Part shown: one piece after another, positions 1-64,000 of the stretch
Layout of the letters: each line of letters opens with the position of its first letter
Position numbering within the stretch: position 1 is the first letter of the stretch
Assembly (NCBI RefSeq): GCF_021491375.1
Contig: NZ_JAKEVY010000001.1
Span: 496,001-560,000, forward strand
DNA from: Flavihumibacter fluminis
GTDB lineage: Bacteria > Bacteroidota > Bacteroidia > Chitinophagales > Chitinophagaceae
Length of the DNA stretch: 64,000 nt
Direction of reading: 5' to 3'
Program-made: the position numbers and the translations under genes
Notes under the pieces: model-generated
The model's database searches: none
What the model was told of the DNA's origin: nothing
Seen by the model: the letters and a program-made list of their open reading frames with translations, nothing else

Positions 1-95
1 GGATCCCCGGCATCCCGAAGGTCTACAAAGTTGGTTCCTTTCACAGTGCGACCATCTTTGATATCCAGGCAGGGAATGATACGTTTTGTCAGCAT
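1..95 (-). CDS. hisF: HisF, imidazole glycerol phosphate synthase cyclase subunit (5' part only)
   Basis: Only the first 31 codons lie in the window; the rest runs off the left edge. The translation begins [20 protein letters not shown], the HisF N-terminus with the catalytic Asp of the CLDIKDGR motif. HisF uses ammonia passed from HisH to turn PRFAR into imidazole glycerol phosphate and AICAR. It starts 1 nt after the hisA stop, so it belongs to the hisH-...-hisA-hisF tail of the operon. hisI/hisIE is probably further downstream, outside the window. Confidence 0.96.
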
Positions 96-96
96 G

Positions 97-828
97 TCAG
101 TTTCTTTTTTGTTCATTAAACCGGGTCAGTTCAGGCAGTGAGATCCGGTTCTCATAAATGGCTTTCCCTACAATGGCTCCGCTACATCCTATTGCTGCCA
201 GCGCCTCGAGGTCTTTCATATTGCTTACGCCTCCACTGGCGATCAGCTGCAACTCGGGATACACTGTAAGGATGGATGCATACAGGCTGGTAGCCGGACC
301 TTCCAATTTACCATCCTTACTCACATCGGTACAGAAAATCTGTTTTACCCCCTTTGACAGATAGTTTCCAATAAACTCACGGATAGGAATATCCGTAGTT
401 TCCAGCCATCCTGAAATGGCAATTTTTTCTTCCTTCACATCCGCGCCCAATAAAAACTTATCAGCTCCATAAGTATTTATCCATTGTACAAAAAGGGCTT
501 CCTGTTTTACAGCGAGACTCCCGATTGTTGCCAATGCAGCACCGGATTCAAAAACTATTTTCAGGTCCTCTTGTTTTTTAATACCACCGCCGAAATCAAC
601 TATCAAGCCTGTTTTTCCGGCCAGTTCTTCCAACACTTTCCAGTTTTTTACAGCGCCTGCCTTCGCACCATCCAGATCAACCAGGTGCAGTCTTTTTAAT
701 CCCGCATCCTCAAACTGTTTCGCCACTTCCAGCGGTCGTTCGTTGTAAATTGTTTTTTGCGCATAATCACCCTGGGTTAAACGAACACATTTTCCATCTA
801 TCAAATCTATTGCAGGAATTATTTCCAT
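97..828 (-). CDS. hisA: HisA, ProFAR isomerase
   Basis: A 243-residue (beta/alpha)8 enzyme of histidine synthesis that isomerises ProFAR to PRFAR, the substrate of HisH-HisF. The N-terminus [17 protein letters not shown] is diagnostic and holds catalytic Asp8; the phosphate-binding DFGGG and the CTDVSKDG motif are present. Length is normal. Its ATG overlaps the stop codon of the upstream acetyltransferase by 1 nt (TAATG), and hisF follows after 1 nt, so translation is probably coupled. It is the far end of a transcription unit that appears to begin at the trp leader. Confidence 0.97.
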
Positions 829-1259
829 TATCGCAGCACTTTTTTTATGATGATATAATCAATTCCATTTTTTTGCCATGCCTCCCCATCCTGACAAAAG
901 CCAAAACGGTTGTAAAAACCGAGAGCAGAAACCCGTGCGTTACACCAGATAACAGCATAGCCTTGTGATATTCCATAGTCTAGTACTTCCTGCAGCAACC
1001 GTGAACCATAACCCTTTCCCTGATAATCTGCCAGGGTAGCAAATTTCCGGAATTGCAGGGACCTGCCATATTTCAGACTGTTAAAAAGGGAGATAACGGA
1101 CACCAGTTTACCAGTTGCAAAAAGACCCCAATGAATAGCCTCTTCATCGCCTGCAACTTTTGCCAGTTCTGCAGCTTGCCCGGGATACATTACTTCCTGG
1201 CGGATCGGCAGTACTACTTCGAGAGGGACCGATTTAATTTCAAATTCAGGCTTCATCAT
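828..1259 (-). CDS. GNAT family N-acetyltransferase embedded in the his genes
   Basis: A 143-residue protein of the GNAT fold. The acetyl-CoA loop is visible as YQGKGYGSRLLQEVL in the middle, followed by the late-strand motif ALGFYNRFGF. The substrate cannot be told from sequence. It overlaps the upstream decarboxylase by 4 nt (ATGA) and the downstream hisA by 1 nt, so it is translated as part of the hisH-hisA block. Such small GNATs are often passengers in Bacteroidota operons, so a role in histidine synthesis should not be assumed. Confidence 0.85.
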   Translation of the reverse strand: MMKPEFEIKSVPLEVVLPIRQEVMYPGQAAELAKVAGDEEAIHWGLFATGKLVSVISLFNSLKYGRSLQFRKFATLADYQGKGYGSRLLQEVLDYGISQGYAVIWCNARVSALGFYNRFGFCQDGEAWQKNGIDYIIIKKVLR

Positions 1260-2686
1260 AATGGTGAAGCCTTTTTAAGATTACTTATTTTTTCAACTGC
1301 TTTTACAATTGCAGTTAGGGCGATATCAATATCTTTCGCAGTGGTTCTGTAGTTAACAAGTGCCGCACGAATACAGGACTCACCTTTATATACCGATGGC
1401 GTCATAAAAACCAGGCCATCCCGATTCAATTCATTTAATAATTCTGGAATAGTCAGGCCATTTGTTTTTTGGGGATCCGGCTGAAAGCAAACTGTATTCA
1501 ATCTAACTGGGGCGAGTAACCGAAAATAATCGGTCTCCAAAAGTCTGGAACCAAATTCATTGGCGAGTGTTATGCAATTTTCTACCAACTCCCGGTAACC
1601 GGCTTTACCATAAGCCATCAGACTGAACCAAACCGGCAGGGCTCTGAAGCGCCGGCTATTCTCCGGCACATAATTCAGGTAGGAAAATTGTTCCCATGGA
1701 TTTCCCAGGTAGGGCGCTGCCGAGTTCTGAAAACTCTGCACCTGGTAAACTGCATGCTCTTTCCGGGTAAAGATCATTGCGCTGTCATAGGGAACATTCA
1801 ACCATTTGTGAAAATCTACGGTGATACTATCCGCCAGTTTCCATCCGTTCAACAGGTGTGCATGCTTTTCGGAAAGTGCTGCAAACGCTCCAAAAGCAGC
1901 ATCAATATGAATCCAGCAATTACGGGTTTGTTTAAGTTGCGCAATTGCTGCCAGGTCATCAAAATCCACACTATTCACAGTACCACCGCTGGCAATCAGG
2001 ATGAAGGGCTGATTTGGATCTGCAGGCAGCTTTTCCAGTAAGGCCTGGACATCCATCGCTTCTCTATCTGGTAAAGTGGGAATGATTTCAATATTAGCGC
2101 TGCCCATACCCAACATCGCCAGTGCTTTCAGACTGCTGGAATGGGGAGCGGCTGAATAAACAGGGATGGATACCCGAAGTCCATCACGGGCTATATCCTG
2201 TCCCAGTTGTTGCCCGGCCCACTGCCTGGCCACAGCCAACCCAGTGAAATTAGCCATGGTAGCGCCGGTTACAAATGAACCCATAAAATTTTCCGGCAAA
2301 CCGAAGAGGTCAAGCAGTAACTTACCAGTTTGAATTTCCAATAAGGCGGAAGCATCTCCAATGCCGGTCGACAATTGAGCGTTCTGATCAAATACAGAAG
2401 TAAGCCAGTCGCCCAGTATGGCTGCGGGTGTTCCTCCTCCGGTAACAAAACCCCAATAACGGGGTCCCGAACTGGCAACGATATAAGGGTAAAAAAGATT
2501 TTTGAATTGAGCGAGTGTATTCAATGCACCAGAACCATTTTCAGGTAATGCAGGCCAGTTGAGAGCACCCGGATGGGAAGTAGTTGCCCGATCTGGAAGT
2601 TCTTTCAGATAGGCAGCTCCTGCATCTTTTGCAGCTTCCAGAATTTCAGCCAGCTGTTGCAGGTCTTCCTGAATGCTTACACTCAT
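1256..2686 (-). CDS. PLP-dependent group II (aromatic/acidic amino acid type) decarboxylase
   Basis: 476 residues of the pyridoxal-dependent decarboxylase group II family (AADC/GAD/HDC-like, fold type I). Seen directly are the cofactor region IHIDAAFGAFAAL with its Asp, and the Schiff-base lysine motif TVDFHKWLNVPYDS. The family decarboxylates aromatic L-amino acids, glutamate, histidine or aspartate; substrate cannot be assigned here. It is locked between hisH and the GNAT gene by ATGA overlaps at both ends, so it is co-translated with histidine genes downstream of the trp genes. There is no signal peptide; cytoplasmic. Confidence 0.85.
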   Translation of the reverse strand: MSVSIQEDLQQLAEILEAAKDAGAAYLKELPDRATTSHPGALNWPALPENGSGALNTLAQFKNLFYPYIVASSGPRYWGFVTGGGTPAAILGDWLTSVFDQNAQLSTGIGDASALLEIQTGKLLLDLFGLPENFMGSFVTGATMANFTGLAVARQWAGQQLGQDIARDGLRVSIPVYSAAPHSSSLKALAMLGMGSANIEIIPTLPDREAMDVQALLEKLPADPNQPFILIASGGTVNSVDFDDLAAIAQLKQTRNCWIHIDAAFGAFAALSEKHAHLLNGWKLADSITVDFHKWLNVPYDSAMIFTRKEHAVYQVQSFQNSAAPYLGNPWEQFSYLNYVPENSRRFRALPVWFSLMAYGKAGYRELVENCITLANEFGSRLLETDYFRLLAPVRLNTVCFQPDPQKTNGLTIPELLNELNRDGLVFMTPSVYKGESCIRAALVNYRTTAKDIDIALTAIVKAVEKISNLKKASPL

Positions 2687-3300
2687 ATCTTTTCGATAAA
2701 ATTTTTTAGGATTTGTTCTCCAACACCCGCCGATTTTTCGGGGTGAAACTGTACGCCATAAAAATTATTACGGTGCAGGGCAGAACTATACGGCTTGAGG
2801 TAATCTGTTGTGGCAATAGTATCCGGACCTATCGCTGCATAATAACCGTGTACAAAATAACAATAGCTGTTTTCCGGTACTCCCTCAAAGAGCGGGGTCC
2901 GCAGATCAGTAATCGTATTCCATCCCATCTGCGGAATTTTGTAGTTATGCTGTTCAGCTTCCGGAAGGCCTGCTTTTAAAGAATGAAAAGACTGAACATA
3001 TTCTTCAAAAATTCCCAGGCACACTGTATCGTTCTCTGCTGAATGCGTACACATTAATTGCATTCCCAGGCAGATACCCAGAACCGGTTGCTGCAATTCT
3101 TTGATCAGCTGATCCAGTTTGCGTTCGCGCAGGTATTGCATGGCCGTACTGGCTTCCCCTACTCCCGGAAAAATAATTTTATCAGCTTTCCGCAATACAT
3201 CCAAATCATCTGTAACGGTTGCAGTTGCACCAATTCTTTCAAGTGCATACAATACGCTCTGAATATTCCCTGCATTGTATTTTACGATGGCTATTTCCAT
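2683..3300 (-). CDS. hisH: HisH, imidazole glycerol phosphate synthase glutaminase subunit
   Basis: A 205-residue class I glutamine amidotransferase that hydrolyses glutamine and channels ammonia to HisF. The nucleophile is Cys77 in GICLGMQLM, and His186 and Glu188 in YGVQFHPEKS complete the triad. The N-terminus IVKYNAGNIQSV is typical of HisH and differs from TrpG. It starts 9 nt downstream of the trpA stop without an intervening terminator, which suggests it is read from the trp promoter. It overlaps the decarboxylase gene by 4 nt. Confidence 0.96.
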   Translation of the reverse strand: MEIAIVKYNAGNIQSVLYALERIGATATVTDDLDVLRKADKIIFPGVGEASTAMQYLRERKLDQLIKELQQPVLGICLGMQLMCTHSAENDTVCLGIFEEYVQSFHSLKAGLPEAEQHNYKIPQMGWNTITDLRTPLFEGVPENSYCYFVHGYYAAIGPDTIATTDYLKPYSSALHRNNFYGVQFHPEKSAGVGEQILKNFIEKI

Positions 3301-3309
3301 ACTTACTGA

Positions 3310-4077
3310 CTAAACAATTGTACTTAAAAATTCTTTGGTAGCAGTACCCACGTCTTTTGCTCCTTCCAATGCTTTGATATAGGCAGTGCCGATGATTGCA
3401 CCATTTGCATGTGCACAGGCGGCATCAAAACTTTCGCGGTCTTTAATACCAAATCCAACCAACACGGGATTTTTTAACTGGTAGGATTCCAGTCGCTGAA
3501 GATAATCCTGCACACTGTTCATTTGTTTGTTGGACCCGGTTGTTGAGGAAGAAGAAACAGCGTATAAAAAACCTGAACTTAGTTTATCCAGTTTTTTAAC
3601 CCTTTGTTCAGCAGTTTCCGGGGTAACCAGGAATATGAAGTCCAGGCCATACTTTCGAATAATGGCGCCATACTCTGTTTCAAATTCATATTCCGGCAAA
3701 TCAGGCAGAATTAACCCATCTACTCCTACTCTTGCGGCATCTGCGCAAAAACGTTCAAATCCATATTGCAGTACCGGATTCATATATCCCATCAGTATAA
3801 CGGGAACAGTTATGCGATCCCGAAATCCTTCCAGTTGTTCAAACAACCGCGCGATGGTCATTCCATTTTCAAGTGCTATTGCACTGCTTTGCTGAATAAC
3901 CGGACCATCAGCCAATGGATCACTATAGGGCATACCCAATTCAATCAGGTCCGCTCTATTCGCCTGTAAAGATTCCATTACTGGTAGCGTGCTGTTGAGC
4001 TCAGGATACCCTGCAGTGCAGTACACATTTAATACCCGTTTATGCTTCTGTTGAAATAATGTTTGAATTCTGCTCAT
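3310..4077 (-). CDS. trpA: TrpA, tryptophan synthase alpha chain
   Basis: 255 residues, slightly shorter than enterobacterial TrpA (about 268). It cleaves indole-3-glycerol phosphate and passes indole to TrpB. Catalytic Glu46 and Asp57 lie in the LIELGMPYSDPLADG motif, and the phosphate-binding GFGIKDRESF is near the C-terminus. It follows a GNAT gene that separates it from trpB by 10 nt on the trpA side. It is the last trp gene, with hisH 9 nt downstream. Confidence 0.97.
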   Translation of the reverse strand: MSRIQTLFQQKHKRVLNVYCTAGYPELNSTLPVMESLQANRADLIELGMPYSDPLADGPVIQQSSAIALENGMTIARLFEQLEGFRDRITVPVILMGYMNPVLQYGFERFCADAARVGVDGLILPDLPEYEFETEYGAIIRKYGLDFIFLVTPETAEQRVKKLDKLSSGFLYAVSSSSTTGSNKQMNSVQDYLQRLESYQLKNPVLVGFGIKDRESFDAACAHANGAIIGTAYIKALEGAKDVGTATKEFLSTIV

Positions 4078-4087
4078 ATCAATAATC

Positions 4088-4558
4088 TTAACTCGTCAGT
4101 ATTTTTTCCATTTTTATATCAGATCTCTTGTAAATCGAATTACCTACCGGTATTTGCTCAAATCCGAATTTCCTGTACAGATGAATGGCTGCCCCCAATT
4201 TGGAATGAGAATATAACTGCAACTTGTTGGCACCCTTTTCTTTTGCTGTTGCGATGGCATGCTGAACCAGCAAATGTCCTGTATGACGGCCCTGAAAGGC
4301 TGTATCCACCGCCATTTTGGACAATTCAAAACAGTCCTCAGCGGATTTGATCAGGGCATAACAACCAATTACCTGGTCATTTAACAAAGCGAAATATATA
4401 AAACCGCCTTTATCCAGGTAATAGGTACGAGGATTACTCAGCATTTCTTCATCCACCGGCTCTACTTCAAAATAGGTTTCCAGCCAGGCTTTATTCAGAC
4501 GTTTAAAATCCGGCGCCCGGCGATCTTCAAATGGTTCTATCCTTATCAATTCTTCCAT
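4088..4558 (-). CDS. GNAT family N-acetyltransferase between trpB and trpA
   Basis: 156 residues. The GNAT acetyl-CoA motif appears as FQGRHTGHLLVQHAIATAKE, followed by AIHLYRKFGFEQIP. It resembles small YbbY/MarR-associated GNATs, but I cannot name a substrate. The start overlaps the trpB stop (TGATG), so it is probably translationally coupled. It separates two genes whose products form one alpha2beta2 complex, which is unusual but tolerated. Confidence 0.85.
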   Translation of the reverse strand: MEELIRIEPFEDRRAPDFKRLNKAWLETYFEVEPVDEEMLSNPRTYYLDKGGFIYFALLNDQVIGCYALIKSAEDCFELSKMAVDTAFQGRHTGHLLVQHAIATAKEKGANKLQLYSHSKLGAAIHLYRKFGFEQIPVGNSIYKRSDIKMEKILTS

Positions 4559-5760
4559 CAGATGCCCATCATTTCCATTTGTTTCATATAAGTGGCAAGG
4601 TCTTTATCACCTCGGCCACTCAGGCAAATCACTACCTGGTCGGTTGCTTTTAAGGACAACTGAGACAGTGCGGAAAAAGCGTGTGCGGTTTCCAAAGCAG
4701 GAATAATTCCCTCCGTTCTGGCCACATCAAAGGCAGCCCGCAGCGCATCTTCATCCGTTACTGCCAGGAACTGTCCTCTTCCACTATCAAATAAATTGGC
4801 ATGTAAGGGACCGATTCCCGGGTAATCGAGTCCGGCAGATATACTATGCGGCTCCACCACCTGACCATCTTCCGTTTGCATCACCAGGCTCTTGCTTCCA
4901 TGCAATACCCCTGGTTTGCCCAGCGCAGTAGTTGCAGCAGAGAGGCCACTATTCACACCATGACCAGCAGCTTCCACCGCTACCAGTTGAACTGATAATT
5001 CATCCAGGAAATGATAAAAGGCGCCTGCTGCATTGCTGCCGCCACCTACACAGGCGATAACATGTGTGGGCAGCTCGGAGCCGGTTTTTTCTTTCAGTTG
5101 CCAGCGGGTCTCTTCACTGATTACACTCTGAAATCTGGCCACCATATCGGGATAAGGATGTGGCCCCACCACACTTCCTATAATGTAATGTGTATCGGAA
5201 GGGTTGTTAATCCAGTCGCGGATTGCCTCATTGGTAGCGTCTTTAAGGGTTTTACTTCCACTGGTAGCAGCCACTACTTTTGCACCTAACATTCGCATGC
5301 GGGCAACATTTGGCGCCTGCCTTTCGATATCCTTTTCTCCCATATAAACAATACATTCCACCCCTTTCAATGCACAGACAGTTGCTGTTGCCACGCCGTG
5401 CTGGCCGGCACCTGTTTCCGCAATGATCCTGTTTTTGCCCAGCTTTTGCGCTAGCAGGATCTGACCAATGGTATTGTTGATCTTGTGTGCCCCAGTGTGA
5501 CAGAGATCTTCCCGTTTCAGGTAGATATTGGTACCATAGGCAGCACTTAATCGCTTCGCAAAATAAAGTGGCGTTGGCCTTCCAACATAATCGCGCAAAA
5601 GATCCCTGAACTCCAACTGGAAGGATGGCTCCTGCATGATTTCCAGGTAACGCGACTGTAACTCTTCCACATTCGGATGCAACATCTCTGGAATATAAGC
5701 ACCACCAAATCGTCCATAGTAGCCATGCACATCTGGCTGTTGATAGGTTTGCATATTCAT
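4558..5760 (-). CDS. trpB: TrpB, tryptophan synthase beta chain
   Basis: 400 residues, normal for TrpB1. It is PLP-dependent and condenses indole with serine to make tryptophan. Lys93 in [10 protein letters not shown] is the Schiff-base lysine; the glycine-rich phosphate loop [10 protein letters not shown] and the C-terminal CLSGRGDKD are present. It lies 7 nt after trpF. The alternative start at Met3 cannot be excluded. Confidence 0.97.
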
Positions 5761-5767
5761 TTTCGTA

Positions 5768-6403
5768 TTAGTCGTTCAATTGTTTGATAAATTTTTGGAC
5801 CAGTTTCAAGTCTTTCACACCGGGACTTGTTTCAAACCTGCTATTAATATCCACAGCAAAAAGCGCTTTGGCTTCTGGTTGCGTTGAAAATTCTTTCAGT
5901 GCCCCCACATCATCCGGTTCAATTCCGCCACTCAGAAAATAGGGCTTTCCGATCTGTTGTGATTTCAGCATGCTCCAGTCGAATTTCTTCCCTGTACCCC
6001 CATAGCCCACGCCCATTGTATCAAAAAGAAACATATCACATACATCCAGGTAGGGTTTGATCATCCATTCGATGCTGTCGTTTTCACTGAGGCGGAATGC
6101 TTTAACCACCGAAACATAATCTGCTATTTTTTCGCAGTACTTCGGCGATTCATCCCCGTGCAATTGCACCATATGAAGCCGGCATTCATCCACCATCTGA
6201 ATCACTTCATCCACACCCGAATTCACAAACACACCCACCTTGTTGATCTTTTTTTCTTTTTTCAGCTCATTTGTCGTCAGGTACCGGAGCACATATCGGG
6301 GGCTCCTTGGATAAAAAATAAAACCAGCGAATGTAGCCCCCAGTTCCTCCAGTTGATCTACCTGTTGTAACTGGGTCATACCACAAACCTTTACTCTCAT
6401 CAT
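5768..6403 (-). CDS. trpF: TrpF, phosphoribosylanthranilate isomerase
   Basis: 211 residues, a (beta/alpha)8 enzyme that isomerises PRA to CdRP. The N-terminal KVCGMT motif holds general base Cys7, and the general acid Asp128 is in [19 protein letters not shown]. The protein is monofunctional, not fused to trpC. Met1 and Met2 are both possible starts. It is 78 nt downstream of trpC, the largest gap between trp structural genes; the gap has a weak hairpin (6453-6479) without a T tract. Confidence 0.96.
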
Positions 6404-6481
6404 GCAATTTCTTTTTTAAGTGTTAAGTTTTGTTCAATTGACATGCTAGTATGTAATCTCGGAAGTATCAGTCCCGAGAGA

Positions 6482-7276
6482 TTAACCAAGTTTATTTGAT
6501 TTTAACTCCTGAATAAATAGTTCAAATGCTTTTGCAGGATCGGCAGCTTTCATAAACTGCTCGCCAATCAAAAATCCATCGAACCCGTTTTCCCTGAACA
6601 ATTGAATAGTGGCAATTTTATCAATTCCGCTTTCTGCCACTTTAATAGCATGCGGAGGCAGTTTGGATGCCATCTCCAGACTTTTTTCAATATTCACTTC
6701 AAAGGTTTTCAGGTTTCGGTTATTGATCCCGATGATAGGCGTAAACTCATTCACATGTCCCAGTTCTTCCTCATCGTGTAATTCCAATAACACACTCAAT
6801 TGCATTTCAGCAGCGAGCATGGCCAGTTTCCTTGTTTCTTCAGGTGTCAGGCATGCTGCAATGAGCAGGATAACATCCGCACCTATCGCCCTGGCTTCAT
6901 AAATCTGGTATGGATCAATTATAAAATCCTTTCTGAGCAGGGGAATGTTCAGGGAACGGGCGTCCATCAGATCCTGGGAAGAACCTCCAAAAAATTCCTC
7001 ATCGGTTAAAATGGAGATAGCTGATGCGCCTAATCTGGCATAAGCTGCTGTAACTTCCCACAGATCCGCAGTTCCATTGATGATGCCTTTGGAGGGTGAC
7101 TTCCGCTTGAATTCAGCAATGATGCCGGTTTTGGAAGGATCTTTTAAAAATTCGGCAAGCGAAAAAGTTGTTCTGTGAAAATGCTCTTTTCTTTCGAGTA
7201 AATCCAGCGGTTGCCTGCTCTTACGCTCCTCTACTTCCTTTCGTTTGGCAGCTACTATAGTATCAAGAATATTCAT
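6482..7276 (-). CDS. trpC: TrpC, indole-3-glycerol phosphate synthase
   Basis: 264 residues. It closes the indole ring from CdRP with loss of CO2. The hallmark IIAEFKRKSPSKG (Glu55, Lys57, Ser60-Pro-Ser) is present, as are LLRKDFIIDPYQ, GINNRNL and VAESGI, all active-site strands of the barrel. It starts 3 nt downstream of the trpD stop and is monofunctional. Confidence 0.97.
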   Translation of the reverse strand: MNILDTIVAAKRKEVEERKSRQPLDLLERKEHFHRTTFSLAEFLKDPSKTGIIAEFKRKSPSKGIINGTADLWEVTAAYARLGASAISILTDEEFFGGSSQDLMDARSLNIPLLRKDFIIDPYQIYEARAIGADVILLIAACLTPEETRKLAMLAAEMQLSVLLELHDEEELGHVNEFTPIIGINNRNLKTFEVNIEKSLEMASKLPPHAIKVAESGIDKIATIQLFRENGFDGFLIGEQFMKAADPAKAFELFIQELKSNKLG

Positions 7277-7279
7277 GCC

Positions 7280-8272
7280 TTATTGAAGTTCAACTAGTTT
7301 TTTAAGTGTGTTTCTGGCTTTCCCACTTTCCAGGCTTTCAACGGCCGCATGGTAAGCATCTTCATAGGTCTTGTAATTGCCAGTACTTTTCAGCGCCATG
7401 GCGGCATTCGCCAATACTACGGCATTCTGTGCCCAACTACCTTTTCCATCCAGTATTTTCAGGAAAATTTTAGCTGCTTCCTCCACAGAATTGCCTCCGT
7501 AAATATCGGAAGGCTGGACCATTCTTTTACCCATTTGTTCAGGAGTAAGCAGTTGTTCTCCTTCATTGGTAATCACTTTGGCATCCGATGTAAGGGAAAT
7601 TTCATCGTACCCATCGAGGCTGTGAATAATGGTAAAGGCGCCCCCGGTCTGCTGCAATAAATAATTATAGACCCTCGCCATTTCAAGGCTATAAACTCCC
7701 ACTACCTGGCAGGAAGGGGTGGCCGGATTTACCATCGGTCCTAACATATTGAAAAAGGTACGCATCCCAAGGTTTTTCCGGATGGGCGCTACTACTTTCA
7801 GCGCCGGATGAAACATGGGAGCATGTAAAAAACATATATTGGTTTCCGCTACTTCTTTTTTAAGGGCTGCCGGATCGTTTTTAAAGCGATAACCCAACTG
7901 TTCCATCACATTGGAAGCACCACTGATTGAAGAGGCGCCGTAGTTTCCATGTTTAGCTACCTTCTGACCAGCACCTGCCACTATAAAACAGGCAAGAGTT
8001 GAAATATTGAAGGTATTCTTGCCATCGCCACCGGTGCCAACAATATCAACCAGGTTATCTGCTTCCAGCCGAACCGGAACGCAAAGTTCCAGCAAGGCAT
8101 CGCGGAAACCCTGCAACTCTTCAATAGTTACACTTCGCATAAGGTAGACCGTCATGAATGAAGTGATTTCATGCTCATTGTACAATCCCTTACCAATGTT
8201 CAGCAACACGTCCTTTGCCATCGCCCGGGTCAGCGACTTGTGTTCAAATAAAAACTGTAGTATCTTTTTCAT
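7280..8272 (-). CDS. trpD: TrpD, anthranilate phosphoribosyltransferase
   Basis: 330 residues. It transfers phosphoribose from PRPP to anthranilate. The PRPP-binding loop VGTGGDGKNTFNIST at residues 78-92 and KHGNYGASSISGASNVME are visible. It is separate from trpG, unlike the E. coli TrpGD fusion. It follows trpG after a 59-nt gap that is almost entirely a heptamer tandem repeat. Confidence 0.97.
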   Translation of the reverse strand: MKKILQFLFEHKSLTRAMAKDVLLNIGKGLYNEHEITSFMTVYLMRSVTIEELQGFRDALLELCVPVRLEADNLVDIVGTGGDGKNTFNISTLACFIVAGAGQKVAKHGNYGASSISGASNVMEQLGYRFKNDPAALKKEVAETNICFLHAPMFHPALKVVAPIRKNLGMRTFFNMLGPMVNPATPSCQVVGVYSLEMARVYNYLLQQTGGAFTIIHSLDGYDEISLTSDAKVITNEGEQLLTPEQMGKRMVQPSDIYGGNSVEEAAKIFLKILDGKGSWAQNAVVLANAAMALKSTGNYKTYEDAYHAAVESLESGKARNTLKKLVELQ

Positions 8273-8285
8273 TGTCTATTTTTTT

Positions 8286-8334
8286 CGTCTCAGATCTCAC
8301 GTCTCACGTCTCACGTCTGACGTCTGACGTCTCA
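8286..8334 (-). repeat. Seven-copy 7-bp tandem repeat starting at the trpG stop codon
   Basis: On the coding strand of trpG the units read TGAGACG TCAGACG TCAGACG TGAGACG and so on, seven heptamers with consensus TSAGACG. The TGA of the first unit is the trpG stop codon (complement at 8332-8334). An A-rich tract follows, then the trpD start. A related array in the same register sits at the stop codon of the permease gene ending at 23652. Confidence 0.9.
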
Positions 8335-8913
8335 CATCTTCAGCCAATTCCTCAGCATCTTCTCTCCATCCGGAGTCAACACACTTTCGGGATGAAACTG
8401 CACCCCTTGTACATCATAGCTTTTATGCCGTAGTCCCATTATCTGTCCAGATTTATCCAATGCTGTAATTTCGAGGCAATCCGGCAGTTCTTTATCATCC
8501 ACCACCCAGGAATGATACCTGCCCACTTCCAGAGTTTCCGGAAGGCCGGCAAATACATCTCCTTCTTTTTTCTGCCGATTTTTCACCTGGTGAATTGGTG
8601 TTGCTATTCCATGATATACTTCTGCCAGGTTAACCAGTTTGGCACCAAAAGCTTCACCAATTGCCTGGTGCCCCAGGCATACACCCAGGATGGACTTGGT
8701 TGCTGCGTACTGCTTTATGAGGGGCAACAAACTTCCTGCTTCAGATGGAATACCCGGACCAGGAGACAGAATAATCTTATCATAGTCGGCTGCCTTTTCC
8801 AGTGGCAGTTGGTCGTTGCGCACAACATCTACTTTCTCTCCGGTAATTTTTTCAACCAGGTGAACCAGGTTATAAGTGAAGGAGTCGTAATTATCAAAAA
8901 CTAAAATCTTCAT
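8332..8913 (-). CDS. trpG: TrpG, anthranilate synthase glutamine amidotransferase subunit
   Basis: 193 residues. A class I glutaminase that supplies ammonia to TrpE. Nucleophile Cys79 lies in GVCLGHQAIGEAFG and His174/Glu176 in VQFHPESVLTP; the N-terminus LVFDNYDSFTYNLVH is typical of TrpG/PabA. It lies 30 nt after trpE. Its last two codons and stop (AAG ATG TGA) merge into the heptamer array, so the C-terminal end may have been altered by the repeat. Confidence 0.96.
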   Translation of the reverse strand: MKILVFDNYDSFTYNLVHLVEKITGEKVDVVRNDQLPLEKAADYDKIILSPGPGIPSEAGSLLPLIKQYAATKSILGVCLGHQAIGEAFGAKLVNLAEVYHGIATPIHQVKNRQKKEGDVFAGLPETLEVGRYHSWVVDDKELPDCLEITALDKSGQIMGLRHKSYDVQGVQFHPESVLTPDGEKMLRNWLKM

Positions 8914-8943
8914 AATGGTTTCGTACTTATTCTTTCAATGCCG

Positions 8944-10374
8944 TTAATGGATGGATTGCGCCAACTCGATTGCTTTTTTCAGCGCACCCAGCTTGTTATT
9001 CACTTCCTGTAATTCGCTGGCCGGCTGACTGGCTGCTACTACCCCGGCACCTGCCTGGTAGGTTAAGGTATTTTGTTTACTCAACAGGGTTCTTATCATG
9101 ATGGCATGATTACAGTTGCCATTGAATCCCATGAATCCAAGTGCTCCACCATAAAAGGAACGGGCAGTAGGTTCGAATTCATCAATCAATTGCATGGCCC
9201 GGATTTTTGGCGCTCCGCTCAAGGTGCCGGCCGGAAAGGATTTTGCCAACAAGGTAAACGGATTTGTATCCTTTGGCACACGTCCCGTTACTTCGCTCAC
9301 CAGGTGAATTACATGGGAGAAATATTGAACCTGTTTATAGTGCGCCACTTCCACCTGGTCGCAGATTCTGCTCAGGTCATTTCTAGCCAGATCCACCAGC
9401 ATTACATGTTCCGCATTCTCTTTTGCATCTGCCAGCAGCTTTTCTGTTTCCTGCTGATCCAGCAGGTCATCACCACTTCTTTTATAAGTTCCTGCAATGG
9501 GATGAACAACTGCTTTTCCGTTATCGATAATAAGTTGCGATTCGGGAGACGACCCCATCAGTTTGTAATCGCCATAGTCAAAAAAGAATAAATAAGGTGA
9601 AGGATTTACACTTCTGAGTGCCCGGTACACATTGAATTCATCACCTTTGAAAGTCTGACGAAAACGCCTGCTGACAACAATCTGAAAAACATCACCCCGA
9701 TGGCAGGAACGAATCCCTTTTTTCACCATTTCCATGTATTCATCATCACTCATATTGGAAGACTCCGCACCATTCAGTTCAAACGGATAAACCGGCACAT
9801 CCTTGCCCCGGATCAACGATTCCAGCATATTGCTGTCTGATTCAATTCCGTTGATCTTGTTTTCACAGAGATATAATTCATCTTTAAAATGATTGATGGC
9901 TATAACGTACTGGTATAACCGATAACGCATCAGGGGAATTGTTGTTTCAGTTGCTTTTTTTTCTGAAAAACGGATGGTATCAAAAAACTGAACAGCATCA
10001 TACGTGGTGTATCCAAACAATCCCTGAGCAAAACCTTTTATTTTATCTCCGGGCTCTACCACTTCAAATCGCTGCATGAAATTCCAGAGCTGATCCGGCA
10101 CTTCTTCCGGCCGCTGGATGGAAACCCTTTCAGGTGTTTGGCCCGGCAGCTTGTATTCAATGCGCTGCAGGTCGCTGATCTCCATACCTCCAATTGCATT
10201 AATGCAGATAAAGGAATAACTATTATCCGCAGCATGGTGATCCGTACTTTCCAGCAGGATGGTATCACGGTACCGATCCCGCAAGCGGAGATAAATCCCA
10301 ACTGGTGTGTAGACATCCGCCAACATCGTTTTGACCGTTGTTTCGATTCGTATCTTCTTTTTTTCGTTGCTCAT
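8944..10374 (-). CDS. trpE: TrpE, anthranilate synthase component I
   Basis: 476 residues. It converts chorismate plus ammonia to anthranilate with TrpG. The N-terminal LLES motif (residues 40-43) is the family's tryptophan feedback-inhibition site, so the enzyme is probably allosterically inhibited. The catalytic domain shows PSPYLFFFDYGDYKLMGSSP, HPIAGTYKRSGD and the late GTLSGAPKIRAMQ. It is the first structural gene of the trp unit; 24 nt upstream stands an intrinsic terminator that is part of an attenuator. Confidence 0.97.
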   Translation of the reverse strand: MSNEKKKIRIETTVKTMLADVYTPVGIYLRLRDRYRDTILLESTDHHAADNSYSFICINAIGGMEISDLQRIEYKLPGQTPERVSIQRPEEVPDQLWNFMQRFEVVEPGDKIKGFAQGLFGYTTYDAVQFFDTIRFSEKKATETTIPLMRYRLYQYVIAINHFKDELYLCENKINGIESDSNMLESLIRGKDVPVYPFELNGAESSNMSDDEYMEMVKKGIRSCHRGDVFQIVVSRRFRQTFKGDEFNVYRALRSVNPSPYLFFFDYGDYKLMGSSPESQLIIDNGKAVVHPIAGTYKRSGDDLLDQQETEKLLADAKENAEHVMLVDLARNDLSRICDQVEVAHYKQVQYFSHVIHLVSEVTGRVPKDTNPFTLLAKSFPAGTLSGAPKIRAMQLIDEFEPTARSFYGGALGFMGFNGNCNHAIMIRTLLSKQNTLTYQAGAGVVAASQPASELQEVNNKLGALKKAIELAQSIH

Positions 10375-10398
10375 AGTTGTTGATTTCCAGCAAAAATT

Positions 10399-10425
10399 AA
10401 AAAACCCCGATGGGTTACATCGGGG
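10399..10425 (-). terminator. trp attenuator terminator
   Basis: On the minus strand CCCCGATG (10425-10418 side), a 5-nt loop and CATCGGGG form an 8-bp G+C-rich stem followed by six T. It lies between the TrpL stop and the trpE start. An alternative partner exists: CGGGGT inside the trpL coding sequence (about 10473-10468) can pair with the GCCCCG start of the terminator stem. This would form an antiterminator when a ribosome stalls at the Trp codons. The pairing is my inference from complementarity. Confidence 0.88.
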
Positions 10426-10460
10426 CTTTAATTATGTCATCCTATACAATGGACACAGCA

Positions 10461-10523
10461 TTACAACACCCCGGAAGAGTTTGTATGCCACCACCACTGA
10501 ATAGTTTGAATATTTTTTGTCAT
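10461..10523 (-). CDS. trpL: TrpL, trp operon leader peptide (20 residues, three tandem Trp)
   Basis: A short reading frame encoding MTKNIQTIQWWWHTNSSGVL. It has three consecutive TGG codons and is placed 36 nt before an intrinsic terminator that precedes trpE. This is the classical arrangement for ribosome-mediated attenuation: abundant charged tRNA-Trp lets the ribosome reach the stop and the terminator forms, whereas scarcity stalls it on WWW. There is no clear Shine-Dalgarno; the ATG is only 7 nt after the putative -7 promoter box. Confidence 0.92.
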   Translation of the reverse strand: MTKNIQTIQWWWHTNSSGVL

Positions 10524-10530
10524 ATCACTG

Positions 10531-10562
10531 CAAATATGGGGCACCAAATTGGAATGAACAAA
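10531..10562 (-). promoter_or_regulatory. Putative trp promoter (Bacteroidetes -33/-7 type)
   Basis: On the minus strand TTTG (10562-10559), a 20-nt spacer, and CATATTTG (10538-10531) match the Bacteroidetes primary sigma consensus TTTG-N17-23-TAnnTTTG with one mismatch. The expected transcription start falls within a few bases of the trpL ATG. Confidence 0.7.
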
Positions 10563-10596
10563 ACTTTTTTCAGTAGCTTACTTAAAATATCCGGTT

Positions 10597-10881
10597 ATGC
10601 TGATACATCATACTCAGAGGGATAGCAAAGGCGTATTTTATGTTGGCGATAGTGATTCTCCGATTGCTGAACTGGTATACACCAAACCTGCATTTGATAA
10701 AATGATCCTGGAACATACAGAAGTTGCAGAAGAATTGAAGGGACAGAATGTAGGCTATCACCTGGTAGAAGCGGCTGTTGAGTATGCCCGGCACCACCAG
10801 CTTAAAATTCTTCCGCTTTGCCCCTTTGCCAATGCGGTTTTTAAGAAGAAACCAGAATACCAGGATGTATTAATGGATTAA
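10597..10881 (+). CDS. Small GNAT-like acetyltransferase (YjdJ / Acetyltransf_CG type)
   Basis: 94 residues, the length typical of the minimal PF14542-type GNAT proteins. It shows the family pattern HTEVAEELKGQNVGYHLVEAA (an acetyl-CoA loop variant), then AR..QLKILPLCPFANAVF and a terminal PEYQDVL. It is probably cytoplasmic; substrate unknown. It is divergent from trpL: its start is about 35 nt from the trp promoter's -33 box. An NAD(P)-binding gene follows after 10 nt, so the two form a small operon placed between the two halves of the his genes. Confidence 0.85.
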   Translation: MLIHHTQRDSKGVFYVGDSDSPIAELVYTKPAFDKMILEHTEVAEELKGQNVGYHLVEAAVEYARHHQLKILPLCPFANAVFKKKPEYQDVLMD

Positions 10882-10891
10882 AACCAAAGCT

Positions 10892-11521
10892 ATGAAAGTT
10901 GTAATATTTGGAGCCACCGGCCAGGTAGGCCGGTATCTGGTACAACAGGCCATCCTGATGGGTCATCAGGTGAGGGCTTTTGGCAGAAATGTACATGAAC
11001 TACCAGATGATACACACCTGCTGGAGAAAATCAAGGGTGCCGTTTTTGATCCTGGTGAAGTATTCAACGCCATTAAAGGAACGGATGCTGTTTTGAGTGC
11101 GCTGGGGGGTAGTTTTGATGGCACTGATAAGACCCGCTCTCTTGGGATTCGCAACATCGTTGAGCAGATGAAAGCTTCCGGTGTCAAACGCATTGTGGCA
11201 TTAGGGGGTGCTGGCGTACTGGATCATCCGGATGGCGGATTGGCTATTGATCAGGAATCCTATCCTCCGGAATATATTCCAGTAGGAAAAGAACACCAGA
11301 AAGCCTGGGAAATACTGGTGGATTCCGGCCTAGAATGGACCTTTGTCTGTTCCACAGATATCATTAACGCGGATGTTTCAGGCGGATTTCTGACAGCAGT
11401 CAATCAATTACCGGAAGGCGCGAAAGGTCATATCAATGCCGGCGACCTGGCACTTTGCATGCTGCAGGAGCTGGACAGAAAATCACATATCCGGCAACGA
11501 ATTGGTATTTCAGCCGTCTGA
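10892..11521 (+). CDS. NAD(P)-binding NmrA/SDR-like protein
   Basis: 209 residues with a Rossmann start MKVVIFGATGQVGRYLVQQA (GxxGxxG dinucleotide motif) and DAVLSALGG, VKRIVALGG later. This pattern belongs to atypical SDRs of the NmrA / biliverdin-reductase-B-like group. It lacks a classical YxxxK SDR signature that I can see, so the function could be a flavin/quinone reductase or a regulator. It ends 1 nt from the convergent hisB stop with no terminator hairpin in between. Confidence 0.85.
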   Translation: MKVVIFGATGQVGRYLVQQAILMGHQVRAFGRNVHELPDDTHLLEKIKGAVFDPGEVFNAIKGTDAVLSALGGSFDGTDKTRSLGIRNIVEQMKASGVKRIVALGGAGVLDHPDGGLAIDQESYPPEYIPVGKEHQKAWEILVDSGLEWTFVCSTDIINADVSGGFLTAVNQLPEGAKGHINAGDLALCMLQELDRKSHIRQRIGISAV

Positions 11522-11522
11522 A

Positions 11523-12668
11523 CTACAGAATCCCTTTTGTTGAAGGCAAATAATTACTGAATGGGTCCCGTTTTACGGCCATCCGGATGGCTTTTGCAAA
11601 TGCCTTGAAGATAGCTTCAATTTTATGATGTTCATTCTCTCCGCGGCAGTAAATATTCAGGTTGCATTTAGCTGCATCACTGAAGGACTTGAAAAAATGA
11701 AAGAACATTTCCGTTGGCATTTCTCCAATTTTCTCCCGATTGAATGAAGCATCCCATACTAGCCAATTACGTCCACCAAAATCAATCAGCACTTTGGCTT
11801 CCGCTTCATCCATTGGCAATGCAAACCCATAGCGCTCGAGCCCCTTTTTATCAGCCAGGGCTTTTGCAAAAGCTTCTCCCAATGCGATGCCTGTATCTTC
11901 GATAGTATGGTGTTCGTCAATGTGTAAATCACCGTTTGTTTCTATTGTGAGATCCAGTTTCCCGTGCCTGGCGATCTGGTCCAGCATATGATCAAAAAAA
12001 CCCAAACCCGTTTGGATACTGGCTTTACCTGAACCATCCAGGTTCAACCCAATCCTGATCTTCGTTTCATTTGTATTGCGTTCGTGTTCCACTTTACGTA
12101 ATCCAAGTTTCAGGAAGGAATAGATTTCCGCCCAATCACAGGATTCCAGTGCTACAGTTGTTTCCCTTAACTCCATGGCTTTGTCCTTGATCTCCGCTCC
12201 ACCCAGTTCCGGGTCAAGGTTTAACCAGATAGCTTTTGAGCCTATGTTCTTGGCCAGTTGCACATCTGTGATGCGATCACCAATCACATATGAATTTTCC
12301 AGATCATATTCCGGGTTATTCATATAATGAGTGAGCATACCGATACCCGGTTTACGGGTAGGCAGGTTTTCATGTGGGTAACTCCTGTCGATCAATACTT
12401 CCTTGAAAAAGATTCCCTCCCCTTCGAGGCTTTTCATAACAAGGTTGTGAAGTGGCCAAAAGGTATCTTCCGGAAAACTGGCAGTACCCAATCCATCCTG
12501 ATTGGTAACCATTACCAGTTCATAATCCAGCTCACGGGCGATTCTTCCCATGTATTCAAACATTTTGGGATAGAAGGTCAGCTTGTCAAAAGAATCCAGC
12601 TGATAAGTGGGAGGCGCCTCGTTAATCAGGGTGCCATCGCGGTCGATGAATAAAACGCGTTTAGCCAT
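11523..12668 (-). CDS. hisB: HisB, bifunctional histidinol-phosphatase / IGP dehydratase
   Basis: 381 residues. The N-terminal HAD phosphatase domain (about 1-165) has nucleophile motif FIDRDGT (Asp9, Asp11) and KPGIGML. The C-terminal dehydratase domain (about 195-381) has the metal-binding HHTIEDTGI and repeated histidines. It catalyses steps 6 and 8 of histidine synthesis. The fused form is known from enterobacteria and many Bacteroidota. It is 21 nt after hisC and is the last gene of the hisGDCB unit. Confidence 0.96.
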
Positions 12669-12689
12669 AAGGGTTATTATCGATGAAAG

Positions 12690-13736
12690 TTACTGATACT
12701 GTTTCAATGCTTCGATCAATTCTGAATTTTCTTTTTCCGTTCCTACTGTAATCCGAAGACAATCGTCGCAGAGTATAACAGAAGAGCGGTCCCGTACCAC
12801 AATTCCTTTATCCAGCAGATACTGATATACTTTTTTCGCATCCCGGACTTTAACCAGGAGGAAATTTGCATCAGAGGAATACACTTTCTGAACGATCTTA
12901 AGGGATGGTAGTTCACGCTCCAGCCTACCCCGCTCTTCCACCAATACCCTGATCATCTCATTTACCTGCTCCACTTCATCCAGGGCTTTCAGTACCAGCT
13001 CCTGCGATGCCTGATTGATATTGTAAGGCGGCTTCACCTTATTCATCACGTCAATGATTTCTTTGGAAGCAAAGGCCATTCCTACTCTCAGAGCTGCAAG
13101 TCCCCAGGCTTTGGACAGCGTTTGCAATACCACCAGGTTGGGATACTCCTGCAAATCAGAAAGAAATGAGCGCTGTCTTGAAAAATTGATATATGCTTCA
13201 TCCACCACCACGAGTCCGAAGTAATTGTTCAGCAGGGCTTCCACCGCACCCCTATGCAAGGAATTCCCAGTAGGGTTATTCGGTGAGCAGAGAAATATAA
13301 TCTTGGTGAAATCATCCACTGCTTCTTCCATTGCCGGAAGATCCAGTTGAAAATCTGGCGTAAGCGGAACTTTTTTGATCTGCACATTATTGATGTGTGC
13401 ACTTACCTCGTACATTCCATAGGTTGGCGGTACAATCAGGATATTATCCATCCCTGGTTCACAGAAGGCGCGGATCAGTACATCAATACATTCATCGCTT
13501 CCGTTTCCAAGAAAAATATGTTCCGGTGTAACTCCCTTGATAGTGGTGAGTTTTTCCTTTACGGCCATTTGCAGGGGATCGGGATACCGGTTGTACCATT
13601 TCAATAGTGGTGATCCCAGTGAATTTTCATTGGCATCCAGGTATACACTGGCTTCTCCTTTGAACTCATCACGCGCGGAGGAATAAGGTACCAGATCGCG
13701 AATATTCGGCCTTAATAATTCGTTCAGATTAAACAT
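12690..13736 (-). CDS. hisC: HisC, histidinol-phosphate aminotransferase
   Basis: 348 residues, a class II aminotransferase of fold type I. PLP lysine is Lys209 in LQTLSKAWGLAALRVG; LDANENSLGSP, SPNNPTGN and VVVDEAYINF are family motifs. It transfers an amino group from glutamate to imidazole acetol phosphate. The start overlaps the hisD 3' end by 8 nt, pointing to coupled translation. Confidence 0.96.
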   Translation of the reverse strand: MFNLNELLRPNIRDLVPYSSARDEFKGEASVYLDANENSLGSPLLKWYNRYPDPLQMAVKEKLTTIKGVTPEHIFLGNGSDECIDVLIRAFCEPGMDNILIVPPTYGMYEVSAHINNVQIKKVPLTPDFQLDLPAMEEAVDDFTKIIFLCSPNNPTGNSLHRGAVEALLNNYFGLVVVDEAYINFSRQRSFLSDLQEYPNLVVLQTLSKAWGLAALRVGMAFASKEIIDVMNKVKPPYNINQASQELVLKALDEVEQVNEMIRVLVEERGRLERELPSLKIVQKVYSSDANFLLVKVRDAKKVYQYLLDKGIVVRDRSSVILCDDCLRITVGTEKENSELIEALKQYQ

Positions 13737-15012
13737 GGTTTTGCATTCTAATGGTTACTGCCTTGGCATGTGCATCAAGTCCTTCTGCACTGGCCATTTC
13801 AACAACAGCGGGACCGATTGCCTTCAATCCCCCAGGAGAAAGTTCCTGGAATGTTATTTTCCTCACAAAGGAGTCTACACTCACCCCACTATACGCTTTG
13901 GCATAACCGTTAGTGGGAAGTGTATGGTTGGTGCCGCTGGCATAATCGCCTACACTTTCTGGTGTAAGATGCCCTAAAAAAACAGATCCAGCATTCACCA
14001 CTTTATCAGCTATTTCTTTGGCCTGATCACTTGCCAGGATCAAATGTTCAGCAGCATAGAGATTCAATATTTCCAGTGCCTCTTCCTTAGTGCTTACCAC
14101 AATCGCAGAACTGTTTTGCAACGCTTTTTCCGCGAGCTGCGCACGAGATAATTGTTCAAGTTGTTTTTTAAGTGCTTCGGAAACTTTTTCCGGCAGGTTT
14201 TCATCGGTGGTCACCAACAGCACCTGGCTATCTGCTCCATGTTCAGCCTGGCTTAATAAATCGGCGGCAACATACGCAGGATTGGCAGTAGCGTCAGCAA
14301 AAACAGCCACTTCCGAAGGACCGGCTGGCATATCAATAGCCAGGCCATCGCGTTGCACCAGTTGTTTGGCGCAGGTTACATATTGGTTACCCGGACCAAA
14401 AATTTTAAATACCTGGGGCATGGTTTCTGTACCATATGCCATTGCAGCGATGGCCTGTGCCCCACCAACTTTAAAAATGCGCGTAACTCCTACGAGTGAA
14501 GCAGCATATATAATGGCCGGATGAAGTTTTCCGGTTTTATCAGGAGGAGAACATAAAACAATCTCTTTGCAACCAGCAATGGAAGCGGGTATGCCCAGCA
14601 TCAGGATAGTTGAAAAAAGTGGAGCCGTTCCACCAGGAATATACAAACCCACCTTTTCAATACCCACTGATTTGCGCCAGCATTGGATACCAGGCATGGT
14701 TTCGATGATTTCAACAGGTTGCACCTGCGCCTGGTGAAAACGTCGAATATTAGCAGCTGCCAGTTGCATCGCTTCTTTAAGCGCTGGGGAAACCTGGTTG
14801 GCTGCCACCTGCTTTTCCTCTTCTGACACTTCCAGCTTATTCAATTGAACGCCATCAAACCGGGATGTATATTCAAACAGAGCGGCATCTCCCCTGCGTT
14901 TCACCTCCGACAAAACTGTCTGGACAGCTGATTCGAGTGTGGAACTGTCCATAACAGGCCTCGCCAACAGTGATGCATACTCGCTTTTTTCAGGATAGCG
15001 AACGACTTTCAT
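13729..15012 (-). CDS. hisD: HisD, histidinol dehydrogenase
   Basis: 427 residues, normal length. This zinc- and NAD-dependent enzyme oxidises histidinol to histidine in two steps. Seen are YIPGGTAPLFSTILM, DMPAGPSEVAVFAD, LLSQAEHGADSQ (Zn ligands) and the catalytic AAEHLIL motif. It lies 4 nt after hisG. The order G-D-C-B is the usual one for this half of the operon. Confidence 0.97.
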   Translation of the reverse strand: MKVVRYPEKSEYASLLARPVMDSSTLESAVQTVLSEVKRRGDAALFEYTSRFDGVQLNKLEVSEEEKQVAANQVSPALKEAMQLAAANIRRFHQAQVQPVEIIETMPGIQCWRKSVGIEKVGLYIPGGTAPLFSTILMLGIPASIAGCKEIVLCSPPDKTGKLHPAIIYAASLVGVTRIFKVGGAQAIAAMAYGTETMPQVFKIFGPGNQYVTCAKQLVQRDGLAIDMPAGPSEVAVFADATANPAYVAADLLSQAEHGADSQVLLVTTDENLPEKVSEALKKQLEQLSRAQLAEKALQNSSAIVVSTKEEALEILNLYAAEHLILASDQAKEIADKVVNAGSVFLGHLTPESVGDYASGTNHTLPTNGYAKAYSGVSVDSFVRKITFQELSPGGLKAIGPAVVEMASAEGLDAHAKAVTIRMQNHV

Positions 15013-15016
15013 ATAC

Positions 15017-15877
15017 TCAGATTATCATTTTTTCAATGGGAACTACCAGGATTCCCTGTGCACCGGCTGCTTTCAGTTGTTCAATGATATCCCAGAACTG
15101 GTTTTCACTCAACACACTGTGTACACTGCTCCAACCGGGTTCTGCCAATGGCAATACAGTAGGACTTTTCATACCAGGTAACAGGGAGATGATTTCTTCC
15201 AGTTTCTCATTGGGGGCATTCAGCAAAACATATTTATTGTTCTTCGCTTTTTTTACAGCCCGGATCCTGAACAGCAAACGCTCCAGTACCTGCATTTGTT
15301 CAGCTGATAAATTTTCATTCCGGATCAATGCCGCCTGGCTTTTCAACACCACTTCTACTTCTTTCAGGCCATTCATGAAAAGTGTGGAACCGGAGCTAAC
15401 CAGGTCAACAATTGCATCTGCCAGCCCTATACCCGGAGCGATTTCCACCGAACCACTGATTTCATGAATTTCGGCCTTCACTCCTTTCGACTGCAGAAAG
15501 TTCTCAACCAACACCGGATAACTGGTAGCGATGCGTTTGCCCTGTAAGGATGCTACCCCGGTATACTCGTCTTTTCTTGCAACGGCAATACTTAACCGGC
15601 ATTTACCAAAGCCCAGTCCCTCTACGATCTGTACCTTTTTATTTTTCTCAAAAACTACATTCTCACCAACGATACCAATATCGGCTACAGCATCCTCCAC
15701 ATATTGAGGAATATCGTCATCACGTAAAAAATAAATTTCAAGCGGAAAGTTTTCTGCTTCGGTTTTCAGTTTGTTGATACCATTCTTAACATCAATACCA
15801 CAATCCTTCAACAATTTGACAGAATCCTCATAAAGGCGTCCACTTTTCTGGATGGCGATTTTCAATTTCTGTTGCAT
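15017..15877 (-). CDS. hisG: HisG, ATP phosphoribosyltransferase (long form)
   Basis: 286 residues, the long form. It has a catalytic periplasmic-binding-protein-like fold and a C-terminal ACT-like regulatory domain (about residues 210-286), so it does not need HisZ and is probably feedback-inhibited by histidine. The PRPP loop IVDLVSSGSTLFMNG is clear. It performs the first committed step of histidine synthesis. The ATG is only 18 nt after the attenuator stem, with an A/T-rich spacer. Confidence 0.96.
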   Translation of the reverse strand: MQQKLKIAIQKSGRLYEDSVKLLKDCGIDVKNGINKLKTEAENFPLEIYFLRDDDIPQYVEDAVADIGIVGENVVFEKNKKVQIVEGLGFGKCRLSIAVARKDEYTGVASLQGKRIATSYPVLVENFLQSKGVKAEIHEISGSVEIAPGIGLADAIVDLVSSGSTLFMNGLKEVEVVLKSQAALIRNENLSAEQMQVLERLLFRIRAVKKAKNNKYVLLNAPNEKLEEIISLLPGMKSPTVLPLAEPGWSSVHSVLSENQFWDIIEQLKAAGAQGILVVPIEKMII

Positions 15878-15883
15878 ATAATC

Positions 15884-15922
15884 AAATAAAATAAAGAGGG
15901 CTTACCATGCAGGTAAGCCCTC
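15884..15922 (-). terminator. his attenuator terminator
   Basis: On the minus strand GAGGGCTTACC, loop TGCAT, GGTAAGCCCTC: a perfect 11-bp stem followed by TTTATTTTATTT. Upstream, GGTAAGC (15959-15953), which spans the hisL stop codon, repeats part of the 3' arm and can pair with GCTTACC of the 5' arm. This gives a 7-bp antiterminator. The arrangement is textbook attenuation; which structures form in vivo is inferred. Confidence 0.93.
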
Positions 15923-15954
15923 AAATGTTATCAATAGACATCAAACATCCTCGC

Positions 15955-16008
15955 TTACCGCGCTGGCAGTAAAACATGATGATGATGAATGTTGCTGTTT
16001 CTTTTCAT
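15955..16008 (-). CDS. hisL: HisL, his operon leader peptide (17 residues, four tandem His)
   Basis: Short frame encoding MKRNSNIHHHHVLLPAR with four consecutive CAT codons at 15976-15987. It precedes a strong intrinsic terminator and then hisG. Stalling at the His codons when charged tRNA-His is scarce would leave the GGTAAGC segment at its stop codon free to act as antiterminator. The ATG is 8 nt downstream of a perfect -7 box, and no Shine-Dalgarno is evident. Confidence 0.93.
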   Translation of the reverse strand: MKRNSNIHHHHVLLPAR

Positions 16009-16016
16009 TCCGGATG

Positions 16017-16049
16017 CAAAAATAGGGGTATCAATTAATATGGACCAAA
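16017..16049 (-). promoter_or_regulatory. his operon promoter (Bacteroidetes type)
   Basis: Minus-strand TTTG (16049-16046), 21-nt spacer, TATTTTTG (16024-16017): a perfect match to TTTG-N17-23-TAnnTTTG. It is placed directly before hisL. The same intergenic region must also hold the promoter of the divergent peptidase gene, for which I see no convincing box. Confidence 0.8.
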
Positions 16050-16089
16050 TTTTTTAAGATCCCGTAAATTAGACGGATAACACACACAT

Positions 16090-18528
16090 ATGAAAAAACT
16101 GCTTCTATTAGTATGCATGGTTGGTTTCCGATTCCTGGTGATTGCCCAGGAGGAAGCAACCTACAAGACCCCTCCAAAAGAGATCATGGACCTGGTTATG
16201 GCACGCCCAACACCCATGGTTAGTTTTAATGCAAAAGCCGACTATATGATTTTGATCCAGCGTGCCAGTATGCCCCCAGTGGAAGAACTTGCTCAGCCGG
16301 AATACAGGATCGCTGGTTTACGCATGAATCCGGCAAATTTTGGTGGAAGTCGCCAGACCTATTTTAATGGCCTTCAGATAAAAGAAGTAACTACAGGTCA
16401 AACAAAAACAATAACCGGATTACCTGCTGACCTGAGAGGAACTTCCATGCAATGGAGTCCTTCACAACAACGTTTCGCTTTTCTGCAGTATAATAATGGA
16501 GGAATTGATCTGTATACAGTTGATCTTATACAGGCCACTGCTCAGAAAGTTAATCAGCATCCACTGAACGATGTATTGGGTACCAGCTTTATCTGGCAGA
16601 ATGATTCCACCGTTATTTACAAAGCTGCTGTTAATGCCGGCAAAAAAGAACCTGCCAGGCCAGCTGCGCCATCCGGACCAGTAATACAGGAGTCTTTAGG
16701 AAAAGCTGCTGCATCCAGGACCTACCAGGACCTGATCAAATCGCCCTACGATGAAATGTTGTTCGAACATTTTGCGAAAGGGCAGTTGTACAGATTGCAG
16801 CTAGTATCCGGGAAAGAAGAGAAACTGGGCGAAGAAGCTATTTATCGCAGCTTTTCCATTTCTCCCAACAAGGAATTCCTCTTAACTGCAATCCTTGAAA
16901 AACCGTTTTCTTATCTTGTTCCCTGGAGTGGATTTCCCACTACTTATAAAGTCTCAAACCTGAAAGGAGAATTGGTAAAAACAATTGCCAGCAATCCGTC
17001 TTCAGAGGGAGCGCCGATTGGCTTTGATGATGTGGTATCCTATCCGCGTGGGATCAACTGGCGAGATGATCAGCCGGCAACCATCTATTATGTACAGGCT
17101 TTGGACAACGGTAAGGGAAGAGCCAAATCAGAATTCCGGGATGGAGTGTATTGCATCGACCTGATGAAAGAAAAAGAACCCAGGCTCTTCACCAAAACAA
17201 CCAAAAGATTCAGGGGGATTGAATGGGGGAACGACCAGGTAGCACTGCTTTACGAAGGCATGAATGCCGACCGCAGTTACCGGATCAATCTACTGAATCC
17301 TATGACTGGTAAACTGGACAGCCTGCAAGAGCGAAGCAGTAATGATCAGTATAACGACCTTGGGCAACCGATAACTACCCGGAATCAGTATGGCCGCAAC
17401 GTTATTCAGGTATTGAAGAACGGATCTATCCTGCTGACTTCCAATGGCGCATCTGAAAAGGGAGATTTGCCCCTGCTGCGATCCATGAATCTCAAAACAA
17501 GAGTCCTTAAAGAACTCTGGAGATGCCAGGAAGGATACTTTGAATATGTGGTTCGGGTATTGGATGCAGAAAAAGGAGTATTCATTACGCGCAGGGAAAG
17601 TCCCACTGAAACACCCAACTACTATGTAAGAAATCTTACAAAAAAGATAGCTCCGCTTGCTCTGACACAATTCACCAATCCCTATGAACAGCTGGAAGGA
17701 ATCAGTAAAGAAAAGATCAAATATAAAAGAGCAGACGGCATTGATCTGACAGCAACCCTTTACCTTCCAAAAGGATATGACAAAACAAAGGATGGTCCGC
17801 TGCCACTATTGATTTGGGCGTATCCACGGGAATACAAATCTGCTGCGGATGCTGCCCAGGTAAGAGGTTCCCAATACACTTTCCCAACCATTTCCTATGG
17901 CAGCCCGATTTTCTGGGCAACACAGGGATACGCGGTAATGGACAATGCAGAAATGCCAATCGTTGGGGAAGGAAACAAAGAGCCCAATGATGCCTTTATA
18001 CCCCAGTTGTACCTGAATGCTCATGCTGCCATCCAGGCTGCCGCCAAAATGGGTGTGGGAGACAGTACACGGGTTGGTGTAGGCGGACATAGCTATGGCG
18101 CATTTATGACTGCCAATCTCCTGGCTCATACCAATCTCTTTAAAGCTGGTATTGCACGTAGTGGTGCGTATAACCGAACACTCACTCCGTTTGGATTCCA
18201 GGCTGAAGAGCGTACGTACTGGCAGGCTCCGGAAGTCTATTATAATATGAGCCCTTTCAGTTTTGCAAATAAGATTAAAACACCGATCCTTTTGATTCAT
18301 GGTGAGATGGATAATAACCCAGGTACTTTCCCCATTCAGAGCGAACGACTCTACAATGCGATCAAGGGACATGGCGGTGTAACGCGTTATATTTCGCTGC
18401 CTTATGAAAGTCATGGCTACGCAGGCAAAGAAAATATCCTGCACATGCTGTGGGAACAACACCAGTGGCTTGAAAAATTCGTAAAACAGGCCAAGTCCTC
18501 AACCGGAGACGGAAAGAAAGCATTCTAA
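16090..18528 (+). CDS. Secreted S9 family (prolyl oligopeptidase-like) serine peptidase
   Basis: 812 residues with an N-terminal signal peptide (MKKLLLLV...VIAQ, about 20 residues), so periplasmic or exported. A long beta-propeller-like region is followed by an alpha/beta-hydrolase domain from about residue 570. The nucleophile is Ser668 in GVGGHSYGAFM; the likely partners are Asp741 in HGEMDNNPG and His775 in YESHGY, in the spacing expected for S9. The stretch LLIWAYPREYKSADAA-like resembles glutamyl-endopeptidase (S9D) members, so cleavage specificity may be glutamyl, not prolyl. It is a single gene with its own strong terminator. Confidence 0.9.
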   Translation: MKKLLLLVCMVGFRFLVIAQEEATYKTPPKEIMDLVMARPTPMVSFNAKADYMILIQRASMPPVEELAQPEYRIAGLRMNPANFGGSRQTYFNGLQIKEVTTGQTKTITGLPADLRGTSMQWSPSQQRFAFLQYNNGGIDLYTVDLIQATAQKVNQHPLNDVLGTSFIWQNDSTVIYKAAVNAGKKEPARPAAPSGPVIQESLGKAAASRTYQDLIKSPYDEMLFEHFAKGQLYRLQLVSGKEEKLGEEAIYRSFSISPNKEFLLTAILEKPFSYLVPWSGFPTTYKVSNLKGELVKTIASNPSSEGAPIGFDDVVSYPRGINWRDDQPATIYYVQALDNGKGRAKSEFRDGVYCIDLMKEKEPRLFTKTTKRFRGIEWGNDQVALLYEGMNADRSYRINLLNPMTGKLDSLQERSSNDQYNDLGQPITTRNQYGRNVIQVLKNGSILLTSNGASEKGDLPLLRSMNLKTRVLKELWRCQEGYFEYVVRVLDAEKGVFITRRESPTETPNYYVRNLTKKIAPLALTQFTNPYEQLEGISKEKIKYKRADGIDLTATLYLPKGYDKTKDGPLPLLIWAYPREYKSAADAAQVRGSQYTFPTISYGSPIFWATQGYAVMDNAEMPIVGEGNKEPNDAFIPQLYLNAHAAIQAAAKMGVGDSTRVGVGGHSYGAFMTANLLAHTNLFKAGIARSGAYNRTLTPFGFQAEERTYWQAPEVYYNMSPFSFANKIKTPILLIHGEMDNNPGTFPIQSERLYNAIKGHGGVTRYISLPYESHGYAGKENILHMLWEQHQWLEKFVKQAKSSTGDGKKAF

Positions 18529-18540
18529 ACCCGATACCAG

Positions 18541-18578
18541 ACGCTTTCGCCGGAGGCCCCGGCGAAAGCGTTATTTTT
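18541..18578 (+). terminator. Intrinsic terminator after the S9 peptidase
   Basis: ACGCTTTCGCCGG, loop AGGCC, CCGGCGAAAGCGT: a perfect 13-bp stem followed by TATTTTT. It is one of the strongest hairpins in the window. Its T tract overlaps a TATTTTTG promoter-like box for the next gene. Confidence 0.93.
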
Positions 18579-18579
18579 G
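18572..18579 (+). promoter_or_regulatory. Putative -7 box of the sua5 gene
   Basis: TATTTTTG, a perfect TAnnTTTG, 4 nt before the ATG at 18584 and inside the upstream terminator's T tract. No TTTG -33 element is present at the right distance because that position is the hairpin. It could be a genuine very-short-leader promoter or merely a T-tract coincidence. Confidence 0.45.
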
Positions 18580-18583
18580 CACC

Positions 18584-19585
18584 ATGAGCAATTCCATTGG
18601 TTCGGATATACAGAGGGCCGCCGAATGTCTGCGAGCAGGCGATTTGGTAGCAATCCCCACGGAAACCGTTTACGGATTAGCAGGCAACGGGCTATCGGAA
18701 GAAGCTGTTCTGAAAATCTACCAGGTAAAAAACAGGCCGCAGTTCAATCCCCTGATCCTGCATTTCGCCAACTATCAGCAACTTACAAAACTGAATCTGG
18801 AACTGCCCCCAAAGGCCCAGGCATTGGCTGCCAGGTTTAGTCCCGGTCCGCTTACCTATGTGATACCGGCTTCTTCACAGATACCAGCCATCGTAACGGC
18901 AGGTACTCCCGCAGTTGCCATCCGTTTTCCCAACCACCCGCTTACCCTGGAACTGCTTCAGCAACTTGAATTCCCGCTGGCTGCTCCCAGCGCCAATCCC
19001 TCAGGGTATGTAAGTCCCACTACGGCAGCTCATGTTGCCACTCAGTTGGGTGATAAAGTTTCCTATATACTCGATGGTGGCGATTGCCAGGTTGGGCTGG
19101 AATCCACCATAGTATCCTTCCTGGAAGAGCAACCACGACTATTGCGGTACGGTGGGATTTCATTGGAAGCAATTGAAGCAGTTATCGGACCAGTTTCCCT
19201 GCCACCGGAAGGATATGTTGATAATCCGGTTGCCCCGGGTATGCTGGCAAGACATTATGCAACCCGGCACCCGCTGAAGTTTGGTAAGATTGCCGACCTC
19301 ACAGTGGAAGCTTTAAAAAATTATGCGCCTCACCAGATTGCTACGATTAGTTTTCAGAAGGAAGTACCCGGGATACCCGATACTAACCAGTTTATATTAT
19401 CACCCAACGGCGACTTACCAGAGGCCGCCAGGAGATTATTCAGTGCATTACGGCTGGCCGACAGTATGAATATTGCTGTTATAGTTGCAGAACGGTTTCC
19501 GGATGAAGGCCTTGGACGTGCCATCAATGATCGCCTGCAAAGGGCTGCAACGCCTCTGAAAACAACTGATTTAACACCAGGTTAA
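18584..19585 (+). CDS. Sua5 / TsaC-type L-threonylcarbamoyladenylate synthase
   Basis: 333 residues. The N-terminal YrdC domain (about 8-200) has GDLVAIPTETVYGLAGNG and the KIYQVKNRPQFNPL substrate-binding motif, then AAPSANPSGYVSPT. The C-terminal Sua5 domain (about 235-330) makes it the long, Sua5-type enzyme. It makes threonylcarbamoyl-AMP for t6A37 of ANN-decoding tRNAs. A second, degenerate YrdC-like gene is at 46872-47294. Confidence 0.94.
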   Translation: MSNSIGSDIQRAAECLRAGDLVAIPTETVYGLAGNGLSEEAVLKIYQVKNRPQFNPLILHFANYQQLTKLNLELPPKAQALAARFSPGPLTYVIPASSQIPAIVTAGTPAVAIRFPNHPLTLELLQQLEFPLAAPSANPSGYVSPTTAAHVATQLGDKVSYILDGGDCQVGLESTIVSFLEEQPRLLRYGGISLEAIEAVIGPVSLPPEGYVDNPVAPGMLARHYATRHPLKFGKIADLTVEALKNYAPHQIATISFQKEVPGIPDTNQFILSPNGDLPEAARRLFSALRLADSMNIAVIVAERFPDEGLGRAINDRLQRAATPLKTTDLTPG

Positions 19586-19609
19586 ACCCTGAACGGAACC
19601 CATAGTCTA

Positions 19610-20056
19610 ATGGATATGAACCGAATTCTACTGGCATTTGCCCTGCTGACACTAAGCATTTCCGGATTTGCACAAAAGAAAAAAAGCAATTCCGGGAAAA
19701 CAACTGCCCCATTGGTGGATAGTATTGCCTTTCATTTATATACTGACAGTCTGAAAAAGGGTGTTCATAATTATATTAATGTAGACGGATTGGTCGCTGG
19801 TAAAAGCTGGTATCCACTGAGTTCCGAGGATATCCAATTTGAATCAGACGAAGGTCAATTTGAAGGCAATAGCCTGGTATTGCCTCTTGATTTTAGCAAG
19901 GAAAAAGTTACGATAACGGCAACCTATAAGCGCAATCCAAAATTGCGAAAAGAAATCACGATTTATATAAAAAAACTAGAGGAGGGTCCCCTGAAATCAA
20001 AGGAAGAAATCATGGAGGAAATCCGCAGGGGAGGAAAAAAGAAAAGAGGCCGGTAG
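19610..20056 (+). CDS. Small secreted hypothetical protein
   Basis: 148 residues; Met3 (at 19616) is an equally good start. A signal peptide ending SISGFAQ is followed by a Lys/Ser-rich stretch and one globular domain with SIAFHLYTDSLKKGVHNYINVDG and alternating hydrophobic strands. The C-terminus is very basic (RRGGKKKRGR). I do not recognise the family. It is 25 nt after sua5; its final codons form the left arm of the terminator. Confidence 0.75.
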   Translation: MDMNRILLAFALLTLSISGFAQKKKSNSGKTTAPLVDSIAFHLYTDSLKKGVHNYINVDGLVAGKSWYPLSSEDIQFESDEGQFEGNSLVLPLDFSKEKVTITATYKRNPKLRKEITIYIKKLEEGPLKSKEEIMEEIRRGGKKKRGR

Positions 20057-20068
20057 GGCCTCTTTTTT
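20042..20068. terminator. Bidirectional terminator between convergent genes
   Basis: AAAAGAGGCC, loop GGTAG, GGCCTCTTTT, then TT: a 10-bp stem usable in both directions because the outer pairs are A-T. It overlaps the last codons of the upstream plus-strand gene and ends just before the talC stop. It is one of few hairpins found between converging genes in this window. Confidence 0.85.
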
Positions 20069-20069
20069 A

Positions 20070-20720
20070 TTACATTTTCTTGGCATCTTCCAGAAATTTC
20101 GCCAGGCCGATATCCGTAAGCGGATGTTTCAACAGCCCCAGGATGGAATCCAGCGGACAGGTACAAACATCGGCACCCAGTTCAGCACATTTGATAATAT
20201 GATTGGCGTTGCGGATAGAAGCTGCCAGGATTTCTGTCTTGAAGCCCTGGATACTGTAAATATTCGCGATCTGGCCGATGAGTTCAGAACCTTCCCAACC
20301 GCTGTCGTCAATACGTCCGATAAAAGGAGATACATAGGTTGCACCGGCTTTGGCAGCGAGAATCGCCTGTCCGGCTGAAAACACCAGTGTACAGTTGGTT
20401 TTAATCCCATTATCCGTAAACCACTTGATTGCTTTGATACCATCCTTGATCATAGGCACTTTCACAACGATGTTTGGATGGATGGCGGCCAGTTTCTTGC
20501 CTTCTTCCACCATGGATGCATAGTCAGTAGACAATACTTCTGCACTGATATCACCGTCTACCAGTTCGCAGATATCCTTATAATGCTGGATTATATTATC
20601 CTCTCCTTTAATACCTTCTTTGGCCATCAGGGAGGGATTGGTAGTTACACCGTCCAAAATTCCCAATTCATTGGCTTCTTTGATCTGGGCCAGGTTGGCC
20701 GTATCAATAAAAAATTTCAT
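20070..20720 (-). CDS. TalC-type transaldolase / fructose-6-phosphate aldolase-like
   Basis: 216 residues, the short single-domain transaldolase subfamily. [17 protein letters not shown] and [13 protein letters not shown] are diagnostic, and the Schiff-base lysine is Lys87 in [12 protein letters not shown]. It transfers dihydroxyacetone units in the pentose phosphate pathway; sequence alone does not separate transaldolase from F6P aldolase activity. A TATCTTCG box, one mismatch from the -7 consensus, is just upstream within a repeat-rich spacer. Confidence 0.93.
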
Positions 20721-20746
20721 TTAGTCGATTTTGGTTTTACACCAGC

Positions 20747-20870
20747 GAAGATAAGGAAGAATGGAAGAGGAAACAACGGAGACAGGAGACAAGGGAGGCA
20801 TGGAAGATGGACAATGGAAGGGAAGACGGATGAATGGAAAATGGAGGAAAGGAAGAAAGGGGGAACGGAA
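20747..20870. repeat. Purine-rich GGAAGA/GGAGACA imperfect tandem repeat
   Basis: About 120 nt between talC and the SRP RNA made of 7-9-nt units such as GGAAGAAT, GGAGACA, GGAGACAA, GGAAGAT, GGACAAT, GGAAGAAA. All purines lie on the plus strand except for scattered C/T. No convincing gene is in it; a 66-codon open frame on the other strand is a by-product of the repeats. It is related to the arrays at 23805-23896 and 51233-51272. Confidence 0.85.
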
Positions 20871-20888
20871 GTTCAGGGCATAAAAAAT

Positions 20889-20985
20889 GGCAGGCTTATC
20901 ATATCGCGCCGCTACGACCACCTACCCTTGCTGCCTTCCGGCCCTGGGGGAGTTCAGTAGGAGCTGGCCGTATGAGACCTGCCGG
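20889..20985 (-). ncRNA. ffs: Signal recognition particle RNA (small bacterial type)
   Basis: The minus strand carries the invariant SRP apical domain GGGCCGGAAGGCAGCAAGGG near the centre. Its 5' end GGCAGGTCTCATA pairs with the 3' end TATGATAAGCCTGCC, giving one long hairpin of about 95 nt, the size of 4.5S RNA. The closing stem is followed by ATTTTTT, so it also serves as terminator. The RNA binds Ffh and is essential for membrane protein targeting. The exact ends are estimated from the base pairing. Confidence 0.93.
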
Positions 20986-20987
20986 TG

Positions 20988-20995
20988 CAAAAGTA
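20988..20995 (-). promoter_or_regulatory. ffs -7 promoter box
   Basis: TACTTTTG on the minus strand, a perfect TAnnTTTG, ends 4-5 nt before the predicted 5' end of the SRP RNA. This is the expected distance for a transcription start and supports the RNA boundaries. No exact TTTG -33 element is seen. Confidence 0.75.
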
Positions 20996-21034
20996 GCCAT
21001 TATAGAGTAAACTGTAAAATCTAATTCGCAGTTG

Positions 21035-22318
21035 TTATTGATTACGGCCGCCTAGTGAGTTAATGCGACCAATTGCAACCAGTTCATCAGAACGGCCCCC
21101 CAGGCTTCTGTAATAAACCAGTACGGTATAACTGTTTTCGGTTTCCCAAAAATTACCCTCTGTTTTATCCGTAACAAAAACCTCCCGCCCTCCAGTTGTT
21201 TCTTTTAGCGCATAACCATAATCGTAGTATCCCTGCTTCAGCCAGATGGAAGTTTCATATACCCCTTTTTCCTTGTTGTATGTCATTTTCGCCTGCGGAT
21301 CCTTTCCATAATTCGTCAGCTCACCAAACAAATACAGGTCCTGCCGGAAGGGCATTCCCGCAGGTGGGAGAAAACTAAAATGTACAGATGCATAATCTCC
21401 CTGCCAGTAAGGATTCATTCCATCCAGCGTTTCATTAAAGAACATGCCGTTCCCATCCCGGTAATACACTACCCGTAGGCCCGACCGGTCAATATCCGGT
21501 TTTACAAACACGGTTGTTCCGGTCTTTTCATAAACGGCACTGTCTACCCGCTCAGATTGCAACCGAAAACTGCGCAAATCAAGCCATCTCCACTCCTTTC
21601 CTCCAGCGAAAACAGCATCCTGTTCCGTATTGTATTCCAACTGGCTCTGGCGGATAAATGTGGGTTTTAAGTCCCTCTTTGCATTGTCCCAACGGTTGTT
21701 CTGTAACAGAACTACCTGTACCTGTTGCATGGGATTCACCAGATTGAGCTGCCGCATATTCACTGTAAATACCAGTTTCTGGTGAGTAGTGAACACCTGG
21801 TTATTAAAGGGTTGTTGTACCTGCAAACCAACTGCAGCCTTCTCCTCTACTACCAGCACCCGACGGGTAAAGGCAAGCTGGGAAGGATCGCCATTCAGAA
21901 AAACCTTGAGCAGGTAGTTTCCTGAACGTGAAGGTGCCGAATTTCGGTCGGGGATCTGTGCCTGGTAATGGGTATAACGGGTAAGTGCAACCGAAGAACT
22001 CCGGTATGTAGTAATACGTTGCTGCGAAAATCCCTTGATATAATCCATGCTGTTCAGGTTCACCGGAGTCCAGTCTGCATTACAAAGCTGCCAGGCATAA
22101 GAAAATCCTTTGGTTCCTCCTTCCCTGTCATCAAAATGAAGTTCCAACTGATCAGCGGAACCCAGCCGGATTACCGGATACCCTAATGGATTACCCACCG
22201 GAAATAATTTCACCTGTTGAATATTCGTCTGATAAACCTGATCTGGTTCAATTTGCTGAGCCAGGGCCGCACAACCAATACAGGCAAACACCCAGCTAAA
22301 TAACAGTTTTCTATACAT
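21035..22318 (-). CDS. DUF5103 protein, type IX secretion plug-like
   Basis: 427 residues from the chosen start. I picked the ATG at 22318 because MYRKLLFSWVFACIGCAALAQQ is a clean signal peptide, while the upstream in-frame Met adds 12 residues without sense. The beta-rich body (HFDDREGGTKGFSYAWQLCNADW, then Y.A.IP.RNSAPSRSGNYLLKVFL, and a C-terminal carbohydrate-binding-like domain) matches DUF5103. Members of this family include the Plug protein that seals the SprA channel of the type IX secretion system. No other T9SS gene is in the window. Confidence 0.85.
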   Translation of the reverse strand: MYRKLLFSWVFACIGCAALAQQIEPDQVYQTNIQQVKLFPVGNPLGYPVIRLGSADQLELHFDDREGGTKGFSYAWQLCNADWTPVNLNSMDYIKGFSQQRITTYRSSSVALTRYTHYQAQIPDRNSAPSRSGNYLLKVFLNGDPSQLAFTRRVLVVEEKAAVGLQVQQPFNNQVFTTHQKLVFTVNMRQLNLVNPMQQVQVVLLQNNRWDNAKRDLKPTFIRQSQLEYNTEQDAVFAGGKEWRWLDLRSFRLQSERVDSAVYEKTGTTVFVKPDIDRSGLRVVYYRDGNGMFFNETLDGMNPYWQGDYASVHFSFLPPAGMPFRQDLYLFGELTNYGKDPQAKMTYNKEKGVYETSIWLKQGYYDYGYALKETTGGREVFVTDKTEGNFWETENSYTVLVYYRSLGGRSDELVAIGRINSLGGRNQ

Positions 22319-22392
22319 GAAATTTTTTCTTGGTGATTCTTTCACAGGGAGCAATCTACAAAACGCATCCGGTTAAAAATAGTTTTCTCACC

Positions 22393-22400
22393 TATATTTG
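22393..22400 (+). promoter_or_regulatory. -7 box before the FtsX-like permease
   Basis: TATATTTG, a perfect TAnnTTTG, 19 nt upstream of the TTG start chosen for the permease. It excludes an earlier ATG (22330) as start, since that would lie upstream of the probable transcript end. A -33 TTTG is not evident. Confidence 0.6.
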
Positions 22401-22419
22401 GCGACTAAAACCATGCCGA

Positions 22420-23652
22420 TTGAATATCGCCGGATTTATTGCACGCAAAGTTGCTTTCAACAATAACCAATCCTTTTCCCGGTTTATCATCCGGCTGGCG
22501 ATTGCGGCAACCACGATCAGCGTAGCTGCCATGATCCTGGCACTTGCATTTACCAATGGCTTTCAGTCGGCCATCAGTCAGAAAATCTTTAATTTCTGGG
22601 GACATATACGAGTACAACATTATGAACCTACCAAATCTGTGATTTCTGAGGAATACCCGATCGACCGGAATGATACGGTAGAACAGCTTCCAAAAACGCT
22701 TGCAGGGATTCGCGGTATCCAGGCCTACGCAACCAAAAACGCTATCTTAAAAACAGCAGAAAGCCTCGAAGGTGTACTGTTTAAAGGGATTGATCAGTTG
22801 TATGATTCCGTCCGTTTGCAAAGCTTCCTGAAAGAGGGGCGTTGGATGCAATTCCCCGATTCCGGTTACAGTAATGAAATCGTTTTAAGTGCATATACCG
22901 CCGGACAACTTAAACTTAAAACCAACGATCAGGTTCTGATTTATTTTATTCAGAGCGATGGGAGTCCGCCCAGGGCACGCAAACTAACGGTTTCGGGCAT
23001 CTACAAAACCGGCATTGAAGAGTACGACAAACTCATCGCAATGGGGGATCTCCGGCTAATACAGCGACTTAATAACTGGTTGCCGAACCAGGTGGGAGGA
23101 TATGAAGTATTCCTCGAAAAGCAGGATGACATGGACCTGATGAATGAGGCAATCTTCAGCAGATTACCCATGTTATGGAACAGCAAAACGATCTTTGAAA
23201 TCTACCCCAATATCTTTGACTGGCTCTCCCTGCAAGACCAGACCATCGGCATCACCCTGATCATTATGATCATCGTAGCAGTCCTAAATCTGATCACCTG
23301 CCTAATCATTCTGGTATTGGAACGCACGCGAATGGTGGGCATTCTCAAGGCGCTGGGGGCCAGTGATCGCACTATCCAGCATATTTTCCTGTACAATGGC
23401 GCCATTATTACCCTGATGGGTATTGGGTTTGGCAACCTGCTTGGTTTTACCCTTTTATGGCTTCAGAATAAATTCAAGTTCATCCGCCTGCCCGAAGACA
23501 TGTATTATATTGATAAAGCGGAAATTCTGGTTATTCCCTGGCAGATCATAGCGGTGAACCTGGGAACTTTTCTCATTTGTATCGCTGTTTTGACCATCCC
23601 AAGCCTGATTGTCAGAAAAATCCAGCCGGTGAAAGCGATTCAATGGAAGTGA
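22420..23652 (+). CDS. FtsX/LolE-type ABC transporter permease
   Basis: 410 residues from a TTG start (LNIAGFIARKVAF), chosen because family members start here with an N-terminal cytoplasmic segment, the promoter box sits between the earlier ATG and this point, and the out-of-frame ATG nearby is useless. One TM segment near residues 25-45, a large periplasmic MacB-like domain, then three TM segments at the C-terminus form the MacB/LolC architecture. It probably extrudes or releases lipoproteins or other envelope substrates with an ATPase encoded elsewhere. The stop codon TGA is the first three bases of a heptamer repeat array. Confidence 0.88.
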   Translation: MNIAGFIARKVAFNNNQSFSRFIIRLAIAATTISVAAMILALAFTNGFQSAISQKIFNFWGHIRVQHYEPTKSVISEEYPIDRNDTVEQLPKTLAGIRGIQAYATKNAILKTAESLEGVLFKGIDQLYDSVRLQSFLKEGRWMQFPDSGYSNEIVLSAYTAGQLKLKTNDQVLIYFIQSDGSPPRARKLTVSGIYKTGIEEYDKLIAMGDLRLIQRLNNWLPNQVGGYEVFLEKQDDMDLMNEAIFSRLPMLWNSKTIFEIYPNIFDWLSLQDQTIGITLIIMIIVAVLNLITCLIILVLERTRMVGILKALGASDRTIQHIFLYNGAIITLMGIGFGNLLGFTLLWLQNKFKFIRLPEDMYYIDKAEILVIPWQIIAVNLGTFLICIAVLTIPSLIVRKIQPVKAIQWK

Positions 23653-23776
23653 AAGGTGAAAGGTGAAAAGTGAAAGAAGGGTGAAACGTCAAACGTGAAA
23701 AGTGAAAGAAGGGTGAAACGTCAAACGTGAAAAGTGAGACGTCAGATGTCAGAAGTCAGACGTGAGAAGTGAAAAG
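23650..23776 (+). repeat. Heptamer tandem array starting at the permease stop codon
   Basis: Units read TGAAAGG TGAAAGG TGAAAAG, then TGAAACG, TCAAACG, TGAGACG, TCAGATG, TCAGAAG, TCAGACG: about 16 heptamers of consensus TSARAMG, two of them extended to 11 nt. The TGA of unit one is the stop codon of the upstream gene. A perfect 32-bp tandem duplication occupies 23669-23700 and 23701-23732. Confidence 0.9.
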
Positions 23777-23804
23777 ATGGAGGAATGGATGAAGCCTTCT
23801 CCAG

Positions 23805-23896
23805 CTTCCCGTCTCCCGCCCCCTTTATTTCCCGTCTCCTTTGTTTCCCGTCTCCTTTGTTTCCCCGCCTCCTTTGTCTCCTCTTCCCTGCCTCCC
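23805..23896. repeat. 16-bp tandem repeat downstream of the SpoU methyltransferase
   Basis: On the plus strand CCTTTGTTTCCCGTCT recurs about four times with small variations, ending 1 nt before the stop complement of the minus-strand methyltransferase gene. Read on that gene's coding strand it is GGAGACGGGAAACAAA, purine-rich like the array at 20747. With the heptamer array it fills the whole gap between the two convergent genes. Confidence 0.88.
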
Positions 23897-24631
23897 TTAC
23901 TCCACCATACCTGCCAATATAATGCCTGTTGCTACTGCAGCATTGAGAGATTCTGCGGCGCCTTTCCGGGGGATAGTTACGAAATGGCGTAATACTTCCC
24001 GTAGTTCAGGGCGAATGCCTTTGGATTCATTTCCGATTACCAGTGCGGCAGGCTGATGGATTTTGAGCTCCTTTAATGGGGTGCCATCCAGGGTAGCTGC
24101 AATAAAATCACGGTGTGCATGCGCTTTTACATAGGCAACCAGGTCTGTGTAAATGATTTCAACCCTCCCAATGCTTGCCATGGTACTCTGTACTACTTTT
24201 GGATTAAAGGCATCGGCAGCGTCCTCACTGCAAATGATCTGCTGTATGCCAAACCAGTCGGCAATCCGGATGATGGTACCCATATTTCCGGGGTCCTGGA
24301 TCCCATCCAGTACTAACTGCCAGCCGCCGGGTTCAACGGTGAGATCCGGCTTTTCAAAAACTGCCAGCACCTGGTTGGGGGTCTTCAGGAAGGAGATTTT
24401 TTCCAGTTCCGCTTCGGTAATCATCACTGCCCAATTGGCCGATTGCCATTCCGGATGAAGCTGCCACCAGCTTTCCAATCCGTATACCTGCCTGGGCCGC
24501 ATATGTGACAGTTCAAGCAGTTCTGCTACAGTTTTAGTTCCTTCTGCTACAAATACGCCCTCCTCATCTCTGAATTTTTTATGGCTCAAACTTTGGATAT
24601 ATTTGGCCTGATTTTTCGTCATCATTTGCAT
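23897..24631 (-). CDS. TrmH/SpoU family RNA 2'-O-methyltransferase
   Basis: 244 residues. An N-terminal RNA-binding substrate domain (FVAEGTKTVAELLE) is followed by the SPOUT knot domain with the three family motifs: DGIQDPGNMGTIIRIADWFG, VIGNESKGI and IPRKGAAESLNAAVATGI. It transfers methyl from SAM to a ribose 2'-OH in rRNA or tRNA; the target site is not predictable. Met1, Met3 and Met4 are possible starts. It is divergent from tamL with only 16 nt between start codons. Confidence 0.93.
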   Translation of the reverse strand: MQMMTKNQAKYIQSLSHKKFRDEEGVFVAEGTKTVAELLELSHMRPRQVYGLESWWQLHPEWQSANWAVMITEAELEKISFLKTPNQVLAVFEKPDLTVEPGGWQLVLDGIQDPGNMGTIIRIADWFGIQQIICSEDAADAFNPKVVQSTMASIGRVEIIYTDLVAYVKAHAHRDFIAATLDGTPLKELKIHQPAALVIGNESKGIRPELREVLRHFVTIPRKGAAESLNAAVATGIILAGMVE

Positions 24632-24647
24632 TATTTTTCAATCAACT

Positions 24648-26975
24648 ATGCCTTTTACCAAGAACAACTACATCCGTACAAGCTGGCTTCGGGTGTATGG
24701 TTACGCTTTATTGTTCCTGGTTACGGGGTGCAAGGTCATAAAAAATTATCCCAGTCCCCAGCCCTTTGTCTATAAAACTACGATCAAACTGGATGCAAAA
24801 CTTCCTTCTACTGAAAGAGCAAATCTTATCAGTAAAATCGAAAATCAGTTATCCGACAGCCTGCAGGTCCGCTACAGCAAAAAGGGCTTTTTAAAAAAAC
24901 AACTCGACCGGCCAGCTGTATTCGACACTACCTATGCGGTTGAATCCGTCCGTTATATTGACGACCTGCTGCGTGCCTATGGATATATGTATGGAAAAAT
25001 CAGCTGGGACAGTTCACTTACCCAGGTCGAAGATCAAAAAAGAGTGACTACTACTTTTCGGGTTAATCCGGGGAAAGTATTACGACTCGACTCCATCGGT
25101 TTTGATTTTCGCGACAGCACGCTGCAAACCCTGGTGCAGAGCTCCAGGAAAGAAAGCACACTGAAAAAAGGAGATCCCTATTCCAATGAAAAGGTATCGG
25201 CTGAAATTGACCGGATGTTAAATGTCTTCCGCGATAATGGGTATCTGAAAATAACCAGACAGGATGTGTATGCAGAGGTTGACACTATTGTAGCGGCATT
25301 GATTGACCCGGGACTGGATCCCTTCGAACAGATCCGCTTACTGGAAGAAGTACAGAAGCGAAGAGAGAATCCCCAAATTGATATAATATTCAAACAGCGG
25401 GGTACAGAAAACCCGGAACATCTTCAGCAATACAGGTTTCGATACATTCGGTTTTATCCGGATCTGTCAATTGTGGCTGACAGTTCCATGTTCGCCAAAA
25501 AAGACACGGTTAGCCGCAGGAATATCAGTGTGATTCGCTCACGCAACATGACAAAACCTTCTTTTCTGATCCGGAACAACCAATTGACCCCGGGCAACCT
25601 GTACAGGCAAAAAGATGTATACCGGACCAATAATGTCTTTCAGCAGATGAGTGCCTGGCAGCAGGTAGGCATCGACTTATTTCCGGTTGACAGTCTCGGC
25701 GTAGTAGATGCCGACGTTAATATGTACCTGGCCAAAAAGCAGAATATTTCAGTGGATGTGGAAGCCAGCCGAAACGCAACAGATCTTATCACCACTACCA
25801 ACCTGTTCGGCCTGGCACTCAACTTCGGATTGCAGGACCGTAACCTGAGTAAACAATCCGTATTGGCAAGCACCAATTTTCGTTTTGGTATTGAATTGGG
25901 TAACCAGGGCAGAATCATTCAAACTTTTCAAACCAGCATTACACAGAGTTTCACCATACCAAAATTTGTAACTCCCTTCAAAATCCCGAGGGAACGCCGG
26001 CTGCAGAGTTCCCGCACCTTACTTTCTGCCAGTGGTTCTATCACCAACCTGCGTGATTTCTTACGGGTACAATCTATTAATACGTCAATCGGCTATGAAT
26101 GGACGAATTCGAAGAATCGAAACTGGTATTACAGTCCGCTGAATGTGGAATATGTTCGTTTGTACAAAACCGATAGTTTTTTCAAACAGGCAGCTATTAT
26201 TCCCAATCTCGAAAACTTTTACAATGATGGTCTGATCATTTCTCAATACCTCATTCTTCGCAATGCATGGGCCCGCAACAAAAAAGTGTATAACCTAAAA
26301 ATTCAACTGGAAGAAAGCGGGGGCATATTCGGTAATTTCAAACAGTTTGATCTAAGAGCCCGCCTGTTCAGGTTTGCCAAAGCCGATATTGATTTCAGGC
26401 ATTATATTAATCGGGGGAGTACTTCCTGGGCTTTCCGGTTTTTTGTTGGTATGGGTATCCCATATGGAAAACAATACGACACCCTGGGAAATATCATCAC
26501 AGAACCCAATCTGCCATTCTTCAAATCTTATTTTGCCGGAGGCCCAAGCAGTATGAGAGCCTGGCAGGTCAGGCAACTGGGTCCGGGTTCTTCCAAATTT
26601 TTCCAGGGCACCAATACTTTTCGATTTGCCGATTTCCAGTTGGAATCGAATATTGAATACCGTTTCCCCTTAGGTACCCTGTTTGGCATCAACCTTAAAA
26701 GTGCCTTCTTTGCGGATATCGGAAATATCTGGTACCGTAACAACCAGGGTAATCCTGCTTTGGATGCCGGTGTATTCAAGCTGAAAAATCTGTACAGGGA
26801 TATCGCCGTTGCTGGTGGAACCAGTCTGCGACTCGATTTTAATTATTTCATGATTCGGTTCGACTGGGCTTACAAATTAAAAGATCCGCTGTTTGCTGAA
26901 CAGCAGAATGGCTGGTTTCAAAATGTAAATCTGTTGAAAGGACAATTCCAGCTAGGAATCAACGCCCCTTTCTAA
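24648..26975 (+). CDS. TamL-type lipoprotein Omp85 (BamA/TamA family)
   Basis: 775 residues. The N-terminus has a signal with lipobox LLFLVTGC, then POTRA-like domains (about 40-330) and a C-terminal 16-strand barrel ending in a phenylalanine. In Bacteroidota such lipid-anchored TamA homologues are called TamL and work with TamB in outer membrane biogenesis. FFVGMGIPYGKQYDTLG and FFKSYFAGGPSSMRAWQVRQLGPG match the Omp85 barrel, the latter giving the conserved lid-loop-like GGxxSxRG region (here GGPSSMRAW). The 3' end overlaps the convergent truB by 24 nt. Confidence 0.9.
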   Translation: MPFTKNNYIRTSWLRVYGYALLFLVTGCKVIKNYPSPQPFVYKTTIKLDAKLPSTERANLISKIENQLSDSLQVRYSKKGFLKKQLDRPAVFDTTYAVESVRYIDDLLRAYGYMYGKISWDSSLTQVEDQKRVTTTFRVNPGKVLRLDSIGFDFRDSTLQTLVQSSRKESTLKKGDPYSNEKVSAEIDRMLNVFRDNGYLKITRQDVYAEVDTIVAALIDPGLDPFEQIRLLEEVQKRRENPQIDIIFKQRGTENPEHLQQYRFRYIRFYPDLSIVADSSMFAKKDTVSRRNISVIRSRNMTKPSFLIRNNQLTPGNLYRQKDVYRTNNVFQQMSAWQQVGIDLFPVDSLGVVDADVNMYLAKKQNISVDVEASRNATDLITTTNLFGLALNFGLQDRNLSKQSVLASTNFRFGIELGNQGRIIQTFQTSITQSFTIPKFVTPFKIPRERRLQSSRTLLSASGSITNLRDFLRVQSINTSIGYEWTNSKNRNWYYSPLNVEYVRLYKTDSFFKQAAIIPNLENFYNDGLIISQYLILRNAWARNKKVYNLKIQLEESGGIFGNFKQFDLRARLFRFAKADIDFRHYINRGSTSWAFRFFVGMGIPYGKQYDTLGNIITEPNLPFFKSYFAGGPSSMRAWQVRQLGPGSSKFFQGTNTFRFADFQLESNIEYRFPLGTLFGINLKSAFFADIGNIWYRNNQGNPALDAGVFKLKNLYRDIAVAGGTSLRLDFNYFMIRFDWAYKLKDPLFAEQQNGWFQNVNLLKGQFQLGINAPF

Positions 26976-27740
26976 CTGGTCACGGATAAATCCTGCTGCC
27001 TGTTCCATATTCAGGGCATCCTCCACTTTAAAATTTCCGATTCTGGTTCTGCGAAGACTGGTAAGATAAGCACCGCAACCCAGGGCCTGTCCCAGGTCAT
27101 TTGCCAAACTACGTATATAGGTGCCCGTTGTACAGATTACTTTAAAATGAACGAGTCCCGCTTCCAGTTTGGTACAACTGAATTCAAGAATAGTAACCGG
27201 ACGTGGTTCTAGTTTTACTTCTTTTCCCTTGCGGGCCAATTCATATACCCGTTGGCCATTGATCTTGATAGCAGAGTGTATGGGAGGAACCTGCATAATT
27301 GGGCCTCGAAATGCCTCCATGGCGGCATCCACTTCCTTCCAATCAATTTTATGTCCATCCTCTCTGAAAACACCATCCTCTTTTATTGAAAAGCCCGCCG
27401 TTGGCACCGGCTCAGATTCAAGGTCATAGGTTGGCGTAGAAGCTCCAAGTTGCAGGGTGCCGGTATATTCCTTTTCCTGCGCCATGTATTCATTGATCTT
27501 CTTGGTAAATTTTCCGGTACAGACAATCAGTAATCCGGTAGCAAGCGGATCAAGGGTACCTGCATGGCCCACTTTTTTTGTCCTGACCTGGTTCCTGAGT
27601 TTCCTTACCACGTCAAAAGAGGTCCAGTCGAGTGGTTTGTCAATCAATAGTACAGCACCTTCAGCAAATGGATTCTCAGGTATTCTATCGTGTATGTCTG
27701 TCAATTTTTTTTGCAAAGGTAAGCCCGTACATCTTAGCAT
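26952..27740 (-). CDS. truB: TruB, tRNA pseudouridine-55 synthase
   Basis: 262 residues. The catalytic Asp64 lies in GHAGTLDPLATG; LLIDKPLDWTSFDVV and CTTGTYIRSLANDLG are further TruB motifs. It isomerises U55 in the T loop of tRNAs. The N-terminus may start at a later codon (Lys12 region), since TruB usually begins near the ENPFAEG segment. It follows the M48 gene by 3 nt. Confidence 0.95.
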   Translation of the reverse strand: MLRCTGLPLQKKLTDIHDRIPENPFAEGAVLLIDKPLDWTSFDVVRKLRNQVRTKKVGHAGTLDPLATGLLIVCTGKFTKKINEYMAQEKEYTGTLQLGASTPTYDLESEPVPTAGFSIKEDGVFREDGHKIDWKEVDAAMEAFRGPIMQVPPIHSAIKINGQRVYELARKGKEVKLEPRPVTILEFSCTKLEAGLVHFKVICTTGTYIRSLANDLGQALGCGAYLTSLRRTRIGNFKVEDALNMEQAAGFIRDQLERGVDS

Positions 27741-27743
27741 GTA

Positions 27744-28841
27744 TCACCATTCGTTCTTACCCGATCCGGAAATGCTGTTCCTGAGTTGTTTCCAGGATTC
27801 GGCAATGGGTGCAGGTGTTTCATAGGTTTGAGGAAACTGCCGGATATATTTTTCAGCAGTCGCTTTTCGATCGGTAGTCAAGGGATGCGTACTTAAAAAA
27901 CCAGGCAGTTTAGTGCCTGATTCCGCCTTTTTCAATCGATCCATGAGGCCGATCATACCCCTTGGATCCACCTTATTGCCCCGCATCAGGTCCATTGCGC
28001 TTGCATCAGCTTCTTCTTCCAGTGAACGTGAATAGGAAAGCGAACGCAACTGATCAGCCTGACCAACCACTGCTGAGCCGATTGATCCAAGGTCACCAAA
28101 GACCATGGACAAGAGAACCGAGCCGGATAACTGGCGCAAAATGGATCGGAGACTGTGTCGTTCGTTAACGTGGCTGGCTTCATGCCCAAGCAAGGCAACC
28201 AGTTCTTCAGGCTCCTTCATTTCTTCCAGAATACCTTTATAAACAACGATTCGTCCCCCCGGAATGGCAAATGCGTTGATTTCCTTTTCATCCACCACTG
28301 TAAAATTCAGTCTATACTGTTCACTCAGTTTGAGTTCATTGGCAAACAGGGTTAGCTTTTCAGTTGCGGCGGAATCAATTTTTAATCCTTCAGCCATGGA
28401 TGCATATATCATCTCACCTAACTCTCTTTCCTTTTCCGTTGAAACCAATTGCAGACCAATGCCTGTTATCAGGGAAATCAGCAGAAAATAAATACCAAGT
28501 AAGCCACCAGCTATTACAAGCAGCAAGACTGGCCATTTCCAGTGTTTTTTTGCTTTTGTAGAAAATTTGCCGGTATTCGAAAGTTTCTGGTTGAGTTCCG
28601 GCCAAAGCAGGTGGTTAACAGAAACTGTCAATCGCTCATAACCATCAGGCAACAATTGAAGCATAGCCGCTCCGGCACTGGTTTCAATCAGCCGGATGCC
28701 ACCAACTGCAAATGCCCCAATAAAGGATTCATCTGCTGCATCATATAATTGAATGGCCTGATCAAATAAAAGTATACGAACCTTCCTGGGAGGATCCTGT
28801 TGCCTTGCCTGGTACCAAACCTCATGTTGCTTATCGAGCAT
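27744..28841 (-). CDS. Membrane-anchored M48 family metalloprotease
   Basis: 365 residues. An N-terminal cytoplasmic domain of about 100 residues precedes a TM segment (about 103-128, WPVLLLVIAGGLLGIYFLL). The peptidase domain carries the zinc motif HEASH at 220-224 and the third-ligand Glu region SLEEEADASAMDLM. This resembles HtpX/Oma1-like membrane quality-control proteases. The N-terminal domain recalls Bacteroidota M48 proteins of unknown role. It is followed by truB and preceded by the DUF58 gene, all on one strand. Confidence 0.9.
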   Translation of the reverse strand: MLDKQHEVWYQARQQDPPRKVRILLFDQAIQLYDAADESFIGAFAVGGIRLIETSAGAAMLQLLPDGYERLTVSVNHLLWPELNQKLSNTGKFSTKAKKHWKWPVLLLVIAGGLLGIYFLLISLITGIGLQLVSTEKERELGEMIYASMAEGLKIDSAATEKLTLFANELKLSEQYRLNFTVVDEKEINAFAIPGGRIVVYKGILEEMKEPEELVALLGHEASHVNERHSLRSILRQLSGSVLLSMVFGDLGSIGSAVVGQADQLRSLSYSRSLEEEADASAMDLMRGNKVDPRGMIGLMDRLKKAESGTKLPGFLSTHPLTTDRKATAEKYIRQFPQTYETPAPIAESWKQLRNSISGSGKNEW

Positions 28842-28850
28842 TCTGCAAAA

Positions 28851-30197
28851 TTAAATAATCTGCCTGGCCTTCCACTCCAGGTATTTGTTAATGGTTTGTG
28901 TTGTCAATTGCCTGGGAGGGGTAAGAATAGACTGAATCCCATATTTCTGAAGTTCCTTGACCATTCGTTTTTTTTCAAGGATAAACTTCTCGGTTATAAC
29001 CTTGATATAAAGTTGCTCCAGGTTTTCAACCGGCTGCTCCGCCTGTTGCTGCAATTCGGTATTCTCGAAAAACACTACCAATAACTGATGTTGCCTGGCC
29101 AATGAACGGATATAGGGTAATTGCCTTTGCAAACTACTCATCGATTCAAAATTGGTAAAAAGAATCAGTAGGCTTCGGTGGGTAATCCGGCTTTTCACCA
29201 GTGTTACCAGTTTTTCATAATCCGCCTCCAAAAAGTTGGTCTGCTGGCGATAGAGCGTTTCTGCCAGCAGGCTCATTTGCATGCCTTTACGGTCTGCAGG
29301 GACGAACTGCCCCATAGTTTCCGCGAAACAGATCAAACCGGCTTTATCGTATTTAACCAGCGCAACTCTGCTAAGCACCAGGCTTGCATTGATTGCATAA
29401 TCGAGCAGGGTCATTCCTTCAAAAGGCTGTTTCATTACCCTACTTTTATCAATCAGGCAATACACCTGTTGGCTTCTTTCATCCGTGTAATTGTTCACCA
29501 TCAGGGCGCCGCCTTTTCTTGCAGTAGCTTTCCAGTTAATGGTACGAAGATCGTCTCCGGGTACATAGTCCTTGATCTCTTCAAACTCCATACTATGACC
29601 AACTTTGCGGATCTTCCTGTTTCCAATATCTGACGTTGTGGCATTATGAGCCACTAATTCATATTGCCGAAGGGAATGAAAAGCGGGCCATACCATAACC
29701 ATTTTTTCAGCAGGCAAATTGTATTTTCTCTCAGCAAGAGAAAGAGGGGAACGAACCAATACCGTTATATTCCCAAAATGGTATTCTCCCCTGCTGACCG
29801 GCCGGAGTGAATACACTAATTGCTTTTTCTCATTGGCCTCCAACGTAACCGGAATTAAAAAGTTACGTGCCTGAAACTGAACCGGAACTTCATCTATCAG
29901 ATCTGCTTTAACCGAAAAAGGATAATCCGATTGAACATCAAGGTGAATTTTATTTTCATCCCCATTGCTAAAAACGTCCGCCATCCTTCTATTTGCCTTG
30001 ATGCCATCTTTTAACCGGAACAACATCACTATATCAATGAGCACCAGCAAGATCAAAGTTCCCAGCAGTATGAGTCCCAGTTCAAACAATACGGGAATAA
30101 AATAAGTAAGTACAAAAAAGCAGGCTATCCCGATCAGCATCCTGATGAGACGGGGTGTAAAAAAAAGACGGTATACAATTAATTCCTTTTCAGCCAT
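28851..30197 (-). CDS. DUF58 domain protein (MoxR-associated, vWA-like)
   Basis: 448 residues. Two TM segments at the N-terminus (about 15-60), then the DUF58 core with VPGDDLRTINWKATARKGGALM and the vWA-like CLIDKSRVM (the first Ser of a MIDAS-like DxSxS is altered to DKS). DUF58 proteins are partners of MoxR ATPases, thought to act as chaperone-like modules for envelope complexes. The start overlaps the moxR stop by 1 nt. Confidence 0.9.
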   Translation of the reverse strand: MAEKELIVYRLFFTPRLIRMLIGIACFFVLTYFIPVLFELGLILLGTLILLVLIDIVMLFRLKDGIKANRRMADVFSNGDENKIHLDVQSDYPFSVKADLIDEVPVQFQARNFLIPVTLEANEKKQLVYSLRPVSRGEYHFGNITVLVRSPLSLAERKYNLPAEKMVMVWPAFHSLRQYELVAHNATTSDIGNRKIRKVGHSMEFEEIKDYVPGDDLRTINWKATARKGGALMVNNYTDERSQQVYCLIDKSRVMKQPFEGMTLLDYAINASLVLSRVALVKYDKAGLICFAETMGQFVPADRKGMQMSLLAETLYRQQTNFLEADYEKLVTLVKSRITHRSLLILFTNFESMSSLQRQLPYIRSLARQHQLLVVFFENTELQQQAEQPVENLEQLYIKVITEKFILEKKRMVKELQKYGIQSILTPPRQLTTQTINKYLEWKARQII

Positions 30198-31174
30198 TAG
30201 CGGGGCACTTCAATGGTTTGTACTATTTCCTTTATCACTTCATCAGCGGTGCCGCCTTCCATCTCTTTTTCAGGTGTTATTATAATACGATGGCGCAAAA
30301 CCGGAGCAGTTACAAATACCACATCTTCCGGAGTTACAAAATCTCTTCCATTGATAGCGGCATAAGCTTTGGATGCATTCAGTATCCCGATAGAAGCACG
30401 GGGTGAAGCACCCAGGTAGATATGTTTGTGATTACGGGTCTGGTGTACAATGGCAGCTATAAATCCTAACAATTTTTCTTCTACATGAATTTGTTTCACC
30501 TGTTGCCTCAATTGCAACAATTGTTCTTTATTTAATACAGGGCGGATAACGTTGAGCAAATTTTCAGCACCTTTCTCATGATGTAACTTAAGAATGGTAA
30601 CCTCCTCATCAATGGATGGATAATCTATGAGAATCTTGAATAAAAATCGATCCAGCTGGGCTTCCGGCAAGTGATAGGTCCCCTCCTGTTCAACCGGGTT
30701 CTGTGTTGCCACTACCAGGAAAGGGGGATCCATTTTATAGGTGTTTCCATCAATGGTAACCTGCTTTTCTTCCATGACTTCAAAGAGTGCGGCCTGTGTT
30801 TTTGCAGGGGCCCGGTTGATTTCATCAATCAGCACAAGGTTGCTGAAAATCGGACCTTTACGAAACTGAAAACAGGCTTGTTGCGGATGGAAGATACTGG
30901 TACCAAGAACATCCCCAGGCATCAGATCAGGCGTAAATTGGATACGTGAAAAACCAACATCCACAGCCTTGCTAAGCAACCGGGCGGTCAGTGTTTTGGC
31001 AACGCCAGGAACTCCTTCAATCAAGACATGCCCATCGGCCAGCAATGCTACCAGCAATAATTCAACCATCGCTTCCTGGCCGATAATTACCCTGGCCACT
31101 TCCTGTTTGAGTTCATCAACAGCCGTGTTGAGCTGCTGGAGATTGGTTCTTTCTTCAAATAATTGTTCTTCCAT
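30197..31174 (-). CDS. MoxR family AAA+ ATPase
   Basis: 325 residues. Walker A GVPGVAKT at 54-61, Walker B LVLIDEI at about 114-120 followed by NRAPAKTQAALFEVMEE, and the sensor region VATQNPVEQEGTYHLPEAQLDRF are all canonical for MoxR. It drives remodelling of the neighbouring DUF58 and membrane proteins by ATP hydrolysis; the client is unknown. It overlaps its neighbours by 1 nt on both sides. Confidence 0.95.
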   Translation of the reverse strand: MEEQLFEERTNLQQLNTAVDELKQEVARVIIGQEAMVELLLVALLADGHVLIEGVPGVAKTLTARLLSKAVDVGFSRIQFTPDLMPGDVLGTSIFHPQQACFQFRKGPIFSNLVLIDEINRAPAKTQAALFEVMEEKQVTIDGNTYKMDPPFLVVATQNPVEQEGTYHLPEAQLDRFLFKILIDYPSIDEEVTILKLHHEKGAENLLNVIRPVLNKEQLLQLRQQVKQIHVEEKLLGFIAAIVHQTRNHKHIYLGASPRASIGILNASKAYAAINGRDFVTPEDVVFVTAPVLRHRIIITPEKEMEGGTADEVIKEIVQTIEVPR

Positions 31175-32421
31175 CAGGATCGTTTTATATGAAATTGTTC
31201 AATTAGGTCATTCATGCGCAACAGGTCCTCGTCCGACACAGTCCCGTGCTCCTCAATCATACGGAATTCATAAAACAGGCTGGTAAGCAATTCCGACGCC
31301 ACACCGCTTTTCAGAGACAACTGTCTCACCAGCTGATCTTCCGGCAGATTCCCCTGAATATGATAGTGCTGTCGTATGAATTCCATTAAATGTGTTTCCA
31401 TTTTTATGGCAAGATCACTATTGTCTTTATGCTGATAATACAATCTTCCAATGGTTTTTACGAAATCAAGCGAACTGTTTTCAGGAGGAGTTAGTACAGG
31501 AATTATTTTCCTTCTTCTTTTTATTTCACTGAACAACAAAACTACCAGCAAGAGCAGGATGGTATACAAGGCCCATTTAAGAGCAGGATATTTCATAAAC
31601 ACGCCCATACTGGAAAAATTATCTGTTTCAGTTTTGGGCGTCCTGAAATAATCATCCCACCAGATGAAGGAATACGAATGGGGCAGTCCGCTCAGCAAAT
31701 CTGACCAATACCGATGATTGTCTTTATGAAGTAAAAAGAAATTGGTTAACTGCAATGGATTTGAATGCAGGGTAATACTTCCTGAATCCAATTGCATCCT
31801 GATACAGTTGGGCGCACCCGATTGAACAGTACCCAGAACCTCCCATCCCGAACTAGTATCAACAGTAAAATGATAGGGTATTATTTCACCTGGATATCCA
31901 TAGGTTTGGTAGGTATCGAGGACGGAAGCGCGGAGCGTGTAGAGAACAGTGTCAGTAGAACTGATCATTGGTTGACCATACACTTTCTGCACACCAATAG
32001 AATCTAAAAAGGAATCGTCAAACTCTATTGCGGCTATAACCAGGTGGTTACCTTTCCTGACAAAACGCAGGAGATCCTCTTTTTCCGCATCAGTTGGTAA
32101 AAACCGGGGAGAAACAACCAAATATAGCTCCGGCTGCAATTCTTCCGTTACGGTTGAGTCATTCGTTTCAGTTGACTCCTCCCAATCTACCGAAGACCCA
32201 CCAATACCAACAGCTGGCGATTCTTTAATAATGAAGATATCTTCCGCCTCGGGGAAATAGGTAAATAAGCTATTGTAGGCATACCAGGTGCCGTATGGAA
32301 TTTTATCCTGGTGCCACAGACTAATCCGGGGATTGATAAACTTGGAATCGCAGCCGGCGCAACCCACAAGACAGCAGGTTATCAGCAACAACATCATTTT
32401 ATCCAGCCCGATTAACTTCAT
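31174..32421 (-). CDS. DUF4350 domain membrane protein
   Basis: 415 residues. An N-terminal lipobox-like or signal segment (LLLITCCLVGCAG) is followed by a DUF4350 domain (about 40-240, LYLVVSPRFLPTDAEKEDLLRFVRKGNHLVIAA) and a TM helix near 280-300 (LYTILLLLVVLLFSEIKRRR), with a cytoplasmic tail of about 110 residues. This domain is a GATase-like fold. It is a fixed member of the MoxR-DUF58 cluster. It overlaps the upstream DUF4129 gene by 4 nt. Confidence 0.88.
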   Translation of the reverse strand: MKLIGLDKMMLLLITCCLVGCAGCDSKFINPRISLWHQDKIPYGTWYAYNSLFTYFPEAEDIFIIKESPAVGIGGSSVDWEESTETNDSTVTEELQPELYLVVSPRFLPTDAEKEDLLRFVRKGNHLVIAAIEFDDSFLDSIGVQKVYGQPMISSTDTVLYTLRASVLDTYQTYGYPGEIIPYHFTVDTSSGWEVLGTVQSGAPNCIRMQLDSGSITLHSNPLQLTNFFLLHKDNHRYWSDLLSGLPHSYSFIWWDDYFRTPKTETDNFSSMGVFMKYPALKWALYTILLLLVVLLFSEIKRRRKIIPVLTPPENSSLDFVKTIGRLYYQHKDNSDLAIKMETHLMEFIRQHYHIQGNLPEDQLVRQLSLKSGVASELLTSLFYEFRMIEEHGTVSDEDLLRMNDLIEQFHIKRS

Positions 32422-32996
32422 ACAGTCTGTTGAAACTTGGAAAATTCCTGTTTGATCAGTTGATACTTAGCGGCATCGGCAGGAAACCCACCATAGCACA
32501 CATATTCATATATTCTTGAAAGCTGACGAAACTGTTCAAAATTTGGGTGCTTTCTAAACTGTTGCAAATACCTGGCATTGGTCCATTCAGGATGATACTC
32601 CAGTAAACCCTTTCTTTTCAACAGCAAGAGTGTTTTCAGGTATTGCAGCCGAACTGATTCATGGAAATCCTTCATAGCTTCTGCAGAACTCAAGAGTTGA
32701 TCCAGGTCTGGTTCCAGATCGCCTGCAGGAGTACGTACAGTTTTTTTACGCGCTTTTGATTTTTTTGTAAAAAGCAGCAGATTTCGTTCAGACAAGATTC
32801 GATATAAAATAAAACCCAGGAATAGTATAAGGAGCACATAAAAAAATAGTTTCAACCATCCACTTTTCAAGAAAGATTCCAGCCAGTCCAAATTTTCCTC
32901 TTTTTTTACTTCCACTTTTTTGGGCCAGTAAGCAGGGTCATTGGCGTAACTAAATTCTTTTAGTGCTTTCAGTGAATCGACTTGTTTTACAGGCAT
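32418..32996 (-). CDS. DUF4129 domain membrane protein, start uncertain
   Basis: 192 residues from the first ATG. A TM helix (about 50-70, LKLFFYVLLILFLGFILYRIL) and a C-terminal DUF4129 domain (AMKDFHESVRLQYLKTLLLLKRKG) are clear. The reading frame continues upstream without a stop and encodes a convincing signal peptide (LLYHFLAVVFIHSISGF...TYAQ). The only candidate starts there are non-canonical, for example a CTG at 33086, 10 nt after the spoIIM stop. The true protein is probably 30 residues longer. Confidence 0.85.
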   Translation of the reverse strand: MPVKQVDSLKALKEFSYANDPAYWPKKVEVKKEENLDWLESFLKSGWLKLFFYVLLILFLGFILYRILSERNLLLFTKKSKARKKTVRTPAGDLEPDLDQLLSSAEAMKDFHESVRLQYLKTLLLLKRKGLLEYHPEWTNARYLQQFRKHPNFEQFRQLSRIYEYVCYGGFPADAAKYQLIKQEFSKFQQTV

Positions 32997-33096
32997 TTCC
33001 AGTTTATCCTGTGCATAGGTGCAAAACCCGCTAATACTATGGATAAAAACTACCGCCAGAAAATGATATAAGAGTCGTGCTTTCAGCTTTCTTCTA

Positions 33097-34056
33097 TTAA
33101 ACTTGTTTTTCCAATTGGATTTTTTTTGCTAACCGGACAGGATAATAAATAAAATACCATCCAATAAATGTAAAGGATCCGATTAATATAAATAGACTTA
33201 ACCAAACCGGCATCCCGGTATGACGGGTTATATATCCTTCAAAAAAAGCTGCACACAAAAAAACGGGCACCAATCCTATCATGATTTTCAGCCCGTCTTT
33301 AACACCCATTCGTAATGACTGCAGGTGTGTATAGGTGCCAGGGAAAAGAAGACTTCGGCCAACTATCAGTCCGGCACCACCTGCAATTACAATCGCTGAA
33401 ATCTCCAGTGCACCATGTATCCAGATCACCAGTATGGATTCCCATCCCAACCCTTTAGCAAAAAAGAAATATTGGAAGGATCCCAGCATGACACCATTTT
33501 GGAACAGCATGTACACTGTTCCGATGCCGGCAAAAAATCCAGCTACAAACATGTTAAATGCCACCCTGATATTATTAAGCGCTATCGCTAGAAACATATA
33601 CAGCTCCCCTTCCTGTTTATACACGCCAAAAGGATCTCCCTTAGTTATATTTTCTTCCGTCATCTCAACATACTGATTACCCAGAACACCCCGAACAAAT
33701 TCTTGGTCCTGTGCGGAAGAAAAGACAGCAATCAATGCAAATACAACAAATACCAGTAAGGAGTAAAACAACATTTGGTGATGCTTTCTAACCACCAATG
33801 GCAATTCAATTACAAAAAAACGACGAAGCCGGGAGGTCTCTTCTTTTTTATTGCTGTAAATAGAAAGATATTTTGAACTTGCCAGCCCGTTGAGATAAAC
33901 GGTAACCTGGCTTTTGGGATAAAATGTTTTAGCATATCCAAGATCGTTTACCAGTTCCGTGAACTGTGTGGCCAGTTCATCCGGACCAGCTGCACCATCT
34001 TCCTGGATGCTTTTCCATTTTTCAATATTCGATTGCAGGAATTTTCCTTCTCGCAT
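33097..34056 (-). CDS. SpoIIM-like (stage II sporulation protein M family) membrane protein
   Basis: 319 residues from the ATG at 34056 (MREGKFLQSNIEKWK), chosen because family members begin with this pattern; an upstream Met adds 7 residues. About 100 cytoplasmic residues are followed by five or six TM helices; LNNIRVAFNMFVAGFFAGIGTVYML and the HGALEISAIVIAGGAG motif identify DUF95/SpoIIM. Despite the name, such proteins occur in non-sporulating Bacteroidota together with RDD and MoxR genes. Divergent from the RDD gene. Confidence 0.88.
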   Translation of the reverse strand: MREGKFLQSNIEKWKSIQEDGAAGPDELATQFTELVNDLGYAKTFYPKSQVTVYLNGLASSKYLSIYSNKKEETSRLRRFFVIELPLVVRKHHQMLFYSLLVFVVFALIAVFSSAQDQEFVRGVLGNQYVEMTEENITKGDPFGVYKQEGELYMFLAIALNNIRVAFNMFVAGFFAGIGTVYMLFQNGVMLGSFQYFFFAKGLGWESILVIWIHGALEISAIVIAGGAGLIVGRSLLFPGTYTHLQSLRMGVKDGLKIMIGLVPVFLCAAFFEGYITRHTGMPVWLSLFILIGSFTFIGWYFIYYPVRLAKKIQLEKQV

Positions 34057-34127
34057 AGGCCAACAATATAAGGTCAAAATTTTATTTCCGGAAATCAGTA
34101 TGAGGTATTATCTTTTCGCACTGTACT

Positions 34128-34895
34128 ATGCCTGTAACAAAACTTCATACCGGTTTTAACATTGAGGTAGAATTTACAATCAGTGCTTTTCACAAACGAC
34201 TGCTGGCCTGGTTCATTGACCTTGTAGTAATATTAATATATAGCTGGCTGGCCAATAAATTCGTAAATAGTTTTAAATCGAGCCCGTTTGATACTTCCTT
34301 AGGATGGCTGGATATACTTGCATGGATTCCCATTTTATTGTATTTCCTGATTGCGGAAGTGACCATGAATGGCCAGTCGCCGGGCAAGCGAATCTTGCGC
34401 ATAAAAGTAATAACTGCAACCGGAGGTCAACCAACGCTCAGTCAATACCTGATACGATGGCTATTTCGTTCGGTAGATTTTCCACTCATGGTTTTTGTAT
34501 CGCTCATTTATTCCATCTGGCCATGGTATCTTTTTCCGCTATTATTTACCGGCCTGATCAGTTTTATTTTAACACCCCTCTCTCAACGAATCGGCGATCT
34601 GTTGGCAGGAACAATTGTAATTGATACCAATACAGAATCAGCCTGGCAGCACACTGTTTTTACTGAGGTGGAAGACAGTTATCAGGCAGTATTTCCAAAT
34701 GTGATGAAACTGAGCGACCGGGACATGAACACAATTAAACAGGTACTGCTTTACACACGAAAAAGACCGGGTGATCCGGTATTGGAAAGAGTTGCTGATA
34801 AAATAAAAATGGCACTCAAAATCGAAACCGATCTGAGTGCCGAAGATTTTCTGGAAACCCTTCTGAAGGATTATAATTACCTGTCGAGAAAATAA
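34128..34895 (+). CDS. RDD family membrane protein
   Basis: 255 residues. Three or four TM helices, beginning RLLAWFIDLVVILIYSW (the Arg and Asp that name RDD) and ending with ...LTPLSQRIGDLLAGTIVIDTN. The C-terminal 90 residues are soluble and helical. The role is unknown; some RDD proteins act as cation exchangers. It is divergent from the SpoIIM-MoxR operon, a pairing seen widely in Bacteroidota. It ends 1 nt before the convergent DUF5362 gene. Confidence 0.88.
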   Translation: MPVTKLHTGFNIEVEFTISAFHKRLLAWFIDLVVILIYSWLANKFVNSFKSSPFDTSLGWLDILAWIPILLYFLIAEVTMNGQSPGKRILRIKVITATGGQPTLSQYLIRWLFRSVDFPLMVFVSLIYSIWPWYLFPLLFTGLISFILTPLSQRIGDLLAGTIVIDTNTESAWQHTVFTEVEDSYQAVFPNVMKLSDRDMNTIKQVLLYTRKRPGDPVLERVADKIKMALKIETDLSAEDFLETLLKDYNYLSRK

Positions 34896-34896
34896 T

Positions 34897-35346
34897 TTAA
34901 AACGAAGCAAATCCGATTATAGCAACCCCCACAATTGCCAGGAGGTAGATAGACATTAAGATTATTGTCAATATGCCAATAAAGCGAAAACAGGATTTCA
35001 GGTTCCTGAAGGAAGTCTGTAGTTGAACTGGTTCACCTGCCCGGAGTGCAGCCTGCATTCCCGTAGAAAACCGATACAGATACAAACAGGGAAAAAAATA
35101 CAAAGCAGCCAGGGCAATATATACCAGAGAAAGACCAGAGGAATACATACCTACAGAGCCGGTTAACTCAGGCGAATTAAAAGAAGAAAATAAAAAAGTC
35201 ATACCAAGTCCGATTAATACAATCAGACCACATCCAATAAAGCCCAGGATGGACAAAAACTTTGCCCACTTGGCAGTCTCTTTCAGGTAACCGTTTGAAA
35301 GCTCATCAATTTGCAATTCAAACAGATTTGATTGGGTTGTTTCCAT
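34897..35346 (-). CDS. DUF5362-like membrane protein, copy A
   Basis: 149 residues with four predicted TM helices: AKFLSILGFIGCGLIVLIGL, SLVYIALAALYFFPCLYLY, and two at the C-terminus (FIGILTIILMSIYLLAIVGV). The conserved YRFSTGMQAALR and LKSCFRFIGIL pattern matches its upstream neighbour, so the two are tandem paralogues. I recognise the Bacteroidota DUF5362 type but no function. Confidence 0.75.
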   Translation of the reverse strand: METTQSNLFELQIDELSNGYLKETAKWAKFLSILGFIGCGLIVLIGLGMTFLFSSFNSPELTGSVGMYSSGLSLVYIALAALYFFPCLYLYRFSTGMQAALRAGEPVQLQTSFRNLKSCFRFIGILTIILMSIYLLAIVGVAIIGFASF

Positions 35347-35376
35347 TATTATGATTGATTTGGTTTAATGATGTAC

Positions 35377-35826
35377 TTATTGTGCACCCCAGCCCAGTAT
35401 GGAAGCAATTCCGGTAAATAGCACAAAGGCCGCATACAATCCAATTATCAGAAAGGTCCATATTGCCAGGTAGCGAAAAAAAGAACGGAGACAGAGCAGT
35501 GAAATTGTAAGGCTGGTGGAATTTTCCCGCCCGGCCATTCGTTTCAGATGAAAGCCAAACCGGTACAACCAGCGAAATGGAAAATATAAAAACAATACAC
35601 CCAACAGGGATACAATACTGGTAGTGGCTGCCAGATCCCTGGCGGCTTCTTCTTTTACCTGAAGTACAACTAACGTATACACCGACCTCATTCCGAGATA
35701 TACCAAACCGATCAAAAACAGGTATCCGGCAATTGCCAGCCATCGGGCCCATTTGGCCGCATCCTGTAACAATAGCCAGTTCCCCGCTTCCACTTCTATC
35801 CGATTCTTTGAACTTTCCGCTTCCAT
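35377..35826 (-). CDS. DUF5362-like membrane protein, copy B
   Basis: 149 residues from the ATG at 35826 (MEAESSKNRIEVEAG), preferred over an upstream Met that would overlap the proS terminator. Four TM helices and the same LYRFGFHLKRM / LRSFFRYLAIW landmarks as copy A, but low overall identity. It lies 30 nt from copy A in one unit. Confidence 0.72.
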   Translation of the reverse strand: MEAESSKNRIEVEAGNWLLLQDAAKWARWLAIAGYLFLIGLVYLGMRSVYTLVVLQVKEEAARDLAATTSIVSLLGVLFLYFPFRWLYRFGFHLKRMAGRENSTSLTISLLCLRSFFRYLAIWTFLIIGLYAAFVLFTGIASILGWGAQ

Positions 35827-35840
35827 AACAATTAAAGCAT

Positions 35841-35884
35841 TAATATAAAAAAAACATGCAGAAGCCAATCAGCTCTGCATGTTT
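35841..35884 (-). terminator. proS terminator
   Basis: On the minus strand AAACATGCAGA, 11-nt loop, TCTGCATGTTT, then a run of eight T: an 11-bp stem right after the proS stop and before the DUF5362 pair. It separates the two transcription units. Confidence 0.9.
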
Positions 35885-35907
35885 ATATTTTTGATGGCAT
35901 CCCTGGA

Positions 35908-37383
35908 TCAGTACGCTCTGGCAAACAAAACCCGCTGTGTGCTGGGCTTTCCTGTCAGGATACAGGTGCCTGCTTCCTGTTTGTTGTCAAGAGGGATACA
36001 ACGGATGGTTGCCTTGGTTTTTTCCTTAATGGCTTCTTCGGTTTCAGCTGTTCCATCCCAATGAGCAGCAAGAAATCCACCCTTTTCATCCAGTAGCCGT
36101 TCGAATTCTGCCCAATCATTCACCTCGGTAATATGACTATCTCTGTAAGATTTAGCCTTATTGAACATATTCATCTGGATTTCATCCAGCAGATTTTTTA
36201 CCTGCCCTGCCAGGTTCTCCAGCGGAAGTGTTTGTTTTTCTTTGGTATCTCTCCTGGCTACTTCGGCTACTTTGTTTTCCAGGTCTCTGGCCCCTATTGC
36301 AATTCGTACCGGAACACCTTTCATTTCGTATTCAGCGAACTTCCAGCCCGGACGCGCATTATCGCTGTCGTCGTATTTTACGGATATGCCAAGCGCTTTC
36401 AATTCTTTAATGATTTCATCCACCTTTTCTCCAATCAGTGCCTTTTGCTCATCCCCCTTGTAAATTGGTACAATTACTACCTGTAAGGGTGCAATTTTCG
36501 GAGGCAGGATCAATCCCTGGTCATCACTGTGTGCCATCACCAGCGCTCCAATCAAACGGGTACTCACACCCCAGCTGGTAGCCCATACATATTCCAGCTT
36601 GTTTTCCTTGGTCAGGAATTTTACATCAAAGGCCCGGGCAAAATTTTGTCCGAGGAAATGAGAGGTTCCCGCCTGCAGGGCTTTTCCATCCTGCATGAGC
36701 GCTTCAATACAGTAGGTGTCCTCCGCTCCGGCAAATCGTTCGGAAGGCGTTTTTACGCCCTTGATTACAGGAACTGCCATGTATTCCTCCACAAAGCGGG
36801 CGTATACATCCAGCATTTTTTCTGTTTCTTCAACCGCTTCTTCTTTTGTAGCATGAGCCGTATGTCCTTCCTGCCAAAGGAACTCAGCGGTTCTCAGAAA
36901 GAGTCGGGTTCTCATCTCCCAGCGAACCACGTTGGCCCACTGGTTGATCAGCAAGGGCAGATCGCGGTAACTCTGGATCCAGTCTTTGTAGGTATTCCAA
37001 ATGATGGTTTCAGAAGTCGGACGAACAATCAACTCCTCTTCGAGTTTGGCATCCGGGTCAACGACCACTCCGCCCCCATTTGGATCATTTTTTAAGCGAT
37101 AATGGGTTACCACGGCACACTCCTTGGCAAAGCCTTCCACATGGGCAGCTTCTTTGGAAAGGAAACTTTTCGGGATGAACAGCGGGAAATAGGCGTTTAC
37201 ATGCCCTGTTTCCTTGAACATCCGGTCGAGCTGGTCGCGCATATTCTCCCAGAGGGTAAACCCATAAGGTTTTATTACCATACAACCTCTAACGGCAGAG
37301 TAATCCGCCAGTCCGCCTTTCAGAACTAAATCGTTATACCACTGGCTATAATCCGCTTCCCGGCTCGTAATTTCTTTACTCAT
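35908..37383 (-). CDS. proS: Prolyl-tRNA synthetase, short (archaeal/eukaryote-like) type
   Basis: 491 residues. It lacks the bacterial editing insertion and has the C-terminal extension of the eukaryote/archaeal-like Pro[32 protein letters not shown]-type motif 1, [15 protein letters not shown] motif 2 region and [23 protein letters not shown] motif 3 are present. It charges tRNA-Pro. A perfect -7 box is 83 nt upstream, giving a leader of about 80 nt. Confidence 0.96.
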
Positions 37384-37465
37384 GCTAACTGATTGGGTTT
37401 TAACATTTAACTTGCAACGAAAGATTAAAAATCGCTGTCTAATTTGTACTTTAGTAAAGCGAACG

Positions 37466-37473
37466 CAAAAGTA
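37466..37473 (-). promoter_or_regulatory. Putative proS -7 box
   Basis: TACTTTTG followed by CG on the minus strand, a perfect TAnnTTTG, in the 117-nt gap shared with the divergent lipoprotein gene. No TTTG -33 is seen at the expected distance. Confidence 0.5.
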
Positions 37474-37500
37474 ATTTTTTAACTCATTAATCGCTGAGCC

Positions 37501-38358
37501 ATGAACCTCAAAATTTCTTCCTTACTGGTGGTGGCCGCTGCTCTCACACTGGGTAGCTGTTCCTCCGTATACAAATCCGGTCAAACTCCGGATGATGTTT
37601 ATTATTCTCCCGGAAGAACGGGGGCGGCCTATGCATCAGGAAATGATGACAATGGCTCAGATTACCTTGCTACCAATCAGCGCCGTCGGTACAATGATCG
37701 CGTAACTGATCCGAACTATGCGGATGACCAGTATATGCGGATGGCGATCGCGACAGGTCGTCGTCCTATGTTCTTCGATGATTTTGCCATGATGAACCCC
37801 TATTACCGGAACAACTGGGCATTTAACAGCTGGATGGTTTGGAACAGTCCCTGGAACAGCCCCTGGAATTCCATGTATATGTGGAACAGCTTTTACAACC
37901 CTTACTGGGGAATTGGAAACGGCTGGTATGGCGGCGGATTTGGCCTTGGCTGGTCTCCCGGATGGGGTTCCGGTTGGGGTCCAGGCTGGGGCGGTGGTCA
38001 CTGGGCTGGTGGTGGAATCATCAACAAACCCGGCTATTATACTGCTCCGCGTCCGAGTCGCCCGAGATCTGGTTTTACCATGGGTAGCTACCTGAACAAC
38101 AACAACAACAACCGGAACAGTTATCGCGTAAACAATTCTTATTACGGAAACTATAACAACCGGAATAGTTACAACAATAACCGCAGTTTCAATAACAGCA
38201 ACAACCGGAGCATGTATAACAACAATCGCTCTACCAATTCAGGTTCTTTTGACCGGCCAACCCGCTCTTATTCACCTTCTTCCTCACCTGCTGGCGGTAG
38301 CCGTGGTAGCTCAGGAGGTGGTGGTGGAGTAAGTCGTCCAACCCGATCAGGTAACTAA
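37501..38358 (+). CDS. Trp/Gly/Asn-rich low-complexity lipoprotein
   Basis: 285 residues with lipobox LTLGSC, so probably an outer-membrane lipoprotein. After an acidic, Tyr-rich segment comes a Trp-rich block ([16 protein letters not shown], then [16 protein letters not shown]), an Asn/Arg/Tyr/Ser-rich tract ([20 protein letters not shown]) and a Ser/Gly tail. No catalytic domain is visible. Composition suggests an unstructured, adhesive or structural surface protein. The direct nucleotide repeats in the Trp block indicate expansion by slippage. Function unknown. Confidence 0.8.
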
Positions 38359-38377
38359 ATCTTTCAAATAACGTATC

Positions 38378-38416
38378 GGAGGAAACAACCCAAAACAGGC
38401 CGTTTCCTCCTTTTTT
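38378..38416 (+). terminator. Terminator after the Trp/Gly/Asn-rich gene
   Basis: GGAGGAAAC, 15-nt loop, GTTTCCTCC and six T: a 9-bp stem 19 nt after the stop codon. Confidence 0.88.
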
Positions 38417-38446
38417 ATATCCATCCTGTATCTAAAGTAAAGGCAC

Positions 38447-40006
38447 ATGCGAAAAAAAATTCTTCTTGTATCCTTCAGCTTCTGTTCACTTATTGGCTTT
38501 GCCCAGGTACCCGAAGATGCACTGCGAATGTCCTGGAATACACCCGGTGGTACCGCTCGCAACCAGGCAATTGGTGGCGTGATGGGTTCACTTGGAGGAG
38601 ATATAACTTCCAATTTCATTAACCCCGCCGGTATCGGTATTTACCGAACCAGCGAAGTAGTTATTAGTCCGGGGTTCAACTTCTTAAACAATAACGGTAC
38701 TTTCAGAGGCACTAAAACAAGCCAGAATAATTCCAATGCATTTTTTGGAACAAGCGGATTTGTATTAGGCATCCCATCCAATCCTCGAAGCCGTAATAAA
38801 AGCAGCAGCGCTTTCAGTATCGCCATCAACCGGGCGGCGGATTTTAACCAGAAAATAAATTATCGCGGACAGAATGATTTCAGCTCTTTTTCTGAAGCCT
38901 ATGCTTCCGAAATTGCCAACTCAGGTCTTTCACTGGATGATGCACTGAACTCGAATAGTATTTCATTCCCTGCCCGAATGGGACTATACACCTACCTGGT
39001 TGACACCCTTACCACTCCAGGTTTTGGCACTGAAGTAGTGGCATCCCCGCTCCGATATGCTTTTGAACAGGATACCGCCTTTTTATTAAACCAGGATAAT
39101 TATATTGAATCCAAAGGTGGCATCACAGAGTTAGCTTTCAGTTTTGCGGGTTCCAGTAAGGAGAAAATCTTTTGGGGTGTGAGCTTGGGAGTGCCCATTA
39201 TGAATTATGAGCGGGCCAGTACACTTACTGAATCCGATGCTACCGGGAATAACACTAATTATTTCAAAGAAACCTACCTCCGTGAACGATTTACCAGCCG
39301 GGGTGTTGGCCTTAACTTAAAAATGGGATTGATTGTGCGTCCGGTTGAATCCATTCGGCTGGGTGCAGCCATCCATACGCCCACTATTTATGGTATGCGC
39401 GAAACCTATGATGCAGAACTATTTGCTGACCTGGAAAATTATAACGCACCCACCACGGTGAACGTAGGCACACTGAATGAAGGATTTACTCCCGAATACC
39501 GGTACGACCTCACATCTCCCTGGAAGTTCCTGGTTAGTGGGGCCTATATTTTCCGTGAAGTTGAGGATACCCGCCAACAGAAAGGGTTTATTTCAGCCGA
39601 TCTGGAATATGTTACCCATTCTTCCAGCCGCTTCCGCGATGCCGAATTGGATGGTTCTGGCAGCAACAATTATTTCAATGCGGTTAACAATGTAATACGC
39701 GATATCTACAAAGGAACCTTGAATATGAAAATTGGTGGTGAGTTGAAGTTCAACACCATTATGGCAAGAGCCGGTTTCGCTTATTATGGTAATCCTTATC
39801 GGGACGAAGCCTTAAATGGAAAGCGCATGTTCATCAGTGGTGGACTGGGGTATCGTAATAAAGGCTATTTCATTGATTTGGCCTATGTACATCGCATCAC
39901 CAATGATGTTAACTTTCCTTACCGTTTGAACGATAAGGCTAACACGTTTGCAGATCTGCGCGGTGGTGGCGGTAATGTAGTGGCTACAGTAGGTTTCAAG
40001 TTTTAA
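38447..40006 (+). CDS. Outer membrane beta-barrel protein (OmpP1/FadL-like)
   Basis: 519 residues. A signal peptide (MRKKILLVSFSFCSLIGFAQ) precedes ARNQAIGGVMGSLGGDITSNFINPAGIGIYRTSE, the AxxGGtxxAxxxNPAGl pattern of FadL/TodX-type transporters. The rest alternates as amphipathic strands and ends in aromatic VATVGFKF, the C-terminal barrel signature. It may carry hydrophobic molecules across the outer membrane; the ligand is unknown. The 3' end overlaps the convergent GH1 gene by 11 nt. Confidence 0.85.
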   Translation: MRKKILLVSFSFCSLIGFAQVPEDALRMSWNTPGGTARNQAIGGVMGSLGGDITSNFINPAGIGIYRTSEVVISPGFNFLNNNGTFRGTKTSQNNSNAFFGTSGFVLGIPSNPRSRNKSSSAFSIAINRAADFNQKINYRGQNDFSSFSEAYASEIANSGLSLDDALNSNSISFPARMGLYTYLVDTLTTPGFGTEVVASPLRYAFEQDTAFLLNQDNYIESKGGITELAFSFAGSSKEKIFWGVSLGVPIMNYERASTLTESDATGNNTNYFKETYLRERFTSRGVGLNLKMGLIVRPVESIRLGAAIHTPTIYGMRETYDAELFADLENYNAPTTVNVGTLNEGFTPEYRYDLTSPWKFLVSGAYIFREVEDTRQQKGFISADLEYVTHSSSRFRDAELDGSGSNNYFNAVNNVIRDIYKGTLNMKIGGELKFNTIMARAGFAYYGNPYRDEALNGKRMFISGGLGYRNKGYFIDLAYVHRITNDVNFPYRLNDKANTFADLRGGGGNVVATVGFKF

Positions 40007-41342
40007 GAAAATCTCTCCACCAGAATCCGGAATCTTTCACGGTTCGGAGCTGCGTTTTGAAGTCGACATGAACCAGCCCGAACCGTGCTTCATATCCTTC
40101 CGCCCACTCGAAATTATCCATGAGGGTCCAGGCGAAATAACCGCCCAGTTTTACTCCTTCCCTTTTTGACTTCAAAAGCGCCTGAAGATACAATTGGAAA
40201 AACCTGATCCTATCCTGGTCATGTACTCTGCCCTGCTGTACCTGGTCTTTAAAGGCAGCACCATTTTCGGTGATCATGAGTTGTTTAATGGCCCCATATT
40301 TCCAGAATCTTCGGATAATATGCTGAAACGAATCTGCATTGATTTCCCATCCCATGGCAGTAACCGGAACCTTCCGCTCCCTTGGTTTTACTTCCGCAGC
40401 CTGGATCAGTGGAATAAAGGAATGATGTTTGACAACTATCGGGAAATAATTCTGTAATCCGATAAAATCCATATCAAACTGCATCTGCTCTGCAAATTTC
40501 CAACTCTTGTTCTTCCGGTTCATTTTGTCAACAATTCCTCTGTCATCTTCCGGAAATCCTTTTCCCAATAAGGGCTCAATGAACAACCGGTTCATGAACA
40601 GGTCAATCCTGCGGGCAGCAGCCAGATCAGCGGGAGTATCCGAAAAAGGAATGACTTCCGAACAGGAAAAACTGGTTCCGATAATGGCATCCGGAATATA
40701 CTGGCGCAGCATTCTTCCACCATCCGCCTGCGCAAGGGCAGCATGATGCACTGATTTCAGAAATCCTTCCAGGGATCTTCTACCGGGGGCGTGGATGCCC
40801 AGCATATGTCCCAATGTGGTGAAACCCGATGGCTCATTCAATACCAGCCAGTGTTTAACAGATCCGAAATTCTTGGCACACACTTTTGCAAAATGACGGA
40901 ACCATCGATTGATAAGCGGACTCTCCCATCCTCCTTCTGCCTGTAATACCTGTGGAAGATCCCAATGATAAAGGGTTACGAAAGGGGTAAGTCCAAGTGA
41001 AAGGCATTCATCAATGAGTCGCTGATAAAATGCGATCCCGGCTGCATTTGCCTTTCCGGAACCATCCGGCAGAATACGTGACCAGGAAATACTGAACCGG
41101 AACGAGTTGAATCCAAGTGCTTTTACCAATAATAAATCATCTCTGTACCGATGATAGAAATCACAGGCAACTGTAGGCCTTGCTCCCTTTTTAATCACTC
41201 CCTTTCGCCTGGCAAACTGGTCCCAGATGGAAGGCGACCTCCCATCTTCCGTTATGGCCCCTTCATTCTGGGCGGCCGATACCGCAACACCCCAATGAAA
41301 ATCTTTTCCAAATGACGACGCTTTCAGTTCGGATGTTACCAT
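39996..41342 (-). CDS. GH1 family beta-glucosidase
   Basis: 448 residues, a complete (beta/alpha)8 GH1 enzyme without signal peptide, so cytoplasmic. The acid/base Glu170 is in LVLNEPSG and the nucleophile Glu359 in MITENGAA; FRFSISWSRILPDG and FAWTLMDNFEWAEGY are further signatures. It hydrolyses beta-glucosides such as cellobiose or aryl glucosides; the exact aglycone is unclear. Monocistronic as far as can be seen. Confidence 0.93.
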   Translation of the reverse strand: MVTSELKASSFGKDFHWGVAVSAAQNEGAITEDGRSPSIWDQFARRKGVIKKGARPTVACDFYHRYRDDLLLVKALGFNSFRFSISWSRILPDGSGKANAAGIAFYQRLIDECLSLGLTPFVTLYHWDLPQVLQAEGGWESPLINRWFRHFAKVCAKNFGSVKHWLVLNEPSGFTTLGHMLGIHAPGRRSLEGFLKSVHHAALAQADGGRMLRQYIPDAIIGTSFSCSEVIPFSDTPADLAAARRIDLFMNRLFIEPLLGKGFPEDDRGIVDKMNRKNKSWKFAEQMQFDMDFIGLQNYFPIVVKHHSFIPLIQAAEVKPRERKVPVTAMGWEINADSFQHIIRRFWKYGAIKQLMITENGAAFKDQVQQGRVHDQDRIRFFQLYLQALLKSKREGVKLGGYFAWTLMDNFEWAEGYEARFGLVHVDFKTQLRTVKDSGFWWRDFLKT

Positions 41343-41385
41343 TCCGGCAAATTAGCATTACTGCCAATTGACCCATATTATGAAA

Positions 41386-42324
41386 TCATGAAATCTGCTT
41401 TTGAATATAATTCAGAACGCCATCCCCGTCAGCAGGATGAAACCATTGGAAGGCAGTATCTTTTTTAAACCAGGTCATCTGTCTCTTTGCATATTGACGT
41501 GTATGCTGCTTGATTTTTTCAACCGCCTCGTCCAGCGACAACTGACCTTCCAGGTACATAAACAGTTCTTTGTATCCAACCGTTTGTAAGGCAGTGATAG
41601 TCTTCCAGGATTTTCCTTTCTGATCTAATTCCACCTGCACTGATTTTACTTCTTCCAGTAAACCGTCCTTCATCATCTGTTCAACCCGTTTATCGATGCG
41701 TACTACCAATTCCTGCCGGGGCAGTTCAAGCGCAATTTTTAGAGTTTGAAAAAAGCGGGGCTTGACCTGACTGGTTTGAAAACTTCGTATACTCCTGCCC
41801 GTTGACAGCACTACTTCCAGTGCGCGCAGCAGCCGATGTGGATTCAAAATTTCACCGGTGGAATAATAGAGAGGATCTTTCTCCTGAACCATTTGCTGAA
41901 GCCATCCCATTCCATTCTGCTCATACTCAAGTTGAATGGATTGCCGGATTGCCGGGTCAACGGTTGGCACATCATCCAAGCCCTCTGTGAGCGCTTTGAT
42001 GTACAGGCCGGTTCCGCCCACAATTACAGCGGTATCGTGTTCAGCAAAAATCCGTTGAAGCACTTCCATACCGTAGCTGGCATACTTCGCAGCATTCCAA
42101 TCTTCCAGTATGGAATGAGATGCTATAAAATGATGGGGAACAGCCGCCAGTTCCTGTTCATCTGGCCGGGCAACCCCTATGGATAACTCCTGGTAACATT
42201 GCCTGGAATCAGCGGATAAAATCTCTGTTTTAAGTGACTGGGCCACCAAAATGGCCATGGCTGTTTTTCCAACGGCCGTTGGTCCGGCTATAACTATACT
42301 AAAATTCTTCTTCACTGCTTTCAT
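41386..42324 (-). CDS. miaA: MiaA, tRNA dimethylallyltransferase
   Basis: 312 residues from the ATG at 42324 (MKAVKKNFSIVIAGPTAVGKT). The longer frame is rejected because it starts inside the acidic tail of the upstream gene. P-loop GPTAVGKT, DSRQCYQELSIGVARP and FIASHSI, GGTGLYIKAL are family motifs. It isopentenylates A37 of tRNAs reading UNN codons. It overlaps the upstream gene by 26 nt. Confidence 0.95.
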   Translation of the reverse strand: MKAVKKNFSIVIAGPTAVGKTAMAILVAQSLKTEILSADSRQCYQELSIGVARPDEQELAAVPHHFIASHSILEDWNAAKYASYGMEVLQRIFAEHDTAVIVGGTGLYIKALTEGLDDVPTVDPAIRQSIQLEYEQNGMGWLQQMVQEKDPLYYSTGEILNPHRLLRALEVVLSTGRSIRSFQTSQVKPRFFQTLKIALELPRQELVVRIDKRVEQMMKDGLLEEVKSVQVELDQKGKSWKTITALQTVGYKELFMYLEGQLSLDEAVEKIKQHTRQYAKRQMTWFKKDTAFQWFHPADGDGVLNYIQKQIS

Positions 42325-42865
42325 CTTCAGCACCAAAGCTATCGCTCTCTTCGTCTTCACCTTCTCCTTCAGTACCAAATCCTTCTGCTCCGGTCTGGAG
42401 ATCGTATTTCTCTTCCATTTCCGCCAGCTTATCACCCACCAATCCTTTGGTTCCGTATTGTGATGGTGCTATGCCTTCCGTACGAACAACAGCAGGATAT
42501 TCTATTTTAGGATTTTCTTCTTTAGAAACATTAATCAGTTCAACCAGGAAGGTCCAGTTCCGGTTGAAATCATACTGATAAATGAATTTCTGATTAGGAT
42601 CAAAAATCTCGCTACCAATGGTGGTGGATTCCATCAGCAATGGCTCTACCACGTATGATTTATCGTATTTTTCAAGGGAGATTTCCTTACCGCGCTGCCA
42701 GTTATCATTACTGCGATAAAAGGTTGCCGCATGTTTGGAATCAAATTCATAGGCTTTTAAAATTGCCTGGTGCAGATCCAGAAAAAATTGCTTGTGTCGG
42801 ATTGCAATATCTCTGTAAATACTGTCGTCTTCCTCAAAATACACCCTGAACTTCAGAATTGCCAT
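42299..42865 (-). CDS. PRiA4-ORF3-like protein with acidic tail
   Basis: 188 residues. Residues 1-120 match the plasmid pRiA4b ORF-3 family (FRVYFEEDDSIYRDIAIRHKQFFLDLHQAILKAYEFD-type start, AATFYRSNDNWQRG, FIYQYDFNRNWTFLVEL). The C-terminal 50 residues are strongly acidic (GEDEESDSFGAEDESSEEEF). Databases often name such proteins after an IS1096 passenger gene, but no transposon is present here. Function unknown. Confidence 0.82.
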   Translation of the reverse strand: MAILKFRVYFEEDDSIYRDIAIRHKQFFLDLHQAILKAYEFDSKHAATFYRSNDNWQRGKEISLEKYDKSYVVEPLLMESTTIGSEIFDPNQKFIYQYDFNRNWTFLVELINVSKEENPKIEYPAVVRTEGIAPSQYGTKGLVGDKLAEMEEKYDLQTGAEGFGTEGEGEDEESDSFGAEDESSEEEF

Positions 42866-42926
42866 AATATACCTGCTGTTGATTTCGGGCCTAAAATAGC
42901 ATCTTTTATTGAATATGAAGGTGGGA

Positions 42927-44345
42927 TTACTGCTTCGGCTGCAGGTTGTATTCCCTGGCTTTCTCCACCATCAGGGTGTAAGCGGCTTCGTAACTATTGG
43001 GGATTTCTCCATCCAGGATAGCTTCCCGGATCGCATTTTTAATATCTCCAACAATACGACCGGGTGCCAATCCGAAAATTTCCATAATGAGTTCCCCGGA
43101 AATCGGAGGCTGCCAGTTTCGTATGCGGTCGTTTTCTTCCACCTCCTGCAACCGTTGTTTTACCAGGGCAAAATTGGTCAGGTACTTTTTAACCTTGAAC
43201 TTATTCTTTGAAGTGATATCTGCAGAACATAAGAGCATCAGATCCTCTATTTCATCACCTGCATCAAACAGCAGGCGCCGGATGGCACTGTCTGTAATAT
43301 TTTCTTTTGTCAAACTGATAGGCCTTAAATGCAGTTCCACCAGTTTTCTTACATACCGCATCTTTTCGTTTTGCGGGAGCTTCAGTTTGGCAAATATCCT
43401 TGGTACCATGCGTCCACCGACAACTTCATGGCCATGAAAGGTCCAGCCATGACCCGGTTCAAATTTTTTTGTTGCAGGTTTTCCAATATCATGCAAAAGA
43501 GCAGCCCAGCGCAACCAAAGATCATTGGTATGAACAGCAATATTATCCACCACCTGCAACGTATGGTAAAAATTATCCTTGTGCCCTTTGCCGTCAATAT
43601 ACTCTGCACCGGCAAGGTCTACCAGTTGCGGGAATATAATATGCAGCAGACCGGATTTATACAACAGATCCAGCCCAATGGAAGGTTGCGTACTTTGCAA
43701 AATTTTATTCAGCTCTTCGGTTATGCGTTCCTGTGATATGATGCGGATTCGTTCCACATGCATGCAAATACCTTTCCAGGTGGTTTCTTCAATGGAAAAG
43801 CCCAGTTGGGATGCAAAACGGATCGCGCGCAGCATGCGCAGCGGATCATCGCTGAAGGTTTGACCGGGTTCCAGTGGAGTGCGGATGATTTTATTTTCCA
43901 GGTCTTTGCGGCCCTCAAAAGGATCAATCAACACTCCATAATTCTGCTCATTCAGGCTGACAGCCATGGCATTGATAGTAAAATCCCGGCGTAATTGATC
44001 TTCTTCCAGGGTGCCCGGTTCAACTTCCGGATTCCTGCTATGGTAACGATAACTCTCCTTTCGGGCCCCTACAAATTCCACATCAAACTCTTCAATTTTC
44101 AGCGCTGCTGTACCGAAATTTTTATAGAAAGCTACACTTGGAGCAGGACTGAAACGTTGTGCAACTGCATTGGCCAGTGCAATACCATCGCCAACACAAA
44201 CAATATCCGCATCCTTTGTGAGTCGTCCCAATAATTTGTCGCGAACAAATCCCCCAACCACATAAGTTTCCAATCCCAAATCGGCAGCAGCATGTGCGAT
44301 TTTTTTGAAAACAAACAACTCTTTCGCTGAACAAGTAATTTCCAT
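42927..44345 (-). CDS. CCA tRNA nucleotidyltransferase / poly(A) polymerase family with HD domain
   Basis: 472 residues. The nucleotidyltransferase domain shows [20 protein letters not shown], the [11 protein letters not shown] motif and [17 protein letters not shown]; an HD domain follows with [13 protein letters not shown]. This is the class II CCA-adding architecture, completing or repairing tRNA 3' ends. HD could add phosphohydrolase activity. It starts 41 nt from the divergent DUF1801 gene. Confidence 0.94.
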
Positions 44346-44386
44346 CGGGCTGCAAATTAGTTTAATTTAAGGGGAAATTTCAGATC

Positions 44387-44851
44387 ATGGTCAGTTCCAC
44401 AGCTCCCACTGTTTCGGATTATTTAAGAGAACTACCGGAAGAGAAACGAGCCGTAATGCAGTCCTTACGAAGCATTGTTCAAAAAAATATTCCTACAGGA
44501 TTCCAGGAATGTATGCAATACGGCATGATCAGTTATGTGGTTCCGCATTCCCTTTATCCTTCAGGTTACCATTGTGATCCCAGGCAGCCGCTGCCTTTTC
44601 TGAGCCTGGCAGCACAAAAAAATCATTTTGCCGTTTACCATATGGGTATGTATGCAGATCCTCAACTGCTTAGTTGGTTTCAGGAAGCGTTTGCCGCTCA
44701 CTACCCCTACAAACTGGATATGGGCAAAAGCTGTATGCGTTTTAAGAAACCAGAACAGGTACCTGTGGAGCTCATCGGTGAACTGGCTGCAAAAATGAGT
44801 CCGAAAGATTGGATCAGCCTCTATGAAGGGCAGCTAAAAAAGAAAAAGTAG
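44387..44851 (+). CDS. DUF1801 domain protein
   Basis: 154 residues. The family pattern is clear: TVSDYLRELPEEKRAVMQSLRSIVQKNIP, then ECMQYGMISYVVP, and FLSLAAQKNHFAVYHMGMYADP; the fold is YdhG-like. No catalytic role is established. The C-terminus is Lys-rich. It ends 8 nt before the convergent glycosyltransferase stop. Confidence 0.88.
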   Translation: MVSSTAPTVSDYLRELPEEKRAVMQSLRSIVQKNIPTGFQECMQYGMISYVVPHSLYPSGYHCDPRQPLPFLSLAAQKNHFAVYHMGMYADPQLLSWFQEAFAAHYPYKLDMGKSCMRFKKPEQVPVELIGELAAKMSPKDWISLYEGQLKKKK

Positions 44852-44859
44852 CAATTGTT

Positions 44860-45984
44860 TCAGCCTTTTTTCAGGGTTGATTTCATCAAATCAAATAAGG
44901 ACTGAATCTGCTGTTCAATACTGTAGTGTTGCTCCATGTGGAGTCGGGCGTTTTGACCCATGACCCTCATTTGATCCGGATTTTGCAATAACTGCAGTAT
45001 TCCTTGCACCATTCCTTTTTCATCCCATTCGTCCACCAGAATCCCGGTTTCCCCTTCTACCACCGCATCCATGATTCCACCATGACGTGTACTTACTATG
45101 GGTAATCCGCTGGCTGCAGCTTCCAGGATTGAGTTGGGGGTGCCTTCCATGTCTCCATTGGACGCAGTAACAGAATGCTGTACAAAAAGATGCGCTCGTT
45201 TCATATAGTCTGCAATTTTATCTGGAGGCAAAATACCAGGAAACTCAACAGATGACTCTATCGATAAGGCACGAACAAGTTGCTGACATTGCTCAAAAGC
45301 TTCTTCCCTCCCACCAATCATAACCAGTTTCGCATCAGGAAACACCTTGACTACCTCATGAAAAGCACGAATCGTAACCTGTGGTGCTTTTTTTTCGGTA
45401 AACCGTCCAACTGCAAGTAGTAACGGATAAGCTGCTTTTTGAGAAGGATCCGGGTTAAATTGATTTAGCTGAATGCCATAGGGAATGATCTTTACTTTTT
45501 CTTCGGGTGCGCCAATTTTAACCAATTGCTTCTTCATCACGTTTGAAACGGCAATAATAGCCGGAGCATAATCGAATAAAAGGCGATAGCCTGCACCATA
45601 TTTTTTAAGTACAGAAAGCTGGGTAGCATCATATCCATGAAAATGCGGAATCAACGGAATGTTCAAATCCCTGCAAACCGGTACCATGTGTACAGCTGAC
45701 AATCCATAATTAGCCAAAACCAGTTCAACCTGGTTGGATAAGAGGAATTTTTTCATTCCGTAATTGCTGAAATAGTTATTCCGGTTCCCTGTTATTGCTT
45801 TCAGCACCAGGTTGCCTATCCAGAAGGGAAGGGAATGAATCCTCCGCCCATCCTCCACCCTGGCCGGCATCCTGCCGGAGTGAAGCGTAAGCACCTCACA
45901 ACGTTTTGAGAGCTCATCAATCTGGCGTTTGATAAAGGTTTCCGAATAGGTTGAACGTTGGGAGCGGGTAATACAAATTCGCAT
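44860..45984 (-). CDS. GT4 family glycosyltransferase
   Basis: 374 residues from ATG 45984 (MRICITRSQRSTYSETFIKRQ), chosen because the longer frame would include 31 odd residues from the divergent promoter region. GT-B fold; the second domain shows LLAVGRFTEKKAPQVTIRAF, ...FVQHSVTASNGDMEGTPNSILEAAASGLPIVST and the ExFGxxxxE-like donor site EGTPNSILE. It probably builds an exopolysaccharide or lipid-linked glycan from an NDP sugar; substrates unknown. Confidence 0.92.
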   Translation of the reverse strand: MRICITRSQRSTYSETFIKRQIDELSKRCEVLTLHSGRMPARVEDGRRIHSLPFWIGNLVLKAITGNRNNYFSNYGMKKFLLSNQVELVLANYGLSAVHMVPVCRDLNIPLIPHFHGYDATQLSVLKKYGAGYRLLFDYAPAIIAVSNVMKKQLVKIGAPEEKVKIIPYGIQLNQFNPDPSQKAAYPLLLAVGRFTEKKAPQVTIRAFHEVVKVFPDAKLVMIGGREEAFEQCQQLVRALSIESSVEFPGILPPDKIADYMKRAHLFVQHSVTASNGDMEGTPNSILEAAASGLPIVSTRHGGIMDAVVEGETGILVDEWDEKGMVQGILQLLQNPDQMRVMGQNARLHMEQHYSIEQQIQSLFDLMKSTLKKG

Positions 45985-46023
45985 GGGTGAAAGGTTGTCT
46001 GTACCGACAATCCTACAAATGTA

Positions 46024-46031
46024 TATTTTTG
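46024..46031 (+). promoter_or_regulatory. -7 box of the GT2 gene
   Basis: TATTTTTG, a perfect TAnnTTTG followed by CC, 20 nt before the chosen ATG at 46052. It supports the shorter start for the glycosyltransferase. Confidence 0.6.
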
Positions 46032-46051
46032 CCGGAAATTCAATCGGATTC

Positions 46052-46900
46052 ATGCAGTTATCTGTTATTATAACCACCTATAATTCTCCGGAATGGCTGG
46101 AAAAAGTGTTGTGGGGATTTGAAGCGCAAAGCTACCGTGAATTTGAAGTAATCATAGCAGATGATGGCTCAGGAGAACCAACACATGCCTTAATCGAAAC
46201 CATGAAGGCAACTGTTAGCTATCCCATACAACATGTGTGGCACGAGGATATTGGATTTCGGAAATGTACCATATTAAACAAAGCCATTGAAGCTTCCCAA
46301 ACGGATTACCTGGTTTTTACGGATGGCGACTGTATCCCCAGAAAAGATTTCCTGCAAGTGCATGCCAGCAGACGGGAAAAAGGACATTTTTTATCCGGAG
46401 GTTATTTTATGCTGCCAATGTCCATTTCCAGGGAGATTACAAAAGAAAATATCTTATCACAGGACTGTTTCAGGCTTTCCTGGCTAAAGGCAAAAGGATT
46501 ACCCGCTTCCTTCAAAAACAGCAAGATTTCGGTAAAAGGGGGATTGGCTGAATTCATGAATGCCATCACGCCCACTAAAGCAACCTGGAACGGGCACAAT
46601 GTTTCCGGCTGGAAAGCAGATATCCTGGCGGTTAACGGCTACGACGAACGGATGCGCTATGGTGCCCTGGACCGTGAATTGGGTGAGCGCCTGATGAACA
46701 AGGGGATCAAAGGAATTCAGATCCGGTACAGTGCTATTTGCATTCACCTGGATCATTCCCGTGGTTACAAAAACACGAAGGACATTAATTTCAACAAAGG
46801 CATCCGTAAAACCACCGCGGAAGAGAAAAGAACCTGGACAGATTTCGGCATTGAAAGAACGCATCGATTTCCTAATGATCCGGTGGAACAACCAGCCTGA
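46052..46900 (+). CDS. GT2 family glycosyltransferase
   Basis: 282 residues from ATG 46052 (MQLSVIITTYNSPEWLEKVL); the longer frame starts upstream of the promoter box. GT-A fold with nucleotide motif VIIADDGSG and the DXD-like FTDGDCIPR. The second half (WNGHNVSGWKADILAVNGYDERMRYGALDRELGERL) resembles the galactosyltransferase C-terminal domain (Glyco_transf_7C). It is divergent from the GT4 gene, and the pair may act on the same glycan. It overlaps the convergent downstream gene by 29 nt. Confidence 0.92.
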   Translation: MQLSVIITTYNSPEWLEKVLWGFEAQSYREFEVIIADDGSGEPTHALIETMKATVSYPIQHVWHEDIGFRKCTILNKAIEASQTDYLVFTDGDCIPRKDFLQVHASRREKGHFLSGGYFMLPMSISREITKENILSQDCFRLSWLKAKGLPASFKNSKISVKGGLAEFMNAITPTKATWNGHNVSGWKADILAVNGYDERMRYGALDRELGERLMNKGIKGIQIRYSAICIHLDHSRGYKNTKDINFNKGIRKTTAEEKRTWTDFGIERTHRFPNDPVEQPA

Positions 46901-47294
46901 AACCTACCAGTGGAGCGCGAAGGCGCTTGATCAACGTAAACAGATGCTGATCCTGAACCAGGGCCACCAGTGCTGATTGCATGGTTCCAAGCCATTGTTC
47001 TTCTATACCCAGGAGTCCATTCATCTCGAGCCATTCCCCCGCTTCCAGTTTTTCCGTATCAGCAAGATCGTACGCACTGACAAACTGCACCAACTGTCTC
47101 TCCTCTGCAAAAAACAGCACAGGTTGTATTGCCAGCTGAAGTTGCTCCAATTGTTGTTTCGAGGAGGGCTCCAAAATGGCGTCCCAGGCGGCATTTGCCA
47201 CCAAACCATACCAGCCGCCAGCCTGTACCGGAATGGCTTTTCCGGCTCTTAATGCTGCCAGGTTATTTTCTATAAGCTGCTCAAAATCAGACAT
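46872..47294 (-). CDS. Small divergent YrdC/Sua5-like protein (tentative)
   Basis: 140 residues. The start IENNLAALRAGKAIPVQAGGWYGLVANA has the spacing of the YrdC opening LxxGxxvxxPTdTvyGLxxxa but lacks the Thr residues. ALVALVQDQHLFTLIKRLRAPL resembles the later valRiPdhpf..LlkrlgxPl strand-helix. Substrate residues such as KxR are missing, so it is unlikely to be an active threonylcarbamoyl-AMP synthase. It may be a degenerate paralogue or an unrelated fold. A TAATTTTG box sits 4 nt before the ATG. Confidence 0.5.
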   Translation of the reverse strand: MSDFEQLIENNLAALRAGKAIPVQAGGWYGLVANAAWDAILEPSSKQQLEQLQLAIQPVLFFAEERQLVQFVSAYDLADTEKLEAGEWLEMNGLLGIEEQWLGTMQSALVALVQDQHLFTLIKRLRAPLVGFRLVVPPDH

Positions 47295-47298
47295 GCGG

Positions 47299-47306
47299 CA
47301 AAATTA
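47299..47306 (-). promoter_or_regulatory. -7 box before the YrdC-like gene
   Basis: TAATTTTG on the minus strand matches TAnnTTTG perfectly and lies only 4 nt from the ATG at 47294, implying a leaderless or nearly leaderless transcript. The divergent sucC has a weaker TATCTTCG box at 47322-47329. Confidence 0.55.
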
Positions 47307-47345
47307 TAGCCCAGTTTCTATTATCTTCGCCCCAAATTTTGCTAT

Positions 47346-48563
47346 ATGAACTTGCACGAATACCAAGCAAAGGAATTATTGAAGAAATACCAGGTGCCGG
47401 TGCAGGAAGGCATCGCCTGCAGCACCCCGGCTGAGGCAGAAGAAGCCTATCGCACTATCCATACCCAGTACGGCAGCAAGTTTGCTGTTGTAAAAGCCCA
47501 GATTCATGCGGGCGGTCGTGGTAAAGGAAAAATCCGCGGAAGCGAACAAAGAGGGGTAGCCGTAGGTAAAAACGCAGAAGCCATTAAAGAAATCGCACAG
47601 AATATATTGGGCGGCACATTGGTGACCATCCAGACCGGTGAAGCCGGCAAAGTGGTAAACAAAGTACTGGTTGCACAGGACGTTTATTACGAAGGACCTA
47701 ATCCAATAAAAGAATTTTACCTGTCTATTCTCCTGGACCGCGCAAAAGGGCAGAATGTAATCATGTACAGTACGGAAGGCGGTATGGATATCGAAGAAGT
47801 GGCGCACAACACACCGGATAAGATCTTTAAGGAGTGGGTTCACCCGGGTGGGCCATTACAGGCATTCCAGGCAAGAAAAATCGCTTTCAACCTCGGACTG
47901 AGTGGTGAAGCTTTCAAAAACTGCGTGAAGTTTGTTACGAATTTGTACAATGCATATGTTGGACTGGATTGTGCCATGCTGGAAATCAACCCTCTCTTCA
48001 AAACATCCGATGAAAAAATCATTGCGGTGGATTGTAAGATGAACATTGATGACAATGCGCTTACCCGTCACGCTGAACTGTCCAACCTGCGCGATTTCTC
48101 AGAAGAAGATCCAACTGAAGTGGAAGCAGGCAAATTCAACCTGAACTTTGTAAAACTGGACGGTAACGTAGGTTGTATGGTGAATGGCGCCGGACTGGCA
48201 ATGGCGACCATGGATATGATCAAACTCAGCGGTGGTGAACCTGCGAACTTCCTGGACGTAGGTGGTACTGCCAATGCGCAGACCGTGGAAGCCGGATTCC
48301 GTATCATTTTGAAAGATCCTAAAGTGAAAGCGATCCTGATCAATATCTTCGGAGGTATCGTACGTTGCGACCGGGTAGCACAGGGTGTAATTGACGCTTA
48401 CAAGACCATGGGTAATATCGAAGTACCCATCATTGTACGTCTGCAGGGAACCAATGCAGAAGAAGCCAAGAAACTGATTGACGAAAGCGGGCTGAAAGTT
48501 CAGAGCGCTATTCTGTTGAGCGAAGCTGCCGACCTGGTGAACAAGGCGGTAACTGCTGCCTAA
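47346..48563 (+). CDS. sucC: SucC, succinyl-CoA synthetase (ADP-forming) beta subunit
   Basis: 405 residues. The ATP-grasp domain starts MNLHEYQAKELLKKYQVPVQ and contains KAQIHAGGRGKGK; the ligase domain has NGAGLAMATMDMIKLSGGEPANFLDVGG and INIFGGIVRCDRVA. It makes ATP or GTP in the TCA cycle with SucD, which is not adjacent here. It is monocistronic and ends at a strong terminator. Confidence 0.96.
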   Translation: MNLHEYQAKELLKKYQVPVQEGIACSTPAEAEEAYRTIHTQYGSKFAVVKAQIHAGGRGKGKIRGSEQRGVAVGKNAEAIKEIAQNILGGTLVTIQTGEAGKVVNKVLVAQDVYYEGPNPIKEFYLSILLDRAKGQNVIMYSTEGGMDIEEVAHNTPDKIFKEWVHPGGPLQAFQARKIAFNLGLSGEAFKNCVKFVTNLYNAYVGLDCAMLEINPLFKTSDEKIIAVDCKMNIDDNALTRHAELSNLRDFSEEDPTEVEAGKFNLNFVKLDGNVGCMVNGAGLAMATMDMIKLSGGEPANFLDVGGTANAQTVEAGFRIILKDPKVKAILINIFGGIVRCDRVAQGVIDAYKTMGNIEVPIIVRLQGTNAEEAKKLIDESGLKVQSAILLSEAADLVNKAVTAA

Positions 48564-48588
48564 CGATCAGATATAACCGAATACAAAA

Positions 48589-48618
48589 GCCAGGGAAAAA
48601 TTTCCCTGGCTTTTTTTT
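48589..48618 (+). terminator. sucC terminator
   Basis: GCCAGGGA, loop AAAATT, TCCCTGGC and eight T: an 8-bp G+C-rich stem, 25 nt after the sucC stop and just before the GH16 gene. Confidence 0.92.
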
Positions 48619-48629
48619 ATCTTAGGAAG

Positions 48630-49412
48630 ATGAAACAGCTCCTTTTTTTCCTGTTATTGGCTTTTTGTTCAAAGGCCACCCTGGCACAACAGTGGAAACT
48701 CGTTTGGTCGGATGAGTTCACGCTGCCCGGCTTACCGGATCCTTCCAAATGGGACTATGATATCGGAGGCAATGGCTGGGGCAACCAGGAAAAGCAGGTG
48801 TATACCAAGGCTGATCCCAAAACCGTGAGTATACGAAATGGCTCGCTGTTTATTACTGCCTATAAAACCCCGGAGGGCAAGTATCATTCGGCCCGATTGG
48901 TTACCCGCGGCAAAGCCGACTGGCGATATGGCCGGATAGAGATTCGGGCAAGGTTGCCCAGAGGGCGCGGGGTTTGGCCAGCCATCTGGATGTTACCAAC
49001 AGACGATGCCTATGGTGATTGGCCAACCAGCGGAGAAATTGATATCATGGAATTTGTCGGACACAACCCGGATTCTGTATTCACCAGTGTACATACCGAT
49101 GCCTACAATCACATGATGGGTACACAGAAAACAAAGGGGCATCTGTTACGGATGAACTGGCAGGATTTTCATGTATATGCCATCGAGTGGCTGGAAAATC
49201 ACATTCATTTTAAAATTGATGGCAATACCGTATTCAGCTTTAAAAAAGAAAAAGATGAGGCGGAAGTCTGGCCATTTGACCAACCCTTCTACCTCATCCT
49301 CAACCTTGCAATTGGTGGTACCTGGGGCGGTCAGAAAGGCATTGATGACAGTATCTTCCCGCAATCCCTGGAAGTTGATTATGTGCGGGTATCCCAACCC
49401 GCTGCCCATTAA
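48630..49412 (+). CDS. Secreted GH16 family endo-beta-glucanase (laminarinase-like)
   Basis: 260 residues. A signal peptide (about 20 residues, ending TLAQ) is followed by one GH16 domain of beta-jelly-roll type. The catalytic motif GEIDIMEFVG has nucleophile Glu136 and acid/base Glu141, and the EIDIME-with-bulge form is the bacterial beta-1,3-glucanase version. Aromatic residues WVWPAIWMLP-like line the cleft. It probably degrades laminarin-type or fungal beta-1,3-glucans. A TATCTTAG box, one mismatch from consensus, overlaps the upstream terminator tail. Confidence 0.93.
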   Translation: MKQLLFFLLLAFCSKATLAQQWKLVWSDEFTLPGLPDPSKWDYDIGGNGWGNQEKQVYTKADPKTVSIRNGSLFITAYKTPEGKYHSARLVTRGKADWRYGRIEIRARLPRGRGVWPAIWMLPTDDAYGDWPTSGEIDIMEFVGHNPDSVFTSVHTDAYNHMMGTQKTKGHLLRMNWQDFHVYAIEWLENHIHFKIDGNTVFSFKKEKDEAEVWPFDQPFYLILNLAIGGTWGGQKGIDDSIFPQSLEVDYVRVSQPAAH

Positions 49413-49636
49413 GGCGTTTTTTTCGGTGGCAGGGCGAAAGCCTTTGCTTCATGTTCAAAATGGCCTTTGTGTGAGCCATCGCAAAAGGGTTTGTTCTGTG
49501 ATAAACCACAGCGACAGATACTCACCAATGTACGACCACCTAAATCATAGAGATTGCCATCTTTATCGCGGATTTCAAAATCGCCTTCCACGCGCAGGGA
49601 TCCATTGTTATTAACAGTAATGATTGTTCCAGCCAT
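49409..49636 (-). CDS. CDGSH iron-sulfur domain protein
   Basis: 75 residues. The 2Fe-2S motif CRCGLSQNKPFCDGSHKG gives ligands Cys41, Cys43, Cys52 and His56, as in mitoNEET-type proteins. One CDGSH domain with a preceding beta strand region; soluble, no TM anchor. It may be an electron-transfer or cluster-transfer protein. It overlaps the convergent GH16 gene by 4 nt. Confidence 0.93.
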   Translation of the reverse strand: MAGTIITVNNNGSLRVEGDFEIRDKDGNLYDLGGRTLVSICRCGLSQNKPFCDGSHKGHFEHEAKAFALPPKKTP

Positions 49637-49680
49637 TAGTCTAAATTTTAGGATGCTAAAATAAGGGTTTAATTTGCACT

Positions 49681-50226
49681 ATGCAGGATACGGAAAACAT
49701 ACTGACCGCCACGCGGAACTGGATCAACAACGTGGTGATCGGTTGTAATTTCTGTCCGTTTGCAGCCCGTGAAATCAGGCGAAACAGCGTGCATTTTGAA
49801 CTGGCATCTGCAACCGATCCGGACCAGGTGTTGGAACAGTACCATCAACTACTTCAAAAACTGGATGAACATCCTGCCATCGAAACCGCTTTTCTGATAC
49901 TACCGGAAGGTTTCGGCGATTTTATGCACTACCTGGACCTGGTTGAAATGGCGGAAGAACTGATTGAAGAAGAAGACTACGAAGGCATCTACCAGGTTGC
50001 CAGCTTTCACCCGGCATACCTTTTTGCGGGTTCAGATACACAGGATCCGGCAAATTATACCAACCGGTCCCCCTACCCTATGTTGCATCTGCTGCGGGAA
50101 GAAAGTATTGAAAAAGCGTTAGAACACTATTCAGGTGATCCGGACGAAATTCCCGAGCGAAACATCCGGTTTGCAAGAGAGAAAGGCCTTGCATACATGA
50201 AAAGTCTGTTTAACAGCGGCATATAG
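49681..50226 (+). CDS. DUF1415 family protein
   Basis: 181 residues. The family landmarks are [18 protein letters not shown] near the N-terminus (a CxxC pair) and [15 protein letters not shown]...[23 protein letters not shown] in the second half. No function is established; the conserved Cys and His residues suggest metal binding or redox chemistry. A TTAATTTGCAC stretch just before the ATG is a shortened -7-like box. Confidence 0.88.
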
Positions 50227-50327
50227 ACCGCTCATCCCATTTTAAACATCCTTAACCAGAACAGGGTTCATACTGGCTTAGTTTTGCGGTCAATTCCCGA
50301 CCCGGTGAAAAATAGTTTGAATTGAAA

Positions 50328-50356
50328 TAGGGGTAATAAGCAGGCAGGTTGTCGGA
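50328..50356 (+). promoter_or_regulatory. Predicted ECF sigma promoter, copy 1 (autoregulatory)
   Basis: TAGGGGTAA, 11-nt spacer, GTTGTCGGA. The same two nonamers with the same spacer occur at 53819-53847 before the TonB-dependent receptor. Between the two copies the spacer shares no obvious identity, which argues for selection on the boxes. It lies about 60 nt before the sigma factor start. Assignment to the adjacent ECF sigma factor is inference. Confidence 0.8.
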
Positions 50357-50415
50357 CAGTAAAAGAACCTGTGTCGCTGAGTTTACCCATATCATACCAG
50401 CACCAACATGAACCA

Positions 50416-50988
50416 ATGGCCACTATTGAAGCCAGGCAGCCCATAGTACGCACCGATTTTGGATTGTTGCGTTTTGAAGAGGTATTTAAAACACATTTTA
50501 AAGCCCTCCATGCCTATGCCTACACGCTGGTACGGGAAGACATGCTGGCAGAAGAAATGGTGCAACAGGTTTTTTTCAAACTTTGGGAAAAAAGAGACAC
50601 ACTAAAGATTGAATCATCTGCAACTGCTTATCTCTACCGCTCTGTATACCACGAATGCCTGAATTACCTGAAGCACCAGAAAGTAAAAGCGGCCTATCAG
50701 CAGTACGCAAAAGCGATGCCCGAAGCTACCGCCGGTGGAGCGGCCCAAAAAATACAGTTAAGTGAGCTCCAACAACACCTGAACAAGGCATTAAGTGAAT
50801 TACCCGAACAATGCCGCACCATATTTCAGATGAGCCGGTATGAAGAACTGAAGTACCAGGAAATTGCAGATCGCCTGGGCCTATCTGTTAAAACCATTGA
50901 AAACCAGATGGGGAAAGCACTCCGTTTGCTGAGAGAAAAATTGAAAGATTTTTTACCCGTATTATTATTAATCCTGCTCAATCTCTGA
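50416..50988 (+). CDS. ECF RNA polymerase sigma factor (FecI-like, Bacteroidetes type)
   Basis: 190 residues from ATG 50416 (MATIEARQP); an in-frame GTG at 50371 would add 15 residues. Region 2 is FKTHFKALHAYAYTLVRED...FFKLWEKRD; region 4 is LSELPEQCRTIFQMSRYEELKYQEIADRLGLSVKTIENQMGKAL, a helix-turn-helix. It directs RNA polymerase to the signalling regulon. The FecR-like anti-sigma gene follows after 1 nt. Confidence 0.94.
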   Translation: MATIEARQPIVRTDFGLLRFEEVFKTHFKALHAYAYTLVREDMLAEEMVQQVFFKLWEKRDTLKIESSATAYLYRSVYHECLNYLKHQKVKAAYQQYAKAMPEATAGGAAQKIQLSELQQHLNKALSELPEQCRTIFQMSRYEELKYQEIADRLGLSVKTIENQMGKALRLLREKLKDFLPVLLLILLNL

Positions 50989-50989
50989 T

Positions 50990-52003
50990 ATGCTGCCCTT
51001 CCAATCCAACCATGCCATAGATGAGCTGCTGGTCAGTTACCTGCTGGGAGAAGCCACAGAGGAGCAACAGCGATCCGCCCTCAAATGGATCAGTGCCTCA
51101 GCGGAAAACGAACGGTATTTTCAGGAATTCCAACAGATTTGGGAAAAAAGCCGCGAACTGGCGGCCAATTCTTCAGTAGATGTAAACGCTGCCTGGGAAA
51201 GAATGCGGGAAAAACTGGAAAAGGGCAAAAATGGAAGAAAGGAAGAAAGGAAGATGGGAAGAAGGGAAGACGGAAAGGTTGTTAGTTTGGCAGGATGGTG
51301 GAGAAGGGCGGCGGCTATCCTTGCAATTGTGCTGACCGGTGCAGTAAGCTGGACGATCTACCGGCAATGGACAAACGCCGGATGGATGGAACTGGCGAGC
51401 CAGGAGGCGACACTTCTACAACTATTACCCGACAGTTCGAAAATCACCTTGAACAAAGGCGCAACAATTGAATATCCAAAACAATTTGCCCGGAATAAAC
51501 GCCGGATTAAACTGAAAGGGGAAGCTTTTTTTGATGTGAAAAGAAAGCCGGAACAACCATTTGAAGTCATGGTTAACAAACTAACCGTTACAGTATTGGG
51601 CACTTCCTTTAATATCCGGGAAACGGATTCTGCTACCATTGTAATCGTGGAATCGGGAACTGTTCAGGTAAGCGATGGGAATCAATCCATCGTGTTGAAT
51701 GCGGGAGAACAGTTGATTGCCGGTAACACTAAAAAGAGCTGGACAAAGGTTCAGCAAACAGATAAACTCTATCAATATTACCGAACCCGAACATTCAACT
51801 GCGACCGTACTCCATTGTGGAAACTGGTAGAAGTATTGAATGAAGCATATGATTCGAATATTGTAATTACCAATCCCGCCATCAGGGAACTGCCAATTAC
51901 TACAGTTTTTGAAAACCAGCCACTGGAAGAAGTTTTATCCATCATCTCCCAGACTCTGGACATTACCATCACCCGGAAAGACGATCAGATTTATGTGGAG
52001 TAA
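50990..52003 (+). CDS. FecR-like anti-sigma factor
   Basis: 337 residues. An N-terminal cytoplasmic sigma-binding segment (1-75, DELLVSYLLGEATEEQQRSALKW) is followed by a basic linker, one TM helix (about 108-128, AILAIVLTGAVSWTIY), the periplasmic FecR domain (LLPDSSKITLNKGATIEYP, GEAFFDVKRKPEQPFEVM) and the C-terminal DUF4974 domain. It holds the sigma factor until a signal arrives through the STN-domain protein. The linker (about 82-95) is encoded by five perfect-length 8-bp repeats, seemingly a repeat inserted into the gene. It overlaps the next gene by 11 nt. Confidence 0.94.
   Translation: MLPFQSNHAIDELLVSYLLGEATEEQQRSALKWISASAENERYFQEFQQIWEKSRELAANSSVDVNAAWERMREKLEKGKNGRKEERKMGRREDGKVVSLAGWWRRAAAILAIVLTGAVSWTIYRQWTNAGWMELASQEATLLQLLPDSSKITLNKGATIEYPKQFARNKRRIKLKGEAFFDVKRKPEQPFEVMVNKLTVTVLGTSFNIRETDSATIVIVESGTVQVSDGNQSIVLNAGEQLIAGNTKKSWTKVQQTDKLYQYYRTRTFNCDRTPLWKLVEVLNEAYDSNIVITNPAIRELPITTVFENQPLEEVLSIISQTLDITITRKDDQIYVE
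51233..51272 (+). repeat. Five-copy 8-bp tandem repeat inside fecR
   Basis: GGAAGAAA, GGAAGAAA, GGAAGATG, GGAAGAAG, GGAAGACG: five octamers, GGAAGANN, in the coding sequence between the sigma-binding domain and the membrane helix. They encode a highly charged linker (RKEERKMGRRED). The units resemble the intergenic array at 20747-20870. Confidence 0.92.
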
Positions 52004-53801
52004 TTGTATAACCGGACGCAGCATCTTCCGGAAAATAATGGTAGTACTTGGTTTTCTGGGTATAATGAATAGCCTGCAGGCACAGGAACATTTGAATAAA
52101 CCAATATCCCTTTCAGTAAACCGGCAGCCAATCGCAGATGTATTAGAAATCATCAGTAATAAGGGAAATTTCTACTTCAGTTACAATTCCAATATCCTTC
52201 CAAAAGACAGCCTGGTAAGTCTGCCGGCAGGTACCCGATCGGTACGCAACCTGCTGGAACTGCTGTTCCCGACTGGTTTTGAGTTTAGGGAAAGCGGACA
52301 ATACATTATCATCCGGAGAACCCCTCTCCAACTCAGCCTGGTAATTAAGGAATCCGCCACCAACGATAATCATTATTGGGTAAGTGGATATGTAAGGGAT
52401 GACCAAACCGGCGAGTTGGTTCGGGATGCCAGCGTTTATGAAAAAGACCGGCTTGTAGCGGCGCTTACCAATCGGCAGGGATATTTCCGGATCAAATTAA
52501 AAACACGTTATCCCCGGGCAAGCCTGACCGTCAGCAAAGAATTTTACAGAGACACTACTGTCACGATCCGTTCCGGTTATAACCAGGAAGTTCGTATCAC
52601 ACTGGCGCCCGTTGATCTGCAGGGCGCCACAGTTGTTGTTGGTCCGGCCCGGTTACCCGCCCCCGATTCCCTCTATATGGCCATTCCTCAACCCGATAGC
52701 TCTACCCTGCTCTATTTGTATAAAAGGATGGATTCGCTTCGGGTGCAGCGCACGGCTCTTGGTAAATTTTTCCTATCCTCCAAACTCAAAGTGCAAAGCA
52801 TTAACCTGAGTCGGTTTTTCACAGTAAGACCGGTGCAGGTTTCACTTACTCCCGGTCTTTCCAGTAATGGCAGGATGAATGCACAGGTAGTCAATAATTT
52901 CTCCTTCAACGTACTGGGTGGTTATTCCGGAGGCGTCAACGGAGCAGAAATCGGTGGCATATTTAACCTTAACAAAAAAGATGTGCAATATGCACAGGTA
53001 GCCGGAGTTGTGAATATAGTGGGGGGCAATATGAAAGGTGTACAGGTGGCAGGTGTACACAACATGGTACTCGATTCCGTTACAGGGGTGCAGGCAGGAG
53101 GAGTAGTCAATTTTGTTATGGGATCTTTTACCGGTGGACAGATTGGGGGCGTTATTAACTATACCAATCATGCTGTGACCGGGCTTCAGGTTGCCGGAGT
53201 TGGTAATGTGAGTGGCAGAGAAATGAATGGGGTCCAGATCGGGGGCGTATTTAATTATGCGAAAAAATTAAATGGCGTTCAGATCGGATTAATCAATATT
53301 GCAGACAGTTCAGATGGATATAGCATCGGCCTTATCAATGTGGTATTGAAAGGATATCATAAACTGGCTTTATATTCTACGGAAGTCATGCCTTTTAATG
53401 CCGCTTTTAAAACTGGTAATCACAAATTATACAGTATCCTTTTGGGTGGAGCGCACCCGGATACCGGCAGAAGAGTAGTTAGTTTTGGTTATGGCATCGG
53501 AACTGAAAGACGCCTGGGCAAGCGATTCTCACTTAACCTGGAGGCAAGTACCCAATATGTTTTCCTCGGTAGCTGGGAATACACCAATCTATTGACCAGG
53601 GCAACCGTAAACCTGCACTGGAAGATCAGCAAACATTTTTCGTTGTTTGCCGGACCTGCATTCTCGGTTTATCAGTCGGACCAGGATGTAAAGTTTCACG
53701 GTTATGCATACCCGATACCTGAAGCAGCCTACAAAACAGTTTCACTTGGTGGAAATCGCACCGGATGGCTGGGCTGGACGGGAGGCATACATTTATTCTG
53801 A
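51993..53801 (+). CDS. STN-domain surface protein with LA_2272-like 16-residue repeats
   Basis: 603 residues from ATG 51993, which overlaps the fecR stop; the longer frame lies inside fecR. A signal peptide ends SLQAQ. An STN (secretin/TonB short N-terminal) domain covers about 35-115 (ISLSVNRQPIADVLEIISNKGNFYFSYN), then a carboxypeptidase-regulatory-like beta domain (about 135-215). No TonB plug or receptor barrel follows. Instead, residues about 310-460 hold eight repeats of xQ[VI][AG]GVxN plus 8 residues, like LA_2272 surface repeats, then a small C-terminal beta region. It is placed where a FecA-type receptor normally signals to FecR. Confidence 0.85.
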   Translation: MWSNCITGRSIFRKIMVVLGFLGIMNSLQAQEHLNKPISLSVNRQPIADVLEIISNKGNFYFSYNSNILPKDSLVSLPAGTRSVRNLLELLFPTGFEFRESGQYIIIRRTPLQLSLVIKESATNDNHYWVSGYVRDDQTGELVRDASVYEKDRLVAALTNRQGYFRIKLKTRYPRASLTVSKEFYRDTTVTIRSGYNQEVRITLAPVDLQGATVVVGPARLPAPDSLYMAIPQPDSSTLLYLYKRMDSLRVQRTALGKFFLSSKLKVQSINLSRFFTVRPVQVSLTPGLSSNGRMNAQVVNNFSFNVLGGYSGGVNGAEIGGIFNLNKKDVQYAQVAGVVNIVGGNMKGVQVAGVHNMVLDSVTGVQAGGVVNFVMGSFTGGQIGGVINYTNHAVTGLQVAGVGNVSGREMNGVQIGGVFNYAKKLNGVQIGLINIADSSDGYSIGLINVVLKGYHKLALYSTEVMPFNAAFKTGNHKLYSILLGGAHPDTGRRVVSFGYGIGTERRLGKRFSLNLEASTQYVFLGSWEYTNLLTRATVNLHWKISKHFSLFAGPAFSVYQSDQDVKFHGYAYPIPEAAYKTVSLGGNRTGWLGWTGGIHLF

Positions 53802-53818
53802 TATTTTTTTCGCACACG

Positions 53819-53847
53819 TAGGGGTAAAGACATCAATCGTTGTCGGA
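53819..53847 (+). promoter_or_regulatory. Predicted ECF sigma promoter, copy 2
   Basis: TAGGGGTAA, 11-nt spacer, GTTGTCGGA, identical boxes and spacing to 50328-50356. The receptor ATG lies 15 nt downstream, a usual distance for a short leader. It implies the receptor is induced separately from the sigma-FecR-STN unit. Confidence 0.8.
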
Positions 53848-53862
53848 TAAAAAAACGATTTT

Positions 53863-56208
53863 ATGTATCTCAGGATCATTAACCTTATCCTTATTCAATG
53901 CATCTTTTTATTGCCGCTTACGGCACAGGTAAAACAGACCATAAAAGGTCAGCTGACAGACCAATTACTGCAACAACCTATTTCAGGAGCAACTGTAGAA
54001 ATCATTGGTCAGCGGAGAACCACTACAACAGACAGTGATGGAACTTTCAAATTTACGTTGGTACCCATTGGGGTGCACCAGCTGCGCATCACGCATGCCG
54101 GTTACAAACCCATCCTGCTTGAAAACATCATATTAAATGCAGGAAAGGAACTGGTGTTGAATCCTGCCATGGAACTGGATGTTCAGACACAGCAGGAAGT
54201 AATAGTAAAAGCTCGCGGAGTACGATCCAAACCATTAAATGAACTCAGTCTGGTTAGTGCCCGGGCCTTTTCAGTTGAAGAAACACAACGCTATGCAGCG
54301 GCAGTTAACGATCCGCTCCGGATGGCAACCAGTTTTGCGGGCGTTATCAGCGTAAATGACGGAGGGAATCATATTGTTGTCCGCGGCAATGCGCCCAATG
54401 CACTTTTGTGGCGAATGGAAGGCGTTGAAATTCCAAATCCCAACCATTTTGCTGTGCAAGGCAGTAGCGGAGGAGGCATATCTATTCTGAGTGCGCAGGT
54501 ACTCGCCAATTCAGATTTTGTAACGGGGGCATTTGCGGCAGAGTATGGAAATGCAGTGGGAGGTGTTTTTGATCTGCGATTGCGAAAAGGTAATAACGAA
54601 AAAAGAGAACATACCATTGAAGCCGGCGTACTTGGGATCAATGTAGCAAGCGAGGGTCCCTTCAGTAAAAACTATAAAGGTTCTTACCTGGTAAATTACA
54701 GATATTCAACCCTTGGGTTGTTAAGTAAAATGGGATTAAAAACGGTAGGTGAAGGAAGTACTGATTTCAGTGATCTCTCCTACAATATTAACCTGCCTGC
54801 GGGTAAAGCTGGACAGTTCACCTTATTTGGACTCAATGGATGGAATAGCCAGGATTTACCCATGGAAAAAGATCCTTCAAAATGGGAGGAAGAATGGAAC
54901 CGCTATGGAGGGAAATACAGAGGGGCTACCAATGCCAATGGACTTACCCATTCCATCGCACTTTCCGCCCGCACAAAACTGAAAACCGTCCTGGTCAATA
55001 GCAAACAGGAAAACACCAGCAATCAGCAATATTTGGAAAATGATGAAACGATCACCAACGCTTTTCGTGAAAAATTCTCTACCGGCAAATGGACGGTAAG
55101 CAGCACGCTGAACAGCCAATTGAGTCGTAAACAGGCCCTTCGTGCAGGTGTAATTTTCCAGCAAATCAATTTTAATTACCTGCAGCGTTCCAGGGAAAAC
55201 AATCAGGCACCAGTGGAAGAACGAATTAACGTGAAGGATCAAACGCAACTAATGCAGGCTTTTGCCCAATGGCAATACAAACCCTCCAATCAACTGGTAT
55301 TAACCGGCGGCCTGCATTTTCTGCATCTGATGCTAAATAAGACAACAGCTGTTGAACCCCGGTTTGCCATGCAATGGACGCCGGATTCCAAAAACAGTTT
55401 TGGGCTTGGCTATGGCTTGCACAGCCAGGCACAGATCATGGGAGTGTATTTCGCCCGCACCAAAATTAATAATGAATGGATGCAACCAAATAAGGAACTG
55501 GGGTTTACGAAATCACACCACCTGGTCGGATCCTATACCCGGCAACTGATGAAAGGGTTGCGATTGAGAACTGAATTGTACTACCAGCAACTCTTTAATA
55601 TTCCGGTTAGCATTTATGATACCAGCAGTTTATCAACCGTAAACATTGGTGAAAATTATGTGCTTGATCCACTTACAAACAAAGGCAAGGGCAGGAATTA
55701 TGGTGTAGAGATCTCGCTGGAAAAACAGTTGCGTAACAATTTCTATTTTCTTTTTTCCAATTCTTTATACCAATCCAAATATACTGCTGCCGATGGCATC
55801 GAGCGAAATACCCGGTACAATGGCGGTCATGCCAATTCACTAACGTTGGGAAAAGAATTTATTCATCCCGGGAAACAACGAAGTTTTGCGGCCAATATCA
55901 AAGTTATTTATGCCGGAGGCTTCCGGGAAACACCTATGGATGAAGAAGCAACACTTGAGCTGGGATACGCCAAATACCGCGAAGCAGAAGCATTTACGAT
56001 ACAGCAACCTGCTTATTTCAGAACAGATATCCGTTTGAGCATGAAATGGAATGCTTCCAGCACGACACATGTTTTATCACTCGATATTCAAAACATGACC
56101 AATCGCCAGAATATTTATGCCCGTTATTTCGACAGTGTCAAAGGAGCAATCAGTACGGTTTACCAGGCAGGCATTATTCCGGTGATTGCCTATCGACTTG
56201 AATTTTAA
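53863..56208 (+). CDS. TonB-dependent receptor (without STN domain)
   Basis: 781 residues. A signal peptide (about 1-21, ending LTAQ) precedes a carboxypeptidase-regulatory-like domain (25-108, IKGQLTDQLLQQPISGATVEI), a plug (about 125-240, NHIVVRGNAPNALLWRMEGVEIPNP, FAAEYGNAVGGVFDLRLRKG) and a 22-strand barrel ending YRLEF. It is not SusC-like and there is no susD partner. The ligand is unknown. No STN domain is present; that domain is in the upstream gene. Confidence 0.93.
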   Translation: MYLRIINLILIQCIFLLPLTAQVKQTIKGQLTDQLLQQPISGATVEIIGQRRTTTTDSDGTFKFTLVPIGVHQLRITHAGYKPILLENIILNAGKELVLNPAMELDVQTQQEVIVKARGVRSKPLNELSLVSARAFSVEETQRYAAAVNDPLRMATSFAGVISVNDGGNHIVVRGNAPNALLWRMEGVEIPNPNHFAVQGSSGGGISILSAQVLANSDFVTGAFAAEYGNAVGGVFDLRLRKGNNEKREHTIEAGVLGINVASEGPFSKNYKGSYLVNYRYSTLGLLSKMGLKTVGEGSTDFSDLSYNINLPAGKAGQFTLFGLNGWNSQDLPMEKDPSKWEEEWNRYGGKYRGATNANGLTHSIALSARTKLKTVLVNSKQENTSNQQYLENDETITNAFREKFSTGKWTVSSTLNSQLSRKQALRAGVIFQQINFNYLQRSRENNQAPVEERINVKDQTQLMQAFAQWQYKPSNQLVLTGGLHFLHLMLNKTTAVEPRFAMQWTPDSKNSFGLGYGLHSQAQIMGVYFARTKINNEWMQPNKELGFTKSHHLVGSYTRQLMKGLRLRTELYYQQLFNIPVSIYDTSSLSTVNIGENYVLDPLTNKGKGRNYGVEISLEKQLRNNFYFLFSNSLYQSKYTAADGIERNTRYNGGHANSLTLGKEFIHPGKQRSFAANIKVIYAGGFRETPMDEEATLELGYAKYREAEAFTIQQPAYFRTDIRLSMKWNASSTTHVLSLDIQNMTNRQNIYARYFDSVKGAISTVYQAGIIPVIAYRLEF

Positions 56209-56233
56209 TCATTAACCATTCAGATTTTATACC

Positions 56234-56953
56234 ATGAAAAAAACTACGCTACTATTCGCACTGCTGATCCTGGGGATCAGCGCTATACTGCCTTCCTGCA
56301 CCAAAGTGAACGGCAAAGGTCCGGTTGTATCCAAGATCCGGGAGGTTGGCAATTTTACTAAAATTGATTTTGGAACAACAGGACGGCTCTATTACAAAAC
56401 AGGTTCTGAGCACCGGGTTGAAATCCGTGCACAACGTAATATTCAGGACGTAATTGAAGCTTTTGTCAGTAACGGAGAATTAAATTTAAAGATCCGCAAC
56501 AATACCTGGATTCATTCTTATGAAACCATAGAAGTATATATTGAATCACCTGCCATTAATGGCTTCAAAGTGAATGGTTCCGGTGATATCTATGCAAGTG
56601 ATCCAATTGAAACGAATCAGTTTTACACAGATATCAACGGGTCCGGAAAAATAGATATCCGGGAACTGGTCACTCCTCAAATGGAAGCAGATGTGAATGG
56701 CAGTGGTGATATCCTTATCCGAGGAGGTTCCATTGGGAATGCCAACCTGGATATCTCCGGCAGTGGTGATATCAATATGATCGGGTGCGAGACTACTGAA
56801 ATGAAAACGGAAACCAGCGGCTCCGGAGATATGCGGGTATGGGTAACCGACAAACTGAATGCCCGGATCAGCGGCAGCGGTTCAGTAAAATACAAAGGCA
56901 ATCCGCAGGTAACCGTAAAAGTTTCCGGATCCGGTAAAGTTGCGCCATACTAA
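56234..56953 (+). CDS. Head-GIN domain (DUF2807) lipoprotein
   Basis: 239 residues. Lipobox ILPSC, then a DUF2807 right-handed beta-helix with recurrent GSGDI, GSGKI, GSGDM, GSGSV turns about every 18-20 residues. Such proteins are auto-transporter-adhesin-like by fold and sit on the outer membrane or periplasm of Bacteroidota. It lies 25 nt downstream of the receptor gene and is probably co-transcribed from the ECF promoter. Confidence 0.9.
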   Translation: MKKTTLLFALLILGISAILPSCTKVNGKGPVVSKIREVGNFTKIDFGTTGRLYYKTGSEHRVEIRAQRNIQDVIEAFVSNGELNLKIRNNTWIHSYETIEVYIESPAINGFKVNGSGDIYASDPIETNQFYTDINGSGKIDIRELVTPQMEADVNGSGDILIRGGSIGNANLDISGSGDINMIGCETTEMKTETSGSGDMRVWVTDKLNARISGSGSVKYKGNPQVTVKVSGSGKVAPY

Positions 56954-56992
56954 GCACAGGATAACAAAAATGCGATGTTAATACAAAGGACC

Positions 56993-57000
56993 TAATTTTG
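56993..57000 (+). promoter_or_regulatory. -7 box of the YpdA-like gene
   Basis: TAATTTTG, a perfect TAnnTTTG, 24 nt before the ATG at 57025. It rules out the TTG at 56998, which overlaps the box. Confidence 0.6.
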
Positions 57001-57024
57001 GAACTTGTATTAACATCGTACTTC

Positions 57025-58011
57025 ATGACATCTTACGACCTGGTGATAATCGGAGGCGGCCCCATCGGACTTGCCTGTGCATTGGAAGCACGGAAAGCGA
57101 AATTGAATTATGTAATCCTTGAAAAAGGTTGCCTGGTTAATTCGCTTTATCACTATCCGGCCAATATGACTTTTTTTTCAACATCCGAACGGTTGGAAAT
57201 TGGGAACGTACCATTTGTATCCAATAACAATAAACCTACCCGTGCTGAATCGCTGGAATATTACCGGCGTGTTGCTCAAAGTCACACATTGAATATCCGG
57301 CTGTTTGAAGAAGTTTTGTCGGTTAAGAAAAGCAAAAAGGGCTTCACTGTTACCAGTAGCAAGGAACGCTATAGTACCAGTTATGTAATCATCGCCACTG
57401 GTTTTTACGACATCCCCTATCAGTTAAACGTGCCTGGAGAAGAACTCCCCAAGGTTACACATTATTACAAGGATCCACATTTTTATGCATTCCAGAAAGT
57501 AGCGGTAATCGGAGCCCAGAATTCTGCTGTTGATGCAGCCCTAGAAACATGGCGGAAAGGCGCGGACGTAACCATGATCATCCGCCAGTCAGAAATTGGT
57601 CAGCGTGTTAAATACTGGGTAAGGCCGGATATCATTAACCGTATTGAGGAAGGCTCCATTAAAGTCTATTTCAACAGCCAGGTTTCGGCTATTCGTGAAC
57701 GTGAGATAGATATTCAGACACCCGACGGAAAAGTAACCATCGCCAATGACTGGGTACTGGCCCTGACTGGATATGAACCCAACCTGGAATTTTTGAAAGT
57801 CTGCGGTATCCGGTTGAGTAAGGATGAAGTGAGGCAACCCGAATACGATCCCAAAACACAGGAAACCAATGTACCCGGATTATACCTGGCCGGAGTAATT
57901 TGCGGAGGCATGAATACCCACAAGTTATTTATTGAAAACTCACGTATTCATGCGGAGCATATAATCAAAGATATTCGTAGAAAGGATCGGGTTGCCGGCA
58001 GCATCAGATAA
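57025..58011 (+). CDS. YpdA-like FAD/NAD(P)-binding reductase (putative bacillithiol disulfide reductase)
   Basis: 328 residues from ATG 57025 (MTSYDLVIIGGGPIGLACA). The FAD-binding GGGPIG at 10-15 and a second dinucleotide fold VAVIGAQNSAVDAALE are present; there is no CxxC thioredoxin-reductase active site. CLVNSLYHYPANMTFFSTSE is characteristic of YpdA. YpdA reduces bacillithiol disulfide in Firmicutes; Bacteroidota also make bacillithiol-type thiols. No bsh gene is in the window, so the role is inferred from the family. It overlaps the convergent permease gene by 8 nt. Confidence 0.9.
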   Translation: MTSYDLVIIGGGPIGLACALEARKAKLNYVILEKGCLVNSLYHYPANMTFFSTSERLEIGNVPFVSNNNKPTRAESLEYYRRVAQSHTLNIRLFEEVLSVKKSKKGFTVTSSKERYSTSYVIIATGFYDIPYQLNVPGEELPKVTHYYKDPHFYAFQKVAVIGAQNSAVDAALETWRKGADVTMIIRQSEIGQRVKYWVRPDIINRIEEGSIKVYFNSQVSAIREREIDIQTPDGKVTIANDWVLALTGYEPNLEFLKVCGIRLSKDEVRQPEYDPKTQETNVPGLYLAGVICGGMNTHKLFIENSRIHAEHIIKDIRRKDRVAGSIR

Positions 58012-59308
58012 TATTGGATAGCAGTAGAATCAAGAGCAAACCCAATACAGAAATAATAGATTCCATGATGGTCCAGGAGAGTAGGGTTTCTTTTACTGTC
58101 AATCCATAATACTCCTTGAACATCCAGAAGCCGGTATCGTTTACATGCGAACAAAATACACTGCCGGCTCCAACGGACAACACCATCCATTCTGGCGATA
58201 CGCCGCTGGAAACCACCAGGGGTGCCAAAATTCCGGCAGCTGTAATTCCCGCTACGGTAGCTGAACCAATTATAATCCGGATAGATGCTGCCACCAGCCA
58301 GCCTGCAATTAAAGGAGGAAAAGCATATTGTGTAAAGAAATCTGCCACCTGACCGGCGATGCCGGTATCTGTCAACACCTGCTTCAATGCACCGCCGCCA
58401 GCAATTACCATCATAATAACTGCAATTCCTTCAATCGCAGCGCCATAGTATTGCATCAGTACCTGAACGGAAACGCCCCTCCTGATACAAAGAAAATAGC
58501 CGGCAGCCAACGCAGCGATCAGCATGGCCAGAACAGGGTCGCCAATCGCCTGGGTGAGTTGCAACAGTTTTGAATCTGCCGGTAAAAAATTAACCAGTAA
58601 GGCGGGTAAAGCAATAAGCAGTACAGGCAACAGCGCAACCACCATACTGGAACTAACCGATGGCAGTAGTTGCTCCTGCTCCTCTTTCTCTTCCATCAGG
58701 GGAATGGTTCCAAATTGCCGAAAGCGTTTTCCAAATTCAATACCTGCTATCCAGACAAGTGGAACTGTAACCAGTAATCCATACAACATGGTTTTTCCTA
58801 TAGAAGCAGAAAAAATAGAGGCTAGACTAACCGGTCCCGGATGCGGTGGTAAAAAACCGTGAGTAACTGATAATGCAGATGCCATTGGTATGGCTACATA
58901 TAAGAGAGGCACTTTAGCACTGGCAGCAATGGTAAATACAAAGGGCACCAGGATCACAAAACCGGCATTATAAAAAAGTGGAATCCCTACCAGCAATCCC
59001 ATCAGTAATACCGCCCACTGAATGCCAGAACGGCCAAACCTGTCCATAAGATACCGGCTGATAACCGTAGCTGCGCCGGTTTTTTCCAGCACCTTCCCCT
59101 GCATCGCACCAAGACAAAGAATAAGCGCCATACTTCCAAGCATGGAACCTACGCCTTTTTCCATAGCCCGCATGAGTTCCGGCACCGGCATTCCATTCAG
59201 CAAACCGATCAGCAGGGTGGCTGCCAGCAATGCCAGGAATGGGCTCCATTTGTTGAGCGTCATCCAGAACAGTAAACCCAGTGCCAGCAGAATTACTAGA
59301 AATGACAT
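58004..59308 (-). CDS. GntP family gluconate:H+ symporter
   Basis: 434 residues and about 12 TM helices. Family motifs such as GLLVGIPLFYNAGFVILVPFVF and the late TVAGITAAGILAPLV, GSVFCSHVNDTGFWMFKEYYGLT are present. It imports gluconate or a related sugar acid. It overlaps the kinase gene by 13 nt, so the two are co-translated, which supports gluconate as substrate. Confidence 0.93.
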   Translation of the reverse strand: MSFLVILLALGLLFWMTLNKWSPFLALLAATLLIGLLNGMPVPELMRAMEKGVGSMLGSMALILCLGAMQGKVLEKTGAATVISRYLMDRFGRSGIQWAVLLMGLLVGIPLFYNAGFVILVPFVFTIAASAKVPLLYVAIPMASALSVTHGFLPPHPGPVSLASIFSASIGKTMLYGLLVTVPLVWIAGIEFGKRFRQFGTIPLMEEKEEQEQLLPSVSSSMVVALLPVLLIALPALLVNFLPADSKLLQLTQAIGDPVLAMLIAALAAGYFLCIRRGVSVQVLMQYYGAAIEGIAVIMMVIAGGGALKQVLTDTGIAGQVADFFTQYAFPPLIAGWLVAASIRIIIGSATVAGITAAGILAPLVVSSGVSPEWMVLSVGAGSVFCSHVNDTGFWMFKEYYGLTVKETLLSWTIMESIISVLGLLLILLLSNII

Positions 59309-60741
59309 AAGCGTAAAAATTCTTGGTATTGGTTACGGTAGATGGTTCTGTTCATATCATTGGGGTAAATCGAATTATAGCCAAACGGAAGATGAGCTTC
59401 CAGTTCTGTCCATTCGTTTAAATAGCCGGCTGCTTTCATTGCAATGGCAATGGCTCCCAACGTGGAAGCATCCGCATCTTCCTCCCCCACTTCGATGGTT
59501 CGCTCCAGCACATCACTCATTACCTGCACCCACCACCTGCTTCTGGTAAAACCACCGCTTGCAACAATGCGATGAACCGGTCCGTACACTTGTTCTATCC
59601 TTTCCAATAATTGCCGGAAAATAAAACAGATGCCTTCTACCAGGGCTCTTTTGAAATGCGCCTGCCGATGCTGAAAACGAACTCCTGCAAATATTCCACT
59701 TGCTCCAGCATCCCAAACTGGCGCACGTTCGCCTCCAAAATAAGGCAAACATACCAGTCCCTCACAGCCTGGCATAACCGAAGCAGCTTCCTGTTCAAAT
59801 GAATCCAGCAACATTCCAAGCGGTGCTGATTTCCCCATAATTTCTTCTTCCCACCACTGTAAAACAATACCACCATTATTGGTCGGACCACCACATACAA
59901 AATGAGTGGCATCCAACTGATAGGAAAACAAACCGCTATCCGGATCTGCTTTAAATGCGGATTGCACCACCCGGATGGCACCACTGGTTCCAATGGTAAG
60001 ACTTGCAGTGCCGGGCTGCATCGCTTTACTTCCGATCTGGGCTAAACAGCCATCAGAGCCTCCCAAAACAGGTAGTAGCTGAAGTCTTTCCATTTGAAAA
60101 CGGTTCTCCTTCCGCATCCATTCAACCGCCTGCACAACCGGCAACTGTTCCTTTTTTACCCCGGTAAACTCTAAAGCCAATGGATGCCAATCCGCCCTAA
60201 GCGGATCATACATTCCGGTTGCGGCAGCTGTGCTGCAATCCGTTTCCCAGAATCCTGTAAAATGATGCCAGATATATTCTTTGATACCAACACACTTAAA
60301 AGCCATGTCAAGCAATGCAGGATTTGACAGCCTGAGTTGCCATAATTTAGCCAGGGGTGTCATGGGATGAAATGGGGTACCGGTTTCACTGACCAGTTTA
60401 CGAACCCTTGGGTCCTGCTTGTATTGATTAACCAACAAAAGGCTGCTGGTATCCGCCCAGGTTGAAAGAGGAGTTAGGGGATTTGCCTTTTCGTCCACCA
60501 GCATCAGACTATGCATGGCAGCACTCAGCGACAGATAAATTACTGTATCACGTTTACCTATAACCGAAAATGCATCCAGCAGCAGTTTTTCTGCCAGGTC
60601 CCTTATTTCTTGTGGGTCCAGTTCAGTAGTAGTTCCCTTCGTATAGGACGACTTTGCCTGATGCAGCAGGTTGCCCTTTTCATCAAGGACAACCAGCTTG
60701 GTATGCGTGGTACCCAGGTCAAGTCCGGCAAACAATGGCAT
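59296..60741 (-). CDS. Gluconokinase, FGGY family
   Basis: 481 residues, a two-domain ASKHA kinase. The N-terminal phosphate loop FAGLDLGTTHTKLVVLD, SLSAAMHSLMLVD, then the FGGY signatures of the C-terminal domain (LTIGTSGAIRVV, VASGGFTRSRWWVQVMSDVL) are present. It phosphorylates gluconate to 6-phosphogluconate using ATP. The pairing with a GntP transporter makes the substrate assignment reasonable. No regulator gene is adjacent. Confidence 0.93.
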   Translation of the reverse strand: MPLFAGLDLGTTHTKLVVLDEKGNLLHQAKSSYTKGTTTELDPQEIRDLAEKLLLDAFSVIGKRDTVIYLSLSAAMHSLMLVDEKANPLTPLSTWADTSSLLLVNQYKQDPRVRKLVSETGTPFHPMTPLAKLWQLRLSNPALLDMAFKCVGIKEYIWHHFTGFWETDCSTAAATGMYDPLRADWHPLALEFTGVKKEQLPVVQAVEWMRKENRFQMERLQLLPVLGGSDGCLAQIGSKAMQPGTASLTIGTSGAIRVVQSAFKADPDSGLFSYQLDATHFVCGGPTNNGGIVLQWWEEEIMGKSAPLGMLLDSFEQEAASVMPGCEGLVCLPYFGGERAPVWDAGASGIFAGVRFQHRQAHFKRALVEGICFIFRQLLERIEQVYGPVHRIVASGGFTRSRWWVQVMSDVLERTIEVGEEDADASTLGAIAIAMKAAGYLNEWTELEAHLPFGYNSIYPNDMNRTIYRNQYQEFLRLCHF

Positions 60742-60749
60742 ATTCGGTA

Positions 60750-61832
60750 TTACTGTCCCGAATATAAGGATACATTCTGAGGTCCTTCAAAGCTTTGTAT
60801 GTAAAGAGGGAAATAGCGGGTACTGCGACGGTTATTGGCTAATTCATTTTTTAAATAATTCGCCATTGACTCCAGGTGATAGCCATCCCGCTGGTCATAA
60901 GCATTCAATATTAAATCCGAAGCTTCCCGTTGAGCCAGTTCCGGCTTATCAAGGTAAAAATAAAGTTTACTCAAAATGAAATGGGTGGCATAACGAAGTT
61001 TCCGGTCATGTTTACTATTTCCATCATACTCACGGCGAACTTTTTCGAAATAGGCGATTGCAGGTTGCACTTCTTTCCAGATCGGCTCCACTGATTCATT
61101 AGTATTGATTTTAAAGAGTGCGTTCTTTACAATACCCCAATTACTCCGGAAGCGGTTGTATTCGGGATGTTTGCGATTCGATACCACCCAAACCATATCC
61201 GAGACCCTTTTTTCACGATAGCCATACTGACGGGTAAGGTTACCCGAAAGTTGATATATTGTATTGTAAAGCACTTCTCTGCTTACCTGTGTGGTCAGCA
61301 CGACCATATTAAGCAACACATTAAATGCGGCGACTTTATTCCCTACTTCAGTTCCCTGATAGGTAAACGTCTGTTGGCGATTTACCATCTGGTATTCATC
61401 AATCTGTCTTCCGGTATAATCACGGATAAGAACACGGGCTGCATAGGTATAGGTAAGACGGGGTGCATACCACATCTTTTTACTAACAACATTCCCGTTT
61501 TTGTCTTTTTTGATTTCTTCCCGCTGGTTAATATCGGATTTGGTAATGATCAGATCTTCCATTTTTAATTGTACGGATACATGTCCATTGGCAGGAAGCC
61601 ATTTCCAGCCCATGATCTCCAGGCGTTCAGCCGGAGATTCATTCCCAAGCGCCAGTTTCATAAGCGGGCCAATATCACAGGAAAAATCATAGGTTCTAAA
61701 ACTACTGTCGAGGGGTAACTGTGGAAGCTCCCGGTAATTTACCTGGAAGGAAAAGCGGTCGAGGTCGACCCGTTGTGCCATTGTAGTAACAACCAGCACC
61801 AAACAGGTAAAGAGTACACTAATCTTTCTCAT
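60750..61832 (-). CDS. Secreted hypothetical protein
   Basis: 360 residues with a signal peptide (ending TTMAQ). The N-terminal half is beta-rich and describes a repeated periplasmic-like domain (FSFQVNYRELPQLPLDSSFRTY...); the C-terminal third is helical (WGIVKNALFKINTNE...PIWKEVQPAIAYFEKVRREYDGN, then TPR-like ILSKLYFYLDKPELAQREASDLI). I do not recognise a named family. It follows the kinase gene by 8 nt but probably is a separate unit. Confidence 0.78.
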   Translation of the reverse strand: MRKISVLFTCLVLVVTTMAQRVDLDRFSFQVNYRELPQLPLDSSFRTYDFSCDIGPLMKLALGNESPAERLEIMGWKWLPANGHVSVQLKMEDLIITKSDINQREEIKKDKNGNVVSKKMWYAPRLTYTYAARVLIRDYTGRQIDEYQMVNRQQTFTYQGTEVGNKVAAFNVLLNMVVLTTQVSREVLYNTIYQLSGNLTRQYGYREKRVSDMVWVVSNRKHPEYNRFRSNWGIVKNALFKINTNESVEPIWKEVQPAIAYFEKVRREYDGNSKHDRKLRYATHFILSKLYFYLDKPELAQREASDLILNAYDQRDGYHLESMANYLKNELANNRRSTRYFPLYIQSFEGPQNVSLYSGQ

Positions 61833-61880
61833 TTGGAAGGATTGGATTTCTCCTAAAACGCCCCCAACCCTGCTTTTAGT

Positions 61881-62705
61881 CTATTTTCCGCTTTTTTTCC
61901 ACACATTCAAAAAGGTGGATTCCAGACTCAGGAAATAATTATTCCGGGCAATTCGGGTCGTATTTCCGGAAGCCTCCAACCTGACACCCAGGTTGAGCTT
62001 GGTAGAACTATTGAAAATCAATTGAATAGCGGGGGCAATATCCAGATAATGGGTACCCGGACCAAGGCCCTTCATCCCCAACATTTCCACATACAGGTTC
62101 AGATTGACCTGATCATAATCTGAATAGGATTTTGGAAAAAGCAGGTAACCCGCAGACAAACTGTACATCAGGGCATCCTGATCGTGCATATTGCCCATGG
62201 TTTTGAACTTCTCATCGTACACCCTCAAATAACTGGCAGTTCCGGATATAGCCAGCTTGTGTAATAGTTGTGTTCCGATCAAACCAAACTGAATCCCACT
62301 ATTATCTCCATCCAGGTTCATTTCGTCATAAATCATGTTGTTCCGGCTATAGGCAGCATCTGCAAAAGCAGCCATACGAAAATGACGATGGATGCCATCT
62401 TCGGAAAAGAAACGCCATTTAACATAGCCTTTAACCGATTCCCAGCGCTGTCCGGATTGATAAAAATTGGAAAAAGTGGTACTCACCCGGCCCATCCAGT
62501 TTTTATGCAATCCGGCCATCAACTCAGGCATGTAGCGCTGACGAATCATTCCGGATTGTGGTAAATCTGCAAAACGGGCAGTCAGTTTCGCACTGAGCGA
62601 TTGAGCCGGCAGGTTGGAGGCCGGATCGGTAAATACATATAACTCCTGGGCCTGGATACCAAACGAAAAGAAAAGGCACCCAAGTCCAATCCACAATGCT
62701 TTCAT
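61881..62705 (-). CDS. Predicted outer membrane beta-barrel protein
   Basis: 274 residues. A signal peptide ends GIQAQ, followed by alternating amphipathic strands rich in Tyr/Phe/Trp (SGIQFGLIGTQLLHKLAISGTASYLRVYD, LMYSLSAGYLLFPKSY, LNLYVEMLGMKGLGPG) and a final barrel-like strand. No homologue by name is recognised. It starts 5 nt downstream of the TlpA-like gene, so they are co-transcribed; a role with the metal-handling proteins upstream is possible. Confidence 0.8.
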   Translation of the reverse strand: MKALWIGLGCLFFSFGIQAQELYVFTDPASNLPAQSLSAKLTARFADLPQSGMIRQRYMPELMAGLHKNWMGRVSTTFSNFYQSGQRWESVKGYVKWRFFSEDGIHRHFRMAAFADAAYSRNNMIYDEMNLDGDNSGIQFGLIGTQLLHKLAISGTASYLRVYDEKFKTMGNMHDQDALMYSLSAGYLLFPKSYSDYDQVNLNLYVEMLGMKGLGPGTHYLDIAPAIQLIFNSSTKLNLGVRLEASGNTTRIARNNYFLSLESTFLNVWKKSGK

Positions 62706-62710
62706 TGCAA

Positions 62711-63190
62711 TTATTTTAAGCCCTGGCGCAGCACTAATTCAACTTCACCAGCACTTGGATCAATGGATATGATCCTTCCTGTTTTGTCCAGTAAAAAGGA
62801 GGTCGGCAATTGTTCAATTCCCCATGCCAATGCAACCGGTGCATACCAGCCTCCGGCTTCACGGGTTTGGACCCAGTTGATTTTATCTGCAGCTACCGCT
62901 TTTTTCCAGGCAGCTTCTTCTTCATCCAGGCTGATGCCATAAATCTCAAATCCATTTTTCTTATAAAGATCATAGATGGGTCCGAGTTGTTTATTCGATT
63001 TTCTGCAGGGTGCACACCAGCTCGCCCAGAAATCCACCAGCACATAACTTCCCTTCAATTCAGATAGCGTAATTTCCTTTCCAGCCAGGTTTTTCAACCG
63101 GATCTCCGGTGCCATATCTCCAATTTTCGGCTGTGCATATCCGATAGTAAACGACAATGCCAGCAAAACAGAAAGAACCGTTTGTTTCAT
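62711..63190 (-). CDS. TlpA-like periplasmic thioredoxin
   Basis: 159 residues. A signal peptide (about 1-19, ending YAQ) and a redoxin fold with active site WASWCAPCRK (Cys59 and Cys62). Pro in the cis-Pro loop is IEQLPTSFLLD. It reduces or resolves disulfides in the periplasm, possibly for copper- or cytochrome-related proteins. It lies between a heavy-metal protein and a barrel protein. Confidence 0.92.
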   Translation of the reverse strand: MKQTVLSVLLALSFTIGYAQPKIGDMAPEIRLKNLAGKEITLSELKGSYVLVDFWASWCAPCRKSNKQLGPIYDLYKKNGFEIYGISLDEEEAAWKKAVAADKINWVQTREAGGWYAPVALAWGIEQLPTSFLLDKTGRIISIDPSAGEVELVLRQGLK

Positions 63191-63202
63191 ACAGTAAAAT
63201 TA

Positions 63203-63230
63203 AGTCCGGGTGGTTGAAATCACCCGGACT
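63203..63230 (-). terminator. Hairpin between the HMA and TlpA-like genes
   Basis: On the minus strand AGTCCGGGTG, 8-nt loop, CACCCGGACT: a 10-bp stem followed by TTAATTTTA. The T tract is weak, so it may act as a partial terminator or mRNA stabiliser between the two genes. Confidence 0.7.
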
Positions 63231-63239
63231 GTTTCAATA

Positions 63240-63785
63240 TTAAATCGTAACGTGATAAATGCGGCTGTCGGCTGACAGTCCTTCTTTTTGACAGCAATCG
63301 CCCGCCTTTCCTGTCTGAACGCAGGACATGGAACTGGATTTACTGTATTTTTTGAACTCCTTTGCCGGAATAAAGTTTTTATCAACGATGGTTAAGACCT
63401 GCTCGCCGGAGAGCGTCTGCTTTTTAACCGACAGAAAATGGAAGGTTTTTCCATTGATCGTCGCATGTTCATCCTGGGCCACAGCCAACTGATCAAAATT
63501 ACCAGTCAGCTGAAGTTTGGCTACCGAGAATCCCGCATCTTCCACTCCTTTACGCAGAGCATCAATATCAACATTAGCGCCTTCTTTGAATTCAATCAGA
63601 AAAGAAGAAGTTTTGATTTCCGGTTTAACCGATTTGATAAATTCTAATTGTTCCAGTGAATTATTAATGGCTTTTGTGCAAAGTGCACAGGTAAGCCCAC
63701 TCGCCTGCAAACTGGCTTTTGAGAATTGTGCATTGGCATTCATCCCAAACAGCGCCAGTAAACAAGCTATCAATACTTGTTTCAT
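63240..63785 (-). CDS. Secreted heavy-metal-associated (HMA) domain protein
   Basis: 181 residues. A signal peptide (ending NANAQ) precedes an HMA fold with metal motif GLTCALC (Cys33, Cys36) and a following DALRKGVEDAGFSVAKLQL. A second domain of about 80 residues carries further cysteines near its end (MSCVQTGKAGDCCQKEG). The GDCCQKEG element resembles the repeats of the Cys-rich protein upstream. It likely binds copper, zinc or mercury in the periplasm. Confidence 0.87.
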   Translation of the reverse strand: MKQVLIACLLALFGMNANAQFSKASLQASGLTCALCTKAINNSLEQLEFIKSVKPEIKTSSFLIEFKEGANVDIDALRKGVEDAGFSVAKLQLTGNFDQLAVAQDEHATINGKTFHFLSVKKQTLSGEQVLTIVDKNFIPAKEFKKYSKSSSMSCVQTGKAGDCCQKEGLSADSRIYHVTI

Positions 63786-63811
63786 CCTATTGCTTATTTA
63801 GATATGAATGA

Positions 63812-64000
63812 TTATTTTTTACAACAGTCGCCGCCTTTACTGCACTTGCCATCTTTACAGCAATTGCCTTCTTTGCAGCAATCGCTACCTTTTTTACAAA
63901 CACCATCTTTGCAGCAGTCTTTGCAATGGTCTGCTTTTGCGTGGTCTTTGCTACACTTACCGTCTTTGCAGCAATCCGCAGTTGCATCAGAAGCACTAGC
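63812..64000 (-). CDS. Cys-rich CCKDGKC-repeat protein (C-terminal part)
   Basis: 62 codons to the stop at 63812-63814; the 5' end lies outside. The sequence is a run of Cys/Lys/Asp/Gly modules: DCCKDGKCSK, HCKDCCKDGVCKKGSD, CCKEGNCCKDGKCSK, GGDCCKK, with about 15 Cys in 50 residues. It looks like a metal-chelating, metallothionein-like tail. It precedes the HMA gene by 26 nt in the same direction, so a joint role in metal binding is likely. An overlapping open frame in another phase is a by-product of the repeats. Confidence 0.85.
   Translation of the reverse strand, partial: ASASDATADCCKDGKCSKDHAKADHCKDCCKDGVCKKGSDCCKEGNCCKDGKCSKGGDCCKK

Follow-up and report, generated by a model that had tools for sequence, protein, structure and literature searches.

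A sigma factor gene cluster and its paired motif

The window, a stretch of 64,000 nt from Flavihumibacter fluminis, carries a cluster in which an ECF sigma factor gene is followed by genes for a FecR-type anti-sigma factor, a barrel-like protein with an STN domain, a TonB-dependent-receptor-like protein and a DUF2807 protein (Table 1). The ECF protein displays sigma regions 2 and 4 only, with Pfam Sigma70_r2 and Sigma70_r4_2 above cut-off and NCBIfam TIGR02985 at 174.3 bits (cut-off 126.4). After a gap of 1 nt follows fecR, whose product matches FecR at 61.3 bits and FecR_C at 45.4 bits, each exceeding the Pfam cut-off. By eye, a single hydrophobic stretch was seen in the FecR-type protein.

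Table 1. Genes and predicted promoters of the cluster, in positions of the window
Feature	Position	Strand	Basis
P1, predicted ECF promoter of the sigma operon	50328..50356	+	Exact motif; site before ECF orthologues
ECF sigma factor, 190 aa, ATG 50416	50416..50988	+	Pfam, NCBIfam
FecR-type anti-sigma factor, 337 aa	50990..52003	+	Pfam FecR, FecR_C
STN, CarbopepD_reg_2, LA_2272 repeats and C-terminal barrel-like strands; proposed sensor	51993..53801	+	Pfam, NCBIfam, AlphaFold, Foldseek
P2, predicted ECF promoter of the TonB-receptor-like gene	53819..53847	+	Exact motif; equivalents in relatives
TonB-dependent-receptor-like protein, CarboxypepD_reg and plug	53863..56208	+	Pfam
DUF2807 (head GIN domain) protein	56234..56953	+	Pfam

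For the STN-barrel gene, the ATG overlapping the fecR stop was chosen as the start; an alternative ATG lies at 52038. Its product shows a weak STN match (E 0.019, below cut-off) and the LA_2272 repeat NF047436 at 31.0 bits (cut-off 25), while at E<=0.05 CarbopepD_reg_2 was found in 20/20 and STN in 17/20 members of the family. The AlphaFold model, based on an alignment (A5) of the window protein with 65 of the 80 named loci, omitting L162 (stop codon in the translation), L139 (near copy) and 13 others, reached moderate overall confidence (pTM 0.46). In the numbering of that model, the STN domain spans about residues 22-97. Foldseek with the whole model returned no match at E<=0.001; among the 50 matches listed, the PilQ N0 domain ranked 25th and the PupA signalling domain 50th (E 0.19), alongside a carboxypeptidase regulatory domain and small outer-membrane barrels. 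The homologues of the receptor-like protein revealed CarboxypepD_reg in 11/11, Plug in 10/11 and the receptor barrel model in 1/11 cases at E<=0.05, the plug match of the window protein itself lying below Pfam's cut-off, and no STN domain was among the families listed for these 11 members at the same threshold. The DUF2807 gene starts 25 nt past the receptor-like gene and is probably co-transcribed with it.

The sequence TAGGGGTAA-N11-GTTGTCGGA is present in two exact copies, P1 and P2, at 59 nt from the ATG of the ECF gene and 15 nt from that of the receptor-like gene, respectively, and counterparts of P2 are found in many relatives. The original prediction, an identical motif before these two genes and no third copy in the window, was exact in coordinates and strand, and the two sites were indeed the sole matches at up to 3 mismatches. 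Chance would give 0.02 matches in the window (100 shuffles, none of them with two), and the spacers of the two sites are identical at only 1/11 positions. The predicted -35 element TAGGGGTAA of P1 covers 50328-50336 and the predicted -10 element GTTGTC covers 50348-50353; for P2 the corresponding elements are 53819-53827 and 53839-53844. A scan of 49600-57100 for sigma-70 promoters and terminators, which is uninformative for this phylum, gave no excess over shuffles and listed nothing terminator-like between 53801 and 53863.

Conservation and variation of the site in relatives

Among the 30 best matches of the ECF gene in the family, own genome included, 29 have the site before the gene (<=3 mismatches), compared with 1/600 in shuffles preserving base composition only. 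Though spacers of 10-13 nt were permitted, all 29 sites displayed 11 nt. In a second set, the named loci, the ECF gene was located in 77 of 80, and 67 of these 77 carry the site at <=2 mismatches. The named loci overlap the family genomes (e.g., L138, G008:C14), so that the two sets, of 30 and of 77, cannot be treated as independent, and several entries are near copies of one another, so that the counts are not independent events. The predicted sites in relatives lie mostly 50-66 nt upstream of the orthologous ECF gene. Over the 1.03 Mb of the named loci, 144 sites were found on the gene strand and 3 on the opposite strand, mostly 10-70 nt upstream of start codons; an ATG-initiated open reading frame of at least 100 codons followed within 150 nt at 136/144 sites versus 303/800 random positions.

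Ten ECF genes of the named loci, a point against the proposed reading, showed no site at <=2 mismatches. Six of them have a site with 3-4 mismatches at 39-61 nt, and in L158 the contig end cuts off the upstream region; in L177, L202 and L205 this region is intact and no recognisable site precedes the ECF gene, which speaks against universal autoregulation. In its exact form, TAGGGGTAA-N11-GTTGTC occurs 48 times in 30 of 195 family genomes (reversed control, 0), and the ECF orthologue is present in 29 of these 30 genomes versus 37/165 others (Fisher 3e-15). On the other side, the exact core is absent from 37 of the 66 family genomes having the orthologue. At the level of the class, 67 genomes matched, and 20 loci from 14 other families were taken from the best of these; 16 of the 20 carry the site, with 26 sites at <=2 mismatches versus 2 in the reversed control. 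Directly before the ECF gene, 10/20 of these loci have no site at <=3 mismatches, and in 3/20 the site precedes fecR instead. Judged by these comparisons, autoregulation of the sigma gene is predicted to be common to most relatives but not universal.

The core common to the relatives reads TAGGGGTA(A/T)-N11-GTTGTC, and across 237 loci a site with the trailing GGA was seen solely in genomes of the same genus or in loci named as, or near-identical to, Flavihumibacter. Within 134 sites, selected at <=2 mismatches, the GGGG and the GT of the -10 element are invariant, while the spacer is low in information. When the ECF site was compared with the first site downstream of it, the last base of the -10 element was C/C in 35, T/T in 11, T/A in 3 and T/C in 1 loci. 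This covariation reflects a small number of independent events, with 4 changes on the tree and 2 independent pairs supported (sign test p 0.5). Position 78 (Y/H) is among the sigma factor residues that differ between C-type and T-type promoters; as these differences are confounded by descent, no specificity residue is drawn from them.

Extent of the regulon

A third copy with 1 mismatch was revealed in the 4.71-Mb genome at G000:C11:720737-720765 on the reverse strand, about 174 kb from the first. It precedes a gene for a 208-aa barrel-like protein without a Pfam or NCBIfam match. Its close homologues elsewhere have the site in 8/8 cases, with up to 4 mismatches, and in all of them as well as in the gene itself it lies 22-56 nt upstream of the matched start; the weaker homologues have it in 0/3. 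A fourth match, with 3 mismatches, falls within an open frame of 822 codons and was rejected as noise, the reversed-pattern control giving 6 matches. With a relaxed pattern and one mismatch allowed, 5 matches were found genome-wide versus 11 in the control, and its perfect matches are the same three copies only; the one-mismatch matches of the loosest pattern were dismissed (14 matches in total versus 33 in the control).

Full reading of the neighbourhood in 20 of the 66 orthologue genomes unveiled that separate TonB-receptor, LA_2272-barrel and DUF2807 genes often have their own copy of the site, the DUF2807 homologue in several relatives. Sites distant from the cluster were read in 20 chosen loci (13 exact, 5 with one mismatch, one known site in L134 and one cluster in L137), and 5 of the 13 exact ones do not precede an obvious outer-membrane gene, which counts against the proposed reading. 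A second LA_2272-like barrel, L085:4584-5666, gave no Pfam or NCBIfam match; for this protein and the 208-aa protein, "barrel-like" refers to the sequence and to similarity to a third protein, not to a family model.

The genome search was run as a test for a motif standing before many unrelated genes. With three credible copies, two in the cluster and one before the barrel-like gene, the motif is not of that kind. The comparison with relatives also argues for the proposed role as the putative recognition site of the sigma factor. Autoregulation, which had been predicted along with it, held insofar as most relatives examined have the site before their ECF orthologue, but not as a universal rule; the mini-regulon deduced from the promoter pair was too narrow, the pair being real but the regulon larger.

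Proposed function and relation to known systems

Based on sequence comparison, we consider it highly probable that the sites are promoters of a conserved, usually autoregulated ECF/FecR regulon. At the two sites in the window, the ECF sigma factor encoded beside them would recognise the -35 and -10 elements. Once active, the sigma factor would transcribe its own operon (ECF, FecR-type anti-sigma factor, STN-barrel protein) from P1, so that the operon would be autoregulated, and from P2 the TonB-receptor-like gene together with the DUF2807 gene behind it; an internal promoter may thus raise the output genes, and the third site would drive one distant barrel-like gene. In FecA-type receptors, the STN domain relays the signal via the C-terminal domain of FecR. 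Here, FecR would keep the sigma factor at the inner membrane. The operon's outer-membrane barrel protein may touch the C-terminal domain of FecR through its STN domain and relay the signal.

It is improbable that the element is instead read by several FecI-type sigma factors, in which case the regulon would be shared and the autoregulation only apparent. A related element of the same geometry, TAAGGG-N15-GTGTC, does precede 5 of 40 paralogous ECF genes at <=2 mismatches versus 0.64 expected (shuffles preserving base composition only; paralogues hand-picked in two lots of 20, not at random), and one of the 40, G119, carries the site itself. Yet the site is missing from the other 39, the exact motif tracks the ECF orthologue (29/30 genomes) and the genome holds just three credible sites. 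Still less probable, and in our view very unlikely, is that another DNA-binding regulator uses the motif as its operator, with another sigma factor transcribing the operon and its targets. Conservation of a site next to a gene does not identify the protein that reads it, but the motif is non-palindromic, its short blocks, two in number with 11 nt between them and a GTC-type -10, are promoter-like, and its bias in gene direction and its position before start codons point the same way. Chance and a dispersed repeat are ruled out as sources of the pair, with practically no probability left, by the window shuffles and by conservation in the family, the named loci and the class, and the two sites differ in spacers and flanks.

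Beyond the promoters and their autoregulation, a class-wide system of Bacteroidia can be proposed tentatively, although we rate it slightly below even. In it, a split-off STN/LA_2272 barrel sensor encoded in the sigma operon would relay an envelope or surface signal to FecR and on to an autoregulated ECF sigma factor, which would control a surface regulon (STN-less TonB receptor, LA_2272 barrels, DUF2807 adhesin-like protein) by one promoter code, and some lineages would have switched autoregulation from the sigma gene to the anti-sigma gene.

Few ECF sigma factors of the Bacteroidota have a known promoter specificity, though dozens per bacterium are possible; Bacteroides thetaiotaomicron has 50 (PMC12596196), and a 2020 paper, as far as its accessible text goes, stated that none of them had a known motif at that time (PMC7366714). 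Here, comparison across dozens of genomes assigns one recognition sequence and its regulon to a single clade of ECF orthologues, and this assignment makes them directly testable with reporters. The TAAGGG-N15-GTGTC element upstream of some paralogues hints that the code of the FecI-type sigma factors of the phylum may be readable, and an STN domain split from its receptor is a testable variant of cell-surface signalling. A search of accessible, mostly non-subscription literature gave no paper naming the motif or the operon.

Putative ECF promoters with a short -10 element, a feature shared with the sites described here, have been reported in Bacteroidota for Flavobacterium psychrophilum (SM6) and B. 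thetaiotaomicron (PM2, SigW-1), the three being covered by the accessible parts of PMC9723704, PMC7366714 and PMC12596196. Compared by description only, their features (a CGT box, the near-palindromic PM2, a TGTT near -10) are unlike TAGGGGTAA-N11-GTTGTC, and their target genes, as given there, differ. Another ECF system of the Bacteroidota, as described in the accessible text of PMC13088901, resembles ours in linking an outer-membrane domain to an ECF sigma factor; there, the domains of a single anti-sigma protein reach from the outer membrane into the cytosol, whereas here the anti-sigma factor and the outer-membrane barrel are encoded by two genes. Unlike fecIR of Escherichia coli and hasI, which are described as not autoregulated (PMC9249621, accessible text), the sigma operon has its own copy of the predicted promoter.

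The closest likeness is to the FecI-FecR-FecA type (E. coli Fec; Pseudomonas Fox and Pup), with an ECF sigma factor, an adjacent FecR-type anti-sigma factor with FecR_C, an STN domain on an outer-membrane-type protein and a TonB-receptor-like gene as the likely target. In contrast to that type, the STN domain is carried by a separate LA_2272-repeat barrel encoded with the sigma factor, and the receptor-like protein shows no N-terminal STN among the families listed for it. The presence of STN on a distinct barrel protein encoded in the sigma operon, rather than on the TonB receptor, is a likely variation of FecI-FecR-FecA signalling, with the barrel as the putative sensor.

Two copies of the site in the sigma factor cluster

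The bipartite element TAGGGGTAA-N11-GTTGTCGGA, composed of a predicted -35 and a predicted -10 block, occurs as an exact pair, one copy (P1) preceding the ECF sigma factor gene and the other (P2) the TonB-receptor-like gene, just as the original prediction had it. Its further statements, that the spacers are unlike and that the window holds no third copy, were borne out as well: P1 and P2 agree at one of 11 spacer positions, and no additional copy was found in the window at up to three mismatches. The chance expectation was 0.02 matches on average, and two matches occurred in 0 of 100 shuffles.

Positions of the two sites and neighbouring genes in the window
Feature	Position	Strand	Remarks
Glycosyl hydrolase family 16 gene	48630-49412		upstream of the cluster; no motif copy
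P1	50328-50356	+	59 nt upstream of ECF ATG
ECF sigma factor gene (190 aa)	50416-50988	+	Sigma70_r2, r4_2, TIGR02985
FecR-type anti-sigma gene	50990-52003	+	FecR, FecR_C; 1 nt after ECF gene
Third gene	51993-53801	+	CarbopepD_reg_2, LA_2272 surface repeats; overlaps fecR gene; start chosen by us
P2	53819-53847	+	starts 17 nt past third gene, ends 15 nt before receptor ATG
TonB-receptor-like gene	53863-56208	+	CarboxypepD_reg; plug match below Pfam cut-off
DUF2807 gene	56234-56953	+	25 nt behind receptor gene
Putative reductase gene	56998-58011		after DUF2807 gene; no motif copy of its own

Since the scan, whose output was no more than that of shuffles, listed no terminator-like site in the gap separating the third gene from the receptor gene, P2 looks like an internal promoter. 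Judged by the third protein, the nearest named relative among the best 80 of 119 loci was Flavihumibacter cheonanensis WS16 (97% identity), and we assign the window to Flavihumibacter or something very close to it. The putative reductase gene, the start of whose product resembles by eye a FAD-dependent disulphide reductase, also lies behind DUF2807 in two relatives of the same genus (L078 and L086), and read-through from P2 may extend into it.

Conservation and form of the site

Matches to the ECF protein were present in 132 of 195 Chitinophagaceae genomes (E<=1e-20), and 66 genomes, counted by hand, held a closer orthologue (best E<=1.3e-48). The motif, at up to three mismatches, preceded the ECF gene in 29 of the 30 best matches, our own included, compared with 1/600 shuffled sequences; it lay 33-61 nt, mostly 52-61 nt, from the inferred start, and the spacer was 11 in 29/29 when 10 to 13 were allowed. 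Given this conservation before orthologous genes, we judge the original prediction well supported in taking the sites for putative ECF recognition elements and in predicting autoregulation. Among 40 paralogous ECF genes, chosen by us from the same match list, one, G119 (43% identity), carried the motif and is possibly an orthologue that has diverged.

Some paralogous FecI-type ECF genes (L102, L105, L107, L111 and L113) are preceded by TAAGGG-N15-GTGTC, equal in geometry to TAGGGG-N15-TTGTC; at up to two mismatches it was found before five of 40 paralogues, three of them exact, against 0.64 expected. It may belong to a readable promoter code for the FecI-type sigma factors of the phylum.

Scanning of the best 80 of 119 loci obtained by third-protein alignment, mostly named Chitinophagaceae or Bacteroidetes MAGs, detected the ECF gene in 77, and 67 of these had the motif in front of it at up to two mismatches, at distances of 27-73 nt, with all but six of them falling within 50-66 nt (61 loci). 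Six of the ten others showed a site with three to four mismatches at 39-61 nt, in L158 the contig ends too soon to include the region in front of the gene, and L177, L202 and L205 had no site before the ECF gene. Some loci nearly duplicate others, and the 67 ECF sites comprise 63 different sequences. Over 1.03 Mb, 144 sites lay on the gene strand versus 3 on the opposite one, and an ATG-ORF of ≥100 codons followed within 150 nt at 136/144 sites versus 303/800 random positions. The commonest spacings to the ORF were 10-19 nt (36) and 50-69 nt (55); in the neighbourhoods read, the genes concerned are for the most part the ECF gene and those for outer-membrane proteins.

Two records deserve a remark. 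The MAG record JAEUVF010000013 (L138) is labelled Flavipsychrobacter, a label that looks wrong: its third protein is 96% identical to that of the window, and its ECF clusters with Flavihumibacter rows. The other, a contig assigned to Azovibrio restrictus (MAG XYLBin2; L216), is probably mis-binned: its locus is Chitinophagaceae-like, and the ECF promoter there is the same as in L197.

Across 134 sites, all selected at up to two mismatches, T1, G3-G6, G24 and T25 were invariant and A2, T7, A8 and T23 nearly so, while the 11-base spacer held little information. At the last -10 base most sites carried C, whereas one part of the tree had T, and this held for ECF and first downstream sites alike (35 C/C, 11 T/T, 3 T/A and 1 T/C loci); such agreement, resting on just four tree changes with a sign test devoid of power, is what a shared reader would predict.

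In the class Bacteroidia, the third protein was found in 67 of 295 genomes (E<=1e-30). Twenty loci were picked from these, representing 14 other families, and 16 had a site at up to two mismatches (26 sites versus 2 in the reversed control), placed before the ECF gene in eight; ten had no site directly before that gene at up to three mismatches. In L231 (1718), L233 (1811) and L234 (1717) a site lies between ECF and fecR, and feedback would thus act on the anti-sigma gene in place of the sigma gene.

Extent of the predicted regulon

A search of the 4.71 Mb genome at up to three mismatches gave four matches versus six in the reversed control; the best three were P1, P2 and a site with one mismatch, and a relaxed pattern matched perfectly at those three only. 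The fourth was rejected, as it sits within an 822-codon open frame. The third site ends 19 nt before the start of a 208-aa protein with a signal-peptide-like N-terminus and barrel-like sequence, which matched no Pfam or NCBIfam model. Homologues occur in 12 of 195 family genomes, our own included (E<=1e-15). In our gene and in each of its eight close homologues elsewhere (E<=3e-60) the motif, with 0-4 mismatches, lies 22-56 nt before the matched start; three weaker homologues (E 2e-23 to 8e-29) are without it. Conservation of the motif before the close homologues supports the gene as a candidate third target. A remote homologue (29% identity), preceded by a three-mismatch site, lies within an ECF cluster in L233, a locus from a different family.

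In its exact form, the core TAGGGGTAA-N11-GTTGTC had 48 occurrences, spread over 30 of the 195 family genomes, and none in the reversed control; an ECF orthologue was present in 29 of those 30 versus 37 of the 165 others. In 20 neighbourhoods viewed in full, individual copies of the motif often stood before separate genes encoding the receptor, a second LA_2272-like barrel and the DUF2807 protein. Locus L096 (G042:C75:23170-28768) has four copies in 5.6 kb, preceding the ECF, second barrel, DUF2807 and receptor genes; in L080 and L082, for example, the sole site is before the ECF gene. Away from the cluster, eight of 13 exact sites examined preceded outer-membrane-like genes, N-termini judged by eye, within 213 nt, and the other five had no such gene behind them. 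The targets look like surface proteins. A paper in which DUF2807 and head GIN domain both appear as terms describes a Porphyromonas gingivalis protein as an adhesin (PMC10949514).

A proposed sensor and comparison with known systems

In known cell-surface signalling, the FecR C-terminal domain partners the STN domain of the receptor (PMC11637429). Receptor homologues here showed a plug in 10/11 and the receptor barrel model in 1/11, and no STN domain was found among the 11 members scanned. An STN domain was detected in 17/20 homologues of the third protein (E<=0.05); the window's own match is under the cut-off (E 0.019), and, judged from these homologues, its third protein would carry the domain. 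In the AlphaFold model of this protein (mean pLDDT 78, pTM 0.46), an N-terminal alpha-beta domain is followed by a beta-rich domain and a linker modelled at low confidence; short repeated strands come next and, at the C-terminal end, long ones. Among the 50 rows listed by Foldseek, all with weak E-values (best 1.4e-3), were small outer-membrane barrels and a carboxypeptidase regulatory domain, as well as the N0 domain of PilQ and the signalling domain of PupA. From the STN domain predicted on the barrel protein, the failure to find one in the receptor members scanned and these Foldseek rows, we propose that the operon's own barrel protein, instead of the TonB receptor, would act as the sensor, a cell-surface or envelope cue being the most natural guess for the input.

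The broader value lies in the assignment of a predicted promoter to a conserved ECF clade and in a possible split-sensor variant of known cell-surface signalling. Identity with the Dma system is ruled out, since there the domains of a single anti-sigma protein reach all the way between outer membrane and cytosol (PMC13088901). The system would work like FecI-FecR-FecA, but an STN domain on the receptor, one of the features that define the latter, was not found in the 11 members scanned; moreover, E. coli fecIR is stated not to be autoregulated (PMC9249621), whereas autoregulation is predicted here.
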